The notes beneath the pieces are model-generated. The model did not search any database and was not told the origin of the DNA. It was given only the letters and a program-made list of their open reading frames with translations. The translations under genes and the position numbers were made by a program. DNA of 64,000 bases, from NCBI RefSeq assembly GCF_013623775.1, contig NZ_JABFAM010000003.1, positions 310,001-374,000 on the forward strand. The letters run 5' to 3'. This stretch comes from Rufibacter sp. XAAS-G3-1. Its GTDB lineage: Bacteria > Bacteroidota > Bacteroidia > Cytophagales > Hymenobacteraceae. Positions 1 through 64,000 of this stretch are shown piece by piece (the stretch's first letter is position 1; each line of letters starts with the position of its first letter).

Positions 1-177
1 TTGGCACTAGCCCCCCGTAAAAGAATTAGTGTGCCCCCGCAGGATGACAGCGACGATGACGGCGGCGAACCCCTCAACGATGGTTTACCCGATCTGGATC
101 TTCCCCCAGGCATTTGCCTGCCCATTAATGACTGGGAACCCGATTACAACCGGTCAGTAGCGAAAACTACCCTTTAG
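1..177 (+). CDS. C-terminal end of an unidentified protein (partial)
   Basis: An open frame runs in from the left edge and stops with TAG at 175-177, giving 58 residues. The fragment is acidic and proline-rich, with an Asp/Gly run (DDSDDDGG) followed by LPDLDLPPG. No family is recognisable from this tail. A good intrinsic terminator begins 27 bases after the stop, which supports this being a genuine gene end on the plus strand. The start and function lie outside the window. Confidence 0.45.
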   Translation: MALAPRKRISVPPQDDSDDDGGEPLNDGLPDLDLPPGICLPINDWEPDYNRSVAKTTL

Positions 178-203
178 ACGTAATCTGGTGTACCGGAATT
201 GCC

Positions 204-246
204 AAAGCCCGGAAGCATGGTCTGAGAACCAAGCTTCCGGGCTTTT
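204..246 (+). terminator. Rho-independent terminator after the partial left-edge gene
   Basis: A perfect 13-base stem (AAAGCCCGGAAGC with GCTTCCGGGCTTT) with a 16-base loop is followed by a T and later T-rich sequence. It lies 27 bases past the stop of the partial gene. Confidence 0.75.
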
Positions 247-289
247 ACTTTAAGTTTTTGTAAAAGATTCAATTATTATCAATGAAGCT

Positions 290-487
290 CTACCGTCGTT
301 TTCTGCCTGTTTCCATAAAAACAGGCAGAAAACGGCAGTACAAGCGGATGCTTACGAGAAGTGTACAGCTAAAAGTCTGGTTTTTAGCCCACTTTTCTGA
401 AAATAGCTTAAAAACGAAGGCATAAGTGGATGCTAGCCCCAGAGGAATTGCTTTAAATGTACGTTAATGAAAAACTCTAAACAGGTT
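290..487 (+). repeat. ~200-bp composite dispersed element, copy 1
   Basis: Two palindromes (297-334 and about 379-416) are followed by a conserved tail ending AAACTCTAAACAGGTT. The same order of blocks recurs at 24455-24653 in the same orientation and at 14351-14555 inverted. The other copies carry CTGTTTAGAGTT at one end and its complement at the other, i.e. terminal inverted repeats; the left terminus of this copy is degraded. It has no coding capacity. Nothing else recognisable lies between this element and the recombinase gene (488-630). Confidence 0.7.
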
Positions 488-630
488 CAGTATTTCGATT
501 TGAAGTAGAGAATAATATATCGAACATAATTCATCTCCTTAACCAAAAATCAACTTTGCTTTTTATTAAAGTCCAAAGGATATCTCATAAATACAAGCAG
601 TAGCAAGTGTAGCTAAAATCAGCCCTAAGA

Positions 631-1254
631 TTAATTTCCCCCCTTTACCTGTTTGATTTTCAAGGCCTGAGCTTTTACAAAATTCGCTACTGTAAGCCTA
701 TGAACGCATAATATTCGGGCGATAGCGCTGTAAGATATCTTTTTGTCTAATAACTCCTTGATTTCTTCTTCTTTCCCGGTAAGTTTTACATAAGATGCTT
801 TGCTGCCTTTGGGGCGGCCTAAGATTACACCTTCTGCTTTACGCCTTGCCAACGCTTCCTTGGTTCTTTGAGAAATCAGATTCCGTTCTATTTCTGCGGA
901 CAGTCCGAAAGCAAAGGCAAGAACTTTAGAATTGATGTTGTTTCCTAGCTCATAGCGCTCCTTGATAGTATAGACCTGAATATCTTTCTCCATGCAGTCG
1001 TGCAGTATCTTCATGATTTGCATCAGGTTCCGGCCAAGTCTTGAAAGTTCTGTCACTACCAGCAAGTCGCCTTTTTGCATGCGTTTCAGTAACGCTCCAA
1101 ATTTTCTATCCTCTAGTTTTTTGGTGGCGCTTATGGTTTCTTCTATCCACTCATTAATAAGTAGGTTCTGCTCTCTGGCGTACTTCTTTATCTCAAATTT
1201 CTGGTTTTGGGTGGTTTGCCTGTCTGTGCTTACCCGTATATAACCGTAGTTCAT
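631..1254 (-). CDS. Serine recombinase (invertase/resolvase family), probable inversion enzyme
   Basis: The 207-residue protein has the small serine recombinase layout. The N-terminal catalytic domain begins GYIRVSTDRQ, with the nucleophile Ser9. The active-site arginine motif TELSRLGRN has Arg72 and Arg75. A long E-helix segment (AFGLSAEIERNLISQRTKEALARRK) leads to a C-terminal helix-turn-helix (YSAIARILCVHRLTVANFV) that would bind the crossover site. Family members of this size (Hin, Gin, Pin) invert DNA between short inverted sites. The gene lies 102 bases outside a 134-bp perfect inverted repeat that brackets alternative 3' ends of the neighbouring methyltransferase gene, so it is the obvious candidate to flip that segment. 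The recombination activity is inferred. Confidence 0.93.
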   Translation of the reverse strand: MNYGYIRVSTDRQTTQNQKFEIKKYAREQNLLINEWIEETISATKKLEDRKFGALLKRMQKGDLLVVTELSRLGRNLMQIMKILHDCMEKDIQVYTIKERYELGNNINSKVLAFAFGLSAEIERNLISQRTKEALARRKAEGVILGRPKGSKASYVKLTGKEEEIKELLDKKISYSAIARILCVHRLTVANFVKAQALKIKQVKGGN

Positions 1255-1356
1255 GTTTTTACTGCTAAAAATAATAGCGGCAATTATTCTAAGCAGGTTT
1301 TAGATGTATTATTTAAGTATAAATATTACAGTTGCAGTTATCTCATAAGTTAAGCC

Positions 1357-1490
1357 AGCGATTATGTTCGGCAGCACAGCCACCGGACGTCTTTCGGGGC
1401 GGGCAGCAGCTGGGTGGTGCTCAACGAGGCGGAGATGCGCATCAAGGAAAAGATAGAGAAGGCCGGGGTACCTTTGAAGGATTGGGATGT
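1357..1490 (+). repeat. Left arm of 134-bp perfect inverted repeat (inversion site)
   Basis: Positions 1357-1490 are the exact reverse complement of 3007-3140 with no mismatch in my alignment. Identity ends abruptly at both edges. The arm encodes 45 residues of the methyltransferase (SDYVRQHSHR to KDWDV) in the same frame in both copies, so recombination anywhere in it keeps the reading frame. It is much longer than a serine-recombinase core site, so the actual crossover is probably a short sequence inside it. Confidence 0.93.
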
Positions 1491-2247
1491 TCAAATTAAC
1501 TATGGTATTAAGACGGGTTTTAATGAAGCCTTCATTATAGATGATGCCACAAGGAGAGAGTTGATTGAGAAATGTCCTAAAAGTGAAGAAATCATTCGAC
1601 CGATTCTTTTAGGTAGAAACATTAAAAGGTATTCTTACCAATGGGAAGGGCTATGGTTAATCAATGCTCACAATGGGTTAAAAAGCAAAAAAATTCCAAG
1701 AGTTGATGTTATAAATGATTATCCAGCAGTCTTCGAATTCCTAAGCAAATTTAGGGAAAAGCTGGAGTTACGTTTAGATAAAGGAGACCATTGGACAAAC
1801 CTTAGGAACTGCGCTTATTTAGATGAGTTTGATAAGCCTAAAGTAGCCTGGGGTAATCTTGCTCAACAATCTCAATTCACAATTATTCCTGATGGTTTTA
1901 TGATAAATGCTCCTTCTCCTTTTTTTGTAACTAATAATCTTTATTTAATTGCAATACTTAATTCAAAGCTTGGTGATTACTATATTAAATCTCTAGGTGT
2001 TTCAAGAAGTGGTGGGTATGTTGAATATAAGCCTATGTTTGTCGAAAACCTGCCCATACCTGTTCCGTCCAAAGAGGCACAAGAGCTTCTTACAGAGAAA
2101 GTGCAAAATATATTGTTAAAAAGAGAAGCTGGAGAGGAAACAATAAAGGAAGAAGTTGAAATCGACTCCATAGTTAGCCATTTGTACAATTTAACCATTG
2201 AAGAAAAGCAATTAATTGATTTATTAACCTTCAGACTTGCATATTAA
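1414..2247 (+). CDS. Silent alternative specificity-domain cassette of the methyltransferase gene
   Basis: The open frame starts in the inverted repeat (GTG at 1414; the frame is open back to 1354, where TAA at 1351-1353 closes it) and ends at 2247. It has no convincing start or promoter, so in this orientation it is probably not expressed. It encodes a TaqI-like C-terminal target-recognition domain: LLGRNIKRY, a WTNLRNCAY-like block, FDKPKVAW, then YLIAILNSKL and a helical tail (LPIPVPSKEAQELL). It aligns block for block with the last ~245 residues of the gene at 2274-5645 but differs strongly in sequence, as expected for a different DNA target. It faces that gene tail to tail with 26 bases between the stops. 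Inversion would fuse it in frame to the expressed N-terminal part. Confidence 0.85.
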   Translation: MVLNEAEMRIKEKIEKAGVPLKDWDVQINYGIKTGFNEAFIIDDATRRELIEKCPKSEEIIRPILLGRNIKRYSYQWEGLWLINAHNGLKSKKIPRVDVINDYPAVFEFLSKFREKLELRLDKGDHWTNLRNCAYLDEFDKPKVAWGNLAQQSQFTIIPDGFMINAPSPFFVTNNLYLIAILNSKLGDYYIKSLGVSRSGGYVEYKPMFVENLPIPVPSKEAQELLTEKVQNILLKREAGEETIKEEVEIDSIVSHLYNLTIEEKQLIDLLTFRLAY

Positions 2248-2273
2248 AAGAACTGATTTATTTATATGCAAGT

Positions 2274-5200
2274 CTAAAGTAAAGCATGTTCTATGTTCTC
2301 TATTTCCTCTTCTGTTAATTTAAAGAAATCATAAAAGTGACGGTCTATATTTTTTAGATTCTCTTGGTTTAGCTCTGAGATAACTTTATCAACTAAACAG
2401 TTTATTTTAGTCTCAAAATCCATACTTGGGTTTGGTACACAAATTTGATCAATGTAGATTTTTATCCATCTTCTTGTGCCTACTCCAGAAGTAGCTGCAA
2501 TTTTATCAAAATACCATTCGCATAATCGAGAATTTAAGTACGCCAGTAGATATTTCAAATGATCTCCTGTCATAAAGAAAATGGTGTTATTAAGATAGTA
2601 CCCCTTTGTATCAAGCGCAAATTTTGGTGAATCCGTCAATTCAATCCAAACTATTTTCTCCTTATCAAAATCGTTATAATAAGCCACATTATCTTGGATT
2701 TCAAACCATTTATAAGCACCTGGCTTTCTCCCTTGCTGATCATTATCCCCTTTAGGTTTTAAGAAGTCATAATTCTTTAATAAATATTCTTTAATAGATG
2801 GATATCTTTCGATGTCAATTCCTCTCCTAGTAAAAATCATCCACTGGTCAGCAAAATTGGCTCTATACTTTTTAATATCCCTGCCTCTTAAAATCGGTCG
2901 AATAATTTCGGCTGAATTTGGCGAAGCAGCAATTAATCTATCTTTAGTTGCTGTATCAATAATGAAGGCCTCGTTATAGCCTGTCAAAATTCCCCTGTAG
3001 ATATTGACATCCCAATCCTTCAAAGGTACCCCGGCCTTCTCTATCTTTTCCTTGATGCGCATCTCCGCCTCGTTGAGCACCACCCAGCTGCTGCCCGCCC
3101 CGAAAGACGTCCGGTGGCTGTGCTGCCGAACATAATCGCTCATATTATTTAGGCTGAACCCCTTGCTCAAAACACAAGTACTCACGTTATTCTGAAAAGG
3201 AGACTTTTCAGCAATCATAATGTTTGTGTCTACCGTTGCCGATTCAAACACCTGATAGCCGCCAAAGTCAATCAATGATAAAGGATTGGTATGGCTGGCA
3301 AAGTATGACCTCATTTTTTCACCATAACCTGCTCTCATCCATTTGTTAGAAGTAATATAGCTCAATACTCCTTTTTGCTTTAGAAGGCTAAACCCTTTCT
3401 CATAGAATAAACAGTAGATATCACCTGTACGGGCAAATGTTTCATAACCAACTTCTTGCAATGTATCAGCGGCTTTGCCCATACTTTGCAACTGAATATA
3501 AGGCGGATTCCCTATTATCACATCAAAGCCACCTTGCTCAAAAACATCCATAAAGTACAGGTGCCACAAGAAGTATGGGCGCTCATCGGTATCCTGAATC
3601 TTGAGTAGCTGGGTTTTGGTTTCTCGCAGTTGGGTTAAGTTGTTTTGCCAGGCTTCATATTTCTTTAATCCCGCTTTACTTAAATTAGCAGAGTTGCCTG
3701 ATTCATTAATTATGCGGTGCAGCTGGTTCTCGCGCAACTCAATGTTGTACTCAATGTGCTGCAATACTAGACTGTTTATTTCTTCGCGTATGCGCTTTTT
3801 CTCTTCACCGGCTTCAATGGTAAAGAATTGCTTAATCAGATTTTGTATTTTCTGGGTGGTGCGGGTTTGGGAGAACGTCATTTTAAGTTGGCTCTCCAGA
3901 ATGTTGCCAAACAAGTCTCGGGCTGGCTCTATCACCTGCACATCATTTTTGGTTTTACCCATTTGGCTCAGGTCAATGCCCATGTACTGTTCCAAAAGGC
4001 TATTGCCCTGCATTATCTTATAATCCAAATTAGGCAGAGGATGCGGGTTCAATTCCTCTACTACCAAAGAAAGCCAGAAACGTAATTGGGCAATGTCTAC
4101 CGCGCCTTTCTCCAAATCTACCCCGTAGATTGAGTTCTGGATGATGTTCTTTTTTACTTCGGCGGGTTTAAAATCTTTATTGGTTTTGAGGTAAGGATAG
4201 ATGAAACGTTTGGCCTCAAAAATCTCTTGCAGCATACCAATAGGAAACGCCCCTGAGCCAATGGCGGGGTCACATACTTTTATATCATCTAGCTTTTGGT
4301 TAAGCAGAAGCGCATTGTCTCTGTCTTGCAGGAAAGTAGAAACCGTATGGTTCCTGATAAACTGTTCAATGCTTGTTTCTCCCGCAAAAGTGTTGAGCAA
4401 ATACTGTATCAGGCTCTCTTTGCACATGTACTGCACAATCTCTTTGGGCGTGTAGAAAGCGCCTTTGTCGCGGTTGTCTTCCAGCAAGTTTTCAAAGATG
4501 TGGCCAAGCATTTCGGGGTCAATACCTACTTCGTGGTCTTCGGGGCTGTTCTCGTCTATGGTAAAGTTGTACTGTTCAAAAAACTCCAGTAAGTCTCTGA
4601 AAAAATCTACCGGGAAATCAACTTCTAACGTGGCCTTGTTCTTTTCAGGCTCAAATAAGCCGCCATTGAGGTAAGGTACCCTGGAGCCATTTAGTCTGCC
4701 ATTCAAACCTTTCACCTCAAACGCATCATTAGGTCGTTTGCTGTTGAGCGTATTAAAAAACAACGCGGTGAGGCATTTGCTATGAAAGTGTTCAGGCTCA
4801 GAAAAATCTTCAAACAGGCGTTGCATAAAGCGTGGCTCACCGTCTACCCAATCTTTTGAGGTAGGGGAACAGCCCATCCAACCTTTCTTTTGCAGGAAAT
4901 GCAGGAACACAATTCTGCCTAACAGTTTCTTTACAAAATCTCTGATTGGCTTTTCCTGCAGAACTCTCTTTTTGTCTTCTTTTTCCTCTAAACCTTTAGC
5001 AGCATCAATAAGTCTTTCCCTAAATGGATTTTCTTCATTGGCCAGGTGCTTCCAGAACTTTTCATATTGGGCTTTATAAGTTTTGAAAAAGTCTTTCTTT
5101 AGCGGCTCAACAGAAAACACTTCTTTCAGTTGCTTCAGGTTCACCTCACCTTTAGTTTTCTGGTCGGCTAGAGCCAAGAGGCGTTTGGAGGGTGTAGTGC

Positions 5201-5645
5201 AGGCCTCGTTGGGGCCGAGCAAATAGGTATAGCGCTTGGGCTTGGTTTCGCCTTTTATCAGTTCCCCAGTTTCTTCATTTATGCTGGCCTCTTTGGCTAT
5301 AAAGGAAAAACGGTAGTCAGGCTGGTTTTTATTGAAGAAGAACGCCAGGGTGCCATGTACAATGTTCTGATCAATAGGCTGGATGGCAATGTTCCTGAGT
5401 TCTTGCCGGTTGCGGCTAATGATAATGCTGTTATCAACCTCAATAATAATGATAGCCAATTGCTTGCCATCATCTAGCTTAACGGTGCCTACCTGCTGGC
5501 CTTCTATTACTCTATCATTCCCAGTAAATAAAAGCTCAGGTGTGCTGAAGTACTCTATTTTCTTAAAGAAAAATGGCAGAAGTTCTTTCCAGAGGTCAAA
5601 CTTAAATCTTTGCTGTAATGTGTGTTTAAGCTCTTTTTCCTTCAT
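2274..5645 (-). CDS. Eco57I/TaqI-like adenine methyltransferase, probable type IIG or split ATP-dependent RM enzyme, with phase-variable C-terminus
   Basis: The 1123-residue protein would methylate adenine in a specific DNA sequence. It carries GAFYTP near residue 386, SAM motif I DPAIGSGAF at 449-457 and the catalytic GNPPY at 692-696, followed by a TaqI-like C-terminal specificity domain (RGRDIKKY, LLAYLNSRL). Residues 836-880 are encoded by the 134-bp inverted repeat and residues 881-1123 by the invertible segment. Flipping would replace them with about 250 residues from the silent cassette. No nuclease motif is certain in the N-terminus; a hydrophobic strand IIIIEVDNS followed by SRNRQELR near 65-84 is the only candidate. 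It overlaps the upstream KilA-N gene by 4 bases (ATGA), so the two are translationally coupled. Confidence 0.92.
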   Translation of the reverse strand: MKEKELKHTLQQRFKFDLWKELLPFFFKKIEYFSTPELLFTGNDRVIEGQQVGTVKLDDGKQLAIIIIEVDNSIIISRNRQELRNIAIQPIDQNIVHGTLAFFFNKNQPDYRFSFIAKEASINEETGELIKGETKPKRYTYLLGPNEACTTPSKRLLALADQKTKGEVNLKQLKEVFSVEPLKKDFFKTYKAQYEKFWKHLANEENPFRERLIDAAKGLEEKEDKKRVLQEKPIRDFVKKLLGRIVFLHFLQKKGWMGCSPTSKDWVDGEPRFMQRLFEDFSEPEHFHSKCLTALFFNTLNSKRPNDAFEVKGLNGRLNGSRVPYLNGGLFEPEKNKATLEVDFPVDFFRDLLEFFEQYNFTIDENSPEDHEVGIDPEMLGHIFENLLEDNRDKGAFYTPKEIVQYMCKESLIQYLLNTFAGETSIEQFIRNHTVSTFLQDRDNALLLNQKLDDIKVCDPAIGSGAFPIGMLQEIFEAKRFIYPYLKTNKDFKPAEVKKNIIQNSIYGVDLEKGAVDIAQLRFWLSLVVEELNPHPLPNLDYKIMQGNSLLEQYMGIDLSQMGKTKNDVQVIEPARDLFGNILESQLKMTFSQTRTTQKIQNLIKQFFTIEAGEEKKRIREEINSLVLQHIEYNIELRENQLHRIINESGNSANLSKAGLKKYEAWQNNLTQLRETKTQLLKIQDTDERPYFLWHLYFMDVFEQGGFDVIIGNPPYIQLQSMGKAADTLQEVGYETFARTGDIYCLFYEKGFSLLKQKGVLSYITSNKWMRAGYGEKMRSYFASHTNPLSLIDFGGYQVFESATVDTNIMIAEKSPFQNNVSTCVLSKGFSLNNMSDYVRQHSHRTSFGAGSSWVVLNEAEMRIKEKIEKAGVPLKDWDVNIYRGILTGYNEAFIIDTATKDRLIAASPNSAEIIRPILRGRDIKKYRANFADQWMIFTRRGIDIERYPSIKEYLLKNYDFLKPKGDNDQQGRKPGAYKWFEIQDNVAYYNDFDKEKIVWIELTDSPKFALDTKGYYLNNTIFFMTGDHLKYLLAYLNSRLCEWYFDKIAATSGVGTRRWIKIYIDQICVPNPSMDFETKINCLVDKVISELNQENLKNIDRHFYDFFKLTEEEIENIEHALL
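3007..3140 (-). repeat. Right arm of 134-bp perfect inverted repeat, inside the methyltransferase gene
   Basis: This is the exact reverse complement of 1357-1490. It lies at the junction between the catalytic domain and the variable specificity domain. The 1516 bases between the arms hold only the two convergent 3' ends. Confidence 0.93.
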
Positions 5646-6460
5646 TTCAGTTTCTTGATAGCGCTTTGATGGTTCAGCAAAGATTGCATTTGGGTAATGG
5701 CCAATTGGTTGAGCTGCAATAACCGCTCAGATTGATCCAGGCCTTGATGGATAAGCATGGCATTAATGCTTTCCATGTTAGAAAGCACCACCAACTGTTC
5801 AATGGTGGCCTCGTCTCTGATGTTTCCTTTCTTGCCTGGATTTTGCTCCCGCCACTGCCGCGCGGTTTTCCCAAACAAGGCCATGTTCAAGACATCGGCT
5901 TCGTTGGCATAAATGGTAGAGGCCTGGCTTTTGTTTAAGGCACCCGGAATCAAATTTTCCTTGATGGCGTCCGTATGGATGTGATAGTTTACTTTGGTGA
6001 GGGTGCGCTGGAAATCCCACTCCAACTTTAGGCGGTCGCTTTCATCTTCTTTAAGCCGCTTAAATTCTTTAATCAGGTATATTTTAAACTCGGCACTAAT
6101 CCACATACCAAACTCAAAGGCGATATCAGAATGGCCATAGGTGCCACCGTACCTGCCTGCAGTAGCTTTTATGCCCACGGCATTAGTCTTCTCCACCCAT
6201 TCTTTTACGCTAATGCGGTAGCTGTTCAACCCTGCCTGGCTTTTAATTATGTCGAATTCGCCATAATTAAAATTTGGGTTATACACCGATTCCCAAATAC
6301 CCAGAAACTCCACTGTATTCCTATTCCTCAACCAATCAGAGATAAAATACTCTCCGTCTTTGGCTTTGAGCATATCTGTCAGCGAGATAAAATCACCTTC
6401 TCCTTGGTTCAGGATTGTGATTTCATTTCCCTGTACCTGTATAGATTTCTTCTTTGCCAT
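5642..6460 (-). CDS. KilA-N domain protein
   Basis: The 272-residue protein has a KilA-N domain in about its first half: SLTDMLKAKDGEYFISDWLRN, LGIWE, LNSYRISVKEWVEKTNA and SDIAFEFGMWISAEFKIYLIKEF. The C-terminal part is a separate helical region ending LLNHQSAIKKLK. KilA-N is a DNA-binding domain of phage and large DNA virus regulators. It is also found in Bacteroidetes defence loci next to helicases and methyltransferases. Here it sits 1 base after the helicase stop and overlaps the methyltransferase start by 4 bases, so it is a built-in operon member. Its role (DNA binding, regulation or restriction control) is not shown by the sequence. Confidence 0.9.
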   Translation of the reverse strand: MAKKKSIQVQGNEITILNQGEGDFISLTDMLKAKDGEYFISDWLRNRNTVEFLGIWESVYNPNFNYGEFDIIKSQAGLNSYRISVKEWVEKTNAVGIKATAGRYGGTYGHSDIAFEFGMWISAEFKIYLIKEFKRLKEDESDRLKLEWDFQRTLTKVNYHIHTDAIKENLIPGALNKSQASTIYANEADVLNMALFGKTARQWREQNPGKKGNIRDEATIEQLVVLSNMESINAMLIHQGLDQSERLLQLNQLAITQMQSLLNHQSAIKKLK

Positions 6461-6461
6461 A

Positions 6462-9400
6462 TTAAAGGCTAAAACTTTCTGTAATAATGATTTCAGGATT
6501 TAATACTCTTGCCCGTACTACTTTCTTCTCAACCTCTTGGTCTACTTCCTCATGCACCAAGGGATAAGCATTTAATATATCTATAATTTTTTCTAAGACA
6601 ATGGCTGGTTTTAAAGGGGCTTTTTTTAGGGCTCTCTGGAACTTGTTAATATCTCGCTGTAGATTCTGGAAACGTCCTAATCTAATAGCTTCTTTAGCCT
6701 TGAGAATGAGTACCCGTTCTTCTTCATTCACCAGGGGCAAATTTAAGATACCGTCTAAATAAGCATTGGCTTTCTTCTCATTAGGGCCTTGGGTGGTATC
6801 AATCTTTTTGTCTCTGGCTTTCTCTCTTTCCAGCAAATCAGAAAAAAGTAAAAGCCCGGCCTGTACCTGCTCATGGTGTTGGCTATGCAACGGTATAGCT
6901 TGTTCCAGCACATCTGCTTCAAAAATTTTAACCGTCTCCAAAAACGTAAGTTCTTCTGTCTCTTCGTTTGCTTTTACCTGAATAAAAGAATCGCGCTTGC
7001 TGTCTTTGATGTAGCAGATGGTACTTTGGTTCAGTTCCTTTTTCTTTCTGCCTACTCTGGCTCTAAAAGGCATGTTTTTGATTTGCTTGAACAGGCCCGG
7101 CCTTTTTTCTTTCAGGTCTCTTATCATCATCAGATAAGCCAGCTTCTCGTCTTTCTCTTCTTCTAGCTTTTTGTCAAATAAACCAAAGGTTTCTGTTTCT
7201 TCATCTGGTGAGTAAATTTGGCTGTCCTCGCCTAAAGCTGCATGAAATGCCTGAAGCTTCATGATGGCTTTTTTCTCCAGCTCAATGTCATTGTTAACTT
7301 TAGCCGTTGGGTAGAAATTGAACACGTGCACCTCATCGGCAGTGGAGCCAATTCTGTTCACCCGGCCAATGCGTTGCATTAATCTGGTGGAGTTCCAAGG
7401 CGTGTCATAGTTGACAATCACGTTAGACCGGTGCAGGTTTACTCCTTCTGCTAGAACTTCAGTTGTTAGAATAATTTTATAAACGTCTTCTTTTTCTCCA
7501 GCATAATTCGCATCAAAGTTTTTCCGGATGGTGGGCATACGGTCTTTGCGCGTTTTGCTGTCAACTGAAATAAGGTTTTCAGAAATGTATTTGGGCAACT
7601 CTTCCTCTAAATAAGCGGTAGTCTCTTTGCTCTCAGAAAACACTACCAATTTAGATGTTGGGTTAATTTTACTATCTAACAAGATATTTTGCAGGTAGTG
7701 AATGAACACCTCTAATTTAGGGTCTTGTTTTACCTTGGCCCATTCACCGCAAAGCCCCTGCAATAACTGAAGGTCTTTCTGGAGCCCTGGAAAAAAGTTG
7801 TATTCAAAATCATCTGGTTCGCAAATTTCAATGGTTGGGTCTTCAATGGATTGCTCTAATACCAAGTTCAAAAGTTCCTCTTCCCTGCCTTCGTTTATCA
7901 TATCAGAAACCGGCAGATTGGGTGCAATAAAGATTTTGCCGTTTTCAAACATGGTTACCATGGCTTCGGTAGCTTTCATAAAGCGGTGCAAAGACTTTTT
8001 AAACGCATGAAAGCTACTATCAATACGCTTTACCAAAAGCGTTTTCATGATTTTAGCCAATTGCGCTGAAATCATGTCTGCTTGCTTATACTTGTTCTTT
8101 TTATGGGGCTTCAAAAACCCGATAGCACGGTACCGGTTATACGTCAATCCTTCCGTCTCATGGCTTAACACCTTTATGGTAATGTCATACAAATCTTCAA
8201 GATGCGGTTCTAAAACATATAGAATTTTTTTAGGTTGTTTCACCACTGGAAAGGTGATTCCTTGGTTTATCAGGTCTTTAGAATAAAGCTCATGGGCCTG
8301 CAAATCTGTGCGGGTACGGCGTACAGTTAATGGCTCTATTACCTTGGTTCTTATTCTTTCATAAATCTGTTTTACCCCTTTCTGAACTTTGGCAATGTCT
8401 GTTTCATGCTTAATTTTTTTATAAGCATCTATCTGCCCTCTAAAGAAGTTCTGTAGGTTTCCTGTTTCCAAAGTAGATTCTTTGCTGTTCTGAAACAGAT
8501 ACACCTGGTTGGCAATGTCTTCTGGGCGGTTGTTCAAAGGGGTGGCAGAGACCAACATAACTTTTTTAGCTACAGTTGTTCCGTCTGGCAAAACCCTCCT
8601 AGTTGGTGTTTTACAAATCTTTTGCAAGTCATTGTACATGCCTGCCGTATCTGACCTGAACTTATGTGCTTCATCTACAATAATTAAATCATAGATAGTA
8701 GCATCACGCACCTTATGAAGGCTACCATTGGTAACAATCTTCACATTATCCAGATTGAATTTCTCAATAGTTTCAATCCAGTTCTCCTTTAAGGCAGGAG
8801 GTACAATAATTAAAGTTCTGGAACGATGCTCTGGAAAACCATTGGTATAGAAAAACTTCTTAGCAATCAAAGTAGAGACAATGGTTTTGCCCAGCCCCAC
8901 TACATCGGCCAGAAAGAAACCATTGTGCTTCATCATTTTGGTAAACCCATCGTTTACAGCATCTACTTGGTAAGAAAGCCTTTTAAAGCCTTTGGGTAAA
9001 TCAGAGATGGAGTTAGGGTCAAACTCAATACTCTTACCGAAATATTCTACCAAGAATTTGAGGTAGATTTCATACGGCGTATAGTTGTCATTCAGATAGG
9101 TTTCTTTCTGTAGCTTTTCTATGTTGTCTATGTCAACCGGTACTGCCTCTTCCCATAACTTCTCAAATGTTTGCGTGGCAAAATCAATGTCAGAGTTATC
9201 CCTTAGCTCAACATTAAACTCAAAATTCTTAGAAAGGCCTGCATCTGTCAGGTTACTAGAGCCCGTAATGACTGATCCATACCCGTGGTCGTGCTTCACC
9301 TCTTCCCTGAAAATATAAATCTTGGCGTGTATATTCTGCTTGGGATGTATCTTGATTTTTACTTTACCAGTGACAATGTCCCGAATTAGCTGCAGCATGC

Positions 9401-9722
9401 CCGCTTCCACGGTCTTGTCATAAGCCGCTTCCTGAATATTCTTCTTAATTTCTTGAAAGAACTCTTCTTGTGCTTTTTCAGCATCTCCATCAAACAGAAC
9501 ACCTTGCTGGTTAGCTTGGTAGACTAAATAGTCAATGTTTATGCCTACCAGTATTCTTATCTCCTGCGCTTTCTCAACAAACTCTCTTATTTGAAAATAT
9601 CCTGAAGCTCTGAAGTAACCTACTAAAGCATCTAGAAAATAAATGTTTTTGTGTTTAAAAATTCCTTCTATCTTTTTTAGAAGGGTGTTTTGTTCTTCGT
9701 TCGTAAAAAACTTTGTACTCAT
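6462..9722 (-). CDS. PLD-like nuclease / SNF2-family helicase fusion, putative restriction effector
   Basis: The 1086-residue protein has an N-terminal phospholipase-D-like domain (IHAKIYIF at 131-138, then TGSSNLTD at 153-160; a variant of HKD without an obvious Asp). A superfamily 2 SNF2 ATPase follows: Walker A DVVGLGKT 273-280, DEAH 350-353, SATPLNN 392-398, and motif VI QRIGRVNRIG 783-792. Such fusions are expected to translocate along DNA and cut or displace it. It is the first gene of the operon with KilA-N and the methyltransferase. I infer that it supplies the ATP-driven restriction half while the methyltransferase marks self DNA. No HsdR-type PD-(D/E)XK motif was seen. Confidence 0.9.
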   Translation of the reverse strand: MSTKFFTNEEQNTLLKKIEGIFKHKNIYFLDALVGYFRASGYFQIREFVEKAQEIRILVGINIDYLVYQANQQGVLFDGDAEKAQEEFFQEIKKNIQEAAYDKTVEAGMLQLIRDIVTGKVKIKIHPKQNIHAKIYIFREEVKHDHGYGSVITGSSNLTDAGLSKNFEFNVELRDNSDIDFATQTFEKLWEEAVPVDIDNIEKLQKETYLNDNYTPYEIYLKFLVEYFGKSIEFDPNSISDLPKGFKRLSYQVDAVNDGFTKMMKHNGFFLADVVGLGKTIVSTLIAKKFFYTNGFPEHRSRTLIIVPPALKENWIETIEKFNLDNVKIVTNGSLHKVRDATIYDLIIVDEAHKFRSDTAGMYNDLQKICKTPTRRVLPDGTTVAKKVMLVSATPLNNRPEDIANQVYLFQNSKESTLETGNLQNFFRGQIDAYKKIKHETDIAKVQKGVKQIYERIRTKVIEPLTVRRTRTDLQAHELYSKDLINQGITFPVVKQPKKILYVLEPHLEDLYDITIKVLSHETEGLTYNRYRAIGFLKPHKKNKYKQADMISAQLAKIMKTLLVKRIDSSFHAFKKSLHRFMKATEAMVTMFENGKIFIAPNLPVSDMINEGREEELLNLVLEQSIEDPTIEICEPDDFEYNFFPGLQKDLQLLQGLCGEWAKVKQDPKLEVFIHYLQNILLDSKINPTSKLVVFSESKETTAYLEEELPKYISENLISVDSKTRKDRMPTIRKNFDANYAGEKEDVYKIILTTEVLAEGVNLHRSNVIVNYDTPWNSTRLMQRIGRVNRIGSTADEVHVFNFYPTAKVNNDIELEKKAIMKLQAFHAALGEDSQIYSPDEETETFGLFDKKLEEEKDEKLAYLMMIRDLKEKRPGLFKQIKNMPFRARVGRKKKELNQSTICYIKDSKRDSFIQVKANEETEELTFLETVKIFEADVLEQAIPLHSQHHEQVQAGLLLFSDLLEREKARDKKIDTTQGPNEKKANAYLDGILNLPLVNEEERVLILKAKEAIRLGRFQNLQRDINKFQRALKKAPLKPAIVLEKIIDILNAYPLVHEEVDQEVEKKVVRARVLNPEIIITESFSL

Positions 9723-10075
9723 ATAATATATTAATCACCTTCTTTAAGGACTACTTAGAAGAACCTATACTGAATAAACTGCACAGAAAACTTTTAAGGC
9801 TACATTTCAGCCAAATTGTTTTAGCAGATTCCCAAATATATATTATTAAAAATTCTTGATTAAGCGTTTGAAAATATAAGTTTATCCATTAAGGCCACTT
9901 ACCGACTTATCAATGAGGCAAACTGATTTTAGTTGATTACAGGACAACTCTTTCTACATTAGATTCAAAACAAATCCTGCAAATGGATTAATTAAATTCA
10001 CAAGTACACTTTAAGAAAGCCAATATTCTAAACAGTTATCACAAAGCTGTAGCTCAATTCTTTACACAATCTTAT
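9723..10075. other. Non-coding upstream region of the restriction operon
   Basis: This 353-base AT-rich spacer has no credible gene. On the minus strand 9833-9840 reads TATATTTG, matching the Bacteroidetes -7 box TAnnTTTG, but no matching -33 TTG lies at the usual distance. It is only a weak candidate promoter for the helicase-KilA-N-methyltransferase operon. No palindrome of the window-wide repeat family occurs here. Confidence 0.4.
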
Positions 10076-10115
10076 TATAAAAAACGGTCAGCACCTACCA
10101 GGCACTGACCGTTTT
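10076..10115 (-). terminator. Terminator of the MarR-YceI transcript
   Basis: An 11-base perfect stem (CTGACCGTTTT on the minus strand with its complement) is followed in the minus direction by TTATAA. It lies 20 bases past the YceI stop. Confidence 0.75.
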
Positions 10116-10134
10116 CAACCCGAAGAAAGAGCAA

Positions 10135-10809
10135 TTACTTTTTAGCGACTGCTTCTTCTTTGGCTACTAGATTTATATTCAACTCCACGTCATCCTGAAT
10201 GGCTTTGTCGCCTAGGTTCTCAAAGAAGTTGCCGGAGCGGAATTTGATGTCCCACTTGGTACGGTCAAATTTCAAAGTGGCTTTGGCGGTGGCCACGCCT
10301 TTTTTCACGTTTACCATGGCCGGGAAAGAGATCTGGTTGGTGATGCCTTTGATGGTAAGGTCACCGGTCACAATGTAGTTGGCGGTTCCGGCCTTCGCGT
10401 TCGCTTTGGGGGTCAGGTTGGTGACCGCGAACATGGCGGTAGGGTTTTTCGCCACTGAGAAGAAATCATCAGATTTCAGGTGGTCTACCAGTCTCTTGTT
10501 AGAGCCGCCTTCCAGGTCGTTGCAGGTGATGGTGGTCATGTCCATCACGAATGTACCCCCTCTAAACGAAGCCTTATCTAGTAACAATGTGCCGCTGGTC
10601 AGCGTGACGTTGCCGTTGTGCTCCCCTCCCACCTTACGGCCAATCCAGGTGATTTTGCTTTCCGCAGGAATAACTTTGTAATTCTGGACGGCATACGCCA
10701 CCGTGTTTTTAGGTGCCATCGCTTTCTCTGGAGAGCCCGGGGCTACCATGGTGAAGGCAGAAACCCCTACGGCAGCCGCTACCATAAGGGACAGTAACAT
10801 TTTTTTCAT
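10135..10809 (-). CDS. YceI family periplasmic lipid-binding-type protein
   Basis: The 224-residue protein begins with a signal peptide (MKKMLLSLMVAAAVGVSAF) and continues as a YceI-like domain from about residue 43: YKVIPAESKITWIGRK, GGTFVMDMTTI, HLKSDDFFSV, VTGDLTIKGIT and TKWDIKFRSGNFF. YceI proteins form an eight-stranded lipocalin-like barrel that binds polyisoprenoid-type lipids; the native role is often stress-related. It follows the MarR gene by 62 bases on the same strand, a frequent Bacteroidetes pairing, and a terminator lies just downstream. The ligand is unknown. Confidence 0.93.
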   Translation of the reverse strand: MKKMLLSLMVAAAVGVSAFTMVAPGSPEKAMAPKNTVAYAVQNYKVIPAESKITWIGRKVGGEHNGNVTLTSGTLLLDKASFRGGTFVMDMTTITCNDLEGGSNKRLVDHLKSDDFFSVAKNPTAMFAVTNLTPKANAKAGTANYIVTGDLTIKGITNQISFPAMVNVKKGVATAKATLKFDRTKWDIKFRSGNFFENLGDKAIQDDVELNINLVAKEEAVAKK

Positions 10810-10871
10810 GGGATTAACTCGTAAATGGTGTAGTAGTAAAAGGCTGTAAACGAATATAAGGTAAGCAAAAT

Positions 10872-11321
10872 TTAGCTTCTGATCTTATCTAGGAGAACAT
10901 TTAATTGCTCGGCCTCTTCCTGGGTTAGTTTATTCAGGCCGGTATAGCCCTCGTTGCCTAAGGCATCCATCTGCTGCAACAACTCAAGGCCTTTGTCGGT
11001 GATGAGGATGTCCACGGTGCGCCGGTCGGTGGGGCACTGTTTGCGGGTAACCAGTTCTTTGGCCTCCAGTTTGTCTACAATGCGCGAGGCATTGGAGGTT
11101 TTGTCCAGCATGCGGTCTATGAGCAGGTTCACCGTGGCCGGTTTAGGGTATTGCCCGCGCAAAATGCGCAGCACGTTGTACTGCGGCAGCGTGACGCCAA
11201 ACGACTTAAACAGCGCAGATTGCCTTTGTTCCAGCCAGTTAGAGGTAAAAATTACGTTTATGTACGATTTTTGGTAAACGTCCTTAAAAACGCTCTGCTT
11301 TATTTCTTCTTCAATCTTCAT
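10872..11321 (-). CDS. MarR family transcriptional regulator
   Basis: The 149-residue protein has the MarR winged-helix layout: FGVTLPQYNVLRILRG (helix 1-2), VNLLIDRMLDKTSNASRIVDKLEAKELVTRKQ (recognition helix and wing) and TVDILITDKGLELL, plus the C-terminal dimer helix. It would bind an operator as a dimer and respond to a small ligand. It is the first gene of a two-gene unit with YceI, which it probably controls. A good promoter lies 27 bases upstream of the start. The plus-strand DedA gene starts 151 bases away in the other direction. Confidence 0.93.
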   Translation of the reverse strand: MKIEEEIKQSVFKDVYQKSYINVIFTSNWLEQRQSALFKSFGVTLPQYNVLRILRGQYPKPATVNLLIDRMLDKTSNASRIVDKLEAKELVTRKQCPTDRRTVDILITDKGLELLQQMDALGNEGYTGLNKLTQEEAEQLNVLLDKIRS

Positions 11322-11347
11322 CTTTAACCAGCAACTTTAGGGGATCT

Positions 11348-11378
11348 CAAATATATGTTCCTGCCGCAAAATCAGCAA
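11348..11378 (-). promoter_or_regulatory. Bacteroidetes-type promoter for marR-yceI
   Basis: On the minus strand TTG (11378-11376), a 20-base spacer and TATATTTG (11355-11348) match the TTG/TAnnTTTG pattern of Bacteroidetes sigma-ABfr promoters. It lies 27 bases before the MarR start. Confidence 0.65.
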
Positions 11379-11472
11379 CTTAGCGGCCGTATTTCTACGG
11401 GCCGCCTCAAAAATACCATCAACATCTCACTTACCGCGTGCGTATTGCCCGTAAATCCATCTCGCTAGGCAA

Positions 11473-12117
11473 ATGACAGACTTTCTCCAGGTTTCATGGT
11501 CAGAATTGTTTTCCAGCCCCGAAAACATGATCCGGTACGGCGGCCTCACGCTTATTCTCCTTGTGGTTTTTGTGGAAACGGGCTTGCTCATTGGCTTGGT
11601 TATTCCCGGCGGAGACTCCCTTTTGCTGGCTACGGGTCTGTTGGCGGGTGCCGATGTGCTGCAGGTGCCGGTGGGTGTGCTTCTGGCCAGCATGACAGCG
11701 GCCGGCGTGGCCGGAGACCTGCTGGGGTTTTCCATTGGCCGCAAGATGGGCAAAAAGCTCTACCATAAAGAAGATACATGGTACTTCAAACGCAAAAACC
11801 TGGATCGGGCCGAAAAATTCTACCGCGAGAAAGGGAAATCGGCTATTGTGCTGGGCAAGTTTGTACCGGTGGTGCGTACGTTCAACCCGCTGTTGGCCGG
11901 GGTAACGGGCATGACCCTGGGCAGGTTCTTGCTGCTGAGTTTGATGGGCACCGCCCTCTGGATTTGCTCTCTGGTGCTGGCCAGCTATTACCTGGGGCAG
12001 CAGTTTCCGCAGTTAAAAGACTACTTGCATTACGCTATCCCGGTTATTATTCTCCTGTCTATTCTGCCCGGTATTGTTCAGTACCTGAAAGAGCGGAAAA
12101 AGGAAAGCAACACGTGA
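11473..12117 (+). CDS. DedA family membrane protein
   Basis: The 214-residue protein has about five hydrophobic segments. It carries the DedA/VTT signatures: FVETGLLIGLVIPGGDSLLLATGLLA near residues 33-60, then a helical loop with GKFVPVVRTFNPLLAGVTGM (arginine and proline of the second re-entrant motif), and a terminal membrane helix (YAIPVIILLSILPGI). DedA proteins are inner-membrane transporters or flippases that carry undecaprenyl phosphate or phospholipids and depend on the proton-motive force. The gene stands alone. Confidence 0.92.
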   Translation: MTDFLQVSWSELFSSPENMIRYGGLTLILLVVFVETGLLIGLVIPGGDSLLLATGLLAGADVLQVPVGVLLASMTAAGVAGDLLGFSIGRKMGKKLYHKEDTWYFKRKNLDRAEKFYREKGKSAIVLGKFVPVVRTFNPLLAGVTGMTLGRFLLLSLMGTALWICSLVLASYYLGQQFPQLKDYLHYAIPVIILLSILPGIVQYLKERKKESNT

Positions 12118-12197
12118 ACTGTTTTCCCCTTCAGTTCCTGTTTTTGGCCTGTTTTCGGGAAAACACCGTATAAATACCAAAACTACGCTATATAACT

Positions 12198-12776
12198 ATG
12201 GGACTACGTTTCATCTTAGCGGGCGGGTTGTTTCTGGGGATTCTCTTCGCCCCCGCGCTAGCCCAGGCCCAGAATGCCTCTATGGGAAAAAGTGCGAGCG
12301 GCCGCACCATTACCACCAGCGTCACTCCTTTGCGTAAGGGCATGATCATGCGTAACGGGAAAATGATGGAGGTAAAAGGGAAAGACTTTACCCCGTTGGC
12401 CCAGGCCAGAACGTTCCCTAACGGCGCCACGCTGCAACCCAACGGTGCTTTCAAGGCGGCAGACGGAGAAACCATTCAATTAAACGAGGGCGATCATGTA
12501 GACCTGAAAGGCACTTTTCACCGTTCCGTCGTAGTCACGCACAGCAACACCACCATTTCCGGCGACACCACCGGCCTGGGAAAACAACTGCTACAAGCCC
12601 AGCAGATGAAGGATCGCCTCCAGCTTTTACAGGAGAAACAACGCGTCCTCCAACAAAAAACCGACCTCCTCCAGAAAACCGTCCAGAACAAGCCCAGCCA
12701 GGCCGAGTTGAAAAAGCTGGACGCTGACCTAGCCCGGCTTCAGCAGCAGTTAGCCGCTGGGGAGAAGAAAGAATAG
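12198..12776 (+). CDS. Secreted DUF6799-type protein with C-terminal coiled coil
   Basis: The 192-residue protein has a signal peptide (LILAGGLFLGILFAPALAQAQ-like core, cleavage after AQA). Two copies follow of a short motif with the pattern GMIMRNGKMMEVKGKDFTPL and TFPNGATLQPNGAFKAADG, which I recognise as DUF6799-like. Residues about 125-190 are a charged heptad-rich coiled coil (LLQAQQMKDRLQLLQEKQ). It is probably periplasmic or surface-exposed; no biochemical role is known to me. The upstream spacer holds a partial copy of the window-wide palindrome (12145-12170). Confidence 0.75.
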   Translation: MGLRFILAGGLFLGILFAPALAQAQNASMGKSASGRTITTSVTPLRKGMIMRNGKMMEVKGKDFTPLAQARTFPNGATLQPNGAFKAADGETIQLNEGDHVDLKGTFHRSVVVTHSNTTISGDTTGLGKQLLQAQQMKDRLQLLQEKQRVLQQKTDLLQKTVQNKPSQAELKKLDADLARLQQQLAAGEKKE

Positions 12777-12949
12777 TGTTGGCTTCATAAGGTCTCCCTC
12801 GCCTGTTTCTTTGGATCATTCATTGGATTGTTTCCCTGGTGACAACAAGTTATTTCTTTTGCGCCCGAAGGCACAAAGATTTCTTTCGTTTTCACTGATA
12901 GCTCTTTTTCCATTGGCAGCCCGTTGTTGACAGGGGGCTTTTGATACTG

Positions 12950-13285
12950 ATCGGTTCCTTACTGCGCTTTAGCCTCGCCTGGAACTGGCTTCTGTAGAGC
13001 AATTAGTGGGTGCACGGAATATGCTGTTCCCTTGGCTTATCCGGTTACTCCGCAGGTGCAAGTGCTGTATTGTTTCATCTTTGGCGGTATGCGCTCGGGG
13101 AAGACTGGAACTGGGGAAAGTAGCAGAGAGTACTGGCTGAACTCTACCTCTAGTATTTACTCTTCTAAAGCAGATACTCCCCCTTTGAAGGGGGCGAAGG
13201 GGGATGTTTACACACGCAGTTCACGCATTCCTTTCTCCTTCATAGGCGTATTCCCCTCCTCGGAGGGGTAGGGGTAGGTTTCGCG
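12950..13285 (+). repeat. Long non-coding dispersed repeat, copy 1
   Basis: The spacer 12777-13587 has no gene. Within it about 12950-13110 is the near-identical reverse complement of 35790-35935 (including AAAGATGAAACAATACAGCAC on the minus strand). About 13165-13285 matches 35445-35550 in reverse, a block with a CCCCCTTTGAAGGGGG palindrome and TTCCTTTCTCC. Both blocks keep the same order in both places, so a unit of about 330-490 bases has been duplicated. The rest of the spacer is AT-rich and featureless. Confidence 0.7.
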
Positions 13286-13607
13286 CACCGCCCCTACCCT
13301 TCCAAGGCACACCAATCATGCAATGCTGGTATAAGTACCCTCTTTTCTATAGCATTCAGCTCCAGAAAAGAGGGTGTAAAGCGCAGAACCCGTTTCTTTC
13401 AGCGCAGCACCCGCCTCTATAAAGCACTAACTTACAAGAGACTATCTTCCAGTTTAATAATATAATTATTCATATATGTTAATTAGGGTTTATACCCAAT
13501 TTAACGTTAGCACTAGAATTTTTCATAGCCTTTCAACTTCATACCCGTAAACAGCTACTAGTTAAAACATCTATCATTTCAATTCCTATGAAAAAACTAA
13601 CCTCTGG

Positions 13608-14126
13608 GTGCTGGTTTGGGCACTATTAGTAAGCAGTACCGCTTTTGTTTCTTGCGACGACGACGATGAGGATGCAACGGATCAGGATCGGACACGAGTG
13701 GCTACTTTCTTCCAGAATGCTGCTCAAAGTGATATGTTTGAAATCACCACAGGAAACATGGCTAAAGTGAAAGGCTCTACCGCTGAAGTTAGAGATTTTG
13801 GAACAATGCTGGTAACAGATCACACCATGACTTCCCAACAAATCATGACCATGGCCGCGGAAAGGAACATTACGCTATCTACCACGGCTCCAGCCGACAA
13901 AATGGCCATCATCAATCGTTTAACCGGGGAGTCTGGTTTAACCTTTGACAAAGACTTTGCCGCTGTTCAAGTACTGGCGCACCAAGAAGCCATAGCTCTG
14001 TATGAAGCCGCCGACAGAGAAATCATGGATACCGAGGTGCAGACATTCATTGATGCTACTTTGCCCAAACTTCGTACGCACCTGCAACGTGCCCAGACCT
14101 TAAAAACTGCGGTTGATAAAATGTAA
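13608..14126 (+). CDS. DUF4142 family protein, signal peptide start apparently frameshifted
   Basis: The frame encodes 172 residues: a hydrophobic leader (LVWALLVSSTAFVSC, lipobox-like Cys), an acidic linker DDDDED, and a DUF4142 four-helix bundle (VATFFQNAAQSDMFEI, VRDFGTMLVTDHTMTSQQI, FDKDFAAVQVLAHQEAIALYE, LPKLRTHLQRAQTLK). DUF4142 proteins are ferritin-like exported proteins of unclear role. A good start, ATG at 13588 (MKKLTSG), is one base out of frame with the body; one extra G in the GGG run near 13606 would restore MKKLTSGVLVWALL. As written, translation would have to begin at GTG 13608. Either a real one-base deletion or a sequence error is possible. Confidence 0.82.
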   Translation: MLVWALLVSSTAFVSCDDDDEDATDQDRTRVATFFQNAAQSDMFEITTGNMAKVKGSTAEVRDFGTMLVTDHTMTSQQIMTMAAERNITLSTTAPADKMAIINRLTGESGLTFDKDFAAVQVLAHQEAIALYEAADREIMDTEVQTFIDATLPKLRTHLQRAQTLKTAVDKM

Positions 14127-14129
14127 TAA

Positions 14130-14289
14130 GAGCATGTTTAAATTTCATCTTTGCGCTGCAAATTGCCATAAAAAGAACCTGCGTTCGCCTTTTTCTCGCC
14201 CCGTAGCGCTGCTACGCGGCTCAAAAAACGCTTCCGCAGAACCTTTCTCTGACCATTTTCGCCAGCAAACCTGAAATTTAAACAAGCTC
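14130..14289 (+). mobile_element. 160-bp MITE, copy 1, with TAA target duplication
   Basis: The element starts GAGCATGTTTAAATTTC and ends GAAATTTAAACAAGCTC, giving 17-base terminal inverted repeats with one mismatch. It is flanked by direct TAA copies (14127-14129 and 14290-14292). The whole element is an imperfect palindrome centred on GTAGCGCTGCTAC, so it could fold into a hairpin with ~80-base arms. There is no ORF. A second 160-bp copy lies at 37903-38062. GAG ends with a TNA duplication resemble the IS1031 group of IS5-family elements (family knowledge), so it may be moved by such a transposase in trans. It sits directly after the stop codon of the DUF4142 gene, separating it from its terminator. 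Confidence 0.85.
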
Positions 14290-14304
14290 TAAGTCACCCT
14301 TTCA

Positions 14305-14344
14305 TAAAAAAGCCACCTGCATATTTAAGCAGGTGGCTTTTTTA
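14305..14344 (+). terminator. Terminator of the DUF4142 gene, displaced by the MITE
   Basis: AAAAAAGCCACCTGC pairs with GCAGGTGGCTTTTTT around an 8-base loop. It is a strong intrinsic terminator, bidirectional by sequence. Confidence 0.8.
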
Positions 14345-14350
14345 CATAGT

Positions 14351-14555
14351 GAACCTGTTTAGAGTTTTTCATTAACCGCCATCTAAAGCAATTCCTCTGG
14401 TGCGAGGGGCCATGTAGGCCAGCATTTTTAGGCTGTTTTTAGGAAAATAGGCATAAAACAAGAGGGGTATTTGTACACTGCCACAAGCATCCGTTTATAC
14501 CGCCGTTCTTAGGCTGTTTTTAGGAAAACAGCCTAAGAACTCTAAACAGCCTCAG
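14351..14555 (-). repeat. ~200-bp composite dispersed element, copy 2 (inverted)
   Basis: The ends are GAACCTGTTTAGAGTT and AACTCTAAACAGCCTC, i.e. terminal inverted repeats. It contains two internal palindromes (14424-14459 and 14505-14540). This is the reverse-orientation copy of the elements at 290-487 and 24455-24653. A further palindrome follows at about 14562-14603, at the end of the epimerase gene. Confidence 0.75.
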
Positions 14556-14616
14556 TACCAATGTTTCTGATTTAAGGCTATTTTCTGAAAATAAGCTTAA
14601 AAATGGCGCTTATAGC

Positions 14617-15615
14617 TTACGGTTGCTCTATGGGATACAGTCTGCCGGCTTCTTCCCGTACCAGTTTGAACGGCTCGTCTTTCACCACCAACATGCCGTC
14701 CAGGTCTAGCAGGTCTACGCCGTGGGCGAGTTGCAGGGCAGACCAGATAGCCATAGAAGTTTCCATCATACAGCCAATCATGGTTTTGAGGCCCAGAGAC
14801 CGGGTCTTTTGCAGAATGGCCAAGCCATTGAGGTAGCCACCGGCTTTCATGAGTTTCATGTTTACCCCGTGGAACTGCTGCTGCAACAGTTCCCAATCGG
14901 CGTGGTCGGTGACAGATTCATCGGCGAAGAGGTCATAGGGCGAGCGCTTTTTCAGGTACAGGTATTCTTCCTCCAGCGTAGACGGCATGGGTTGCTCAAT
15001 CATGAGGATGGGGTATCTTTTCAGGCCTTCAAAGAACCGCAGGAGGGAATCTGGGTCTTGCCAGGCTTCGTTGGCATCTATGATCAAGCCCTGTGACGTG
15101 GCTTTGGTGACCTCAGACAACATGTCCAGTCCGCTTTCCTGGTTTACTTTCACTTTTAGGTACTCAAACCGCCGCAGTCCGTGCTCCTTGGTGAAGGCGG
15201 CAATCTTGCCGGGCTCCATGATGGGGTAAGAATAAGCCGTGGGGGCCGAGGCCACCGGCTGCACCCCTAAGAATTCGGTCACGGTTTGGCCGTTCCTGCG
15301 GCAGAGGTAATGCACAAACGCAGATTCTATGGCAAACCGAAGGGCTGGCATTACCGGGTGCAAACCCATGAGGTGCTGCAGTTCTTCCAAGGAGGCAATC
15401 TGATCCAGACCGTTGGCTTGCAGGGTCTGGAATTGCTGCTGCAGCAGGTCGGGCGTTTCGCCGTAGCGCGTGTTGGGCGCGGCTTCTCCCCGGCCCTGCG
15501 CGCGTTCATCGGCCACGGTCACAAAAAGATTGGTCTTCACATCTGAGGCGTTGCGGGAGATTTTCCAGGTATAGCGCAACGTGAGGTCTTGGGCCTCCAA
15601 ATTCCATAGTAGCAT
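14617..15615 (-). CDS. Dipeptide epimerase (enolase superfamily), L-Ala-D/L-Glu type
   Basis: The enzyme would racemise the C-terminal residue of dipeptides, e.g. L-Ala-D-Glu from peptidoglycan turnover. The enolase-superfamily residues are in order: general base in YLKVKV, metal ligands in IIDANEAW, IEQP and FADES, and the second lysine in NMKLMKAGG, followed by GCMMETS. I chose ATG at 15615 (MLLWNLEAQDLTLRY, 332 residues). The frame is open to 15699, but those extra codons run through a copy of the intergenic palindrome and add a hydrophobic stretch foreign to the family. The exact dipeptide specificity cannot be read off. Confidence 0.88.
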   Translation of the reverse strand: MLLWNLEAQDLTLRYTWKISRNASDVKTNLFVTVADERAQGRGEAAPNTRYGETPDLLQQQFQTLQANGLDQIASLEELQHLMGLHPVMPALRFAIESAFVHYLCRRNGQTVTEFLGVQPVASAPTAYSYPIMEPGKIAAFTKEHGLRRFEYLKVKVNQESGLDMLSEVTKATSQGLIIDANEAWQDPDSLLRFFEGLKRYPILMIEQPMPSTLEEEYLYLKKRSPYDLFADESVTDHADWELLQQQFHGVNMKLMKAGGYLNGLAILQKTRSLGLKTMIGCMMETSMAIWSALQLAHGVDLLDLDGMLVVKDEPFKLVREEAGRLYPIEQP

Positions 15616-15722
15616 AGTAAATAGTAGCGTTTGCAGGCCTAAGTGTACTAAAAAAGATGCAAAGGCCAATAAAAAACCTGTTTTGCCCGCCTTTTTCAAG
15701 AAACAGGCAGAAAACGTGTTGC

Positions 15723-15754
15723 TTGTTTAGAACCGGAAGAAAAAACTATATTTG
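15723..15754 (+). promoter_or_regulatory. Promoter for the DAACS symporter gene
   Basis: TTG (15723-15725), a 21-base spacer and TATATTTG (15747-15754) match the Bacteroidetes consensus. Transcription would begin about 90 bases before the start codon. Confidence 0.65.
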
Positions 15755-15852
15755 TAGGTTCCAACACCTTAACCGGTCTTACCGGTCATCTACCCACACA
15801 AACCTAAACCTCTGCTTTTCCCCTTCTCCAAGGGAAAAGAGCTTAACGCTGT

Positions 15853-17232
15853 ATGAAAAAAACCACACTCGCCTTAGTGGCTTTTGCGATACTTACCGTG
15901 GCCGTTGTGCTCACGCTGTGTCAGAACTATGGAATTGTTGCCCTTCCGGAAGTGGCGCTCACCGCCGTTCGCTGGATTGGCATTGCGGTACTCATTCTGT
16001 TTGCTACCCGCAAGAAATCATTGACCACTTGGATTCTGGTGAGCATGGTGATTGGTGCCGAGATTGGCTACAGTTTCCCCGACTTCGCCCAGAACCTGAA
16101 CGTTTTAAGCAAGGTTTTCCTGAAAATGGTGAAAACCATCATTGCGCCGCTCGTTTTCGCGACGCTGGTGGTGGGTATTGCCGGTCACTCCAACCTGAAA
16201 CAGGTGGGCAAGATGGGCGTGAAAGCCCTGATCTATTTTGAGGTGGTGACCACCATCGCGCTTTTCATCGGCTTGGCCGCCATTAACATTAGCCGCGCCG
16301 GCGACGGCATTGTGCTCAGGGGCCAAACCAGCGACGAGATTACCGCTCCCCCGCCCCAAACCTGGGAAGACATTATTTTGCACATCTTTCCTGAAAACAT
16401 CGCTAAATCAATAGCCGAAGGGCAGGTATTACAGATTGTGGTGTTCAGTGTGCTCTTCGGGATTGCCCTGGCCATGCTGAATGAGCGCAAGCGCCGCCCG
16501 TTGCTGGAAGTGACAGAGGGCCTGGCCGAGACCATGTTCAAGTTCACCAACATCATCATGTTCTTCGCGCCTATTGCCGTGGGGGCCGCCATCGCGTACA
16601 CCGTGGGGCACATGGGCTTCGGGATTCTGGTGAACCTGTTCAAATTGCTGGCGACGCTGTACGTGGCGTTGATTGCGTTCCTGTTGCTGGTGTTATTGCC
16701 GACAGCCCTTATCTTCCGGATTCCGATCAAGATGTTTGTGCAGGCCATTGCCGAGCCGGTTTCCATCGCGTTTGCCACCACCAGTTCTGAGGCCGCCCTG
16801 CCGCGCGCCATGGAGGCCATGGAGTCTATTGGCGTACCCCGTAAGGTGGTGGCCTTTGTGATGCCCATGGGCTATAGCTTCAACCTGGACGGTTCCACCC
16901 TGTACCTTTCCCTGGCCTCGGTGTTTGTGGCGCAGGCCGCCGGTATTGAGATGCCCTGGGAACAGCAATTGCTGATGGTGTTCACGCTCATGTTAACCAG
17001 CAAGGGAATTGCCGGGGTGCCGCGCGCCTCTCTGGTGATCCTGCTGGGGACGGCCGCCTCCTTCAACCTGCCCGTAGAGCCTATCTTCATCATTCTGGGA
17101 ATTGACGAACTGATGGACATGGCCCGTACCTCGGTCAACGTGATCGGGAACTGCCTGGCTACCGCCGTGATTGCCCGCTGGGAAGGTGAGTTTGTGGATT
17201 TGGACGCCCCGCGCGCACTAGAGACTATTTAA
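15853..17232 (+). CDS. Dicarboxylate/amino acid:cation symporter (DAACS, GltP-like)
   Basis: The 459-residue inner-membrane protein imports glutamate, aspartate or C4-dicarboxylates with H+ or Na+. Family signatures include VKTIIAPLVFATLVVGIAG, the serine-rich hairpin TTSSEAALP, the NMDGT-equivalent NLDGSTLYL, and the second hairpin TSKGIAGVPRAS, ending in a helix with DMARTSVNVIGNCLA. About eight transmembrane helices plus the two re-entrant loops are visible. It is longer at the N-terminus than GltP, with two extra hydrophobic segments. It stands alone behind its own promoter. Confidence 0.94.
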   Translation: MKKTTLALVAFAILTVAVVLTLCQNYGIVALPEVALTAVRWIGIAVLILFATRKKSLTTWILVSMVIGAEIGYSFPDFAQNLNVLSKVFLKMVKTIIAPLVFATLVVGIAGHSNLKQVGKMGVKALIYFEVVTTIALFIGLAAINISRAGDGIVLRGQTSDEITAPPPQTWEDIILHIFPENIAKSIAEGQVLQIVVFSVLFGIALAMLNERKRRPLLEVTEGLAETMFKFTNIIMFFAPIAVGAAIAYTVGHMGFGILVNLFKLLATLYVALIAFLLLVLLPTALIFRIPIKMFVQAIAEPVSIAFATTSSEAALPRAMEAMESIGVPRKVVAFVMPMGYSFNLDGSTLYLSLASVFVAQAAGIEMPWEQQLLMVFTLMLTSKGIAGVPRASLVILLGTAASFNLPVEPIFIILGIDELMDMARTSVNVIGNCLATAVIARWEGEFVDLDAPRALETI

Positions 17233-17332
17233 GCGCAGAAGTTTCTTTCCTGGAGGTATCTTTTGCACGGCTAGAATCGTTCATTAGTCATTGTGCCCTG
17301 GATCTTAACCGCTTTTTAAATTACCGTTGAAG

Positions 17333-17917
17333 ATGTATCTCCGCTTATTGTTTCTTGCTTTTCTGATCTTTGGGGCTTCGGCCTGCGCCCGAAAAACGAC
17401 TGCTCCTGCGGAACAGTCCGGCTACTCCGCGGCCGGGCAAACGGGCCTTGACCAGCATTTGAACCGCGAGGAAAAGGACACCGCCGGAACCGAGAATATT
17501 CTGGTTGGCCCCATTAACCGCGTGGCGTTTGAAAGTGAGCCGTACAGCAAATGGTTTCACCCGGGCTACCAACGGTACACGCCCAACCCCAAGATTATGG
17601 AGGAACTGCAGCCTCTGCTGGAAAATGTGACGGTGAAAGCGTACACCGGCAGCTGGTGCCTGGACAGCCAACGCGATTTGCCGCGTTTCTACAAAGTACT
17701 TGACCAGGCCCATTTCCCGCATTCCCGCTTTCACGTGGTGAGCCTGCGCGAAGACAAGACCAGCCCCAACGGCGAGGAGAAAGCGGCCAATATCACGGCC
17801 GTTCCTACCTTCATCCTGTACCGCGACGGCAAGGAAGTGGGCCGCATCGTAGAGTCGGCTTACCCTACCATTGAGATGAACATGCTCACTATTTTGAAAG
17901 CCCCCCCTGCCAAATAA
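17333..17917 (+). CDS. Thioredoxin-fold lipoprotein
   Basis: The 194-residue protein begins MYLRLLFLAFLIFGASAC, a lipoprotein signal with Cys18, so it is anchored in the periplasm. A thioredoxin-like fold covers the C-terminal half: VKAYTGSWCLDSQRDLPRF (WCxD with a single cysteine, no CxxC) and AVPTFILYRDGKEVGRI with the cis-proline. A single active-site Cys suggests a monothiol or peroxide-type role rather than disulfide exchange. I chose ATG 17333 over TTG 17327. No operon partner. Confidence 0.82.
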   Translation: MYLRLLFLAFLIFGASACARKTTAPAEQSGYSAAGQTGLDQHLNREEKDTAGTENILVGPINRVAFESEPYSKWFHPGYQRYTPNPKIMEELQPLLENVTVKAYTGSWCLDSQRDLPRFYKVLDQAHFPHSRFHVVSLREDKTSPNGEEKAANITAVPTFILYRDGKEVGRIVESAYPTIEMNMLTILKAPPAK

Positions 17918-17949
17918 GCTGTTTTAGGGCTAATTCAGAACCTGTTGAG

Positions 17950-18330
17950 GGCTCTGCTGATGCGCCTCCTGCCGGTGGTTCCCGGCGAGTCTGGAGACTC
18001 GTTTCATCCGGTGTCACGAGACTTTAGGCTCGCGCTAGTTGCGTCTAAACCTGTGAGGTCTCCAAGACCTCACAGGTTTTTGCGTTTTAAGGCTGTTTTC
18101 AGCAAAACAGCCTTAAAACGCATCACAGGGGTTTCCTTCTCCGGGGCTTATCTTGTAGAAAACTTTTGTTAACGATGCTGTTTGTGAATTATCAATTCCC
18201 TTCGCGTTGGTTGAGTAAATGCGGGGATTAGGAAATCCCCGACAGAATGCTTCCGGATTCATAAATCTGGAAGAGCTGAAAGAGCCAGACTGTTTTTAGC
18301 TTGTTTTTGGGAAAACGGGCGAAAAGCAGT
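17950..18330. repeat. Spacer of dispersed palindromes before the MFS gene
   Basis: No gene lies in 17918-18471. A block at 17958-18035 (CCCGGCGAGTCTGGAGACTCG) matches 34250-34335. Palindrome B is at 18049-18077 (AACCTGTGAGG and complement). Palindrome A at 18082-18121 has 18-base perfect arms and a 4-base loop. A block at 18218-18273 (GGGGATTAGGAAATCCCCGACAG) recurs near 57335-57378. A weaker copy of palindrome A lies at 18290-18325. A candidate -7 box TATTTTTG at 18446-18453 lies just before the MFS start. Confidence 0.7.
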
Positions 18331-18471
18331 TGCTGCAAAAAACGTAGTCCTTGCTTATAACTCTAATGAAGTGCTACAAGTAGGGCAAAAACGTTAGCGC
18401 AAGGATTGAAATTACCCGCCCATAGTTCCTTCCCGTACAAAGGTGTATTTTTGCCCGAATACCGTTTATAC

Positions 18472-19632
18472 ATGCTTTTTACCGCTTCGCTTCCCGTTTC
18501 TAGGAAAGCCCATAGAATTGCCGTAGGTGCCCTGTTCTTTCTGCAAGGGTTGTGCTTTTCCAGTTGGGGCTCCCGCATTCCCACCATCCAGCAAAAGCTT
18601 CATCTTTCTGAAACCCAGTTAGGGGCCGTGCTCTTCGCCTTGCCCGTGGGGCTTATGCTTTCTTTGCCGTTCACGGGCTGGCTTACCTCTAAGATTGGCA
18701 GCCGCAAAGTAGTCACCATTGCCTTGCTTCTTTACAGTGTTACCCTGGTTCTGATTGGCATGAGCCAGAGCATTCTGCACCTGTCTTTGGTGCTGTTCCT
18801 GTTCGGGTTTGCGAGCAACATGGCCAACATCTCGGTGAATACTCAGGCGGTGGGCGTAGAAAGCCTGTACAAAAAGTCCATTATGGCTTCTTTCCACGGC
18901 CTGTGGAGCTTGGCGGGCTTTGTGGGGGCGGCCATTGGTACGTTTATGATTGGGGCCGAGGTGGAGCCGCTGCAGCACTTCTCCCTGATTATGGCGGTGG
19001 TGATGGCGGGCGTGGCCATTGCTTACCAATATGCGTTCCCCAAAGATGCCGCGGTCCCCGCAGACCAGCCGCTGTTTGTCAAACCAGACAAGTCGTTGAT
19101 GGGGCTGGGACTCATTGCTTTTTGCTCGCTTATCTGTGAAGGAGCCATGTTTGACTGGAGCGGGGTGTACTTCCAGAAAGTAGTGGGCGCCGAGAAAGCC
19201 TGGGTGGCCGCCGGGTACACCGCTTTTATGAGCACCATGGCCCTCACCCGCTTCATTGCCGACTGGCTTACCTCTAAACTGGGCCTGAAACGCGTGCTGC
19301 AACTAAGCGGCACGTTAACAACCGTGGGGCTTGCCATCTCGGTCACTTTCCCGTCTCTGGTTACCGCCATTCTGGGGTTTCTGCTGGTGGGCGCAGGGGT
19401 GTCGGCGGTGGTGCCGTTGGTGTACGGGGTGGCGGGTAAAACCAAGACCATGGCCCCAAGTATGGCCTTGGCGGCAGTTTCTACCATCGGCTTTGCCGGA
19501 TTTTTGGTTGGCCCGCCGTTGATTGGTTTACTGGCGGGCATCAGCAGTCTGCGGCTTTCTTTTGCCACTATTGCGCTCATGGGCGTAAGTGTGGTCATCC
19601 TCTCTGGCCGGATCAAGACAGAAGAAGGATAA
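18472..19632 (+). CDS. MFS transporter
   Basis: The 386-residue protein has 12 hydrophobic segments. It carries the MFS loop signature GWLTSKIGSRKV between helices 2 and 3 and its degenerate repeat DWLTSKLGLKRV between helices 8 and 9. N-terminal GLCFSSWGSRIPTIQQKL and central HGLWSLAGFVGA are typical of the sugar/FucP-like or YbjJ-type branch. The substrate is unknown. I chose ATG 18472 (MLFTASLPVSRKA); the frame is open from TTG 18406, but that would place a promoter-like TATTTTTG inside the gene. Confidence 0.88.
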   Translation: MLFTASLPVSRKAHRIAVGALFFLQGLCFSSWGSRIPTIQQKLHLSETQLGAVLFALPVGLMLSLPFTGWLTSKIGSRKVVTIALLLYSVTLVLIGMSQSILHLSLVLFLFGFASNMANISVNTQAVGVESLYKKSIMASFHGLWSLAGFVGAAIGTFMIGAEVEPLQHFSLIMAVVMAGVAIAYQYAFPKDAAVPADQPLFVKPDKSLMGLGLIAFCSLICEGAMFDWSGVYFQKVVGAEKAWVAAGYTAFMSTMALTRFIADWLTSKLGLKRVLQLSGTLTTVGLAISVTFPSLVTAILGFLLVGAGVSAVVPLVYGVAGKTKTMAPSMALAAVSTIGFAGFLVGPPLIGLLAGISSLRLSFATIALMGVSVVILSGRIKTEEG

Positions 19633-19736
19633 GCTATTTCTGAACGGCTCTCCCAGAGTCTTGGGGGCACAGCAGGTTCAGGAATATTATGCTTAGCTTC
19701 GGCTTTTGCTGCATCTGTTGCCTTTCGCCTGTTTTC

Positions 19737-21728
19737 ATGAAACGCCGTAAGATCCTTTCTTTATCCTTTAGCTTCGTTTACCTGATGAGTGCTGTTACCG
19801 TTTGGGCCCAGATCCGGGAGTTTGACCAATACCCTACCCCCACCGAGGCCAACCTCTGGACGGAGTACACCCCTGAAAGCACCACCTTTAAGCTTTGGTC
19901 GCCGATGGCGCAGGAAGTGGTGGTTAAGCTGTATGACGCAGGCAACGGGGGCACGGCGCGCGAAAAGCTGCCCATGCAAAAAGGAGAGAAAGGCGTTTGG
20001 CAACTCACCGTCCAGAAGAACCTCAAAGGCGTTTACTATACCTACCAGGTCAAAGCCGATCACCACTGGCTCAATGAAACGCCCGGCATCTACGCCACGG
20101 CCGTGGGGGTAAACGGCCAGCGGGCCATGGTGCTGGACATGGCCTCCACCAACCCCAGGGGCTGGGCCACCGACAAAGGCCCCGCGGTGAAAACTATGAA
20201 CGAAGTGGTATTGTGGGAAGCCCACGTGCGCGACATCACTTCGCACCCCTCCTCGGGCAGCTCTAAACCGGGTACCTTTCTGGGGTTGGTAGAGGCCAAG
20301 ACCAAAACTCCAGACGGTTTACCCACCGGCATAGACCACATGAAGAATCTGGGGGTCACACACATTCACCTGTTGCCTTCGTTTGATTACCGCTCCATTG
20401 ACGAGGCCGCGCTGGATACGCCGCAGTTCAATTGGGGCTATGATCCGCAGAACTACAACGTACCCGAAGGCTCCTACTCTTCAGATCCGTTTCAGGCCGA
20501 GGTGCGCATCAAAGAGTTCAAGCAGATGGTGCAGGGCTTCCATAAGCGTGGCTTGGGCGTGGTCATGGATGTGGTGTACAACCATACGGGTCTCTCCAAA
20601 GGCTCCAACTTCAACCTGGAATTCCCAGACTACTACTACCGCCATACGCCCGATGGGAAATACTCAGATGCCTCGGCCTGCGGCAACGAGACCGCCAGCG
20701 AACGCGCCATGGTGCGTACATTCATCATTGAGTCTTGCAAATTCTGGGCGCAAGAGTACCACGTAGACGGGTTTCGGTTTGATCTGATGGCCATCCATGA
20801 CCTGGAAACCATGAACCAGCTCTCGGCGGAGCTGAAAAAGATCAATCCCAACCTCATTATCTACGGCGAAGGCTGGACGGCTGGCAGCAGCCCCCTGCCC
20901 GATGCTGCCAAAGCCCTCAAGGCCAATACCCATCAACTCAGCCATATTGCCGCTTTCTCAGATGATATCAGGGATGCCATCAAAGGCTCCGTGTTTGACG
21001 AAAAAGCCAAAGGGTTTGTGAGCGGCGCAACAGACACCGAGGAAACGATCAAATTTGGCGTGGTGGGAAGCGTTTCGCACGCGCAGGTAGACATGACCAA
21101 GGTGAACCACACCAAAGCCCCCTGGGCACGCGAGCCCTGGCAAGCCATCTCGTATGTGTCCTGCCATGACAATCTTACCCTGTTAGACAAACTGAAAGCC
21201 TCCAGCGAGCACGCCACCCCCAATCAGTTGAAAAAAATGCACCTGCTCTCCAACGCCATCGTGCTCACCTCGCAGGGAACAGCCTTTCTGCACGCGGGCG
21301 TGGAAATGATGCGCACCAAAAACGGCGAACACAACAGCTATAACCTGCCAGATGCCATCAACCAAATCAACTGGAACTGGAAAGCCGCGCACCCAGAGGT
21401 GTTTACGTATTACAAAAACCTCATTTCCCTGCGCAAAGCCCATCCGGCGTTCTGGATGCCCACCACCCAACTGGTGAACCAACACCTGGAGTTTACCGTC
21501 ACAGAACCCGGCCTGGTGGGGTATCAACTCAAAGACCACGCCCACGGCGATTCCTGGCAGAACATTCTGGTTTACTACAATGCCCGCGAAATTGCCGCTG
21601 AAATACCTCTAACCGGAGAGTGGAAAGTAGCCGCCCTGGGAGAAACCATCAAGTTAAAAGGAGGCAAAAAAGTAAAAGGCACCGTTGCCATTCCTCCGGT
21701 TTCCATGCTTGTCCTGTACCAGGAATAA
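19737..21728 (+). CDS. pulA: Type I pullulanase-like glycoside hydrolase (GH13)
   Basis: The enzyme would cleave alpha-1,6 branches in pullulan, glycogen or starch. A signal peptide (ILSLSFSFVYLMSAVTVWAQ) sends it to the periplasm. Next come a CBM48-like N-domain (STTFKLWSPMAQEVVVKLYD), the type I pullulanase signature NWGYDPQNYNVPEGSYSSDP, GH13 region I DVVYNH, the nucleophile in VDGFRFDLM, the acid/base in IYGEGW, and SCHDNLTLLD, with a C-terminal beta domain. ATG 19737 is preferred; ATG 19689 would add 16 Cys-rich residues that overlap a palindrome remnant. It stands alone rather than in the Sus operon at 45 kb. Confidence 0.92.
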   Translation: MKRRKILSLSFSFVYLMSAVTVWAQIREFDQYPTPTEANLWTEYTPESTTFKLWSPMAQEVVVKLYDAGNGGTAREKLPMQKGEKGVWQLTVQKNLKGVYYTYQVKADHHWLNETPGIYATAVGVNGQRAMVLDMASTNPRGWATDKGPAVKTMNEVVLWEAHVRDITSHPSSGSSKPGTFLGLVEAKTKTPDGLPTGIDHMKNLGVTHIHLLPSFDYRSIDEAALDTPQFNWGYDPQNYNVPEGSYSSDPFQAEVRIKEFKQMVQGFHKRGLGVVMDVVYNHTGLSKGSNFNLEFPDYYYRHTPDGKYSDASACGNETASERAMVRTFIIESCKFWAQEYHVDGFRFDLMAIHDLETMNQLSAELKKINPNLIIYGEGWTAGSSPLPDAAKALKANTHQLSHIAAFSDDIRDAIKGSVFDEKAKGFVSGATDTEETIKFGVVGSVSHAQVDMTKVNHTKAPWAREPWQAISYVSCHDNLTLLDKLKASSEHATPNQLKKMHLLSNAIVLTSQGTAFLHAGVEMMRTKNGEHNSYNLPDAINQINWNWKAAHPEVFTYYKNLISLRKAHPAFWMPTTQLVNQHLEFTVTEPGLVGYQLKDHAHGDSWQNILVYYNAREIAAEIPLTGEWKVAALGETIKLKGGKKVKGTVAIPPVSMLVLYQE

Positions 21729-22051
21729 ACCTTACATACCACCACGCTACTCAGAGCCTTGCCATTTTCAGCCTATTTTTCAAAAATCAGCCCTAAAACA
21801 GAATAGGCAACAGCCCGCCGTTACCGTTTGTGCGTAGAGCGCAGGTCTAAAGACGCTACGAGGTCTTTGGAGCAGGCGGTATGACGGTGGTGACCAAAAA
21901 CACCCTTCCTACTGCAGTAGGGGTGCCCGGAGGGCGGGGTGGTAAACACGCGTTTTTGAACTGTTTTCTGGAAACCGGCCCTAAAACACAGGCCTGACCA
22001 GTACGTACTGTTTTTGTATCTGGGCTACCGTTTTTCCGTTTAAAGACCTGT
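21729..22051. repeat. Spacer with two palindrome copies
   Basis: There is no gene. Imperfect copies of palindrome A are at about 21753-21800 and 21952-21991. A fragment at 21835-21880 (GTGCGTAGAGCGC, GACGCTACGAGGTCTTTGGAGCA) is related to the repeat at 34360-34460 and 62070-62190. Confidence 0.6.
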
Positions 22052-24388
22052 ATGGGATCCAACGATTATCAAATTAGTGTTACTTCTTTTCCGTTCAAGG
22101 CGCACCTGAGCCTGAAACCAATTATTACCTACTGGCAGCAGTTCCAAGACAACTGTAAAAGTAGCTTCATGCTGAGCGCGCAGGAAATAGGCAGGCAGTT
22201 GCAGGAACTTCCCGAACTTCTGGAGCCTATCACTGATTTGAACACGCTGGGCCCCAAGCACCAATGCCTCATTGATTTGCTCATGACGGCGGTTTTCCCG
22301 CCGGCCACGCATGAATCTGAGGCCAGCGGCGTGGTGGGCCCAGGGTATGATGCCAGCTTTTACTACACCCAGCCCTACAAGCAGATTATCCTCAATGACA
22401 GCAACCACCTGAAACGCCCCCTCAATATTGACGAGCACCGCACGCTCTTCAACCGGGTGCGCATGGTGTACCTCTTAATTCTGGAGAAATTCTACCACGT
22501 GCAGGTGCCGCATGAAGAGTTCCTGATTTATACCGTGCCAGATTACCAACTGGGGCTGTACCGCCACTACAACGTAGTGCTGAACACCCAATTTCTGGAC
22601 ATCACCCTTACGCAAACCCTACCAGCGCTCAGCAAAGAAGACATCCAGACCATGCTGGACAACATCCGCGACATGGACATCTGGATGGAGTTGCTGCCGC
22701 CCGAAAACTTTGAGATCAGCGGGTTCTACATCATGAACCTGCTGGACGTAACTGACCAGGAAGTGCTTTCTTCGCTTAAAAACGATCTGCTGGAGCGCGA
22801 TGTCATGCTGGCACCAGATAGGTTTGAGCAGTTGCAGGAAAAAATCCGCATTCTTTTCAAGCGGCCGCACCTGCAGTTGGGCGTGGCGGCGTTCCATAAA
22901 AACAAAAGCGCGTTCGTCAACTTCGGCAACAAGATAAACCACAGCTTTTTGCTGCAGAGCGAAATCACCAGTTCCAGCTACGCCGGTTTCAAGGCTATTT
23001 ATGACGAACTGGTGCGTGACGGCCATCCGCTGGTTATAAAAAATGTGGAAACAACTACCCAATTACCAGCGGGCGTGCGGGAAGAGATGCTGAGCATGGG
23101 CATCCGGAACATTGTGCTGGCCCTGCTGCGCTACGGCAATGACCCCATTGGCATCCTGGAACTGGGCTCTCCCAACCCCGGCGACTTAGACAACTTCGCC
23201 ATTGCCAAGGTAGAGCAGTTTCTGCCGTTGTTCTCAGTGGCGGTAAACCGAAACTCAGAGGAGATTGAGGCGCGGGTGCAGTCTGTGATAAGGGAGAAGT
23301 TCACGGCCATTCACCCGGTGCTGGAATGGCGTTTCAGGGAAGCGGCCATGAACCTGCTGGACAAGATAAACGCCTCGCCTATTGCGCCCACGCCCGAGAT
23401 GGAGCCCATCATCTTCCCAGATGTGTACCCGCTCTACGCCGTGGCCGATGTACGCAGTTCCAGCACTGAGCGGAACACCGCCATTCTGGGCGATTTGATG
23501 GAACACCTGCAACTGGCGGAGCGGGTCTTGAAGAAAGCCGTGGAAGTGCATTCACTGCCCATTCTGGATGAACTGCGCTTCTCTATCTCCAAGCATCTGC
23601 GTCAGCTGAAGACAGGATTACTGGTGCAGGATGGCATTCTGATCTTTGAGACCTTGCGGTCACAGGTAGAGCCCATGTTCCAGTTTCTGGAAGTCACCCA
23701 CCCAGAGTTGCTGCAGTATATTCAGGACTACCGCAATGCCATGGATCCCGGATTGGGTATTCTGTACAAACGCCGCAAAGCCTTTGAGGAGAGCCTCACG
23801 CTCATCAACGAAACCATCTCAGAATATGTGGAGCAGCAGGAACTGGCCGCCCAGGAGATGTACCCGCACTACTTTGAGCGGTTTGTGACCGATGGCGTGG
23901 AGTTCAATATCTACGTGGGCCAGTCTCTGGTAGAAAACCAGCCGTTTGATCTTATGTTCCTCCGCAACCTGCGCCTCTGGCAGCTGATGGTGATCTGTGA
24001 AGTGGCCCGCCGCACGCAGGCCCTCAAACCAAAGTTGAACGTCCCGCTGGAAACCACCCAGCTGATTCTAATCCACAGCCAACCGCTGGCCATCCGGTTC
24101 CGGCAAGACGAGCGCAAGTTTGACGTAGACGGCGCCTACAACATCCGGTATGAGATTGTGAAAAAGCGCATAGACAAAGCCCTGGTTCGGGGCACCGAAG
24201 AACGCCTCACCCAACCCGGCAAAATCGCGATTGTCTACTCCCAGGCCCGCGAAGCCAACGAGTACCTGGAGTACATTGAATACCTCCAAAACAAAGGCGT
24301 CTTAACCGAAAACGTGGAACAGCTAGAGGTAGAAGACCTCCAGGGCGTCAGCGGCCTGAAAGCCCTGCGCGTGCAGATTAAATGCTGA
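22052..24388 (+). CDS. Large GAF-domain protein of unknown function
   Basis: The 778-residue soluble protein has no signal peptide. Residues about 310-410 resemble a GAF sensor domain (YDELVRDGHPLVIKNVE, GIRNIVLALLRYGNDPIGILELGSP, VEQFLPLFSVAVNR). The long N-terminal region (with FYYTQPYKQIILNDSNHL) and the helical C-terminal half (HLQLAERVLKKAVEVH, RRKAFEESLTLINETISEYV) match no domain I know. It lacks a kinase, cyclase or HTH output, so it may act through protein contacts. I believe related proteins occur across Cytophagales, from memory of annotations. It stands alone. Confidence 0.8.
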   Translation: MGSNDYQISVTSFPFKAHLSLKPIITYWQQFQDNCKSSFMLSAQEIGRQLQELPELLEPITDLNTLGPKHQCLIDLLMTAVFPPATHESEASGVVGPGYDASFYYTQPYKQIILNDSNHLKRPLNIDEHRTLFNRVRMVYLLILEKFYHVQVPHEEFLIYTVPDYQLGLYRHYNVVLNTQFLDITLTQTLPALSKEDIQTMLDNIRDMDIWMELLPPENFEISGFYIMNLLDVTDQEVLSSLKNDLLERDVMLAPDRFEQLQEKIRILFKRPHLQLGVAAFHKNKSAFVNFGNKINHSFLLQSEITSSSYAGFKAIYDELVRDGHPLVIKNVETTTQLPAGVREEMLSMGIRNIVLALLRYGNDPIGILELGSPNPGDLDNFAIAKVEQFLPLFSVAVNRNSEEIEARVQSVIREKFTAIHPVLEWRFREAAMNLLDKINASPIAPTPEMEPIIFPDVYPLYAVADVRSSSTERNTAILGDLMEHLQLAERVLKKAVEVHSLPILDELRFSISKHLRQLKTGLLVQDGILIFETLRSQVEPMFQFLEVTHPELLQYIQDYRNAMDPGLGILYKRRKAFEESLTLINETISEYVEQQELAAQEMYPHYFERFVTDGVEFNIYVGQSLVENQPFDLMFLRNLRLWQLMVICEVARRTQALKPKLNVPLETTQLILIHSQPLAIRFRQDERKFDVDGAYNIRYEIVKKRIDKALVRGTEERLTQPGKIAIVYSQAREANEYLEYIEYLQNKGVLTENVEQLEVEDLQGVSGLKALRVQIKC

Positions 24389-24454
24389 GTTTATTGAGTG
24401 AATGAGAGAATGTGGATGAAGTGAGTGTGGGAATGGTTTAATTTAATCGTCGAA

Positions 24455-24653
24455 GCTGTTTAGAGTTTCAGGCCTGTTTCTGTAAAAGTAGCCTGAAAAC
24501 GACGGTACAAGCATCTGCATGCGGCAGTGTACCGCTAAACCTCTTGTTTTTGGCCTGTTTTCATAAAAGTAGCCTCAAAACAAGCGCATAAACGGATGCT
24601 TGCCCCAAAGGAATTGTTTTAAATGCCGGTGAATGAAAAACTCTAAACAGGTT
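24455..24653 (+). repeat. ~200-bp composite dispersed element, copy 3
   Basis: This is the best-preserved copy: CTGTTTAGAGTTT on the left, AAACTCTAAACAG on the right, and two internal palindromes (24467-24500 and 24545-24582). The remaining spacer up to 24985 holds a fragment of the 13.2/35.5 kb repeat (CCCCTCCTTGGAGGGTAGG near 24700), a CTGTCGGGGATTTATAAATCC block near 24825 and another palindrome at 24950-24985. No gene. Confidence 0.75.
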
Positions 24654-24985
24654 CGTCATAAACCCCATATTACACCCATGTGGAACGCCGGAGAATTCCC
24701 CTCCTTGGAGGGTAGGTTTCCGCATTTTGTATACAGCATTGCATTTTACTATCAACGGCAACTAATTTTATGTTTGTTGTATATCCTGGCTCTTTCGGAT
24801 TGATCAACCCGAAAACACGCTGTCGGGGATTTATAAATCCTCCACTGCGCGCAGCGCACTCGTTAAAGCTTTCCTGCAAGATGAACTTCCAACAGGGGAA
24901 TTCAGCAAAAGAAGGCAGCAAACGCCCCCAGACAAGGAAATGATTAGTTTCAAGCTTATTTTCTAAAAAACAGCCCTAAAACGCC

Positions 24986-25525
24986 ATGCCAGACACGTTA
25001 GCCCACCGCCTTCAACTCCTGCAGGGAGACATCACCAAAGTACAGGCAGATGCCCTTGTGAACGCCGCTAATTCCAGTTTGTTGGGCGGCGGCGGGGTGG
25101 ACGGGGCTATCCACCGGGCAGGCGGCCCGGCCATTCTGGAAGACTGCCGAAAAATTGTGGCCCGCCAGGGCGGCTGCAACACCGGGGAAGCGGTGATCAC
25201 AACGGGCGGCAATTTACCGGCGAAACACGTCATCCACACCGTGGGGCCAGTCTGGAACGGAGGCCATAGAAGGGAGCCGGAATTACTGGCCAATTGTTAC
25301 CACAACTCTTTGCAATTGGCGCAGGAACACGGGATAAGAACCATTGCCTTCCCCAACATCAGTACCGGAATTTACGGGTACCCCAAAGACAAAGCCGCCA
25401 ACGTAGCGGTGCAGACGGTACGGGCCTTCCTTGCGCAGCACCAACTGCCAGCCCAAGTCATTTTTGTGGTATTTGATGCGGAGAACCTGCGGTTGTATGA
25501 AGAGCAGTTAACGAACCTTTCGTAA
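24986..25525 (+). CDS. Macrodomain O-acetyl-ADP-ribose deacetylase
   Basis: The 179-residue protein is a single macrodomain of the YmdB/MacroD type. It binds ADP-ribose and would hydrolyse O-acetyl-ADP-ribose or mono-ADP-ribosyl esters. Visible motifs are [36 protein letters not shown]-type blocks (catalytic Asn and Asp in [17 protein letters not shown]), [22 protein letters not shown], and the phosphate loop [13 protein letters not shown]. Length and motif order are full. It stands alone; its cellular partner is not evident. Confidence 0.94.
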
Positions 25526-25781
25526 GAGGAGGAATAACTTTTGCCTTTTCTGACCTTCCCGCCATCACAAGGTAAAAAACCGCGCAAACAAGGGAGTACC
25601 CCCTAGTGGAAGCAGAGGGTATCCTGAGATAAAATACTTGCCCTGCCTAGAAAATCACTAAACAGTAAATGGTATATTCGGCAGTTACAGCCTCCGCTTA
25701 TCTGACTACCGGTAGTCGAATAAACGGATGTTGCACTCCATACATAGCGCCAATAACCGGAGTTGTTCCGTTTATACAATA

Positions 25782-25788
25782 GTTGGGC
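25782..25788 (+). other. Candidate cassette boundary GTTGGGC before cassette 1
   Basis: GTTGGGC fits the integron attC right core GTTRRRY. Its exact complement GCCCAAC opens the attC-like site at the other end of the same gene (26368), as expected for the two ends of one excisable cassette. No clear left half-site is seen upstream; the rest of the spacer 25526-25781 shows nothing else. Confidence 0.5.
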
Positions 25789-25816
25789 AAAATGGAAAAT
25801 ATTAACAAAAAAAAAG

Positions 25817-26356
25817 GTGTCTAGAGTTTTAAGAGAAACTTTACTTTTTATCCTACTTGCAGTTGTATTTTCAAGCTGTACAAGGATAAATGTTCCTAAA
25901 GAAGCTAGGACAGATTTTGTAAATATTTTTGGTGAGGGAAGTTCTGAGACACCAATTTATAGTCTTGACAGCAGTAGCACCAACATTGGATATCTGTTCA
26001 ATCAGAAGCAAGATGACTCTCTCGCTAGGAGAACTAACTCCGATTTTCAATTAAAAATCAAGCAAATAAATGAAAAAAGGCTTCTAGTGCAGCTATGGAA
26101 TCAACAAGGCGATTCCCTAACAAAATTGGTAAAAGGAAAATACTCAGGAAAAGCCTTCAGGGTAAAAACTGGACTGTTTGTGAATGGGAATCCGCTTGTC
26201 TGGGGAATAGGCACAAGTGACAATATAATTGCTAAAAATAAAACTGGGGAACTAGTGATATATCACCACCGTGGCGGGTTTGGATTCTTTACCATTTTGC
26301 CAATTATGGGGGCAAGTAGCGGCTTGGATATTATAAGGCTAAGTAAAGTTGAATAA
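25817..26356 (+). CDS. Small lipoprotein, cassette 1, start affected by an A9 tract
   Basis: As written the best start is GTG 25817, giving MSRVLRETLLFILLAVVFSSC, a lipoprotein signal with Cys near residue 21, and 179 residues in all. A better start, ATG 25792 (MENINKKK), lies 4 bases after the cassette boundary but is out of frame because of nine A's at 25807-25815; eight would join it in frame to the same protein. The mature part (IKQINEKRLLVQLWNQQGDSL, GELVIYHHRGGFGFF) matches no family I know. The AT-rich codon use differs from neighbours, which fits its place in a probable gene-cassette array. Confidence 0.65.
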   Translation: MSRVLRETLLFILLAVVFSSCTRINVPKEARTDFVNIFGEGSSETPIYSLDSSSTNIGYLFNQKQDDSLARRTNSDFQLKIKQINEKRLLVQLWNQQGDSLTKLVKGKYSGKAFRVKTGLFVNGNPLVWGIGTSDNIIAKNKTGELVIYHHRGGFGFFTILPIMGASSGLDIIRLSKVE

Positions 26357-26367
26357 AAAACCACATT

Positions 26368-26436
26368 GCCCAACATTGTGTAAAAATTATGCGTCGGCCG
26401 ACGGCCTAGCACACTTTTTACACGAGACCGTTGTGC
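26368..26436 (+). repeat. attC-like recombination site after cassette 1
   Basis: This 69-base imperfect palindrome has GCCCAAC at the left and GTTGTGC at the right (6/7 complementary). The inner boxes TTGTGTAAAAA and TTTTTACACGA pair with one mismatch, and a GTCGGCCGAC core lies in the middle. Layout, length and end consensus (RYYYAAC...GTTRRRY) fit integron attC sites. The 3' half is shared with 27160-27201. Confidence 0.6.
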
Positions 26437-26480
26437 GTAAGTCGGAATTGAATGAAATCCCTAAATTAAAAGAGAATATA

Positions 26481-27152
26481 ATGATAGATTTTATATGTGA
26501 CATTCTTCCTAGATTACAGACAGAGGGATAGTTCAGGCAATTTAAGTTTATAAAAAAGTACATTTCGCTTCGACAGAAAACTGACTTTGGTTTTTATAAC
26601 ATAGAATTCTATCAACATAGAACTTATGATTTAGGACGGGATGAACCTGCGCTAAAAGTTTATCCTGTTTATGGAGTGCGGTTTGACATTTTATCAAAAT
26701 GGTTTGAAAAATTCAGCTTTAAGTCAATTTCTGACCAAAGAAACAATCTGACTGTCTTTGCTGACGGTAAAACTTTAGGGAATCAGGACGAATTTTATTT
26801 CCTTGATTCAGGAAAACATTTTGAGTATGACTACTCTAATTTCAAAGAAAGAATAATAAACATAAGCTCAGCCTTTTTCTCCAAATACAAGACTGTAGAC
26901 AATTATTACATCAATGACGTGTTGCCTGTCCTTAACAAGGAACGCTCGATGAGTGATGTTGGAGCGGATTGGATTTTTGAATATTTAGCAGCAGTAAAAC
27001 TTTGCCAATTTGAGAGGTACGATGAAATGGTTGCCATATTGAAAGAGCAAATTCAATTCATGAATAATAGAAATGAACCAAATGTTTCATCGTACAAAGA
27101 CATGTTTGAAATTGTTTTCAAAGAATTAAAAACAGTTAAGTTAGGCAAATAA
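26481..27152 (+). pseudogene. Cassette 2 gene with an in-frame nonsense codon
   Basis: ATG 26481 opens a frame that runs to 27152 (223 codons) but is cut by TAG at 26529-26531, codon 17. Beyond it the frame stays open (FRQFKFIKKYISLRQ and on through DILSKWFEKFSF, WIFEYLAAVKLCQFERYDEMV). Downstream reinitiation at GTG 26676 would give 158 residues. No family is recognised. The gene is probably inactive or expressed only as the shorter product. It lies between two attC-like sites and is AT-rich like its neighbours. Confidence 0.6.
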
Positions 27153-27154
27153 GA

Positions 27155-27201
27155 AAGAACGGTCGACGGCCTAGCACGTTGTTTACACGAGGCCGTTGCC
27201 A
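27155..27201 (+). repeat. Partial attC-like site after cassette 2
   Basis: GGTCGACGGCCTAGCAC, TTTACACGAGGCC and the right core GTTGCCA (27195-27201) repeat the 3' half of the site at 26368-26436. The left half-site with RYYYAAC is missing, so this site may be truncated. Confidence 0.5.
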
Positions 27202-27230
27202 GTAAGTAGAGATTTCCAAACAATTTACAT

Positions 27231-27998
27231 ATGTCAATAACAAGTGAGCCCGAACTTATTGGAATGCAAAGAATAAGTGAAGTTGTTGCGTTAACCCTGA
27301 AGGAAATGCGGAACTATGCTAAACCAGGTATGACAACCAAAGAGCTGGACAACTTTGGCGGGCAACTACTCTTGAAATATGGGGCAAAGTCAGCACCTGC
27401 AGTAACGTATAACTTCCCGGGTTGGACTTGTATCAGCCTAAACAGTGAAATTGCCCACGGAATACCTTCTGCCACCAAACTAATGCAAGAAGGTGATTTA
27501 ATTAACGTTGATGTTTCTGCGGAACTGGATGGTTACTGGGCAGACAACGGGGGCTCATTCGTGTTAGGGAAAGATGTAAACAACCATCAACCTCTGGTAG
27601 ACGCTTCCAAAAGAATCTTACAGAAGGCCATCAACAACATTCAAAGCGGAGTTCGGATTGCTGAGATTGGGCGACTAATTGAAAGTGAAGCCAAAAAATC
27701 AGGATTTAAAGTAATTAAGAACTTAACAGGTCATGGAATTGGAAGAAGATTACATGAGGAACCACATGAAATAGCCAACTATTACGATAAATTTAATTTA
27801 ACAAGGTTTAGAAAAAATTCAGTGGTAGCCATTGAGACTTTTATATCTACTACTTCAACAATGGCAAATACCCTAAAGGATGGGTGGACTTTAGTGGGCA
27901 ACAAAGGAGGGTTTGTAACGCAACATGAACATACCATAGTAGTGACAGATGGAAAGCCCATTATCTTGACAGAAATGAATGAAGTTTGGAGCTATTGA
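27231..27998 (+). CDS. map: Type I methionine aminopeptidase, cassette 3
   Basis: The 255-residue enzyme removes the initiator Met from new proteins. The fold and metal ligands are all visible: Asp in LINVDVSAELDGYWADNGGSF (both aspartates), His in LTGHGIGRRLHEEPH, Glu in VVAIETFIS, and Glu in TQHEHTIVV. The canonical GDT around the second Asp is ADN here, a mild deviation. It is likely an accessory copy, because it sits in the AT-rich cassette block bounded by attC-like sites rather than with ribosomal genes. It starts 30 bases after the preceding half-site. Confidence 0.92.
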   Translation: MSITSEPELIGMQRISEVVALTLKEMRNYAKPGMTTKELDNFGGQLLLKYGAKSAPAVTYNFPGWTCISLNSEIAHGIPSATKLMQEGDLINVDVSAELDGYWADNGGSFVLGKDVNNHQPLVDASKRILQKAINNIQSGVRIAEIGRLIESEAKKSGFKVIKNLTGHGIGRRLHEEPHEIANYYDKFNLTRFRKNSVVAIETFISTTSTMANTLKDGWTLVGNKGGFVTQHEHTIVVTDGKPIILTEMNEVWSY

Positions 27999-28011
27999 AA
28001 GTTAAAACTGA

Positions 28012-28070
28012 TGCTAACCATGGGTAAACGTTACTCTCAGCTTCGTCGTCACTTACACAAAACGTTAGCA
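28012..28070 (+). repeat. attC-like recombination site after cassette 3
   Basis: This 59-base imperfect palindrome has TGCTAAC at the left and GTTAGCA at the right, perfectly complementary. The inner boxes TGGGTAA and TTACACA pair at 6 of 7, with unequal spacers of the kind that give attC its extrahelical bases. It closes the three-gene array. Confidence 0.6.
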
Positions 28071-28100
28071 GTAAACCTTAACAGATGTAGCCTAACATGA

Positions 28101-28150
28101 AGAAAAGACCTTGCAAACGACTTCAAAGTTCGCTTACAGGGTCTTTTCAG
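28101..28150. terminator. Hairpin between methionine aminopeptidase and fabV
   Basis: GAAAAGACC pairs with GGTCTTTTC around a partly paired loop, and could end transcription from either side. A second short hairpin (GAGGACA...TGTCCTC) follows at 28152-28186. Confidence 0.5.
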
Positions 28151-28200
28151 GAGGACACATAGACTTTTGAATCTATCTGTCCTCAGTTAAGAGAAGCAGC

Positions 28201-29391
28201 TTACACCAAACCCGGTACTTCCACTACTTCGTTCACCTCTTTTTCATAGTCAACCCCGGCAACCTCAAACCCGAACAGGTGGAAGAAGTCGGTTTTGTAG
28301 CCGTTCAGGTCGCCAAGGGTGGGTAAGGTTTCGGTGGTGGCTTGCTCCCAGAGAGCCGCTACTTCTGCCTGCACATCGTCGCGCATTTCCCAATCATCAA
28401 TCCTGATTCTGCCTTTCTCGTCCACCGTTACTTCGCCGCCGGTGTATAATCTTTCCTGGAACAATCGGTGGATCTGCTCAATGGTGCCTTCATGGATTCC
28501 TTTCGCTTTCATCACCTTGTAGAGCAACGAGATGTACAACGGAATCACCGGAATGGCCGAGCTGGCCTGCGTTACCAAGGCCTTGTTCACCGACACGTAC
28601 GCTTTTCCGTTCAGGTCTTTCAGGGAATCAGTGATGGAGAAAGCGGTCGCTTCCAGGTGGTCTTTGGCGCGGCCAATGGTTCCTTTGCGGTACACGGCTT
28701 CGGTGAGGGCCGGCCCAATATACGAGTAGGCCACGGTGGTGGCACCAGCAGCCAGCAAATCTGCGGCTTTTAAAGCGTCTATCCACATGGCCCAGTCTTC
28801 GCCGCCCATCACCGCTACGGTGTTCTCAATATCTTCTTCCGAGGCAGGTGTGATGCTTACCTCAGAGACATTGCCGGTATGGAAATCGACGGTTTTGTTG
28901 GAGAAAGTCTGCCCAATTGGTTTCAGCACCGAGTTGTGCACCACGCCGGTTTTGGGGTGTACCCTGCGGGGCGAAGCCAGACTATAAATTACCAGGTCCA
29001 CTTGGCCCAAATCGGCTTTGATCAGGTCAAGCGTTTTCTGCTTGATTTCGTCAGAGAAGGCATCACCGTTAATGCTTTTGGCGTAGAGACCGGCTTCATG
29101 GGCTTGTTTCTCAAACGCGGCGGTGTTGTACCACCCCGGTGAACCCGGCTTCCCTTCGGCCGATGGTTTTTCAAAGTAGACCCCAATAGTGGCGGCGTTG
29201 GCCCCAAAAGCGCTGGTGATTCTGGAGGCTAAGCCAAAGCCGGTGGATGCGCCTATGACTAATACCTTTTTAGGCCCGTCTACCGGCCCTTTAGATGTCA
29301 CATAGTTGATCTGGTTCACTACATTCTGTTCGCATCCTTTGGGATGGGAGGTTAGGCAGATAAAGCCGCGTACTCTGGGCGTAATAATCAT
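28201..29391 (-). CDS. fabV: Trans-2-enoyl-ACP/CoA reductase FabV
   Basis: The 396-residue enzyme carries out the last, NAD(P)H-dependent reduction of each fatty-acid elongation round. Family marks are MIITPRVRGFICLTSHPKGCEQNV at the start, the Rossmann motif VLVIGASTGFGLASRI, DLVIYSLASPRRVHP, and the catalytic pair in YSYIGPALTEAVYRKGTIGRAK (Tyr with Lys nine residues on). Length is typical. FabV is insensitive to triclosan in known cases. It is monocistronic; the promoter region is AT-rich but no clean -7 box is seen. Confidence 0.96.
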   Translation of the reverse strand: MIITPRVRGFICLTSHPKGCEQNVVNQINYVTSKGPVDGPKKVLVIGASTGFGLASRITSAFGANAATIGVYFEKPSAEGKPGSPGWYNTAAFEKQAHEAGLYAKSINGDAFSDEIKQKTLDLIKADLGQVDLVIYSLASPRRVHPKTGVVHNSVLKPIGQTFSNKTVDFHTGNVSEVSITPASEEDIENTVAVMGGEDWAMWIDALKAADLLAAGATTVAYSYIGPALTEAVYRKGTIGRAKDHLEATAFSITDSLKDLNGKAYVSVNKALVTQASSAIPVIPLYISLLYKVMKAKGIHEGTIEQIHRLFQERLYTGGEVTVDEKGRIRIDDWEMRDDVQAEVAALWEQATTETLPTLGDLNGYKTDFFHLFGFEVAGVDYEKEVNEVVEVPGLV

Positions 29392-29546
29392 ATAAAGCTG
29401 GTTTAACAGTTAAATCAGTTGGTAGGAATGACTGTTGCAGATGTAAATTTGCAATTTTATTTACAAAACCCACCAGAAAGACTTCTTTGGTGTGCGCTTG
29501 CTTTGTCAGGCGCTGTGTTTCTTGTTTATGGCCTCTGGTTCGGGCT

Positions 29547-30269
29547 TCAGCCCTCCACCTGCTTTTCCACCTTCCGGCCAAGCCGCTGCTGGAGTTTGTT
29601 CAGCAGATAAATAGCCATGATAAGCCAGAAAATACCCGCCGCCCACCCGGCCAGCACATCTGATGCGTAATGCACGTTCAGGTACACCCGGCTAAAGCCG
29701 ATGAGGAATATCAAAATACCTATTAGAATTGAAATCAGCCATTTTAGCCAGACTTGCCGCACATTAGTCCAGACCAGGTATACCAGTAAACCCCAGAACG
29801 CTCCGCCAATCATGGCGTGGCCACTGGGGAAACTGTTGCCGTTCTGTTCTAAAAAAGCAGTCTCGGGCCGGGGCCGGCCGAAAAACAGCTTCATGCTTTG
29901 GTTAAAGAGCGTGGTAGTAGCGGCGATGGTGATGATCTTAAGAGAGTAAAACCGCCATTTCTTGAAAATCAGGAAAACGAACGCCAAACCCAGTGACCCG
30001 AAGATGAGAAAATTCTTAGACCCAAAAAACGTGACAAAGTACATGGCCTGGGTGGTCTCGGGTGTCGTGATTTCCCTGGCTAGGGCGAAGGCCGCCTGGT
30101 CTAAGTCTTTCTCCTGCTCTACAAACACCACCGTCGCCATCCAGAAAAACAGGAAGGCAGAGCCCACAAACACCAGCCACGCAATGACCATTTGCAGCGT
30201 GACCACCGCCAGGAAAGCACCCGCTTTCTTACTTGTCTGTTCTCCGTTCTCCTGCATAGGCTCCTGCAT
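29547..30269 (-). CDS. PAP2 family lipid phosphatase (paralog 1)
   Basis: The 240-residue membrane protein has six hydrophobic segments. It carries the three PAP2 motifs: KLFFGRPRP, NSFPSGHAM, and SRVYLNVHYASDVLAG, with the catalytic His in the last two. It would dephosphorylate lipid phosphates such as undecaprenyl diphosphate or phosphatidic acid at the outer face of the inner membrane. ATG 30269 (MQEPMQENG) is preferred, though the frame is open to ATG 30317. A clear paralog lies at 32754-33473, also on the minus strand, with similar helices and motifs. Confidence 0.9.
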   Translation of the reverse strand: MQEPMQENGEQTSKKAGAFLAVVTLQMVIAWLVFVGSAFLFFWMATVVFVEQEKDLDQAAFALAREITTPETTQAMYFVTFFGSKNFLIFGSLGLAFVFLIFKKWRFYSLKIITIAATTTLFNQSMKLFFGRPRPETAFLEQNGNSFPSGHAMIGGAFWGLLVYLVWTNVRQVWLKWLISILIGILIFLIGFSRVYLNVHYASDVLAGWAAGIFWLIMAIYLLNKLQQRLGRKVEKQVEG

Positions 30270-30460
30270 TGTTTCCCCGTTTGTACGCAAGAAGCCCCCC
30301 TGTAAGATACAAGCCACATTGAAGCTACAGGAAGGAAGCAGATTTAAGAAAGGTAATTGAACAGAAAACTATCCCCTCTCCCTGTTCCCTGAAAGAACCT
30401 CGGTGGTGAACGGTAAGGGCGTTTATGTACCGTTTTTCCAGTTTGCTTACATTAGCGAGG

Positions 30461-30709
30461 TTATGCCACGTGTTTCTTTTCTGCAGGCAATTCCCGTAAG
30501 AAGTTAGGGCAGATGTCATATCCGTTATGCCACTCAAGCCCGCCCCCTGACTCAATTGTTACCTTGCAGAAGTTATCAGCCTCAAGTAGTTCTTTGGTAA
30601 ACCCTTGACCAATCAATGGCCTGATGTTTACAACCTTCTCATGTCCGTCGTTAAACTTCACCCAGATATGGTAATTGCTCAAGATCTCGAACTCGATTAC
30701 TTCGCTCAT
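30461..30709 (-). CDS. DUF2442 domain protein
   Basis: The 82-residue protein matches DUF2442: YHIWVKFNDGHEKVVNIRPLI, FCKVTIESGGGLEWHNGYDICPNFL. DUF2442 genes commonly follow a DUF4160 gene in two-gene units that look like toxin-antitoxin pairs (family knowledge; activity unproven). Here the DUF4160 partner lies 10 bases upstream on the same strand and carries a stop codon, so this gene may be an orphan remnant. Confidence 0.8.
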   Translation of the reverse strand: MSEVIEFEILSNYHIWVKFNDGHEKVVNIRPLIGQGFTKELLEADNFCKVTIESGGGLEWHNGYDICPNFLRELPAEKKHVA

Positions 30710-30719
30710 GGCTGTCAGA

Positions 30720-30980
30720 CTACTTTAACGGTTCAATTTTATCCAGTTTGGCAGGTATCTGGGCTTTCTCCCAGTTAGCGATCAATTCGTCTTTATGCAG
30801 AGAAGCCCATTCAAGGACTAAAGCATGTGCTCTGTTCGGCAAAGTCTAGGCTATTCTATCTAACGTTTTTATGTCGTACTCTGCTTTGCAACTTTCATAC
30901 TCCGCATGGAAGTGGGGCGGGTTATGGTCGCTAAAATACATTTTTATAATTATCCCATAGAACCTGCTTAACTCTGGCAT
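30720..30980 (-). pseudogene. DUF4160 protein interrupted by a nonsense codon
   Basis: Reading the minus strand from ATG 30980 gives MPELSRFYGIIIKMYF, SDHNPPHFHAEYESCKAEYD, IKTLDRIA, then TAG (codon 45, 30846-30848), and continues in frame with TLPNRAHALVLEWASLHKDE to a natural stop at 30722-30720. Sequence and length match DUF4160. The gene was evidently intact until recently and partners the DUF2442 gene downstream. Confidence 0.8.
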
Positions 30981-31105
30981 TTTTATTTAATGATACGAAA
31001 GAGTAGCTTTTTGATTTTCATAAGTTAGGATAATTTAAAGTAGGGCTGTCCTCCTACTGCATCACCTATTTTCAACCACGCGTACTGCCTCTTCCAAGAA
31101 ACAAG

Positions 31106-31558
31106 TTAATACCTAAACGCCTTCACCGTCAGGTAAGAATCCAGGAGGTGCGTATCAAGGTCGTATTTATGGTTGTAAAGCGACAGTTCCAGGCTTTTAC
31201 CCTTCATCTTACCAACAATAGTTGCAGTGCACAGGCAACGGCTATCTGAGAAATAATCATAGAGGCTGTCCTTGGCGGCCGTTACCTTTAGGTTTCTCCT
31301 GAGTTGCTTGCCGTTGGGCAAAATCATAGTCACGCTCAGCTTCTTCTTGTCTTGTCCGTTCCGGAAGATGGAAACAAACACATTTGCATAGGAAGTGTCT
31401 TTTCTGGCCCCAGACAGATTATAAGGCTCAAAGTTCTCTTCCGCCGACGCACTGTAGGAGCCCACATATCTGGCCGCATAATCTGGGTCTGCGTCCTCCC
31501 GGCAGGAAGACATAAGAAAGCAGAAGACAAGAAAAAGGGAGGACAGTATGTTTTTCAT
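31106..31558 (-). CDS. Lipoprotein of unknown function
   Basis: The 150-residue protein starts MKNILSSLFLVFCFLMSSC, a lipoprotein signal with Cys19, followed by an acidic linker (REDADPD) and a beta-rich domain (YVGSYSASAEENFEP, KKLSVTMILPNGKQL, LELSLYNHKYDLDTH). I chose ATG 31558; the longer frame to 31756 overlaps the upstream lipoprotein gene. It is the second gene of a pair with 31626-32411, whose product starts with a nearly identical signal peptide. No known family. Confidence 0.75.
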   Translation of the reverse strand: MKNILSSLFLVFCFLMSSCREDADPDYAARYVGSYSASAEENFEPYNLSGARKDTSYANVFVSIFRNGQDKKKLSVTMILPNGKQLRRNLKVTAAKDSLYDYFSDSRCLCTATIVGKMKGKSLELSLYNHKYDLDTHLLDSYLTVKAFRY

Positions 31559-31625
31559 GTGTTTTGTAGAAATCAGCTTATAAACGCTGTAAAGCGTCAG
31601 CCTTCGTGCCAGCAAGCTCACCCTG

Positions 31626-32411
31626 TCACAGCATGGCGTACTCCAGCTTTTGCCAGAACCCGTCATAATGGATTTCGGTAGGCAAGCCCTCCGCATTGTA
31701 TGTATACACAAGCGGGATAACTTCTTCCCGGGCACTCCCGCCCACACTATTATCAAAATTGGTAGTTCTTAGCTCTGTGGGGTTATTGGGGCTTAGATAA
31801 GAGATGAAGTTCCAACTTCCGGCATTGGTGAAACGCGTGGGGCTACTGTAAATGCCGATGGGGGAGCCTATCCCCTGCAAGGGATTGCGCTTGGTGTCAT
31901 ACGTTACCTCTATGAGATAAGACCTGAACCCAAGCTCACCGGTGTAAAGAGAGGTATAGTAGCCTTCCTGCCTGATCACATTGCCCGCGGCATCATAGGT
32001 GAGCAGCGTGGCCCCGCCGCCTTCGCCGTTCACCCTTGTGATACGCCCCTGGGCGTCATGCTCGAAAGTAGCAATGTCAGCGGGTCGGTCTGGGTTAAGC
32101 GGGAATCTTCTGGTGGCTCCTGTCAGTTTTCCGGCCGCGTCATAGGTGAAGGTTTCGCTCACCCCATCATCTGCGGCAGAGGTTAGGCGGCCGTTTTTAT
32201 CATAGAAATGCCTGATTCGGTCAAAGTCCGTTAGAAGGCCTTTTCCGTTGTAGGCGAACGTATGGGTCATGAAAGGTTCGGCCCGGCTATCAAGATAGAT
32301 GGTGGTTTTGGAGAGACGGAGCTGTGGTGGCAATCTCTCCTCTTCCTCCTCATTGCAGGAGAATACCAGTAGGGAAAGAAGCAGAAAAAGGAAGGGTAAA
32401 ATGTTCTTCAT
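31626..32411 (-). CDS. YD-repeat lipoprotein
   Basis: The 261-residue protein has a lipoprotein signal (MKNILPFLFLLLSLLVFSC) and an acidic linker NEEEEE. It then carries RHS/YD-type repeats: HFYDKNGRLTSAADD, FTYDAAGKLTGATRR, FEHDAQGRITRVNGE, LTYDAAGNVIRQEGY, YTYNAEGLPTEIHYD. Bacteroidetes carry many such short surface YD proteins (DUF4595-like) of unknown role. It is too short to be a toxin-delivering RHS protein. The downstream lipoprotein gene follows after 67 bases. Confidence 0.8.
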   Translation of the reverse strand: MKNILPFLFLLLSLLVFSCNEEEEERLPPQLRLSKTTIYLDSRAEPFMTHTFAYNGKGLLTDFDRIRHFYDKNGRLTSAADDGVSETFTYDAAGKLTGATRRFPLNPDRPADIATFEHDAQGRITRVNGEGGGATLLTYDAAGNVIRQEGYYTSLYTGELGFRSYLIEVTYDTKRNPLQGIGSPIGIYSSPTRFTNAGSWNFISYLSPNNPTELRTTNFDNSVGGSAREEVIPLVYTYNAEGLPTEIHYDGFWQKLEYAML

Positions 32412-32530
32412 GGACTAAGGACACCTGGGGTTAGCGCTTCTAAGTACGTCAAATTCTAAGACATTATCTTACGGCTGCATCGTTCTCTTCCTGCCTAATC
32501 CCAATTTTCAATCAGTTGACGCACACCAAA

Positions 32531-32568
32531 AGAAAAAGGCCTTATAACTGCTTACGTTACAAGGCCTC
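32531..32568 (-). terminator. Terminator after tRNA-Leu
   Basis: On the minus strand GAGGCCTTG pairs with the AAGGCCTTTTT arm around a loop, followed by a T-rich run. It lies 14 bases past the tRNA 3' end. Confidence 0.7.
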
Positions 32569-32581
32569 TTCTATTTTTATG

Positions 32582-32663
32582 TGCGCTGGGGGAGAGTCGA
32601 ACTCCCACGCCCGAAAGCGCTGCCACCTGAAGACAGTGCGTCTACCAATTTCGCCACCAGCGC
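32582..32663 (-). tRNA. tRNA-Leu (anticodon CAG)
   Basis: The 82-base gene reads 5' to 3' on the minus strand. The acceptor stem is GCGCTGG/CCAGCGC with discriminator A. The D arm is GGCGAAATTGGTAGACGC, the anticodon stem CTGTC/GGCAG with loop TTCAGGT (anticodon CAG), the long variable arm is typical of class II tRNAs, and the T arm is GGGAGTTCGACTCTCC. The CCA tail is not encoded. Confidence 0.95.
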
Positions 32664-32694
32664 ATCTAATGCCCCTTTGTTGCCTTAGGGAGCA

Positions 32695-32723
32695 CAAAAA
32701 TACTACTTTTTCTTTAACTGCAA
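32695..32723 (-). promoter_or_regulatory. Promoter for tRNA-Leu
   Basis: On the minus strand TTTG (-33), an 18-base spacer and TATTTTTG (32702-32695) match the Bacteroidetes consensus. It sits about 32 bases before the tRNA 5' end. Confidence 0.6.
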
Positions 32724-32753
32724 ACCCCCGCCACAAAATTGCAGAAAAAAATT

Positions 32754-33473
32754 TCAGGGTACGGGTGGCTCTTCCCCTTTCACCACGGGGTGTAGGTTGC
32801 GCTTAGAGAACTTCTCCATCTTGTTCAGCACAAAGAGCGCCAGAATCACCCAACCCAATCCGGCCGCCAGTCCGGCCACCACATCGGTGGCGTAGTGCAC
32901 GTGCAGGTACACCCGGCTAAAGCCGATAAACAGAATGAGCAGAGAGAGCAGCGTAATCAGCAGAAAGCGCCAGGCGGGCTCTTTCACGTTCTTCCAGACC
33001 AGGTAAATAAGCAGTCCGTAAAAAGAGGCGCTAATCATGGCGTGCCCGCTGGGGAAACTCAAGCCGTAGGAATCTACCAGATGCGGCACCAGCGGCCGGG
33101 GCCGGTTGAACAGGTACTTCAAGATCAAGTTCAACGTGATGCTGCCCACCGCAATCACCGGCACTTTCAGCGAGTACCATTTGTGCTTCTTCACAAACAG
33201 GAAATACCCAATCAGCATGAGCCCGGCCCCTGAGATGAAGTTGCGCGAAGCCAGAAACGTGATGCCTTTGATGAACTCGGTGAGGGCGGGGGTGGCGCGG
33301 GCATCAGCCCAGGCGAACGCCCGGCTGTCAAACTTCAGTTCCCGGCCCGGCAACACCTCCTTGGCCAGCCAGAAAAACAACACCAGGCACAGAATAAACA
33401 CCGACCAGGTGACCACCAACTCTACCGTAAACAAAGCGGTACCCGCCACAATTTTCCGCAGTCTTTTTCTCAT
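32754..33473 (-). CDS. PAP2 family lipid phosphatase (paralog 2)
   Basis: The 239-residue paralog of 29547-30269 has KYLFNRPRP, LSFPSGHAM and SRVYLHVHYATDVVAG as the three PAP2 motifs and the same six-helix plan. N-terminal MRKRLRKIVAG is followed by a long membrane helix. Two copies within 4 kb suggest local duplication, with tRNA-Leu and two lipoprotein genes now in between. The substrate is likely a lipid phosphate at the periplasmic face. Confidence 0.91.
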   Translation of the reverse strand: MRKRLRKIVAGTALFTVELVVTWSVFILCLVLFFWLAKEVLPGRELKFDSRAFAWADARATPALTEFIKGITFLASRNFISGAGLMLIGYFLFVKKHKWYSLKVPVIAVGSITLNLILKYLFNRPRPLVPHLVDSYGLSFPSGHAMISASFYGLLIYLVWKNVKEPAWRFLLITLLSLLILFIGFSRVYLHVHYATDVVAGLAAGLGWVILALFVLNKMEKFSKRNLHPVVKGEEPPVP

Positions 33474-33639
33474 AGTGTCTCTTCAGGGAGCCCGCCGTTT
33501 CAGGCATGTTTCCAGGAAACGGCTCTTAAACAACAAGATTCCTACAGTACGTAACGGGCAAGGCTGGTGTTGGGAAGGCCGCGCAGGGCAACCCTCCCCG
33601 CTAAAAACAGTATGATGCCCATAGGCCAAAACCAAACCC

Positions 33640-34134
33640 ATGAAACCAGACGAACTGACCCAACTCATCCTGAAACTGAAGGACAAGAACCTCACCCTGG
33701 CTTTCGCCGAAAGCTGTACCGCCGGGAGCCTGGCCGCCGCCATGAGCGAAGCCACCGGCACCACAGACGTCTTTCTGGGCAGCATGGTCACGTACAGCGA
33801 GCTAGCCAAGACCAAAGTACTGGGCGTCAAAGCCGAAACCCTCAAACTATACACCGCCGAGAGCCAGCAAACCACCAACGAGATGGTGCAGGGCCTCCAC
33901 AAGCTCCTGAAAGCCGACGTGTGCGTAGCCGTCACCGGACTCTTCGGCCAGGGTGCCTCAGAAACCGCCGAGAAACCCGTTGGCACCACCTTCGTGTCCA
34001 TCCTCTTCAAAGAGAAAGTAGAGGAATACCGCGAAGTCTTCAAAGGCGATGCCCAGAAAATGCGCCAACAGACCGAGGATTTCATCTTCCACAAACTGAA
34101 CGACACGGTAGACCGGCACTTCCAACATCAGTAA
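33640..34134 (+). CDS. pncC: Nicotinamide-nucleotide amidohydrolase (CinA C-terminal domain family)
   Basis: The 164-residue protein is a stand-alone CinA C-terminal domain, which deamidates NMN to NaMN in pyridine nucleotide recycling. Motifs are FAESCTAGSLAAAMSEATG (AESCTGG-like, catalytic Ser), FLGSMVTYSELAKTKVLGV, and AVTGLFGQGASETAEKPVGTTFVSI where most homologues have TGIAGPGG. That altered loop may affect activity or mark a divergent subgroup. It stands alone. Confidence 0.85.
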   Translation: MKPDELTQLILKLKDKNLTLAFAESCTAGSLAAAMSEATGTTDVFLGSMVTYSELAKTKVLGVKAETLKLYTAESQQTTNEMVQGLHKLLKADVCVAVTGLFGQGASETAEKPVGTTFVSILFKEKVEEYREVFKGDAQKMRQQTEDFIFHKLNDTVDRHFQHQ

Positions 34135-34750
34135 TAAACTCAGAGGTTCGGCAAATGCGTTTCAACGGTTATTTTCCAAAAACAGCCTCAAAACGCAGGT
34201 CATCCCTCGCGCGCATCCCGCCGCTACACAGGTTATTACCTGCTGTTTCGCAATTCTGCCAATGTTCCCGGCGAGAGTCCGGAGACGGACGCGCTTCATC
34301 CTTTGTCACGAGTCCCGAGACGCGCGCCAGTTTTTTTTGTTGGCTCACCCTGTAATGCCGCTCGCTCCAAAAGACCTCGCAGCATCTGCGCCGATAGCTC
34401 GCCAATCAGGAGATTGGCTGTCCAGGGGTGCGTAGAGCGCTCGCGCTAACTCTACGCACAGCAAAGGTTCACCTATGAGGTCTTGAAAACCTCATAGGTT
34501 TCTTCGTTTTGGGCTCGTTTTCCGAAAAACAGCCCCAAAACGCGGGAGCCTGGCTCCTCTTCTACGGAGGGGAGCTAGGCTCTTGCGTAACATCAGGTAC
34601 TAAGTGAACACCTTTATCAACAGAAGAATTCGGCCAGAGGCCGAGGGATCGGATCCCCCACGCGCGGGACGCGAGCGAGAGTCTTAGCGTTGGGCCCAAT
34701 TAGAAGCGTTTTTGCCTTACTTTCGTAAAAACAGCCCCAAAACGACTTGC
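34135..34750. repeat. Repeat-filled spacer between pncC and the methyltransferase gene
   Basis: There is no gene. Palindrome A copies are at 34155-34195, 34505-34545 and 34706-34745, and palindrome B at 34467-34501 (CCTATGAGGTCTTG version). A block at 34250-34335 matches 17958-18035. A block at 34360-34460 (GCCAATCAGGAGATTGGC and the hairpin GTGCGTAGAGCGCTCGCG) is the inverted counterpart of 62070-62190. Confidence 0.65.
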
Positions 34751-35419
34751 ATGCCGCCACCTTCTGTCCCAGACTTCAACCTGATTGCCCCGGTCTATGA
34801 TGCGCTGGCGCAACTGGTGTATGGGAAAGCCCAGAAAGAGGCGCAGGCGCATTTCCTTTCCTTGATCCCGACAGGTGCGCGGGTGCTGGTGCTGGGTGGG
34901 GGAAGCGGTTGGGTTCTGCCCGAACTCCTGCGCAAAAGTGCCCCGGCCTATGTGCTGTACCTGGAGCCCTCCACCAACATGCTGCAAAAAGCCAGAAACA
35001 GGTTTGCCCAAACATCGGCGCAAGCCGAGGTGGAATTCAGGTTGGGGACGGAGGCGAGCCTTCTGCCGCAGGAAACGTTTCACGTGGTGCTTACTCCTTT
35101 CGTGCTAGACCTGTTCACGCCCGAAGAAGCTCTTGACATGATGCAGCGGCTTTCCCTGGCTTTGCTTCCCAATGGACTCTGGCTGCACACCGATTTTCAT
35201 ACATCTTCGGCCCCGCCTTTCTGGCAAAAGCTCTTGCTGTGGGGCATGTACCGCTTCTTTGGGCTGGTCAGTCACATTTCGGCGGAACGCCTGCCGCCGT
35301 TTGAGGCTCTGTTTCAGAAAATAGGCCTTAAAACCCAGCAGGAGGCTTTCTTCTTCAAGAATTTCATACGTGCGCAGGTACTGCAGAAGCCTGTGATGCC
35401 ACCTGCCAGAACTAAGTAG
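34751..35419 (+). CDS. Class I SAM-dependent methyltransferase
   Basis: The 222-residue protein starts MPPPSVPDFNLIAPVYDALAQ and has the Rossmann-like SAM fold: motif I ARVLVLGGGSGWVLPELL, the acidic residue at the end of strand 2 in VLYLEPSTNML, and a later strand HVVLTPFVLDLF. It resembles UbiE/Methyltransf_11 small-molecule methylases; the substrate is unknown. ATG 34751 was chosen because the open frame upstream (from 34712) runs through a palindrome. A hydrophobic segment (FWQKLLLWGMYRFFGLV) hints at membrane contact. Confidence 0.83.
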   Translation: MPPPSVPDFNLIAPVYDALAQLVYGKAQKEAQAHFLSLIPTGARVLVLGGGSGWVLPELLRKSAPAYVLYLEPSTNMLQKARNRFAQTSAQAEVEFRLGTEASLLPQETFHVVLTPFVLDLFTPEEALDMMQRLSLALLPNGLWLHTDFHTSSAPPFWQKLLLWGMYRFFGLVSHISAERLPPFEALFQKIGLKTQQEAFFFKNFIRAQVLQKPVMPPARTK

Positions 35420-35439
35420 CTCCAATTTCGACTTAATCA

Positions 35440-35935
35440 ACCTACCCCTCTTGGGAGGGGAATACGCGTTTGCAGGAGAAAGGAATGCGTTTGACCGGCA
35501 GGTGTAAACATCCCCCCTTCGCCCCCTTCAAAGGGGGAGTATCTGCTTTAGAGGGCAGAAGTGAAATGCGCCATTGCAGGAGAAAGGAATGCGCCTTTGA
35601 AGAACAAGACCTCACAGGTTTTCAAAACCTGTGAGGTCTATAAATGCCGCTTCTGCTCCTTTCCCCCGTTCCAGTCTTTCCCGAGCGCGCCTCGCTTTTG
35701 GCCATAGATAAACAGAAACTAAGAGCGAATATCTTCACAGGCCGAAAGGGCAGTGCGAGAGGGGAAGACGGGGCCCCGCGGCCGTGAGCGCATACCGCCA
35801 AAGATGAAACAATACAGCACCTGCACCCACGAAACAAACGGACAAGCCAAGGGAACAGCGTATTCCGTGCACCCGCCAATCTCTCCAAAGAAGCCGGTTC
35901 CAGGCAGAGGCTAAAGCACAGAAAGGAAACAAGAA
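35440..35935 (-). repeat. Long non-coding dispersed repeat, copy 2
   Basis: This spacer is the inverted counterpart of 12950-13285: the CCCTTCAAAGGGGG block (35445-35550) and the AAGATGAAACAATACAGCAC block (35790-35935) occur in the same relative order. This copy also holds a palindrome B insert (35608-35640, GACCTCACAGG and complement) and about 130 extra bases. No gene is visible in 35420-36006. Confidence 0.7.
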
Positions 35936-36006
35936 TGGTATAATTAAGCGCCGAGTGGTGGTTTTTGACTTTCGTGCGTAACTTGGGGGTTGAAACATCC
36001 CTCTCC

Positions 36007-37836
36007 ATGAAGAAACTCTTCACTGCCTTCGCCCTGGCGGCGTTGGCACTCGCTACACCGGCCATGGCGCAACAGAGCGTCACCTACCAAGTCACCTTTG
36101 AAAACGCCGTACACCATGAGGCCTCCATCACCGCTATGTTCAAGGGCGTGACCACCCCGGTGCTGGAAGTCAGAATGGCGCGCTCCTCCCCCGGCCGGTA
36201 CGCTTTGCATGAATTCGCCAAAAACGTGTACAACGTGCAGGTCACCGACGGACAGGGCCGCACCCTGGCCGTGAACCGGCCCAATCTGCACCAGTGGAAC
36301 GTCTCGGGTCATGACGGAACGGTGACGGTGAAATACACTTTGTTCGCTGACCACCCAGATGGCACCTACGCCGGCGTCAACCTCAGCCACGCCCACTTAA
36401 ACGCCCCGGCTACCTTTATGTACGCCAACGGCCTGGAGAAAGCACCCGTACAGGTCACGTTTACGCCTCCGGCCGGACAGAACTGGACGGCCGCCACCCA
36501 ACTGAAGCGCGAAACCGCTCCACTCACCTTTTCGGCCCCAGACTTCCAGTACCTCATGGACAGCCCCACCGAGCTGGCGAACCTCCAGTGGCGCGAATGG
36601 ACGGTGCAGGAAAAAGGACGTACCCAGAAGATAAGAATAGGCCTGCACCACAAGGGCACTGAGCAGCAACTGGACGAGTACACCCAGAGAGCGAAACGGA
36701 TTGTGGCCGAAGCGCAGGCGGTGTTTGGCGAGCTTCCGGCGTTTGACTACGGCGAATACACGTTCATTGCCTGTTACCTGCCCGGCACGCCCGGCGATGG
36801 CATGGAGCACCGCAACTCTACCGTCATCACCAGTTCGCGTTCGCTGGAAACCGGCATGAACCCTAACCTGAGCACGTTGTCGCACGAGTTTTTCCATGCC
36901 TGGAACGTGGAGCGCATCCGCCCAAAGAGCCTGGAGCCTTTCAATTTCGCGGATGCCAACATGAGCGGGGAGCTGTGGCTGGCCGAAGGGTTCACCAGCT
37001 ACTACGGTACTTTGCTGTTGGCCCGGGCCGGTGTCACCACCCCAGCCGATTACCTCCAGAATGCGGGTTATCCCATTATGGCAGTGGCGGTTTCACCGGG
37101 GAAAGCCTATTTCTCGCCGGTGGAGATGAGCCAGCAGGCCCCGTTTGTAGATGCCTCGCGCTCCGTAGACCCCACTAACCGCACCAACACCTACATTTCT
37201 TACTACACCTACGGCAACGCCATTGGCCTTGGCCTGGACTTCACCTTGCGCACCAAGTTCAAGAACCTGACCTTAGATGACTACATGCGTCTGCTCTGGC
37301 AGCGCCACGGCAAACCCGAGAAACCCTACACCCTGCCCGACCTGGAAAAAGCCCTGGCCGACTTGACCAAAGACCTTGGTTTTGCCCAGGATTTCTTTAA
37401 ACGGCACATTTACGGGAAAGAGACCATGCCGTATGAGGCCCTGGCCCGGCAAATGGGTTTGGCTTTACAAACGTCCAAGGAGGCGGTGCTGGGTTGGGAA
37501 GGCCTTAGGTTCCAGAACGACCAAGCCACCATTGCCCAGGGCACCTTCTCCAACAGCCCGCTCTACAAAGCAGGCCTGGATCGTGACGATGTGCTGCTAA
37601 CCTTGAACGGACAGAAACTGTCCAGCCAAAAAACGCTGGACAGCCTCTTAACCCAACACAAACCCGGCGACCAGGTGCAACTGGAGGTAATGCAACAGGG
37701 CACAAAGAAAACGGTTCCGCTTACCTTAGCCCAAGACCCCAAGTTAGAACTGGTGCCACTGGAGAAAGCAAACCAGACCGTACCCAAAGACGCAAAAGCC
37801 CGGCGAGAAGCCTGGTTGGGCAAGAAAAGCAAGTAG
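36007..37836 (+). CDS. M61 family metallopeptidase with PDZ domain
   Basis: The 609-residue exported protease (signal MKKLFTAFALAALALATPAMA) belongs to the glycyl-aminopeptidase-type M61 family. After an N-terminal beta domain (VTYQVTFENAVHHEASITA), the catalytic part has the zinc motif SHEFFHAWNVERIRP near residues 290-305 and the third-ligand region LWLAEGFTSYYG. The C-terminal PDZ domain (SPLYKAGLDRDDVLLTLNGQKL) would bind substrate tails. ATG 36007 is preferred over the open frame at 35965, as it gives the signal peptide. Acts in the periplasm; the substrate is unknown. Confidence 0.93.
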   Translation: MKKLFTAFALAALALATPAMAQQSVTYQVTFENAVHHEASITAMFKGVTTPVLEVRMARSSPGRYALHEFAKNVYNVQVTDGQGRTLAVNRPNLHQWNVSGHDGTVTVKYTLFADHPDGTYAGVNLSHAHLNAPATFMYANGLEKAPVQVTFTPPAGQNWTAATQLKRETAPLTFSAPDFQYLMDSPTELANLQWREWTVQEKGRTQKIRIGLHHKGTEQQLDEYTQRAKRIVAEAQAVFGELPAFDYGEYTFIACYLPGTPGDGMEHRNSTVITSSRSLETGMNPNLSTLSHEFFHAWNVERIRPKSLEPFNFADANMSGELWLAEGFTSYYGTLLLARAGVTTPADYLQNAGYPIMAVAVSPGKAYFSPVEMSQQAPFVDASRSVDPTNRTNTYISYYTYGNAIGLGLDFTLRTKFKNLTLDDYMRLLWQRHGKPEKPYTLPDLEKALADLTKDLGFAQDFFKRHIYGKETMPYEALARQMGLALQTSKEAVLGWEGLRFQNDQATIAQGTFSNSPLYKAGLDRDDVLLTLNGQKLSSQKTLDSLLTQHKPGDQVQLEVMQQGTKKTVPLTLAQDPKLELVPLEKANQTVPKDAKARREAWLGKKSK

Positions 37837-37864
37837 TAACAAGTTCCCGTCTGGGAGCCTCATT

Positions 37865-38118
37865 CTTTGTCATCCTGGAAGGATCTTGTTAGCAAACTGT
37901 AAGAGCTTGTTTAAATTTCATCTTTGCGCTACAAACGGCCATAAAAAGAACCTGCGTTCGCCTTTTTCTCGCCCCGTAGCGCTGCTACGCAGCTCCAAAA
38001 ACGCTTCCGCAGAACCTTTCTCTGGCCGTTTTCGCCTGCAAACCTCAAATGTAAACAAGCTCTAATGTCGCTAAAGCCAACGTCTTTCTAGTTTACCCAC
38101 AAGATCCTTCCAGGATGA
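37865..38118. repeat. Inverted-repeat element interrupted by the MITE
   Basis: CTTTGTCATCCTGGAAGGATCTTG (ends only: 37866-37889) and its complement at about 38096-38120 form the ends of a dispersed element. Removing the MITE and one TAA rejoins ...AGCAAACTG TAA TGTCGCTAAAG..., which aligns with the uninterrupted element at 57127-57226. Short fragments of the same element occur near 28148 and 63880-63915. Confidence 0.7.
37903..38062 (+). mobile_element. 160-bp MITE, copy 2, with TAA target duplication
   Basis: Same length and order as 14130-14289: starts GAGCTTGTTTAAATTTC, ends GTAAACAAGCTC, flanked by TAA at 37900-37902 and 38063-38065. The interior is an imperfect palindrome around GTAGCGCTGCTACG. 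It is nested inside another repeat. Confidence 0.85.
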
Positions 38119-38405
38119 CAAAGAGGAGTGATAATGTTGCTTGAAGTTAAAATGATCCTTGGGAATAATGAAGAACTGGAATTAGAATCAGCAAAGACGC
38201 ATCTTTTCACGTACTGCTTATTACTATCTACTGTTGAGCATCCACCCGTTTTAGGCCTTCTTTTCGGAAAACAAGGCCTAAAACGGATATTCATAAACTA
38301 TTGGGGGAAGGAATTGCGTTACCTCATTAATAACCTTTATCTTAGTAGGGTAGCTGAAGAGCCAGGGCACATCCTCTTTTCAGCGATATTTTCTCCATAT
38401 ACAAG
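38119..38405. other. Non-coding spacer with one palindrome
   Basis: The palindrome at about 38247-38288 (CCGTTTTAGGCC with complement) is a good copy of the window-wide family. The frame 38128-38490 runs through it and overlaps the next gene, so I do not accept it as coding. Confidence 0.6.
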
Positions 38406-39026
38406 ATGTCAAACAAACTTATTATACGCAGTTTCCTGGTTTTACTGGTGTGGGTGGCAGGCCTGCTACCGGGTCAGGCGCAGGAATTAACGGAAACTCC
38501 TACGCCCCTGGATTCGCTGAAAGCCTCGGCGCCGTTTGTTCCACGGGTGAGCTACGGGCTGAACGCGGGCGCGGCCTTCAGTAATTTCGGGTCGTTTTCT
38601 TATGTAGAGCCACGGGTGCAGTACCGGTTAACGCCGCGGGTACACGTGTTCAGCAGTTTGACCATGCTGCAGACCTGGGGAGGCCCTACCTTCAGAACCT
38701 CTACCGGCGAAGGAACCTCTACGGTAATGACCGGGGTTCCAGACCGCCAGTACCTGTTGCACGTGGGCGGCTCTTATGCCATGAGCGAGAAGCTTTTACT
38801 CAGCGGCAGCGTCTGGAAAGACCTGAACCCATCGGCCACCAACCGTTGGAACAACAATCCTTTCACCTACGGGCGCCTTCCAAGCCAGGGCTTCCAGTTT
38901 CAGGCCCAGTACCAGGTGGCCCCTAACGTTACGGTGTCAGGTGGCGTGCGGTACAGCAACGGTGCGAACTCCAACTACTACGGTGGCTACCCGGGTGCGG
39001 GCTTCAACTCTCCGTGGGGATTCTAG
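38406..39026 (+). CDS. Exported protein, possible outer-membrane beta structure
   Basis: The 206-residue protein has a signal peptide (FLVLLVWVAGLLPGQAQ). Its body has alternating aromatic/polar strands (VSYGLNAGAAFSNFGSF, VEPRVQYRLTPRVHVFSSL, QYLLHVGGSYAMSEKLLLSGSVW, FQFQAQYQVAPNVTVSGGVRYS) typical of a small beta-barrel. The Asn/Gly/Tyr-rich tail is NSNYYGGYPGAGF. No family is assigned; porin-like or assembly roles are guesses. It has its own terminator and no operon partner. Confidence 0.78.
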   Translation: MSNKLIIRSFLVLLVWVAGLLPGQAQELTETPTPLDSLKASAPFVPRVSYGLNAGAAFSNFGSFSYVEPRVQYRLTPRVHVFSSLTMLQTWGGPTFRTSTGEGTSTVMTGVPDRQYLLHVGGSYAMSEKLLLSGSVWKDLNPSATNRWNNNPFTYGRLPSQGFQFQAQYQVAPNVTVSGGVRYSNGANSNYYGGYPGAGFNSPWGF

Positions 39027-39073
39027 CCAACCGGCCCGCTTACTCCCATTCTCATGCTTCCTCCTATTTTCAT

Positions 39074-39114
39074 AAAGAAGCCTTTCCAATTGGTGTTGGA
39101 AAGGCTTCTTTTTT
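39074..39114 (+). terminator. Rho-independent terminator
   Basis: AAGAAGCCTTTCCAA pairs perfectly with TTGGAAAGGCTTCTT around a 6-base loop and ends in TTTT. It lies 48 bases past the exported-protein stop. Confidence 0.88.
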
Positions 39115-39171
39115 AGACGCGGTGCTTCCTTTTCTTTCTATTCTTTCAAATACCCCATATTGATTTTTGGT

Positions 39172-39179
39172 TATATTTG
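39172..39179 (+). promoter_or_regulatory. -7 box for the first tandem symporter gene
   Basis: TATATTTG matches TAnnTTTG and lies 45 bases before the start codon. The -33 element is not clear. Confidence 0.5.
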
Positions 39180-39224
39180 CCCAGCACCTAAACCGAGAAC
39201 CCTCAAAACCCTACGCTTCCGCTC

Positions 39225-40697
39225 ATGTCATCAACGCTCATTCTGGGTATAATTGTAGCCTATTTCTGCATCCTGATTCTTATTTCGTTTCTAACCAGTA
39301 AAAAAGGCGAGTCTACGGACAGCTTCTTTCTGGCCAACCGATCCTCGCCCTGGTACGTGGTGGCCTTCGGGATGATTGGGACTTCCCTGTCTGGGGTAAC
39401 GTTTATCTCAGTGCCGGGCATGGTGGAAAACGCGCAGTTCTCTTACCTGCAGCTCATTCTGGGCAACATGCTGGGCTACTTTGTGGTGGCCTTGGTGCTC
39501 ATGCCCTTGTATTACCGGCTTAATCTGGTGTCCATCTACACGTACCTGGAGCAGCGGTTTGGCTATTGGTCTTATAAAACCGGCGCGGGTTTCTTCCTGC
39601 TTTCCAGAACGCTGGGGGCGGCTCTGCGGCTCTACCTGGTAACGGGCGTGCTGCAATTGGCCGTGTTCGACAACCTGGGCGTGCCATTTGAGGTGACGGT
39701 GGTCATCACCATCGGGTTGATCTGGGTGTACACGTTCAGGGGCGGCATGAAAACCATTATCTGGACAGATACCTTCCAGACGTTGGCCATGCTCATCTGC
39801 GTGGGCATTTCCATCATCACCATCTCGCAGGACCTGAACCTTTCCTTTAACGGCATGGTGAACACCATCAGCGAAAGCAGGTTCTCGCAGGTGTTTTTCT
39901 GGGACGTGAAAGACCCACGCTATTTCTTCAAGCAGTTCTTCTCCGGGTTTTTCATCGCCATTGTGATGGTGGGGCTAGACCAAGACATGATGCAGAAGAA
40001 CCTGAGCTGCAAAAACCTGAAAGAGGCGCAAAAGAACATGTTCTCGTTCACGGTCATCATCCTGTTTGTGAACATCCTGTTCCTGAGTCTGGGAGCTCTC
40101 TTATACCTCTATGCCGAGGCCAAAGGCGTTACCCTGCCAACGAAAGGCGACGATGTGTTCCCGTTCCTGGCCCTCAACTACTTCTCGGCCTTCATGGCCA
40201 TTGTCTTCATTTTGGGCATCACGGCCATCACCTACGCCTCCGCAGACTCGGCGTTGACCGCGTTGACTACTTCCTTCTGCGTAGACTTCCTCGATTTCAA
40301 AAACCGTCCCGAAACGGAGCGCATCCGGCTGAAGAACTGGGTGCACCTGGGCTTCTCGGTGATCATGGCTGTTGTCATCATCATCTTCAAGATTGTGAAC
40401 GATGAAAGTGTGGTGCAGGCGGTGTTCAAGGTGGCGGGCTACACCTACGGGCCGTTGCTGGGGCTTTACTCCTTCGGGGTGTTCACCAACCGCCCCGTGC
40501 GCGACAACGTGGTTCCGTTGATCTGCGTGCTGGCCCCTATCCTTACCTACATCATCAGCCTCAACTCCGTGGATTGGTTCTGGGGGTACGAGTTCGGGTT
40601 TGAGGTCTTGATCCTGAACGGCTTCCTGACCTTTATGGGCTTGTACTCCGTCTCCAGAAAGAAAACTGAGTTTGTGGATGTGACGGAAAGCTATTAA
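39225..40697 (+). CDS. Sodium:solute symporter (SSS family), tandem paralog 1
   Basis: The 490-residue protein has about 13 membrane helices of the LeuT-like SSS fold. It carries TSKKGESTDSFFLANRSSPWYVVAFGMIGTSLSGVTFISVPG-type N-terminal blocks, FRGGMKTIIWTDTFQTLAML in helix 5-6, GLDQDMMQKNLSCKN, and the sodium-site helix ITYASADSALTALTTSFC. It imports an unidentified solute with Na+. The next gene is a close paralog, so the pair arose by tandem duplication. Confidence 0.93.
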   Translation: MSSTLILGIIVAYFCILILISFLTSKKGESTDSFFLANRSSPWYVVAFGMIGTSLSGVTFISVPGMVENAQFSYLQLILGNMLGYFVVALVLMPLYYRLNLVSIYTYLEQRFGYWSYKTGAGFFLLSRTLGAALRLYLVTGVLQLAVFDNLGVPFEVTVVITIGLIWVYTFRGGMKTIIWTDTFQTLAMLICVGISIITISQDLNLSFNGMVNTISESRFSQVFFWDVKDPRYFFKQFFSGFFIAIVMVGLDQDMMQKNLSCKNLKEAQKNMFSFTVIILFVNILFLSLGALLYLYAEAKGVTLPTKGDDVFPFLALNYFSAFMAIVFILGITAITYASADSALTALTTSFCVDFLDFKNRPETERIRLKNWVHLGFSVIMAVVIIIFKIVNDESVVQAVFKVAGYTYGPLLGLYSFGVFTNRPVRDNVVPLICVLAPILTYIISLNSVDWFWGYEFGFEVLILNGFLTFMGLYSVSRKKTEFVDVTESY

Positions 40698-40721
40698 CAG
40701 AATCTCTCTTTTTTAGCCCCT

Positions 40722-40766
40722 TCGTTTTTAGCTCCGTTTTACAAAAACAGGCTAAAAACGAAGGGG
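40722..40766. repeat. Palindrome A copy with extended arms
   Basis: CCCCTTCGTTTTTAGC pairs with GCTAAAAACGAAGGGG around a short centre. It lies just after the first symporter and is followed by TTT, so it may also terminate transcription. A weaker copy lies at 40895-40940. Confidence 0.7.
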
Positions 40767-40810
40767 CTTTCTTTTCTGGGCGGTTCCGGAAAAGGAACGG
40801 CTAGCAAAAC

Positions 40811-40845
40811 AATCCCCTCGCTCGCCAGAGGCGAGCGAGGGGATT
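40811..40845 (+). terminator. GC-rich hairpin, probable terminator
   Basis: AATCCCCTCGCTCGC and its perfect complement enclose a 5-base loop, followed by CCTTCTTTTC. It lies between the two symporter genes. A TACTTTTG box at 40949-40956 may start the second gene. Confidence 0.65.
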
Positions 40846-41013
40846 CCTTCTTTTCTAGGACTACCTTTTTTATAGCCTGTAGTCCGCCTCCAAAACCCTG
40901 TTTTCAGGCTGTTTTTCCAAAACTACGCCCAAAACAGCTTAATCGGTGTACTTTTGCAGAAGCAGTTTTCACCTGATGCACCAGTTCTTAATTCCTAATT
41001 CTTAATTTCCATA

Positions 41014-42480
41014 GTGTCTCCTCTTTTAATCCTCGGCATCATTGCCGGCTATTTTTGCCTGCTGTTGGCGGTTTCCCTGGTCACGAGCAAAAAGGGCGAA
41101 TCTACCACGGCCTTTTTCCTGGCCAATAGAGATTCGCCGTGGTACGTGGTGGCGTTTGGCATGATTGGCACCACGCTTTCGGGCATTACGTTTGTGTCTA
41201 TTCCGGGCATGGTGGAGAAGACGGGGTTCACGTATCTGCAGATGGTGCTGGGCTACGCGCTGGGCTATCTGGTGATTGGGCTGGTGCTGTTGCCGCTGTA
41301 TTACCGTTTGCGGCTGGTTTCCATTTACACGTACCTGGAGCAGCGGTTCGGGTTCTGGTCTTACAAAACCGGAAGCGCTTTTTTCCTGCTTTCCCGCACC
41401 ATGAGCGCGGCCTTGCGGCTCTACCTGGTGGCGGGCGTGTTGCAGTTGGCGGTGTTCGGGCCGTTGGGCATTCCGTTTGCGGGCACGGTGGGCATCACCA
41501 TTGCTTTCATTTGGGTGTACACGTTCAGGGGCGGTATGAAAACCATTATCTGGACGGATACCATCCAGACGCTGGCCATGCTCTTGTGCCTAGGCATCTG
41601 CATTTGGGTGGTCTCTGAGGAACTGAATCTCTCGTTTACGGGCATGGTGGACACCATTAGCCAGAGCCGCTATGCGCAAATCTGGGAGTGGGACGCCAAA
41701 GCGCCTAACTTCCTGCTGAAGCAACTGTTGGCCGGTACCTTCATCACCATTGCCATGACCGGGCTAGACCAGGACATGATGCAGAAAAACCTGAGCTGCC
41801 GCAACCTGCCCGAGGCCCAGAAAAACATGTTCTGGTTTACGGTCATCCTGTTGGTGGTGAACCTGCTGTTCCTGTGTTTGGGTGCGCTGCTGTATATTTA
41901 CGCCAGCCAGAAAGGCATTCTGCTTCCCGCCAAAGGCGATGATGTGTTTCCCGAGCTGGCCTTGCACCATTTTCCGGCCATAGCGGGCCTGGCGTTTATC
42001 CTGGGCATCACGGCCATCACCTACGCCTCCGCCGACTCGGCGCTCACCTCGCTTACCACCGCTTTCTGCGTCGATTTTCTGGACTTCGGGCATCGGCCAG
42101 AGGCCGAACGCATCCGCTACAAGAATTGGGTGCACCTGGGTTTTTCTGCGCTGCTGATGGTGGTGATCCTGTTGTTCAGGCTGTACAATGATGAAAGCAT
42201 TATTGCTACGCTCTTCACGCTGGTGGGCTACACGTATGGCCCGCTGCTGGGTTTGTACAGCTTTGGGTTACTGACCAAAAAAACGGTGAGAGACAGGGCG
42301 GTACCGCTGATTGGGGTGCTGTCGCCGGTGCTCACGTATGTCATCAGCGCTAACTCCCAGGAGTGGTTCTGGGGCTATCAGTTTGGGTTTGAGGTGCTGC
42401 TACTGAACGGGCTGCTCATGTTTCTGGGGCTCTGGCTGGTGGCTGGCCGGAAAACCGAGGATGCTCACTTATCCGTTTAG
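41014..42480 (+). CDS. Sodium:solute symporter (SSS family), tandem paralog 2
   Basis: The 488-residue protein is alignable end to end with paralog 1: TSKKGESTTAFFLANRDSPWYVV, YTFRGGMKTIIWTDTIQTLAML, GLDQDMMQKNLSCRN, ITYASADSALTSLTTAFC. It starts with GTG (MSPLLILGIIAGYFC), at the position equivalent to the ATG of paralog 1. Conservation of the core helices with drift in loops suggests a related but possibly not identical substrate. Confidence 0.92.
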   Translation: MSPLLILGIIAGYFCLLLAVSLVTSKKGESTTAFFLANRDSPWYVVAFGMIGTTLSGITFVSIPGMVEKTGFTYLQMVLGYALGYLVIGLVLLPLYYRLRLVSIYTYLEQRFGFWSYKTGSAFFLLSRTMSAALRLYLVAGVLQLAVFGPLGIPFAGTVGITIAFIWVYTFRGGMKTIIWTDTIQTLAMLLCLGICIWVVSEELNLSFTGMVDTISQSRYAQIWEWDAKAPNFLLKQLLAGTFITIAMTGLDQDMMQKNLSCRNLPEAQKNMFWFTVILLVVNLLFLCLGALLYIYASQKGILLPAKGDDVFPELALHHFPAIAGLAFILGITAITYASADSALTSLTTAFCVDFLDFGHRPEAERIRYKNWVHLGFSALLMVVILLFRLYNDESIIATLFTLVGYTYGPLLGLYSFGLLTKKTVRDRAVPLIGVLSPVLTYVISANSQEWFWGYQFGFEVLLLNGLLMFLGLWLVAGRKTEDAHLSV

Positions 42481-42651
42481 GAAGTCAGGCAGAATACCTA
42501 CCTTTGCGGGTTGCTTTCTCTGAATAGACGGGTTTGTTCCGGTTTTAGCCCTATTTTTCTGAAACCGGGCCTAAAACGGCGAAGCCCTTCGTAGAAAGCT
42601 TTTTGGGGCTGCTTACCGGTGGCCCAACCTATACCTAACAGTAAGCAGTAC

Positions 42652-44472
42652 ATGGCAAAACGAGGATTCGGGCTGGGAGCGGCAGCCGAACTTGACACCG
42701 AAGGCAAACCCAGGCTGAACAAAGAAAGTCTGCGCCGCGGTCTTCAGATATTCAGATTTCTTCTTCCCTACAAAACCAAGTTCTACATAGGCCTGGGCTT
42801 TCTGCTGTTCTCCAGCCTAACGTTCATGGCTTTCCCGGCCGTGACAGGCATGTTGCTGGACGCGGCCGTAGGTAAACCTACAGCTATTGGCCAAAACATT
42901 AACCGCATTGCGCTTCTGCTATTTGCCGTGATTGCGTTGCAGGGTATTTTCTCTTTCTTCAGGGTGTATTTCTTTGCACAGGTTAGTGAAAGGGCGATTG
43001 CCGATGTCAGGAGCAGCCTGTACACCCAGTTCATGGGGCTGCCACTTACCTTTTTTGAGCAGCGCCGCGTGGGCGAAATCACCAGCCGCATCACCTCAGA
43101 CGTGAGCTACATCCAAGACGGTTTCTCTATCACGTTGGCCGAGTTGTTCCGCCAGGTGACTACCTTGCTGGTGGGCATCGGGTTTATCATGTTCATCTCG
43201 GTGAAGCTTTCGCTGTTTATGCTGGCCACGTTTCCGGTACTGGTCGTTTTAGCCATGGTTTTCGGGAAACGGCTCAAAAAGCTGTCGCGCAAAACCCAGG
43301 ACGAACTGGCGGTGACCAACGTGATTGTGGAGGAAACCTTGCAGGCCATTCAGGTAGTGAAGGCGTTCACGAACGAGCTGTTTGAGATTAACCGCTACAA
43401 ACAAGCGCTGAGCCGGTCGGTGAAGACGGCCATTACCACCTCTTTCTACAGAGGCGCTTTTATCTCGTTTGTCATCATCGGGCTGTTTGGCGGCATCATT
43501 CTGGTGATTTGGTACGGGGCCACTCTGATGCAGTCCGGGGAACTCACTCTTGGCGACCTCACCTCCTTTATCTTATACACCACCTTCATTGGGGCTTCGG
43601 TGGCCGGATTAGGCGATTTGTACGCCAAGATTCAGGTATCTGTTGGGGCCTCTGACCGCATTCTGGAGATTTTAGACCAACCCGTAGAACAAACCGATTT
43701 GGGGCATCCGGGTTCTGCCCCGGTGCGCTTCAACGGAAATGTGCGCTATGAGCACGTGGGTTTCTCCTACCCTACCCGCCCCGATTTGCCAGTGTTGCAG
43801 AACATCCATTTTGACATCAAAGCCGGTGAGAAGATTGCCCTGGTAGGTTCCAGCGGGGCCGGAAAATCGACGATTGCGCAGTTGCTCATGAAGTTCTACA
43901 GAATTGACCAGGGTGCGATCTACGTAGACGGCCAGAACATCAATCATCTCCACTTGCATGATCTGCGCGGAAACCTGGGCATTGTACCGCAGGAAGTGCT
44001 GCTCTTCGGGGGCACTATCAGGGAAAACATCGCCTACGGCAAACCAGACGCCACCGATGAAGAAGTGCACCTGGCGGCCCAGAAAGCCAACGCCCTGCAG
44101 TTCATTCAATCTTTCCCCGAGGCCTTTGGCACGGTGGTAGGCGAACGCGGCATCAAGCTTTCGGGAGGCCAACGCCAGCGCATTGCCATTGCCCGCGCCA
44201 TTCTCAAAGACCCGGCCATCCTGATTCTGGATGAAGCCACCAGCTCCCTGGACTCTGAGTCTGAGATGCTGGTGCAGGAAGCCATGGACGAGTTGATGAA
44301 GAACCGCACCACCATCATCATTGCCCACCGGCTGGCTACCATCAGAAAAGTGGATAAGATTCTGGTCATAGACAAAGGCCAGATTGTAGAGCAAGGCTCG
44401 CATGACGAGTTAGCCCATAACCCCGCAGGTATTTATGCCAACCTGCTACGGCTGCAGTTTGATGTGCGGTAA
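42652..44472 (+). CDS. ABC transporter, fused permease-ATPase (MsbA-like exporter)
   Basis: The 606-residue half-transporter would work as a homodimer. The N-terminal six-helix domain (KFYIGLGFLLFSSLTFMAFPAVTG on) includes the coupling-region motif FFEQRRVGEITSRITSDVSYI. The ATPase has Walker A VGSSGAGKST, Q-loop IVPQEVLLFGGTIRENIAYG, signature LSGGQRQRIAIARA, Walker B ILILDEATSSLD and H-loop IIAHRL. The general type exports lipid A, lipids or drugs. I chose ATG 42652 over GTG 42619. A TACCTTTG box at 42499-42506 could be its promoter. Confidence 0.92.
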   Translation: MAKRGFGLGAAAELDTEGKPRLNKESLRRGLQIFRFLLPYKTKFYIGLGFLLFSSLTFMAFPAVTGMLLDAAVGKPTAIGQNINRIALLLFAVIALQGIFSFFRVYFFAQVSERAIADVRSSLYTQFMGLPLTFFEQRRVGEITSRITSDVSYIQDGFSITLAELFRQVTTLLVGIGFIMFISVKLSLFMLATFPVLVVLAMVFGKRLKKLSRKTQDELAVTNVIVEETLQAIQVVKAFTNELFEINRYKQALSRSVKTAITTSFYRGAFISFVIIGLFGGIILVIWYGATLMQSGELTLGDLTSFILYTTFIGASVAGLGDLYAKIQVSVGASDRILEILDQPVEQTDLGHPGSAPVRFNGNVRYEHVGFSYPTRPDLPVLQNIHFDIKAGEKIALVGSSGAGKSTIAQLLMKFYRIDQGAIYVDGQNINHLHLHDLRGNLGIVPQEVLLFGGTIRENIAYGKPDATDEEVHLAAQKANALQFIQSFPEAFGTVVGERGIKLSGGQRQRIAIARAILKDPAILILDEATSSLDSESEMLVQEAMDELMKNRTTIIIAHRLATIRKVDKILVIDKGQIVEQGSHDELAHNPAGIYANLLRLQFDVR

Positions 44473-45488
44473 TACGTACTAACACATACCTTCTGCAAAG
44501 ACTCCTATCTGTTGCTGGTTAAAGGTAGAAAGTCTATCCTTTTAGCCGGAGACGGATAGGAGCCTTTGTATATGCAGAAAAGGGAGACTACTCTAACCTG
44601 GAACAATCTTTCTCATATACGTTTTACAACAAATTATACCAGAACACTTTCCCTCATCTGCTTCTATCATCCCTTCTATTCCTCTTTAGCTAATTTCTCT
44701 GAGATTCTGCTTCTATTTAACTGTAACTTTAACTGAATTTAACCGTTTAAAGGGCATTACCGCCCATGAAATCTAACTGAAACAGAAAGGAGAAACCATC
44801 CTTTGCTACAAATTGGCTTGGTAAACTGAACACCAAACCATTCAGGCAACTTCATAAAACCTTCTACCTCTTAGGCTTACGCACGGAAAAACAAGCTTTC
44901 ACATCTACACTGTTCTAAGGATAGGCAGCCCAATGTAAACTGAGACGTGTGAGTTCTCTGCTTATAAAACTTCACCTTTTGCAACCGGTTAATTTGTTAC
45001 GCTATACATTTTATAGGTCACCTGAAAGCAGCCCAGAACACCCACAATAAGTTGCTTACACAAAACACTTAACCACCATCAACTTTATTTGATAAGGAGT
45101 CAAGACTATCAAAGGAATAAAAGACCCAGCCTTGTTTTCAAGAAAGCCAACACCGTTGATTATAAGTTTATCTCTTATGAGAAGAACTTATAATCAGCGG
45201 TTCTTTACCTCTTTCCAGCCTTTGTGATCATACTAGCTACAACACGTAATCACCATCCATTATTTTTTTGCCTCCGCGGTACCCTACAACTAACCTGCAA
45301 TTGTAAGGATGAGGATTGAAGAATGACGCACGAAGGGCACCTCAAGTGCTCTGTTTTAAGAAAATACTAAGAATAGATATGGGAAAGTTAGCACCTACAT
45401 CCCCTCCGATTTTTTTTATAGGTAAAAATAATCTATAATTAACTTTTCATTAACAATCCAAACCATCACAAACCAAACCACAACCAAC
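44473..45488. other. 1-kb non-coding region before the Sus operon
   Basis: No gene is seen. A hairpin at 44492-44578 (TCTGCAAAG-CTCCTATC with GATAGGAG-CTTTG and GCAGA) probably terminates the ABC transporter transcript. A second, long hairpin lies at 45153-45202 (ACCG-TGATTATAAGTT with its complement, inner TCTCTTATGAGA), about 290 bases before susC. The rest is AT-rich and free of the palindromes that fill other spacers; it may be a long 5' leader. Confidence 0.5.
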
Positions 45489-48400
45489 ATGAAGAAAGTC
45501 TTACTATTGAGTCTTTTCTTGCTGTCTGTGCTTCTGAATGAAGCCATGGCGCAAACAAGGACTATCACGGGAAGAGTGACTGATGCCGCCACAGGAGAAG
45601 GTATGCCTGGGGTGACCGTACAACTCAAAGGATCTACAACTGCTTCTCCAACAGATGTAAATGGAGGCTATAGTATCTCTGTGCCAGGTACTGGCGGAAC
45701 ACTGGTGTTTTCCTTCATTGGGTATGGCAACCAAGAAATAGTCATTGGAAATCAAAGCACAATCAACGTTCGTCTCGCAACTGATGCCCGGACGTTGGGA
45801 GAAGTAGTGGTAGTAGGTGCAGGTGGTATTGAGCGCCAGGTAAAAGAGCAAGGTTACAGTACTACTCAAGTAACTAGTCAAGAATTAACGCAAGGTAGAT
45901 CTCCAAACATTGCTTCTGGCCTTACTGGCAAAGTGGCCGGGTTGCAGATCAATGCGGTAGGGAGTGGGGTAAACCCAAATGTACGTGTAGTACTAAGAGG
46001 TAACCGTTCACTACTTGGAAACAACCAGGCACTAGTTGTATTAGACAATGTTATTGTTCCTAGTGAAATACTGGGTAACCTAAACCCTGAAGACATTGAG
46101 TCCATATCTGTACTGAATGGTGCTTCTGGTGCAGCTTTGTATGGCTCAGATGCTTCTAACGGAGCATTGGTAATTACTACAAAGAAAGGGAAAAAAGGAG
46201 TTACCTCAATAAGATTAGCTCACACTACAACCTTGGAGCAAGTTAGTTTTTACCCAGAGCTACAAACTGGGTTTGGTTCTGGGTATGCTCCAGGCATTCC
46301 CTCTTATGTACCTTATGAAAACCAACAGTACGGCCCAAGATTTGATGGTTCTATTGTCCAACTTGGCAAACCTTTAGCAAATGGAGAAATCCAAACGGTG
46401 CCTTACTCTGCAAGAGATGACAAATTTGACTTTTGGGAAACTGGTGTTCAAAATCAAACAGATATTTCACTTTCAGCAGGACGTGAAAACTCTAGTTTCT
46501 ACATGTCTGCTCAACGTTTCAATTCACAAGGTACTACACCTGATGACGAATACAACAGAATTGCACTGCGGGTAAACGGAACTTTTGATGTAACTCAGAA
46601 ATTGAAATTTTCTTTCAATACTAATTACACGGAGAATGCTTATGATATTACATCAGGTACTGCGGCAGTTTACGAATATTTATTGAACACACCTGCACAT
46701 GTCCCCTTACTGAATTACAAAAATTGGAGAGATAACCCGTTCGCAAACCCTAATGGTTACTTCAACGAGTATTATCCTAACCCCTATTTCCACATTGAAA
46801 ATAATCGTCAAGAAAGCCGAAATAATTACTTGATCGGTAATGTTGAAGTTAAATTCGCTCCGGTTGATTGGTTTGACTTGACTTATCGTGTAGGTATCTC
46901 AAACAGAAACTATACAAACAAGAACTATACAGGAATCTTTAATTATTCAGATTACACTCTTGATATCTCTCCAAGTAAAACCAACATAGCTGGTGCTGTT
47001 AGCGACAACAATTTCTCTAACACGCAGCTTACTTCAGATGTATTGGCTGGTTTCTACAAAGATTTCAATGAAGACTTCAATGTAAAGTTGATCTTAGGGA
47101 ATAGTATCCGCCAGAACCGTTATACTAGTATTGGGGTTTCAGCAACAGGTTTGGTAAATCCTGATTTATATAACGTAAGTAATCGTGTTGGAGAACCTGG
47201 TGCCAGTGAAGGCAATTATTTAGCCCGTTTGATTGGTGTTTTTGGAGACGTAACCTTCGGTTTCAGAGATTATCTATTTCTGCACCTTACCGGACGTAAT
47301 GACTGGACTTCTGTTCTAGATGAAGACAATCGTTCATTCTTTTACCCGGCGGTAGATGTAGCTTTTACAGCTTCTGAAGCAATTCCTGCATTGCAAGACA
47401 ACCAGTACGTAAATAACCTGAAGTTCCGTGGCGGTTGGTCAAAAGTAGGACAGGTTAACTTAACTTCTGGCAACCCCTTTGGTGCTTATTCTTTACTGCC
47501 AACTTTTGCGCCCACAGCGGGTTTCCCTTTTGGAACCACCTCTGGTTACTCGGTAGGCAACAGAATTGTAGCCCCTGGCTTAAAACCAGAAATCACAGAA
47601 GCTTATGAGTTTGGATTTGATGCTACTCTCTTGAAAGAGATGATTGAAGCCCGATTTACTTATTATAATACGAGTACAACTAATCAAACAGTGCCTGCGG
47701 GAGTCTCGTCTGCGACTGGTTTCTCTTCCTTCTTAACAAATACTGGAGAAGTAACTAACAAAGGTATTGAGTCAGTACTGCGTGTAACCCCTTACCAAAC
47801 TGAGAACCTTACAGTAACAGTAGGAGCTAACTACACTTACAATGAAAACAAAGTAGAGTCTATCTCAGCAGATTTACCAAGATTGGCTTTATCAACCGGA
47901 GGTAACGCACAAGTGTACGCTGAAGCTGGCAGCCTGTTCCCAGTATTGATTGGAACTGACTTTGAACGTGATCCACAAGGCCGTATTATAGTAGATCGTA
48001 TCACTGGTTTACCAACTGTAGCGGCAGAACCAGTAGTATTGGGAAATACTGAGCCTAAGCACAGATTAGGTCTTGATTTTGAAGTTAGATTCTTAAAGAA
48101 CTTCAGATTTACATCTTTGTTTGAATACAGAGGTGGGTACAACAGGTTTCATAGTGGTGGTTCAACCTTTGACTTCTCTGGTGCATCTGCCAGAAGCGCC
48201 GCTTTCAACAGAGACCGGTTCGTGATTCCGAACTCATCTTTTGAAGATCCTGAAAATCCTGGTTCATTTATACCTAACAACAACATTACAGTTGCAGGTG
48301 GTAGTTCTGATTTTTGGGCCAATGGATTGATTATGAATACCGCCAGCACCTATGTCACCAGTGCAGAGTACTGGAGATTACGTGAGGTTTCACTTGCGTA

Positions 48401-48614
48401 CGAAATTCCTGCGGCTTTCTTAGAAAGAACTAAAGTTATCAAAGGAGCTACCATTAGTTTACAAGGGCGTAATTTGTTCTTATGGTTACCAGAGTCAAAC
48501 CAGTGGACAGATCCAGACTATAACTTCACTGATACAAACGCAATTGGTATCACCACTCTAGGACAAACTCCACCAACCAGATATTATGGAGCTACTCTTT
48601 CTGTCAATTTTTAA
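45489..48614 (+). CDS. SusC/RagA family TonB-dependent outer-membrane transporter
   Basis: The 1041-residue barrel imports oligosaccharides, peptides or other polymers with its SusD lid. A signal peptide (KVLLLSLFLLSVLLNEAMA) is followed by the CarboxypepD_reg-like domain (TITGRVTDAATGEGMPGVTVQLKGST), a SusC linker (LGEVVVVGAGG), the plug (GLTGKVAGLQINAVGSG, VVLRGNRSLLGNNQALVVLDNVI, SISVLNGASGAALYGSDASNGALVITTKKG), and the 22-stranded barrel ending YYGATLSVNF with terminal Phe. It begins a three-gene operon; susD follows after 4 bases. No enzyme gene is linked, so the substrate is unknown. Confidence 0.95.
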   Translation: MKKVLLLSLFLLSVLLNEAMAQTRTITGRVTDAATGEGMPGVTVQLKGSTTASPTDVNGGYSISVPGTGGTLVFSFIGYGNQEIVIGNQSTINVRLATDARTLGEVVVVGAGGIERQVKEQGYSTTQVTSQELTQGRSPNIASGLTGKVAGLQINAVGSGVNPNVRVVLRGNRSLLGNNQALVVLDNVIVPSEILGNLNPEDIESISVLNGASGAALYGSDASNGALVITTKKGKKGVTSIRLAHTTTLEQVSFYPELQTGFGSGYAPGIPSYVPYENQQYGPRFDGSIVQLGKPLANGEIQTVPYSARDDKFDFWETGVQNQTDISLSAGRENSSFYMSAQRFNSQGTTPDDEYNRIALRVNGTFDVTQKLKFSFNTNYTENAYDITSGTAAVYEYLLNTPAHVPLLNYKNWRDNPFANPNGYFNEYYPNPYFHIENNRQESRNNYLIGNVEVKFAPVDWFDLTYRVGISNRNYTNKNYTGIFNYSDYTLDISPSKTNIAGAVSDNNFSNTQLTSDVLAGFYKDFNEDFNVKLILGNSIRQNRYTSIGVSATGLVNPDLYNVSNRVGEPGASEGNYLARLIGVFGDVTFGFRDYLFLHLTGRNDWTSVLDEDNRSFFYPAVDVAFTASEAIPALQDNQYVNNLKFRGGWSKVGQVNLTSGNPFGAYSLLPTFAPTAGFPFGTTSGYSVGNRIVAPGLKPEITEAYEFGFDATLLKEMIEARFTYYNTSTTNQTVPAGVSSATGFSSFLTNTGEVTNKGIESVLRVTPYQTENLTVTVGANYTYNENKVESISADLPRLALSTGGNAQVYAEAGSLFPVLIGTDFERDPQGRIIVDRITGLPTVAAEPVVLGNTEPKHRLGLDFEVRFLKNFRFTSLFEYRGGYNRFHSGGSTFDFSGASARSAAFNRDRFVIPNSSFEDPENPGSFIPNNNITVAGGSSDFWANGLIMNTASTYVTSAEYWRLREVSLAYEIPAAFLERTKVIKGATISLQGRNLFLWLPESNQWTDPDYNFTDTNAIGITTLGQTPPTRYYGATLSVNF

Positions 48615-48618
48615 TTAA

Positions 48619-50208
48619 ATGAAAATGAGAAAAATATATAGACGTTTTTTATTTGGTGTCATGGCTCTTGCGGCTGTGTCATGCGATAGTCTTCTTGATA
48701 TAAATGAGAATCCTAATGAGGCCACGTCCTCTTCACCACAACAGGTTCTGCCAAATGCCCTAACAGTAACGGCGGCCAACGTTGTTTCTTACAATGACTA
48801 TGGCTCCTTTATAACTGGTTATATTGTAAACGCAGGCGGTTTTGGCGGATGGGATACTGAGTTCACCTATGGATACACTACTGCTGATTATACAAACCTT
48901 TGGGCTAATACTTATGATAATTTAACAGATTATCAATACGTAGAAGATGCATCCAAAGGCTCCGGGGAACTAGCCTATTATAATGCTATTGCCAAGATCA
49001 TGAAAGCTTATAACTTTCAAATGCTGGTGGATACGTATGGTAATGTTCCTTATACCCGTGCATTGCAGGGAGCAGCAAGCTTAACTCCAACCTATGATAC
49101 TGGTGAAGCTATTTATCAGGATCTGATCGTGAAGTTAGACTCGGCTGTGATGCTGATAAACAACTCTCCTAATGCGAACTCAGTTGGCGCAAGCAGTGAT
49201 GTAATGTTTGGAGGTGACATGGACGAATGGGAAAGGTTTGCTAACACTATTAAATTAAGATTGTTAGTTAGAGCATCAATGAGACCTGGTTCAACAGTTC
49301 CGGCGTGGGTAACTACTGGATTCTCTACTTTTACTGCTTCTACCCCTTTCTTGACGGATGATGCAATTGTAAATCCTGGATATACTGCATCTGCCGGTAA
49401 GCAGAACCCTCAGTGGAACACCTATCATTCTACTGCTGCTGGTGCTAATGCCGCTGCCGGCCGCTCAAGGATTCCTAGCCGCTTTATTTTCAGTTTCTAT
49501 AATGGAACTAAACTACTTGACGAAGGAAGAGGTGAAGCTATTTATAGGAACTTCCCTAGTACCCCTGTTAACCAATTAGGTATCAATGATGATAGTGCCC
49601 CCACGGCACCTACTGGTAGTATTGCTTGGTATACAGGAGAAGGGGAAGGATTGGATGCAGAGAATACAACTGGCATTTTCAAAGGTCGCACTATGGGTCA
49701 GCCTCTTATGCTTGCTGCTGAGAGCTACTTTTTACAAGCTGAAGCAATTACAAGAGGATTCCTTGTTGGAAATGCGAAAGCAACATTTGAGTCTGGTATT
49801 ACTGCTTCTTTCCGGTATCTCTACAAAGATGTAAACGGAGTTGTAACTGGAAACCCTACTGCAGATGCAGCCGCTTACATTGCAGCCAACCCAACAAGTC
49901 ACTTGGTAAACTTTGATTTAGCAGATACGCAAGCCAAACGAGTAGAGGCCATTATTACGCAAAAGTACATAGCCTTGAATTTCATCCATGGACATGAGGC
50001 TTGGAATGAATTCAGAAGAACTGGATACCCATCAATTTCTGGAACTGGTGCTACCTCTACTTTTGCCTCCGTTGGTTCAACTTCACCACGAGCGGATAGG
50101 CTTCCTACTCGGATTTTATATCCTAACTCAGAGTACTCGCTTAATCCTAATAATGCTCCTTCAGGGATCAACCAGTTTACTACCCGTATTTTCTGGGATG
50201 CAGAATAA
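48619..50208 (+). CDS. SusD/RagB family substrate-binding lipoprotein
   Basis: The 529-residue surface lipoprotein (Cys near residue 22 in ALAAVSCDSLLDINENPNEAT) covers the SusC barrel and captures substrate. The SusD_2-like helical repeat fold is visible: YNAIAKIMKAYNFQMLVDTYGNVPYTRAL, WERFANTIKLRLLVRASM, AESYFLQAEAITRGF, and the C-terminal IITQKYIALNFIHGHEAWNEFRRTGYP. It is coupled to susC by a 4-base gap and lies 19 bases upstream of a DUF1735 lipoprotein gene. Confidence 0.94.
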   Translation: MKMRKIYRRFLFGVMALAAVSCDSLLDINENPNEATSSSPQQVLPNALTVTAANVVSYNDYGSFITGYIVNAGGFGGWDTEFTYGYTTADYTNLWANTYDNLTDYQYVEDASKGSGELAYYNAIAKIMKAYNFQMLVDTYGNVPYTRALQGAASLTPTYDTGEAIYQDLIVKLDSAVMLINNSPNANSVGASSDVMFGGDMDEWERFANTIKLRLLVRASMRPGSTVPAWVTTGFSTFTASTPFLTDDAIVNPGYTASAGKQNPQWNTYHSTAAGANAAAGRSRIPSRFIFSFYNGTKLLDEGRGEAIYRNFPSTPVNQLGINDDSAPTAPTGSIAWYTGEGEGLDAENTTGIFKGRTMGQPLMLAAESYFLQAEAITRGFLVGNAKATFESGITASFRYLYKDVNGVVTGNPTADAAAYIAANPTSHLVNFDLADTQAKRVEAIITQKYIALNFIHGHEAWNEFRRTGYPSISGTGATSTFASVGSTSPRADRLPTRILYPNSEYSLNPNNAPSGINQFTTRIFWDAE

Positions 50209-50227
50209 TTCAGTTAAAATCAAAAAA

Positions 50228-51211
50228 ATGAAAAAGATATTTAATCTCTGTTTAGTATTCCTGGGTGTAACTGGGCTTACTTCTTGTCTTGACGAGGATC
50301 CTTTTTTTGATCCGGAAGCTGTTGAGAATGTAATTGAGTTCTATAGTGCAGGCAATGTGGCATCACCTGCCACAGCACCATATCCATTGTTTATTAATTC
50401 ATTTGAAATTGTACCTGAAGTTGACTTTCCTATTGTGGTAGGTTACTCTGGAGCTGATGTTGCACCTGAAGACATTACCGTTACTATTGGAATAGCTAAT
50501 GAGAGTGTTTTAGAAGAGTACAATGAAAGTGAAGGTACGCACTATGAATTGCTGCCCGCATCGGTATATACTCTACCCTCCACAACAGTGACAATCCCTA
50601 AAGGAGAACGCAGGGCAACTTATATCGTAAAACTGAAAACTAATCAGTTTGATCTTACCAAGAACTTTGCACTACCATTAACCATAACTAATGCGAGTAC
50701 TGGTATTGTTAGTGGTAACTTCAATACAGCTGTGTTTTCAGTTGGAGCAAAAAACCGCTATGATGGCCTTTATGAGGTCGAAGGTACAATGATCGACAGA
50801 ACTAACGCTGCGTTTAAAGGTTACTACCCTAAAACAATTGCATTAGTTACCCAAGACCTTAACAGCAATTCGTACTATGATTATGATCAGGAAAATGTTG
50901 GGCACATCTTTGATACTGGCGCTGGGCTAAGCGTTTACGGCACTTTTACTGCTGTTTTCCACTTTGATGACTCAAACACTACTGATTTAGTGGATCCAGT
51001 AGCAAGTGTAACCAATGCTGCTGGTCAACCAGTTGCCACAGGAACCATGAGAGCAGGTATGATAGAACCTACTGGTGTCAACAAATTCACGTTTGCTGCA
51101 GATGGTACACCACTAACAATGGAAGTAACTTATACAATGACACAAACTGCTGCTATGGTTCCTAGAACTACGTGGACTGAAACGTACACTTATATTGGCC
51201 CTAGACCATAA
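50228..51211 (+). CDS. DUF1735-containing surface lipoprotein of the Sus operon
   Basis: The 327-residue protein has a lipoprotein signal (IFNLCLVFLGVTGLTSC). A DUF1735 (BT_3987-type) domain follows: VPEVDFPIVVGYSGAD, ITVTIGIANESVLEEYNESEGTHYELLP, YTLPSTTVTIPKGERRATYIVKL, FALPLTITNAS. A second beta domain follows (YDGLYEVEGTMIDRTN, LTMEVTYTMTQTAAM). Such proteins are typical third members of SusCD loci and are thought to bind polysaccharide at the cell surface. ATG 50228 was chosen; the frame is open upstream inside susD but lacks a signal peptide there. Confidence 0.9.
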   Translation: MKKIFNLCLVFLGVTGLTSCLDEDPFFDPEAVENVIEFYSAGNVASPATAPYPLFINSFEIVPEVDFPIVVGYSGADVAPEDITVTIGIANESVLEEYNESEGTHYELLPASVYTLPSTTVTIPKGERRATYIVKLKTNQFDLTKNFALPLTITNASTGIVSGNFNTAVFSVGAKNRYDGLYEVEGTMIDRTNAAFKGYYPKTIALVTQDLNSNSYYDYDQENVGHIFDTGAGLSVYGTFTAVFHFDDSNTTDLVDPVASVTNAAGQPVATGTMRAGMIEPTGVNKFTFAADGTPLTMEVTYTMTQTAAMVPRTTWTETYTYIGPRP

Positions 51212-51216
51212 TTTCA

Positions 51217-51276
51217 GTAAACGCAGATAAAAAAAAGCTATCTCAAAAGAGATAGCTTTTTTTTATCTGCGTTTAC
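51217..51276 (+). terminator. Perfect 28-bp-arm palindromic terminator of the Sus operon
   Basis: The arms GTAAACGCAGATAAAAAAAA-GCTATCTC and their exact complement enclose AAAA. The inner stem GCTATCTC/GAGATAGC followed by T8 is a classical terminator in either direction. Confidence 0.92.
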
Positions 51277-51329
51277 GTCCAAGCCCCTTTCACATCCAGT
51301 ATTAATTAAATAAAATTTGAACCAAAACA

Positions 51330-51361
51330 TTGCTTATTTCATTTTTTATACGAAACATTTG
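51330..51361 (+). promoter_or_regulatory. Candidate promoter of the arginine cluster
   Basis: TTG at 51330-51332 is followed after 21 bases by AACATTTG (51354-51361), which matches TAnnTTTG at all but the first base. It would start a leader of about 290 bases before the GNAT gene. Confidence 0.4.
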
Positions 51362-51414
51362 CACAGAGACTTCAAGTAGAAGCCTCACTACTATTTCAAT
51401 ACCCCACTAAGTCA

Positions 51415-51546
51415 ATGAATAAAAAGTCGCTTTTATCAGTTGTCATTGCAACGGTAAAACGCTCCATTATAGGGAGTGCGCTTTTTTCTGTTCTGCCCAG
51501 AACAGTTTTTTGTGAACCCATTTACCTCACCCGACCGAGGCGCTAG
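51415..51546 (+). CDS. Putative 43-residue leader peptide ending Arg-Pro-Arg-Arg
   Basis: ATG 51415 opens a 43-codon frame with stop TAG at 51544. The product is basic and hydrophobic (MNKKSLLSVVIATVKRS) and ends LTRPRR, with Arg codons CGA, AGG, CGC just before the stop. It precedes the arginine biosynthesis cluster, which suggests an attenuator or stalling peptide sensing charged tRNA-Arg. A hairpin inside it (about 51459-51487, ACGCTCC...GGGAGTGCG followed by TTTTTT) could be a terminator; further potential stems follow (CCGG...CCGG at 51551-51582 enclosing GTTG/CAAC). This is inference from position and codon content only. Confidence 0.4.
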   Translation: MNKKSLLSVVIATVKRSIIGSALFSVLPRTVFCEPIYLTRPRR

Positions 51547-51659
51547 GCCACCGGCTCAGGTTGTCCCTGGCAACTAAACCGGATGCATCCCTGTATACCA
51601 ATCCTTACGTTGGTAACAGTTCTCCTTTTTTCTTTATTCATTTTTTCAAACATATAGCG
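51547..51659 (+). promoter_or_regulatory. Structured leader candidate upstream of the arginine cluster
   Basis: Nested pairing is possible: CCGG (51551-51554) with CCGG (51579-51582), enclosing GTTG (51560-51563) with CAAC (51571-51574). An alternative stem CAGG/CCTG would compete. Then come GGATGCATCC (51581-51590) and CCAA/TTGG (51599-51614). I do not recognise a named riboswitch class. Confidence 0.35.
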
Positions 51660-52271
51660 ATGCGTACATACGCTTCGGCTGTAGAGTTGCAGCCTATTGC
51701 ACCTGTTTCCATGGAAACTTCAAATCATGCTTTTACTGTAGTGGTGGCTACGGAAGAGCACACCCCTTTTGCCCAGCAGATCTGTGATGAGATGGAAGCC
51801 TCGGCCAAGGCGCGCGGCACCGGTATCGCGAAGCGCTCCCCAGAATACGTGGCCCAGAAGATGCGGGAAGGCAAAGCTGTCATTGCCTTTGATGCCGAGG
51901 GCAACTGGTCTGGGTTCTGCTACATTGAGACCTGGGGACACGGCGAGTACGTGGCCAACTCCGGCCTCATTGTGTCGCCGCACCTTCGTAAAAGCGGTCT
52001 GGCCAAGCGCATCAAGCAGAAAGTCTTCGAGTTGTCGCGCACCAAGTACCCGGAAGCCAAGATATTCGGGCTGACGACGGCACTGGCGGTTATGAAGATT
52101 AACTCAGACCTGGGTTACCGCCCTGTCACCTATTCAGAACTCACCAACGATGAGGAGTTCTGGAAAGGCTGCCGCAGCTGCGTGAACTTTGACATTCTCA
52201 CGGCCAAGAACCGCACCAACTGCCTGTGCACGGCCATGCTGTACGTCCCTCCGAAGGAGGGAAATGAGTGA
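51660..52271 (+). CDS. GNAT N-acetyltransferase, putative N-acetylglutamate synthase
   Basis: The 203-residue protein has the GNAT acetyl-CoA fold: VIAFDAEGNWSGFCYIETW, GLIVSPHLRKSGLAKRIKQKVFEL (pyrophosphate-binding loop RKSGLA) and a late strand region AKIFGLTTALAVMKINSDLGYRP. It is the first gene of the arginine cluster, which otherwise lacks an N-acetylglutamate (or succinylglutamate) synthase, so it most likely makes the acylated glutamate that ArgB uses. The C-terminal part is Cys-rich (CRSCVNF, NCLC). ATG 51660 was chosen; the open frame from 51561 lies in the structured leader. Confidence 0.82.
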   Translation: MRTYASAVELQPIAPVSMETSNHAFTVVVATEEHTPFAQQICDEMEASAKARGTGIAKRSPEYVAQKMREGKAVIAFDAEGNWSGFCYIETWGHGEYVANSGLIVSPHLRKSGLAKRIKQKVFELSRTKYPEAKIFGLTTALAVMKINSDLGYRPVTYSELTNDEEFWKGCRSCVNFDILTAKNRTNCLCTAMLYVPPKEGNE

Positions 52272-52341
52272 TTGAGAGATTGAATGAAGGAGAGAATAGA
52301 AAATCATGAACTCTCTCCTTCATTCAACCTCTCAATCACTC
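52266..52341 (+). other. Long hairpin between the GNAT gene and argG
   Basis: GAGTGATTGAGAG-TTGAATGAAGGAGAGA and its near-perfect complement form a ~30-bp stem with a 16-base loop. It overlaps the GNAT stop codon and ends 37 bases before argG; no T-run follows. It could be an RNA-processing or stability element separating expression of the two genes. Confidence 0.55.
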
Positions 52342-52378
52342 ATTAAAAATTCATTCAACCATTCAATCACTCAATAAA

Positions 52379-53575
52379 ATGAAAAAAGTAGTTCTCGCGT
52401 TCAGTGGCGGCTTAGACACATCTTTCTGTGTGAAGTACCTGCTGGAACAAGGTTATGACATCTATTCGGCCATTGTGAATACCGGCGGCTTCTCTGAAGA
52501 AGAGTTGGCAGAAATAGCCCGAAGGGCCGAGAATCTGGGTGTGGCCCACCACGTAACCTTAGACGAAACCGACAACTACTACCAATCTTGCCTGAAATAC
52601 CTGATTTTCGGGAACGTGCTCAAAAACAACACCTACCCACTTTCCGTGAGCGCCGAGCGTATCTCTCAGGCGGTAGCTATTGCCAAATACGCCCAGGAAA
52701 TTGGTGCCGAAGCGGTAGCGCATGGTAGCACGGGTGCTGGTAACGACCAGGTTCGTTTTGACATGGTGTTCAACATTCTGGTGCCCAACGTGCAGGTGAT
52801 TACCCCCATCCGTGACCTGAAACTGTCGCGCGAGGAGGAGATTGCCTACCTGAAAGAGCGGGGCGTGGAGATGGACTTCCAGAAGGCACAGTACTCTATC
52901 AACAAAGGCATCTGGGGGACATCGGTAGGTGGTAAGGAGACCTTGACTTCATACCAGGCATTGCCAGAATCTGCCTACCCCACGCAACTGACCAAAGAAA
53001 CACCAGAGCGCATCACGTTGCACTTCAGGAACGGCGAACCGGTGGGCTTGAATGACGAGATGTTCGAGAACCCGGTGCACGTCATCCAGAAGCTGCAGGA
53101 AATTGCCGGGGCTTTCGCCATTGGCCGTGACATTCACGTGGGCGACACCATCATTGGGATTAAAGGCAGAGTAGGCTTTGAGGCGGCGGCGCCGATGGTC
53201 ATCATCAAAGCGCACCACGCGTTGGAGAAGCACACGCTCACCAAATGGCAGCTGTACTGGAAAGACAGCCTGGCCACCTGGTACGGCAACTGGCTGCACG
53301 AAGGCCAGTTCTTAGACCCCACCATGCGCAACATTGAGACCTTCCTCACCGACACGCAGAAAACCGTAACCGGAAAAGTACACGTGCTGTTGGCCCCGTA
53401 CCGCTTCCAGGTGGAAGGCATAGAGTCTGCCCATGACCTCATGTCTTCTAAATTCGGGTCGTACGGCGAGATGAACAAAGCCTGGACGGGCGAAGACGTG
53501 AAAGGTTTCTCCAAGATCTTCGGGAACCAGACCATGATGTACCGCTTCATCAACGGCGAAGATGGCGCAGCGTAA
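52379..53575 (+). CDS. argG: Argininosuccinate synthase
   Basis: The 398-residue enzyme joins citrulline and aspartate with ATP. The ATP P-loop VVLAFSGGLDTSFCVKYL is at the N-terminus, followed by AVAHGSTGAGNDQVRFD, ITPIRDLKLSREEEIAYL and YSINKGIWGTSVGGKE. The C-terminal substrate domain ends SKIFGNQTMMYRF. Length is normal. It overlaps argC by 14 bases. Confidence 0.96.
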   Translation: MKKVVLAFSGGLDTSFCVKYLLEQGYDIYSAIVNTGGFSEEELAEIARRAENLGVAHHVTLDETDNYYQSCLKYLIFGNVLKNNTYPLSVSAERISQAVAIAKYAQEIGAEAVAHGSTGAGNDQVRFDMVFNILVPNVQVITPIRDLKLSREEEIAYLKERGVEMDFQKAQYSINKGIWGTSVGGKETLTSYQALPESAYPTQLTKETPERITLHFRNGEPVGLNDEMFENPVHVIQKLQEIAGAFAIGRDIHVGDTIIGIKGRVGFEAAAPMVIIKAHHALEKHTLTKWQLYWKDSLATWYGNWLHEGQFLDPTMRNIETFLTDTQKTVTGKVHVLLAPYRFQVEGIESAHDLMSSKFGSYGEMNKAWTGEDVKGFSKIFGNQTMMYRFINGEDGAA

Positions 53576-54554
53576 CCTTATAAAAGTGGGCATCATAGGC
53601 GGCGCAGGCTACACCGGTGGCGAACTGCTTCGGCTGCTGGTGCACCACCCGCAGGCACAGATAGCTTTTGTGCACAGCAACAGCCAGGCCGGCAAGCCAG
53701 TGACCGACACGCATACAGACCTGCTGGGTGATACCGATTTGGTGTTCACCAACGAGCTAAGCATGGAGGTAGACGTTCTGTTCCTCTGCGTAGGCCACGG
53801 CGATGCCAAGAAGTTCTTAGACGCCAATCCTATTCCCGAAGAGGTAAAGATTATAGACCTGAGCCAGGATTTCCGCCTGGCGGCGAAGTCTTCTTTTGGC
53901 AACCGTCCATTTGTGTACGGTCTCCCAGAACTGAACCGTGAGGAAATCAAAACCGCTAGCAACGTGGCGAACCCAGGTTGCTTTGCGACGGCTATTCAGT
54001 TGGCCTTGCTCCCGCTGGCCCAGAATGGTTCTTTGCCGCTTGAAGTACACGTAAGCGGCATTACAGGTTCTACCGGTGCCGGTCAGAAATTAGCGGAGAC
54101 CTCACACTTCAGCTGGCGCAACAACAACGTCTCCAGCTACAAGGTATTCGGGCACCAGCACCTGCTAGAGATAACGGAAAGCCTGCAAACCCTGCAAAAA
54201 GAGGCAGATACGGCCATCCGGTTTGTGCCGTACCGGGGTAACTTCAGCCGGGGCATTCTGTGCACTACCTACCTGCGCTCAGACCTTAGCCTGGAAGAAG
54301 CGCAGCAATTGTACAGGCAGTTCTACGAGGGGCACCCGTATACCCTTATCACGTCTAAGAACCCAGACCTGAAACAGGTAGTGAACACCAACAAGTGCCT
54401 CTTATATATAGAGAAGCATGATGACCAATTGGTCATTACCAGCCTGATTGACAACCTGCTGAAAGGTGCCAGCGGCCAAGCGGTGCAGAACATGAACCTG
54501 CTGTTCGGGCTGGAGGAAAGAGCGGGTTTGCAGTTGAAAGCCATCGGGTTTTAG
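53562..54554 (+). CDS. argC: N-acetyl-gamma-glutamyl-phosphate reductase
   Basis: The 330-residue NADPH-dependent enzyme reduces N-acylglutamyl phosphate to the semialdehyde. The Rossmann start is VGIIGGAGYTGGELLRLLVHHP. The catalytic cysteine is in NPGCFATAIQLALLPL. Other motifs are GITGSTGAGQKLAETSHFSWRNNNVSSYKVFGHQHLLEI and VPYRGNFSRGILCTTY. Its start lies inside argG (14-base overlap), implying coupled translation. Confidence 0.95.
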   Translation: MAQRNLIKVGIIGGAGYTGGELLRLLVHHPQAQIAFVHSNSQAGKPVTDTHTDLLGDTDLVFTNELSMEVDVLFLCVGHGDAKKFLDANPIPEEVKIIDLSQDFRLAAKSSFGNRPFVYGLPELNREEIKTASNVANPGCFATAIQLALLPLAQNGSLPLEVHVSGITGSTGAGQKLAETSHFSWRNNNVSSYKVFGHQHLLEITESLQTLQKEADTAIRFVPYRGNFSRGILCTTYLRSDLSLEEAQQLYRQFYEGHPYTLITSKNPDLKQVVNTNKCLLYIEKHDDQLVITSLIDNLLKGASGQAVQNMNLLFGLEERAGLQLKAIGF

Positions 54555-54875
54555 GAGACCTCACCCCCTAGCCCCTCTCCCACGGAGAGGGGGAACTCCG
54601 CCAATGCGTTTTGGGGCTGTTTTGCGGAAAACGGGCTCTAAACGCGGAAACCTGTGAGGTTTTCAAAACCTCACAGGCTTTAGATAAACGGCTAGCATAA
54701 ACCGTTGCTTGTATAAGTAAGTGGTAGAAATTTATAATCCTTATCTCCTCCAGAACTCCCCTCTCCGTGGGAGAGGGGCTGGGGATGAGGTTAATCCATA
54801 GCCGTTTTCGGCCTATTTTTCTGAAAAAAGGCCGAAAACAAAAAAGTCTTACGTCTTGAATCTTACGTCTATAAA
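54555..54875. repeat. Nested repeats between argC and argD
   Basis: The order is repeat C (CTCTCCCACGGAGAG, 54556-54590), palindrome A (54606-54645), palindrome B (54648-54680, AACCTGTGAGG and complement), inverted repeat C (54755-54795) and a second palindrome A (54803-54840). The C arms can pair across the whole 240 bases. Confidence 0.75.
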
Positions 54876-56003
54876 ATGAATCTCTTCGACGTTTATCCTC
54901 TCTTTGATATAACACCGGTCAAAGCCCTTGGCTCCACGCTTTGGGACGAGAACGGCATTGAGTACCTGGATTTGTACGGCGGCCATGCCGTGATTTCCAT
55001 CGGCCACAGCCACCCGCACTATGTGCAGCGCTTAACCGAGCAGCTGAACAACATGGGCTTTTACTCTAACTCTGTCAAAATTCCGCAGCAGCAGGAACTG
55101 GCCGATAAGTTGGGCAAGCTCAGCGGTTATGAGGACTACCAATTCTTTTTGGTGAACTCCGGGGCCGAGGCCAACGAGAACGCCCTTAAGCTGGCCTCCT
55201 TCCATACCGGTCGCAAGAAAGTAATTTCGTTCCGCAAGTCTTTCCACGGACGGACGTCTGCTGCCGTAGCGGCAACAGATGACCCTAGCATTGTAGCCCC
55301 GGTAAACGAGACCGATAATATCCTGTTCCTGCCGTTCAATGATTCCGCTGCCGTGGAAGAAGCGCTTGCTACAAATGAAGTGGCGGCCATTATCATTGAA
55401 GGAATCCAAGGCGTAGGCGGGGTAGTGATTCCAGAGGCCCAGTTTTTGCAGGATTTGGAAAAACTAGCCAGGAAACACGGCGCGTTACTGATTCTGGACG
55501 AAGTGCAGTCGGGCTACGGCCGCTCCGGAAAATTCTTCGCGCACCAGCACGCGGGCATCAGACCAGATTTAATTACCATCGCCAAAGGCATGGGCAATGG
55601 TTTCCCGGTAGGAGGCGTATTGATTTCACCTGAAATCCCGGCCAAACATGGTATGCTAGGCACCACTTTCGGGGGCAATTACCTGGCCTGCGCTGCGGCT
55701 TTAGCCGTGCTGGAAGTGATGGAGCAGGAGAACCTGGTAGAGAACGCCGCCACACTGGGCAACTACCTCATGGGAAAAGCCAAAGCTTTGCCAGGCGTGC
55801 GCGAAGTCCGTGGACAGGGCCTGATGGTGGGCATTGAGCTGGAAAACCCTTGCGCCCCGCTCCGCAAAGCCCTGCTGGACGAGTACCGCATCTTTACCGG
55901 CTCAGCGTCCAACAAAAACACCATCCGTATTCTGCCAGCTTTGAATGTAACGCAGGCTGAGTTGGATAGATTCTTAGAGGCGTTTGAGGCGATGGTAAAA
56001 TAG
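54876..56003 (+). CDS. argD: Acetylornithine/succinylornithine aminotransferase
   Basis: The 375-residue class III PLP aminotransferase makes N-acylornithine from the semialdehyde and glutamate. Visible are YLDLYGGHAVISIGHSHP, the substrate-binding NSGAEANENALKLAS, SFHGRTSAAVAATD, the PLP aspartate in LLILDEVQSGYGRSG, and the Schiff-base lysine in ITIAKGMGNGFPVGG. Slightly shorter than E. coli ArgD but complete. Confidence 0.93.
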   Translation: MNLFDVYPLFDITPVKALGSTLWDENGIEYLDLYGGHAVISIGHSHPHYVQRLTEQLNNMGFYSNSVKIPQQQELADKLGKLSGYEDYQFFLVNSGAEANENALKLASFHTGRKKVISFRKSFHGRTSAAVAATDDPSIVAPVNETDNILFLPFNDSAAVEEALATNEVAAIIIEGIQGVGGVVIPEAQFLQDLEKLARKHGALLILDEVQSGYGRSGKFFAHQHAGIRPDLITIAKGMGNGFPVGGVLISPEIPAKHGMLGTTFGGNYLACAAALAVLEVMEQENLVENAATLGNYLMGKAKALPGVREVRGQGLMVGIELENPCAPLRKALLDEYRIFTGSASNKNTIRILPALNVTQAELDRFLEAFEAMVK

Positions 56004-56169
56004 ACACCTCACCCCCAACCCCTCTCCCACGGAGAGGGGAGCAATAAAATGAATTTTTGATTTGTTTTTGGAAAAACAGGCCAAAAACAGAAACAGTTAA
56101 TTCAGGCCAGAAGCCGGAAGTCCCTCTCCGTGGGAGAGGGATTTAGGCTGAGGTCAAACCCCATAAAAA
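56004..56169. repeat. Nested repeats between argD and the carbamoyltransferase gene
   Basis: Repeat C (56005-56041), a partial palindrome A (56055-56095) and inverted repeat C (56121-56158) fill the spacer. Confidence 0.7.
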
Positions 56170-57123
56170 ATGAAGCAATTCACCTCCGTTCACGACGTAG
56201 AAGATCTCAACGCCCTGGTGCAGGAAGCCCTTGCCCTGAAGCAGAACCCATACGCCTATGAGACCTTGGGCAAACGCAAAACCCTGGGCCTTATTTTCCT
56301 GAATCCTAGCCTACGTACCCGCCTCAGCACGCAGAAAGCGGCCCAGAGTCTGGGCATGAACGTGATGGTGATGAACATGGGACAGGAAGGCTGGGCACTG
56401 GAAACGCAGGACGGCGCCATCATGAACGGCACCACCGTAGAGCACATCAAAGACGCCGCCGCCGTCATGGGCCAGTACTGCGATGTGCTGGGCATGCGCT
56501 CTTTCCCTAAACTGCAGAACGTAGAGGAAGACTACTCAGAGGAGATACTGAAGAAGTTCATCCAGTACGCCAATGTGCCCTTCGTGAGCCTGGAATCCGC
56601 CACCCGCCACCCGTTACAGAGTCTTGCCGACTTAATCACCATCACCGAGCATGCCCCCAAAGGCCGTCGGCCGAAAGTGGTCTTGACGTGGGCACCGCAC
56701 GTGAAAGCCCTGCCGCAGGCCGTGCCCAACTCCTTCGCCGAGTGGATGTGCGCCGCTGACGTGGACTTCGTGATTACGCACCCAGAAGGCTACGAACTAG
56801 ACCCGCAGTTCACCAACGGAGCCACCATCAGCCACCACCAGCAAGAAGCTTTAGAGGGGGCAGACTTCATCTACGTCAAAAACTGGTCTACTTACCAGCC
56901 CTACGGACAGGTACTCACCCAAGACGCCAGCTGGATGCTCACCAACCAGCACTTGGCCCACACCAACAACGCCAAAGTCATGCACTGCCTGCCCGTTCGC
57001 CGGAACGTGGAACTCAGCGATGAAATCCTGGACGGGCCGAACTCCTTAGTAATAAACGAAGCCGCCAACCGGGAATTCGCGGCGCAGGCGGTGCTGAAGC
57101 GGTTGCTGGAAAGCATTCAGTAA
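56170..57123 (+). CDS. N-acylornithine carbamoyltransferase (ArgF', acetyl or succinyl type)
   Basis: The 317-residue enzyme transfers carbamoyl phosphate to N-acylornithine to give N-acylcitrulline, the route of Bacteroidetes and Xanthomonads. Motifs include FLNPSLRTRLSTQKAA (carbamoyl-phosphate loop), ATRHPLQSLADL, VVLTWAPHVKALPQAVPNSFAEW (the AOTC/SOTC family segment) and HCLPVRRN. From memory of the B. fragilis enzyme, residue 90 (Pro there for succinyl, Glu in Xanthomonas for acetyl) is Val90 here in TTVEHI. The acyl group therefore cannot be assigned. Confidence 0.92.
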   Translation: MKQFTSVHDVEDLNALVQEALALKQNPYAYETLGKRKTLGLIFLNPSLRTRLSTQKAAQSLGMNVMVMNMGQEGWALETQDGAIMNGTTVEHIKDAAAVMGQYCDVLGMRSFPKLQNVEEDYSEEILKKFIQYANVPFVSLESATRHPLQSLADLITITEHAPKGRRPKVVLTWAPHVKALPQAVPNSFAEWMCAADVDFVITHPEGYELDPQFTNGATISHHQQEALEGADFIYVKNWSTYQPYGQVLTQDASWMLTNQHLAHTNNAKVMHCLPVRRNVELSDEILDGPNSLVINEAANREFAAQAVLKRLLESIQ

Positions 57124-57407
57124 TTCCTTTATTGCCATCTTGCAAAGATCTTGGTGGCGAACGGTAGTGACGCTTGCACAAAGCTTTCCTAGTTTGCCCA
57201 CAAGTTCCTTTCAGGAGGACAAAGATAAATAAACCGCCCGCTGTTCGGGATTTACCAATCCCGAACTACTCTGTCGCAGATTTATCAATCCGCCGTGAAC
57301 CACGCGCAAGATTTACCAGAAAGGGGATTAGAAATCCCCGACAGAAAAACTTCCGGATTGGAAATCCGAAAGAGCAAACGTGAGGGAAAGTTAAAATCTA
57401 ACGTCTA
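57124..57407. repeat. Repeat spacer between carbamoyltransferase and argB
   Basis: About 57127-57226 is the uninterrupted copy of the element split by the MITE at 37.9 kb. About 57230-57380 holds blocks ATTTACCAATCC and GGGGATTAGAAATCCCCGACAG related to 18218-18273. No gene. Confidence 0.65.
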
Positions 57408-58205
57408 GTGTCTTCTAAAATAAACGTCATCAAAATAGGGGGAAATGTCCTGGACAGCCCAACCCAGTTGGAGCAGTTCCTAACAGACTTCGCAGCCATT
57501 CAAGGCCCCAAAATACTGGTGCACGGCGGCGGTAAAATCGCTTCTGAGCTGAGCAAGCAGTTAGGCATTGAACCTAATATGGTGAACGGCCGCCGCATTA
57601 CAGACGCAGATACGTTGCGGGTGGTCACCATGGTGTACGGCGGCTTGCTGAACAAGAACCTGGTGGCGCAACTACAGGCCAGAGGCTGCAATTCCCTGGG
57701 TCTCACCGGGGCCGATGCCAATGTGATTCCTGCCCATAAACGCCCGGTGAAAGACATTGACTACGGCTTTGTAGGTGATGTGGAAAGCCCCAGGCAAGTG
57801 AACGTCACGTTTTTAGCCTCTTTGGCAGAACAGGGCCTTACCCCTGTTTTCGCGGCGCTCACGCATGACGGGCAGGGCAGCCTGCTCAACACCAACGCCG
57901 ATACCATCGCCTCTACCCTGGCCGTAGCGCTTAGCGGTCAGTTTGAAGTGAACTTGATTTACTGCTTTGAGAAGAAAGGCGTGCTGCTGGATGTAGAGGA
58001 CGAAACCAGTGTGATTCACCACCTGCAACCCAACTATTACGCTGAGCTGAAAGAGAAAAGAGCCATTTTTGCGGGCATGCTGCCGAAGTTGGATAATGCG
58101 TTTGCGGCCTTGGAGCAGGGCGTGAAAGCCGTGATGATTGGTGATGCGGCTGAGATTAAGGACATCGCCGCAGGCGGAAAGGCGGGCACCAGGATAACGC
58201 GGTAA
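57408..58205 (+). CDS. argB: Acetylglutamate kinase
   Basis: The 265-residue amino-acid kinase phosphorylates N-acylglutamate. The N-terminal VIKIGGNVLD carries the phosphate-binding lysine. Next come ILVHGGGKIASELSKQLGI, GLTGADANVIPA, TPVFAALTHDGQGSLLNTNADTIASTLAVAL and the end AGTRITR. The start is GTG 57408 (MSSKINVIKIGG); no ATG fits the frame upstream. It lacks the extra N-terminal helix of arginine-inhibited kinases, so feedback inhibition is not expected (inference). Confidence 0.93.
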   Translation: MSSKINVIKIGGNVLDSPTQLEQFLTDFAAIQGPKILVHGGGKIASELSKQLGIEPNMVNGRRITDADTLRVVTMVYGGLLNKNLVAQLQARGCNSLGLTGADANVIPAHKRPVKDIDYGFVGDVESPRQVNVTFLASLAEQGLTPVFAALTHDGQGSLLNTNADTIASTLAVALSGQFEVNLIYCFEKKGVLLDVEDETSVIHHLQPNYYAELKEKRAIFAGMLPKLDNAFAALEQGVKAVMIGDAAEIKDIAAGGKAGTRITR

Positions 58206-58531
58206 GACACCTCACCCCCTAGCCCCCTCTCCCACGGAGAGGAGGAACCCGCAGATGCGTTTTTGAACTGTTTTTCAGGAAATAGGCTAAAAACGCAAAA
58301 ACCTGTGCGGTTTTGGAAACCGCACAGGTTTGGCCTCCAACTACGCAGCAAACGCTTTTCAAAAGACCTCGTAGTGTGCGTAGCTCCTGCACGTGTCTCC
58401 GTTCCGTAACTGTTTTTGGCCTGATTTTCAGAAAACAAGCCAAAACGGTTTACGAAATGAACAAAATAGTTTTCTTGCAAGGGAAAACACTTGAATACCA
58501 GCCGGTACATCGGCTTTAAAAGAGCAAAACC
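58206..58531. repeat. Nested repeats between argB and proC
   Basis: Repeat C (58208-58247), palindrome A (58256-58296), palindrome B (58299-58330, GC variant AACCTGTGCGG) and a second palindrome A (58408-58447). A short AAAGACCTCGTAG fragment at 58359-58390 resembles the 62.1-kb repeat. Confidence 0.7.
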
Positions 58532-59353
58532 ATGAGTGAACAGTACAAGAAAATAGCCATTCTGGGCGGCGGCAACATGGGCATCGCGCTGGCGAAGGGC
58601 ATGGTGGCCTCCGGGAAATACCGCGCCGAGGACATTACCCTCACCCGCCGCAACACCAAACTGCTGGAACCCATGGTGGCCCAAGGCTACTGCGCCTCCG
58701 GCAACAACGCCCTGGCCGTGGCCGAGGCCGATATCATTGTGCTCAGCATTCTGCCGCAACAGTTGGACAGCGTACTGGATACCATCTCGGAGAGCATCGA
58801 CCCCAGCCGCCACCTGTTCATCTCCATCGTGACCGGCGTGGCCGTCACCGACATTATCACGCGCATTGGCAAGGTGGTGGAAGTGGTGCGCGCTATGCCC
58901 AATACCGCCATCGCCATTCAGGAGTCCATGACCTGTATTGCCAGCAAGAACGCCTCTCCGCAGAACATGGAACTGGTGAAGGAAATCTTCTCGGCCGTAG
59001 GCGAAACCGTGGAAATCGAGGAAGAACTGATGTCTTCTGCTACTGCGTTGGTGGCCTGCGGAATTGCTTTCTTTCTTCGTTCTATCCGCGCAGCGGCGCA
59101 GGGCGGCACAGAGATTGGTTTTCACGCCAGCGATGCGTTGCGCATGGCGGCGCAGACAGCCAAAGGTGCTGCTTCCCTCCTGCTGCACTTCGGAAGCCAT
59201 CCAGAAAACGAGATTGACAAAGTGACCTCGCCCAAAGGCTGCACCATTGCCGGCCTCAACGAAATGGAACACAACGGCTTCAGCTCTGCCATGATCAAAG
59301 GCATCAAGACTTCGGCAGGTAAAGCCGAGAAATTGTATACCGACGAAAAGTAG
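58532..59353 (+). CDS. proC: Pyrroline-5-carboxylate reductase
   Basis: The 273-residue NAD(P)H enzyme forms proline from pyrroline-5-carboxylate. The Rossmann start is KIAILGGGNMGIALAKGMV, followed by VVRAMPNTAIAIQESMTCI and the family signature region ALVACGIAFFLRSIRAAAQGGTEIGF ... VTSPKGCTIAGLNEMEHNGF. Its place between argB and argE puts proline synthesis under the same control as arginine, which shares the glutamate-semialdehyde chemistry. Confidence 0.95.
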   Translation: MSEQYKKIAILGGGNMGIALAKGMVASGKYRAEDITLTRRNTKLLEPMVAQGYCASGNNALAVAEADIIVLSILPQQLDSVLDTISESIDPSRHLFISIVTGVAVTDIITRIGKVVEVVRAMPNTAIAIQESMTCIASKNASPQNMELVKEIFSAVGETVEIEEELMSSATALVACGIAFFLRSIRAAAQGGTEIGFHASDALRMAAQTAKGAASLLLHFGSHPENEIDKVTSPKGCTIAGLNEMEHNGFSSAMIKGIKTSAGKAEKLYTDEK

Positions 59354-59518
59354 AGACCTCACCCCCGGCCCCTCTCCCGTGGATAGGGGAGATTCAGGAA
59401 GAGGGAAGTTTTAACAAATACGTTTTTAGCCTCATTTCCAAAAAACAGCCCCAAAACGCATCAGCGGAGTTCCCCCTCTCCGTGGGAGAGGGGGCTAGGG
59501 GGTGAGGTTCTTCACACC
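59354..59518. repeat. Nested repeats between proC and argE
   Basis: Repeat C (59356-59391), palindrome A (59420-59460) and inverted repeat C (59467-59510). The two C arms (CTCACCCCC-GCCCCTCTCC and complement) could close a hairpin of about 155 bases. Confidence 0.75.
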
Positions 59519-60583
59519 ATGAACAACACCTTATACCAGGATGCCCTCAGCCTGCTGCGGCAGCTCATCTCCATCCAATCCTACAGCCGAGAGGAGGCGG
59601 GAACGGCGGAGGCGATTGCGCAGTTTTTGCAGGCGCGGGGCGTGGAGACTCACCGACAGGAAAACAACGTCTGGGCGTTCAGCCAGCACTACAACCCAAC
59701 TTTGCCTACGGTGCTGCTGAACTCGCACCATGATACCGTGAAGCCGCACCCCAGTTGGACGTTTGACCCGTTCACGCCAATGGTGCAGGACGGTAAACTC
59801 CATGGGCTGGGCAGCAATGACGCGGGCGGTTGTCTGGTATCTTTGATTGCTACGTTCCTGCACTTCTATGACCGGCAGGATTTAAAATACAATGTTGTGT
59901 TGGCGGCTACCGCCGAGGAAGAAATCTCCGGTAAAAACGGCATTGAGCTAATTTATCCCCAGCTAGGCGCAGTAGAATTCGCTATCGTAGGCGAGCCCAC
60001 CCAGATGCACTTGGCCGTGGCTGAGAAAGGCCTGATGGTGCTGGATTGCGTAGCCCACGGCCAGGGCGGACACGCCGCCCGCGAGGAAGGCATCAACGCC
60101 ATTTACGAAGCCTTGCCAGATATGGAATGGTTCCGCACCTATCGGTTCCCGAGGGAAAGCAGCTTCTTAGGGCCGGTAAAGATGAGCGTGACCGTAATTC
60201 AGGCAGGCTCGCAGCACAACGTGGTTCCCGACCACTGCAAATTCACCGTAGACGTGCGCCTGACCGATGCCTATCCCCCCGAGGAAGTGTTGCGCATCAT
60301 AAGAGCGCACGTGAAAAGTGAGGTGACACCACGGTCTACGCGTTTGCGCCCCTCGTCCATAGATCGAAACTACCCTATTGTGCAGTCGGGCATCAGGTTG
60401 GGCAGGAACCTGTACGGCTCTCCTACTACTTCAGACCAGGCGCTGCTGAACATTCCGTCGGTGAAGATTGGCCCCGGCGACTCGGCACGGTCGCACACCG
60501 CCGATGAATTTATCTATCTTTCGGAATTAGAGGAAGGCATTGCCCTTTACATCCAATTATTGACACCCGTTATTACCGCTTAG
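59519..60583 (+). CDS. M20 family deacylase, putative N-acylcitrulline deacylase (ArgE-like)
   Basis: The 354-residue zinc amidohydrolase has the metal-binding motifs LLNSHHDTVKP, GSNDAGGCLVSL, AATAEEEISGKNGIEL and VGEPTQMHLAVAEKG. The dimerisation domain follows (AHGQGGHAAREEGINAIYEAL, VPDHCKFTVDVRLTDAYPPE), ending with GPGDSARSHTADEFIYLSELEEGI. In this pathway the acyl group must be removed after carbamoylation, so the expected reaction is N-acetyl- (or succinyl-) citrulline to citrulline. It lies one base upstream of argH. Confidence 0.9.
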   Translation: MNNTLYQDALSLLRQLISIQSYSREEAGTAEAIAQFLQARGVETHRQENNVWAFSQHYNPTLPTVLLNSHHDTVKPHPSWTFDPFTPMVQDGKLHGLGSNDAGGCLVSLIATFLHFYDRQDLKYNVVLAATAEEEISGKNGIELIYPQLGAVEFAIVGEPTQMHLAVAEKGLMVLDCVAHGQGGHAAREEGINAIYEALPDMEWFRTYRFPRESSFLGPVKMSVTVIQAGSQHNVVPDHCKFTVDVRLTDAYPPEEVLRIIRAHVKSEVTPRSTRLRPSSIDRNYPIVQSGIRLGRNLYGSPTTSDQALLNIPSVKIGPGDSARSHTADEFIYLSELEEGIALYIQLLTPVITA

Positions 60584-60584
60584 C

Positions 60585-61916
60585 ATGAAACTCTGGCAGA
60601 AAGAAACCTCCGTGGCGCAGAACGTAGAAAAGTTCACTGTGGGCAAAGACGCCCAACTAGACTTACAGTTGGCCCCTTTTGACGTGCTGGGCTCCCTGGC
60701 GCACACGCGCATGCTGGAGAGCATCGGGCTGATGGAGCCGGAAGACCTGGCCGCCGTGCAGCGCGAACTCAAGGCCATTTACCAGACCATTGCCCGCGGC
60801 GAATTTGCCATGGAGCCGGGCGTGGAAGACATCCACTCCATGGTGGAACTGCTTTTGACGCGCCGTCTGGGCGAGGCGGGCAAGAAAATCCACAGCGGCC
60901 GCTCCCGTAACGACCAGGTGCTGGTGGATTTGAAACTGTTCATCCGCCACCATATCCGCGAGACGGTAGAGGCCGTGCACACGCTGTTCAATACCTTACA
61001 GGAACTCAGCGAAAAGAACAAAGACATCCTGCTGCCCGGTTACACGCACTTGCAGGTGGCCATGCCCTCGTCGTTCGGGTTGTGGTTTGGCGCGTACGCC
61101 GAGAGTCTGGTGGATGACCTGCAAATCTTGCAAGCGGCCTACAAAATCAGCAACAAGAATCCGTTGGGCTCGGCGGCCGGGTACGGCAGTTCCTTCCCCC
61201 TCAACCGCCAGATGACCACAGATCTGCTGGGCTTCGAGGCGCTGAACTACAACGTGGTGTACGCGCAAATGGGCCGGGGCAAAACCGAGCGCAGCGTGAG
61301 CATGGGTTTGGCTTCCATTGCGAGCACCCTGGGCCGCATGGCCATGGACGTGTGCCTGTACATGAGCCAGAATTTCGCCTTCGTGACCCTGCCCGACGAG
61401 CTGACCACCGGTTCCAGCATCATGCCGCACAAGAAAAACCCCGATGTGTTTGAAATCATGCGCGGCAAGTGCAACCGCCTACAAGCGCTGCCTACCGAGA
61501 TTCAGATGCTGTTGGGCAACCTGCCCTCGGGCTACCACCGCGAGCTGCAGTTGCTCAAGGAAAGCTTCTTCCCCGCCTTTGCGGAAATCCGGAATTGCCT
61601 GGAGATGATGACCTTCATGCTGCCGCACCTCAAGCTGAACCAAGATATCCTCAAAGACGAGAAATACCAGTACCTCTTCAGCGTGGAAGTGGTGAACAAC
61701 CAGGTACTCAGCGGCGTGCCGTTCCGGGATGCCTACAAAAACGTGGGCCTCGCCATTGAGAAAGGTGCCTTTGAACGCCCTGAGGAAGTGCACCACACGC
61801 ATGAAGGCAGCATTGGCAATTTGTGCACAGCGGAGATTAAAGGGTTGATGGACGAGGTGCTGCGTGGCTTCCAGTTTGAGAAGGTGGACAAAGCGATTGC
61901 GGAATTGCTGGCGTAG
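60585..61916 (+). CDS. argH: Argininosuccinate lyase
   Basis: The 443-residue enzyme splits argininosuccinate to arginine and fumarate. Superfamily motifs are AGKKIHSGRSRNDQVLVDLKLF, LLPGYTHLQVAMPSSFGLWF, the signature TTGSSIMPHKKNPDVFEIMRGK, and SAAGYGSSFPLNR. Length is typical. It is the last gene of the cluster, with one base after argE. Confidence 0.96.
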   Translation: MKLWQKETSVAQNVEKFTVGKDAQLDLQLAPFDVLGSLAHTRMLESIGLMEPEDLAAVQRELKAIYQTIARGEFAMEPGVEDIHSMVELLLTRRLGEAGKKIHSGRSRNDQVLVDLKLFIRHHIRETVEAVHTLFNTLQELSEKNKDILLPGYTHLQVAMPSSFGLWFGAYAESLVDDLQILQAAYKISNKNPLGSAAGYGSSFPLNRQMTTDLLGFEALNYNVVYAQMGRGKTERSVSMGLASIASTLGRMAMDVCLYMSQNFAFVTLPDELTTGSSIMPHKKNPDVFEIMRGKCNRLQALPTEIQMLLGNLPSGYHRELQLLKESFFPAFAEIRNCLEMMTFMLPHLKLNQDILKDEKYQYLFSVEVVNNQVLSGVPFRDAYKNVGLAIEKGAFERPEEVHHTHEGSIGNLCTAEIKGLMDEVLRGFQFEKVDKAIAELLA

Positions 61917-62270
61917 GAGACCTCACCCCCAGCCCCTCTCCCACGGAGGGGGGAGTTCCGCTTTTGCGTTTTGGGCCTGTTTTTCTAAAAACAGCCGCTA
62001 AACGCGTAGACCTCACAGGTTTTCAAAACCTGTGAGGTCTTTTATTTCCTGGATTATAACCTTTGTGGTGCGTAGAGGTAGCGGCAGCGCTCTACGCACC
62101 ATGGGGCAGCCAATCTCCTGATTGGCGAGCTACTGGCACAGACGCTCGCAGGGCCTCCGGACGCTACGAGGTCTTTTGAGCAGCATTCTTACAACGATGG
62201 CGCAGGTTTACTTTTAAGATAGCCAGCTTTGTCAGCTAGCTGTTTGGGGGCTGTTTTTGCTAAAACGGCC
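61917..62270. repeat. Repeat spacer between argH and the symporter gene
   Basis: Repeat C (61919-61955), palindrome A (61966-62005), palindrome B (62009-62041), the inverted counterpart of the 34.4-kb repeat (62070-62190, with GTGCGTAGAG and GCCAATCTCC-TGATTGGC), and a last palindrome A (62244-62280). Either hairpin just after argH could end the arginine transcript. The convergent symporter gene stops at 62271. Confidence 0.7.
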
Positions 62271-63689
62271 CTAAAACAGCATAGGGCATTGCTCTTCCCT
62301 CCTGCGCTGCACCTCTTTCCCTTCTTTGGGCCACAGAGACCCGAGCAGGTAGCCGATTGTGCTTCCCGCCAAACCATACCACAGCGGCTCCACTTCGGTG
62401 CCTGATATCCGGCAGAAAAGCCACGTGCCCATGCCCAGCACCATAGACAGAATAGCGGCTACCGCCGATGTTTTCCTGAAATAGATGCCTGCCACCAAGG
62501 GCACCAACAGACTTACCAGACTCAGCGCCGAGGATTCACTCACCAGTTCATGGATGTTGTTGCGGGACAAGGCAAAACCGAGGGAAATCACCGCCACCAC
62601 CACCACGCTTCCCCTGGACAAGGCCAGCAGGTTTTTATCGGTGATGTCCTTGAAAAACGGACGCAGCAGGTTTTCGCTGAGAATGGAGGCCGGGGCCAGA
62701 ATTGCCCCGCTGGCGGTACTGATGATAGCGGAGATCAATGCGCCGAAGAACAACACTTTGATGACCATCGGGCTGGAACCCAATATCAGGCTGGGCACCA
62801 ACATTTGGGCATCTTTGGCGGCCAGCTCAGGGTGCAGGGCTTTGGCGTAAACGGCTAGCATCAGGGGCAGCAGCGCCACGGTCACATACAGCAGTGCCGC
62901 CAGCAACGAGGCCCTCACCGCTACTTTTTCGGATTTGGAAGACATCACGCGCTGAAACACATCCTGCTGCGGAATGGAACCCAAGCCGATGGTCATCCAA
63001 AGGGCCAGGTAGTTGAGCCAGCCGGTAAGAGAGGTGCCTGTTTTTGGGGTGATTCGGTAAAAGTCAGGGGGAAGTGTGGCGGTTACTTCGGCCATTGGCT
63101 TTTCGCGCATGACCCACCAGGTGACAATGAGTAAGCCCAGAATGATCATGATGGTTTGCAGGTAATCGGTGACGCTCACGCTCCACATGCCGCCAAAGTA
63201 GGTGTACAGCACCACCAGAAAACTCCCGAGCAAAGTGCCTTGTACCAGCGTGGTGCCCAGCAGCAGGTTAAACGAAATGCCCAAGGCCACCATCTGCGCG
63301 GCCACCCACCCGAAGTAGGATACCACAAGGCAGAACGAGGCGATGACCTCGGTGGTGCGCCCAAACTTCACGCGGTAGAAATCGCCGAAGGTGAGCAGGT
63401 TCATGCGGTACAGTTTTTTGGCGAAGAACAGCCCCACCAATACCAGGCACAGCGCCGCGCCCAAGGGATCTTCCACCATGCCCATCAGCCCGTCCTCGGC
63501 TACTTCGGCGGAGGCCCCTAAAATGGTCTCAGACCCGAACCAGGTGGCAAACACCACGGCCGTAGCCATGGGCAAGGGCAACGCTCTACCGGCCAGCATG
63601 AAATCTGCCGTGTTGTGCACGCGCCGGGCGGCCCACAAGCCTACCAACACATTGAGCGCCAGGTACAGCAGAACGAAGAAGACAAGCAT
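62271..63689 (-). CDS. Sodium:solute symporter family protein
   Basis: The 472-residue inner-membrane protein has the SSS fold: RRVHNTADFMLAGRALPLPMATAVVFATWFGSETILGAS at the N-terminus, VLYTYFGGMWSVSVTDYLQTIMII in the middle, GLGSIPQQDVFQRVMSSKS, and the sodium-site helix ALISAIISTASGAILAPASIL. It belongs to a different branch from the tandem pair at 39-42 kb. The substrate is unknown. The last few codons (QCPMLF) run into a palindrome copy. Confidence 0.92.
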   Translation of the reverse strand: MLVFFVLLYLALNVLVGLWAARRVHNTADFMLAGRALPLPMATAVVFATWFGSETILGASAEVAEDGLMGMVEDPLGAALCLVLVGLFFAKKLYRMNLLTFGDFYRVKFGRTTEVIASFCLVVSYFGWVAAQMVALGISFNLLLGTTLVQGTLLGSFLVVLYTYFGGMWSVSVTDYLQTIMIILGLLIVTWWVMREKPMAEVTATLPPDFYRITPKTGTSLTGWLNYLALWMTIGLGSIPQQDVFQRVMSSKSEKVAVRASLLAALLYVTVALLPLMLAVYAKALHPELAAKDAQMLVPSLILGSSPMVIKVLFFGALISAIISTASGAILAPASILSENLLRPFFKDITDKNLLALSRGSVVVVAVISLGFALSRNNIHELVSESSALSLVSLLVPLVAGIYFRKTSAVAAILSMVLGMGTWLFCRISGTEVEPLWYGLAGSTIGYLLGSLWPKEGKEVQRRREEQCPMLF

Positions 63690-64000
63690 AGAAAGGCGAT
63701 TTTCTGTTTTGAGCCTGTTTTCTGGAAAACAGGCTCAAAACAGAGGGCAAGATAAAATATTTCGGCTGTTTTCAGTCTGCACCGGGTAATTTGCTTTTCC
63801 CTTTTTAGGGAAAAGGCCATGTATGGAGTTATAACTACTTCACCGGTTTTAAGTAGCAGGATAAATTAAAATATCTACGCTGTCCTCCTGAAAGGATCTT
63901 GTGGAAGGACAAGGAGAAGAGCTAGTCATTTCTGTCCAATTACTTAGCAGGTTCTTTGGCGCAAAGCATCCGTCTAAGTTGCACGTATTGCGGATCATCC
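63690..64000. repeat. Right-end spacer with palindromes
   Basis: The palindrome A copy at 63704-63745 has near-perfect arms (CTGTTTTGAGCCTG and complement). About 63880-63915 resembles the end of the element at 57.1 kb (TGTCCTCCTGAAAGGATCTTG). No gene is visible up to the window edge. Confidence 0.65.

Follow-up and report, generated by a model that had tools for sequence, protein, structure and literature searches.

Recombinase-driven exchange of the specificity domain of a DNA methyltransferase (MTase) is a kind of variation already known for Type I hsdS genes, and phase-variable BREX pglX is another known case of it. The pglX inversion, with an adjacent recombinase, was reportedly described by Goldfarb in 2015, and Milman, Yelin and Kishony are said to have described, in 2023, inversions in Type II RM systems, in which a gene's coding 3' part is swapped with a silent partial copy. 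Atack 2020 (PMC7394358) deals with hsdS loci of Type I that invert (SpnD39III, S. suis), in which inverted repeats go with a switch of methylation specificity. Among the literature matches listed, which covered few subscription papers, no title named an Eco57I/TaqI_C methyltransferase inverted by a serine recombinase.

Organization of the locus

The window analyzed here is the whole 64,000-nucleotide stretch of DNA from Rufibacter sp. XAAS-G3-1, and the features of the locus near its start are collected in Table 1. We consider it very probable that this locus is a two-state DNA-inversion switch driven by an Mpi-family recombinase. A sequence-only reading of the stretch had described a perfect inverted repeat with its right arm inside the MTase frame ahead of the specificity domain (TRD) and its left arm opening a start-less cassette with a second TaqI-like domain, and each of these elements was confirmed, with every coordinate correct, as were the spacing of the two stop codons and the 102 bases (1255-1356) between the recombinase open reading frame (ORF) and the left arm. 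The arms match at all 134 of 134 bases, and homology extends to 186 nt at 91%; assuming uniform base composition, such a perfect repeat has a chance expectation of about 7e-74 in 8 kb. In the 5.30-Mb genome the arm occurs just twice. The cassette frame starts directly after a stop codon and has its own TaqI_C domain inside. In-silico inversion of the segment gave an intact enzyme of 1131 aa, in agreement with the length of about 1131 residues proposed earlier, in which the first MTase residue changed is 881.

Table 1. Features of the locus and their positions in the window.
Feature	Position	Strand	Remarks
Mpi-family small serine recombinase, 207 aa, presumed invertase	631..1254	-	Pfam Resolvase 1.2e-34
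Cassette lacking a start, in the MTase frame, with an alternative TaqI-like specificity domain	1354..2247	+	TaqI_C 5.4e-11; in-frame stop just upstream
Inverted repeat, left arm (perfect, 134 bp)	1357..1490	+	Outer edge AGCGATTATGTTCGG, the presumed crossover site
Presumed invertible segment, 1784 bp	1357..3140	no strand	Frame kept after in-silico inversion
Gap of 26 bp between two converging stop codons	2248..2273	no strand	
Eco57I/Type IIG-like N6-adenine MTase, C-terminal TaqI_C, 1123 aa, expressed copy	2274..5645	-	Pfam Eco57I 1.5e-42, TaqI_C 1.4e-18
Inverted repeat, right arm, within the MTase gene (residues 836-880), at the catalytic/specificity boundary	3007..3140	-	
KilA-N protein (PADLOC PDC-S22), accessory	5642..6460	-	
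PLD(HKD)-SNF2 helicase, presumed to partner the MTase in restriction	6462..9722	-	PLDc_2, SNF2, Helicase_C

Methyltransferase and neighboring genes

The motifs of an N6-adenine MTase, NPPY (713-716), D459-P-A and G463-S-G, were invariant in all 51 aligned rows. TaqI_C lies in the same polypeptide, so that the TRD is fused to the MTase, a Type IIG feature, and is not carried by a separate HsdS subunit with two TRDs. The only candidate nuclease position inspected, E69-V70-D71, had no E-x-K, and the N-terminal 180 residues were barely covered by structure matches. The predicted structure of the MTase (pLDDT 83) matched CamA and M.BseCI with Z of about 25. Type I M chains align to this model up to approximately residue 863, and chains of Type I M2S complexes, taken for S subunits, align from approximately 863-867; as modeled, the recombination site falls between the MTase fold and the specificity fold. 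The cassette modeled alone gave a poor prediction (pLDDT 72, pTM 0.50) with weak structure matches and was set aside.

The helicase carries HxK..GSSN at 132, GLGKT at 276 and DEAH at 350. Against curated PglX, the MTase scored 107.6 bits, below the BREX-1 cut-off of 500, with lower values for the other listed types. No BREX families were found among the 19 neighboring ORFs scanned, and the genome's two PglZ matches map to contigs C47 and C8, whereas the locus is on contig C13. The helicase reached 157 bits against DrmD, below the curated cut-off of 610, and no DrmA, DrmB or DrmC families were detected in the 10 + 9 flanking ORFs above the size limits.

Cassette and recombinase in related loci

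An inverted C-terminal cassette was present in 22 of the 94 loci examined (window included). A downstream homologue of the window recombinase accompanied all 22 cassette loci, versus 1 of the 57 judgeable cassette-less loci; the corresponding Fisher p of 1.2e-18 is only indicative, since the loci are related by descent. This co-occurrence count left out L024, which shares a contig with L040, and 14 loci with less than 1.5 kb of 3' flank. The architecture of the window (architecture A) was observed in 12 of the 94 loci, the window being one of them, and a sister architecture (B) in 10; L105 was counted among the latter even though its two listed arms fall between a pair of cassette-like stretches, beyond the main MTase frame. 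The sequence-only reading had regarded a TRD flip in a single enzyme as unusual; given these counts, the locus is not a lone oddity. Similar switch layouts were found across several bacterial phyla, and the loci show that layouts of this sort also exist outside Type I hsdS genes. Of the 22 cassette loci, 18 have a helicase homologue upstream of the MTase, and the KilA-N gene was present in 4 of the 94 loci.

Recombinase and presumed crossover site

The window recombinase scored 327 bits against NCBIfam NF009949, 'master DNA invertase Mpi family' (cut-off 272); of the nine matches found genome-wide, no other exceeded that cut-off. Among 17 recombinase regions taken from order-level genomes, five held both MTase and cassette (L146, L147, L150, L151, L152), and L148 showed a cassette-like frame close to a contig end. 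The MTase of L150 is broken into two frames. In 11 of the 17 regions, amongst them L145, which stops at a contig end, and L149, which has a helicase homologue, no MTase homologue was found in the stretch taken, which means that the recombinase family also serves other functions. Additionally, no annotated MTase was found in the stretches inspected of Campylobacter plasmids with an Mpi-like recombinase or of a Treponema saccharophilum plasmid.

The repeat of the window begins with AGCGATTATGT, present at both outer ends, and the 17-base site has only two exact copies in the genome. Of 19 loci sharing the window's architecture, 17 carry a short site, AGCG[A/T/G]TT, on the edge of both repeat copies; L089 and L151 lack it. 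The pattern was picked after inspecting the loci, and a count at the aligned position served as a check: AGCG[AT]TT was present there in 10 of 12 architecture-A genes, in none of 10 architecture-B genes, and in 2 of 66 cassette-less loci, namely L060, which has the recombinase, and L061, which stops at a contig end. L024 and five loci with frames below 850 aa (L026, L030, L073, L109, L114) were left out of this count. To the left of AGCG the site copies are unlike, and no left half-site was definable. The earlier proposal of a flip between inverted sites stands in that inverted copies bound the segment, but the recombination site is probably the repeat edge of approximately 20 bp rather than all 134 bp.

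Exchanged arrangements in nature

The occurrence of relatives with the inverted arrangement had been set beforehand as a test, and such relatives were found in Lactococcus and in the genus of the window. Lactococcus plasmids pJM1F and pUCCL629A, which have the window's architecture, carry identical recombinases (67% identical to that of the window) and are collinear at 92% outside the swapped part. From one plasmid to the other, the TRD segments of gene and cassette have traded places (99.2% over 496 bp and 85.2% over 535 bp), and the switch point lies inside 12 nt, GAGCGATTATGT. The exchanged blocks end within the TRD, indicating that other recombination has acted as well. In a second species of the window's genus (G012), relatives of the window's two TRDs occupy opposite places, with crossed identities of 61% / 54% versus straight identities of 36% / 35%.

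The same-genus exchange is that between the window and L027; L027 is also exchanged against L107, the MTase bodies of these two being 65% identical. Outside Lactococcus the crossed pairs were those of L027 with the window, L083 and L107; all three include L027 and thus count as a single exchanged arrangement. Of the twelve pairs that passed the threshold, seven were straight and one was undecided. These calls rest on whole-TRD and C-terminal comparisons; scoring of the first 60 TRD residues alone was mostly undecided because that part is conserved. In Treponema L059/L082 the N-part scored as crossed and the whole TRD as straight; this pair was rejected as a clean inversion and read as two exchange points. 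Altogether, the recombinase in every cassette locus and the presence of both arrangements in relatives lend support to the serine-invertase inversion switch proposed from the sequence.

Proposed mechanism and alternative explanations

In the proposed mechanism, the Mpi-family recombinase would recombine two inverted short sites at the repeat's outer ends, one within the MTase gene between the catalytic and specificity domains and the other at the cassette start. After inversion, the N-terminal 880 residues would stay as they are and continue in frame into the cassette specificity domain, and the former specificity domain would be stored as a silent cassette. The window recombinase presumably acts at the window site, inversion presumably takes place in the window strain, and the two domains would be expected to read different targets. 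The MTase and the PLD-SNF2 helicase may act as a restriction-modification-like defense pair in which the helicase would restrict; a flip would then alter the sequence methylated and probably also the sequence restricted.

Homologous recombination of the RecA type across the 134-bp identity, with the serine recombinase as a bystander, appears improbable as the route of inversion. The identity of the arms speaks for it, as do the even longer identities in L027 (270 bp), L028 (284 bp) and L058 (300 bp); in L028 the identity lies within the domain, away from the site, and parts of the TRD are reshuffled, so homologous exchange does occur. However, in L083, L107, L136, L137 and L146 the edge shows no more than short identity and the sequence beyond it matches at approximately 68-75%, the narrow Lactococcus breakpoint argues against a homologous route, and a mere bystander is at odds with the constant association of recombinase and cassette.

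Even less probable is a silent gene fragment left by an old inverted duplication, with switching lost, despite the fact that the strain's own assembly shows no alternative orientation and no further contig carrying an arm, and that some relatives, such as Lactococcus L143 and L144, are without cassette and recombinase. Such a fragment fits poorly with a cassette frame that is open throughout and yields a complete domain when joined in frame, with identical arms, with an intact recombinase frame and with relatives holding the two domains in exchanged places. An artefact of the draft assembly (73 contigs) is scarcely credible, as the same architecture occurs in unrelated assemblies, including circular plasmid records and complete-chromosome records (e.g., Treponema L059 and L082).

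Beyond the inversion switch at this locus, a wider reading is offered tentatively, at somewhat below even chances: that an Mpi-type recombinase, an AGCGWTT site and a TRD pair form a mobile specificity-flipping module inserted in different MTase bodies in at least five phyla. The module would exist in two forms that divide the enzyme at different protein boundaries, the first at the MTase-TRD linker and the second in the DNA that encodes the catalytic GFDIVIGNPPY motif. Site-specific inversion together with homologous half-TRD exchange, plus extra cassettes in the second form, would give more than two specificities per MTase. A target switch of a restriction-tied MTase would change which DNA counts as self, and would allow several immunities and several methylomes to coexist in a clonal population; it also raises the question of how a cell lives through the first rounds that follow a flip. 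The loci offer a short site that is defined, a small recombinase and, in a dairy organism, a natural plasmid pair, so that the mechanism is directly testable.

Comparison with known systems

The locus has in common with inverting hsdS loci the repeats in specificity sequences, the silent alternative copy and the recombinase at the locus. Those loci switch a separate two-TRD S subunit, whereas in the window the TRD is the C-terminus of the MTase itself, and the window recombinase, unlike theirs, belongs to the Mpi family of small serine invertases. With BREX pglX it shares the kind of component that is varied, a specificity-carrying adenine MTase of a multi-gene defense system, and the MTase fold resembles PglX with Z of 16; BREX, however, has PglZ, and the window MTase is instead partnered by the PLD-SNF2 helicase. 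The pair of SNF2 helicase and adenine MTase is common to DISARM class 1 (DrmD + DrmMI), and the MTase resembles DrmMI and the helicase, below the curated cut-off, DrmD; unlike in DISARM, the window helicase itself bears the PLD domain, and none of the 19 neighboring ORFs scanned matched DrmA, DrmB or DrmC. As in the Type II RM inversions reportedly described, a coding 3' part would be exchanged against a silent partial copy. The recombinase family is that of B. fragilis Mpi, with NF009949 above the cut-off; this master invertase flips many promoters, whereas the site of the window is exact only at its own locus and lies inside coding sequence.

Organization of the proposed switch locus

The host genome comprises 5.30 Mb in 73 contigs, and the window corresponds to C13:310001-374000. 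The helicase, KilA-N and methyltransferase (MTase) genes share one strand, with their start and stop codons almost in contact. The perfect repeat spans MTase residues 836-880, the cassette frame begins after a stop codon, and 26 bases separate the stops of the cassette and the MTase. The repeat, the frames, the 26-base gap and the recombinase position were re-derived from the sequence, and all figures of the sequence-only reading were correct. Its expectation of an intact product of about 1131 residues was also borne out, as inversion of 1357-3140 in silico yielded a 1131-residue enzyme with residue 881 as the first altered. The KilA-N gene between helicase and MTase is present in 4 of the 94 loci compared. 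At 291-340, two 22-nt arms that are 91% complementary flank a loop of 6 nt.

Features of the proposed switch locus (positions in the window)
Feature	Position	Strand	Remark
Serine recombinase	631-1254		
Cassette with second TaqI_C domain	1354-2247	plus	head to head to the MTase
Perfect inverted repeat, 134 bp	1357-1490 / 3007-3140		links both specificity regions
Eco57I-type methyltransferase with C-terminal TaqI_C domain	2274-5645	minus	
KilA-N protein	5642-6460	minus	PADLOC candidate PDC-S22
PLD-SNF2 helicase	6462-9722	minus	

Association of the recombinase with cassettes

Loci for comparison came from two MTase searches, one of 59 genomes including the host's own (23 with a match) and one of the GTDB species collection (80 of 202 loci kept). 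Thirteen larger regions were added, giving 93 loci besides the window's own (W), with L024 on the same contig as L040. The list of cassette loci was fixed prior to any recombinase search. Self-comparison revealed an inverted C-terminal copy downstream of the MTase in 22 of the 94 loci, W included, and a homologue of the window recombinase was found downstream in every one of them, mostly near the cassette and 1.2 kb away in L115. Amongst the 57 judgeable loci lacking a cassette, only L060 had such a homologue (Fisher p 1.2e-18, indicative only because the loci share ancestry). In L060 (Bacteroides reticulotermitis, L060:12300-13089), a truncated MTase frame ends early in the specificity domain (TRD) and continues into the recombinase; the cassette and most of the TRD are absent, through either deletion or assembly.

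The window recombinase scored 327 bits against the NCBIfam Mpi invertase family model (cut-off 272) and was the sole one of nine genome matches above that cut-off. The outermost 17 bases of the repeat have exactly two copies in the genome, both at this locus; with 3 mismatches, five more places were found, compared to 3 for a reversed control. Since both the above-cut-off recombinase and the exact edge are confined to the locus, the pair of recombinase and site looks dedicated and local. An Mpi-like recombinase also lies near an inverse autotransporter gene in Campylobacter plasmids (L138-L141), possibly another invertible locus.

Two architectures and a candidate recombination site

Twelve of the 22 cassette loci (W, L027, L028, L043, L056, L057, L058, L059, L082, L083, L089 and L107) have architecture A, whose cassette corresponds by homology to the specificity domain together with its linker. 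In the ten with architecture B (L062, L064, L084, L095, L097, L100, L105, L106, L111 and L115), the repeat is homologous to the stretch from around query residue 703, which codes GFDIVIGNPPY with the catalytic NPPY motif, and the cassette would replace the whole protein from there onward. Among the blocks listed, perfect ones of at least 20 bases cross this coding sequence in eight of the ten, all but L062 and L064, and extend into the N-P codons in five of those eight (L084, L097, L105, L106 and L115). An additional MTase-like reverse frame ahead of the recombinase suggests that L095, L106 and L111 perhaps carry two cassettes. Both repeat arms of L105 lie outside the main MTase frame, and nine of the ten B recombinases fall in one clade.

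The similarity of the two copies in architecture A starts abruptly at AGCG[A/T/G]TT, after which they can stay alike for about 20 bases or more. This motif was present in both copies of 17 of 19 A loci, namely 11 of 12 in the first set and six of seven added later (L146, L147, L150, L152, L136 and L137), the exceptions being L089 and L151. Perfect identity at the edge spans 21 bp in L146 and 22 bp in L083, whose whole repeats are just 75% and 70% alike. The pattern had been picked after inspecting the loci and was hence checked at the aligned position in the 88 of 93 genes long enough to align. There, AGCG[AT]TT was found in 10 of 12 A genes, in none of the 10 B genes and in two of the remaining 66, these being L060, which has the recombinase, and L061, whose contig ends there. 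Such a distribution is what would be expected of a DNA-level site inside coding sequence. The window repeat starts with AGCGATTATGT, and its site codes MTase residues 836-839.

Exchanged arrangements in relatives

The serine recombinase had been proposed to swap the MTase specificity domain by DNA inversion, and relatives with the inverted arrangement do exist. Two dairy Lactococcus plasmids, pJM1F (L136) and pUCCL629A (L137), each combine a helicase and an N-6 MTase with a convergent cassette and an identical recombinase (WP_021164920.1; 67% identity to the window's), and their segments are exchanged between expressed copy and cassette. The plasmids run collinear on both flanks, with 92.3% identity across 5954 bp as far as the MTase specificity region and 91% on the side of the recombinase. 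Between these flanks, a 496-bp stretch of the pJM1F expressed copy matches the pUCCL629A cassette at 99.2%, and a 535-bp stretch of the pJM1F cassette matches the pUCCL629A expressed copy at 85.2%. At base level, the expressed copies are alike as far as the end of GAGCGATTATGT; from GAGCG onward, the pJM1F expressed copy agrees with the pUCCL629A cassette. The two cassettes are identical upstream of the site over the 80-odd bases compared. This base-by-base pattern places the exchange point within 12 bases. Lactococcus plasmids L143 and L144 have MTase and helicase and lack cassette and recombinase, as either locked descendants or ancestors.

Crossed TRDs were also observed between W and L027 (G012, same genus), where the W expressed TRD is 61% identical to the L027 cassette TRD and the W cassette 54% to the L027 expressed TRD, compared to 36% and 35% for like positions (past residue 90, 65/55 crossed vs 29/24 straight). 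The MTase bodies are only 31% identical over the aligning part, so in this case the TRD pair has passed from one enzyme to another as well. L027 and L107 (bodies 65%, recombinases 85% identical) have crossed TRDs (54/57 vs 41/36), and those of L083 and L107 are straight (69/72). Over the whole TRD, 12 pairs exceeded the 50% threshold, of which four were crossed, seven straight and one undecided, and all three crossed pairs outside Lactococcus include L027.

In Treponema L059 and L082 (bodies 86%), the first 60 TRD residues are crossed (82/80 vs 72/73) and the whole TRD is straight (55/51 vs 42/44). Identity blocks ending inside the TRD occur in L028 and the Lactococcus pair; the 284-bp perfect inverted identity of L028 (L028:9978-10261 / 11913-12196) lies within the TRD, off the recombinase site, and points to gene conversion or to a second point of exchange. 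Together, the mixed pattern and these blocks make a second, homologous exchange within the TRD likely.

Structure model and proposed function

The MTase structure model (pLDDT 83) matches CamA and M.BseCI across residues ~395-1110 (Z ~25) and PglX across 179-1120 (Z 16). Similarity to Type I M chains extends to about residue 863, and the Type I M2S complex chains 7vs4_C and 2y7c_A, which we take to be S subunits, match at ~863-1109. In the model, the site lies in the link between M-like and S-like parts, so inversion would exchange the part played by the S subunit in Type I systems.

The helicase bears an HKD-type motif and helicase motifs, and E-x-K was absent at the single candidate position inspected in the MTase N-terminal region. 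Of the 22 cassette loci, 18 have a helicase homologue upstream of the MTase and L089 has one downstream; none was found in L027 and L083, and L107 starts at a contig end. We infer a restriction-modification (RM)-like pair, in which the MTase would set the target and the PLD-SNF2 helicase would restrict.

Comparison with known systems

No DISARM or BREX families were found among the 19 neighbouring ORFs (ten on one side, nine on the other). The MTase model resembles PglX of BREX (Z 16), but the PglZ of that system is not on the window contig; PglZ matches at C47:69775-70353 and C8:22283-22414, on other contigs of the host genome, are possible other defence systems. Inversion exchanging specificity sequences is well known for hsdS (PMC7394358), and pglX phase variation is stated to be common (PMC11341690). 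Within the portions of the literature searched, no description was found of the site, the Mpi-type recombinase, the Lactococcus pair or the two architectures. A 2023 survey by Milman, Yelin and Kishony reportedly counted Type II RM systems among inversion targets, with long-read validation. On that account, inversion-switched specificity is an already known kind of switch, of which the window locus would be a further case.
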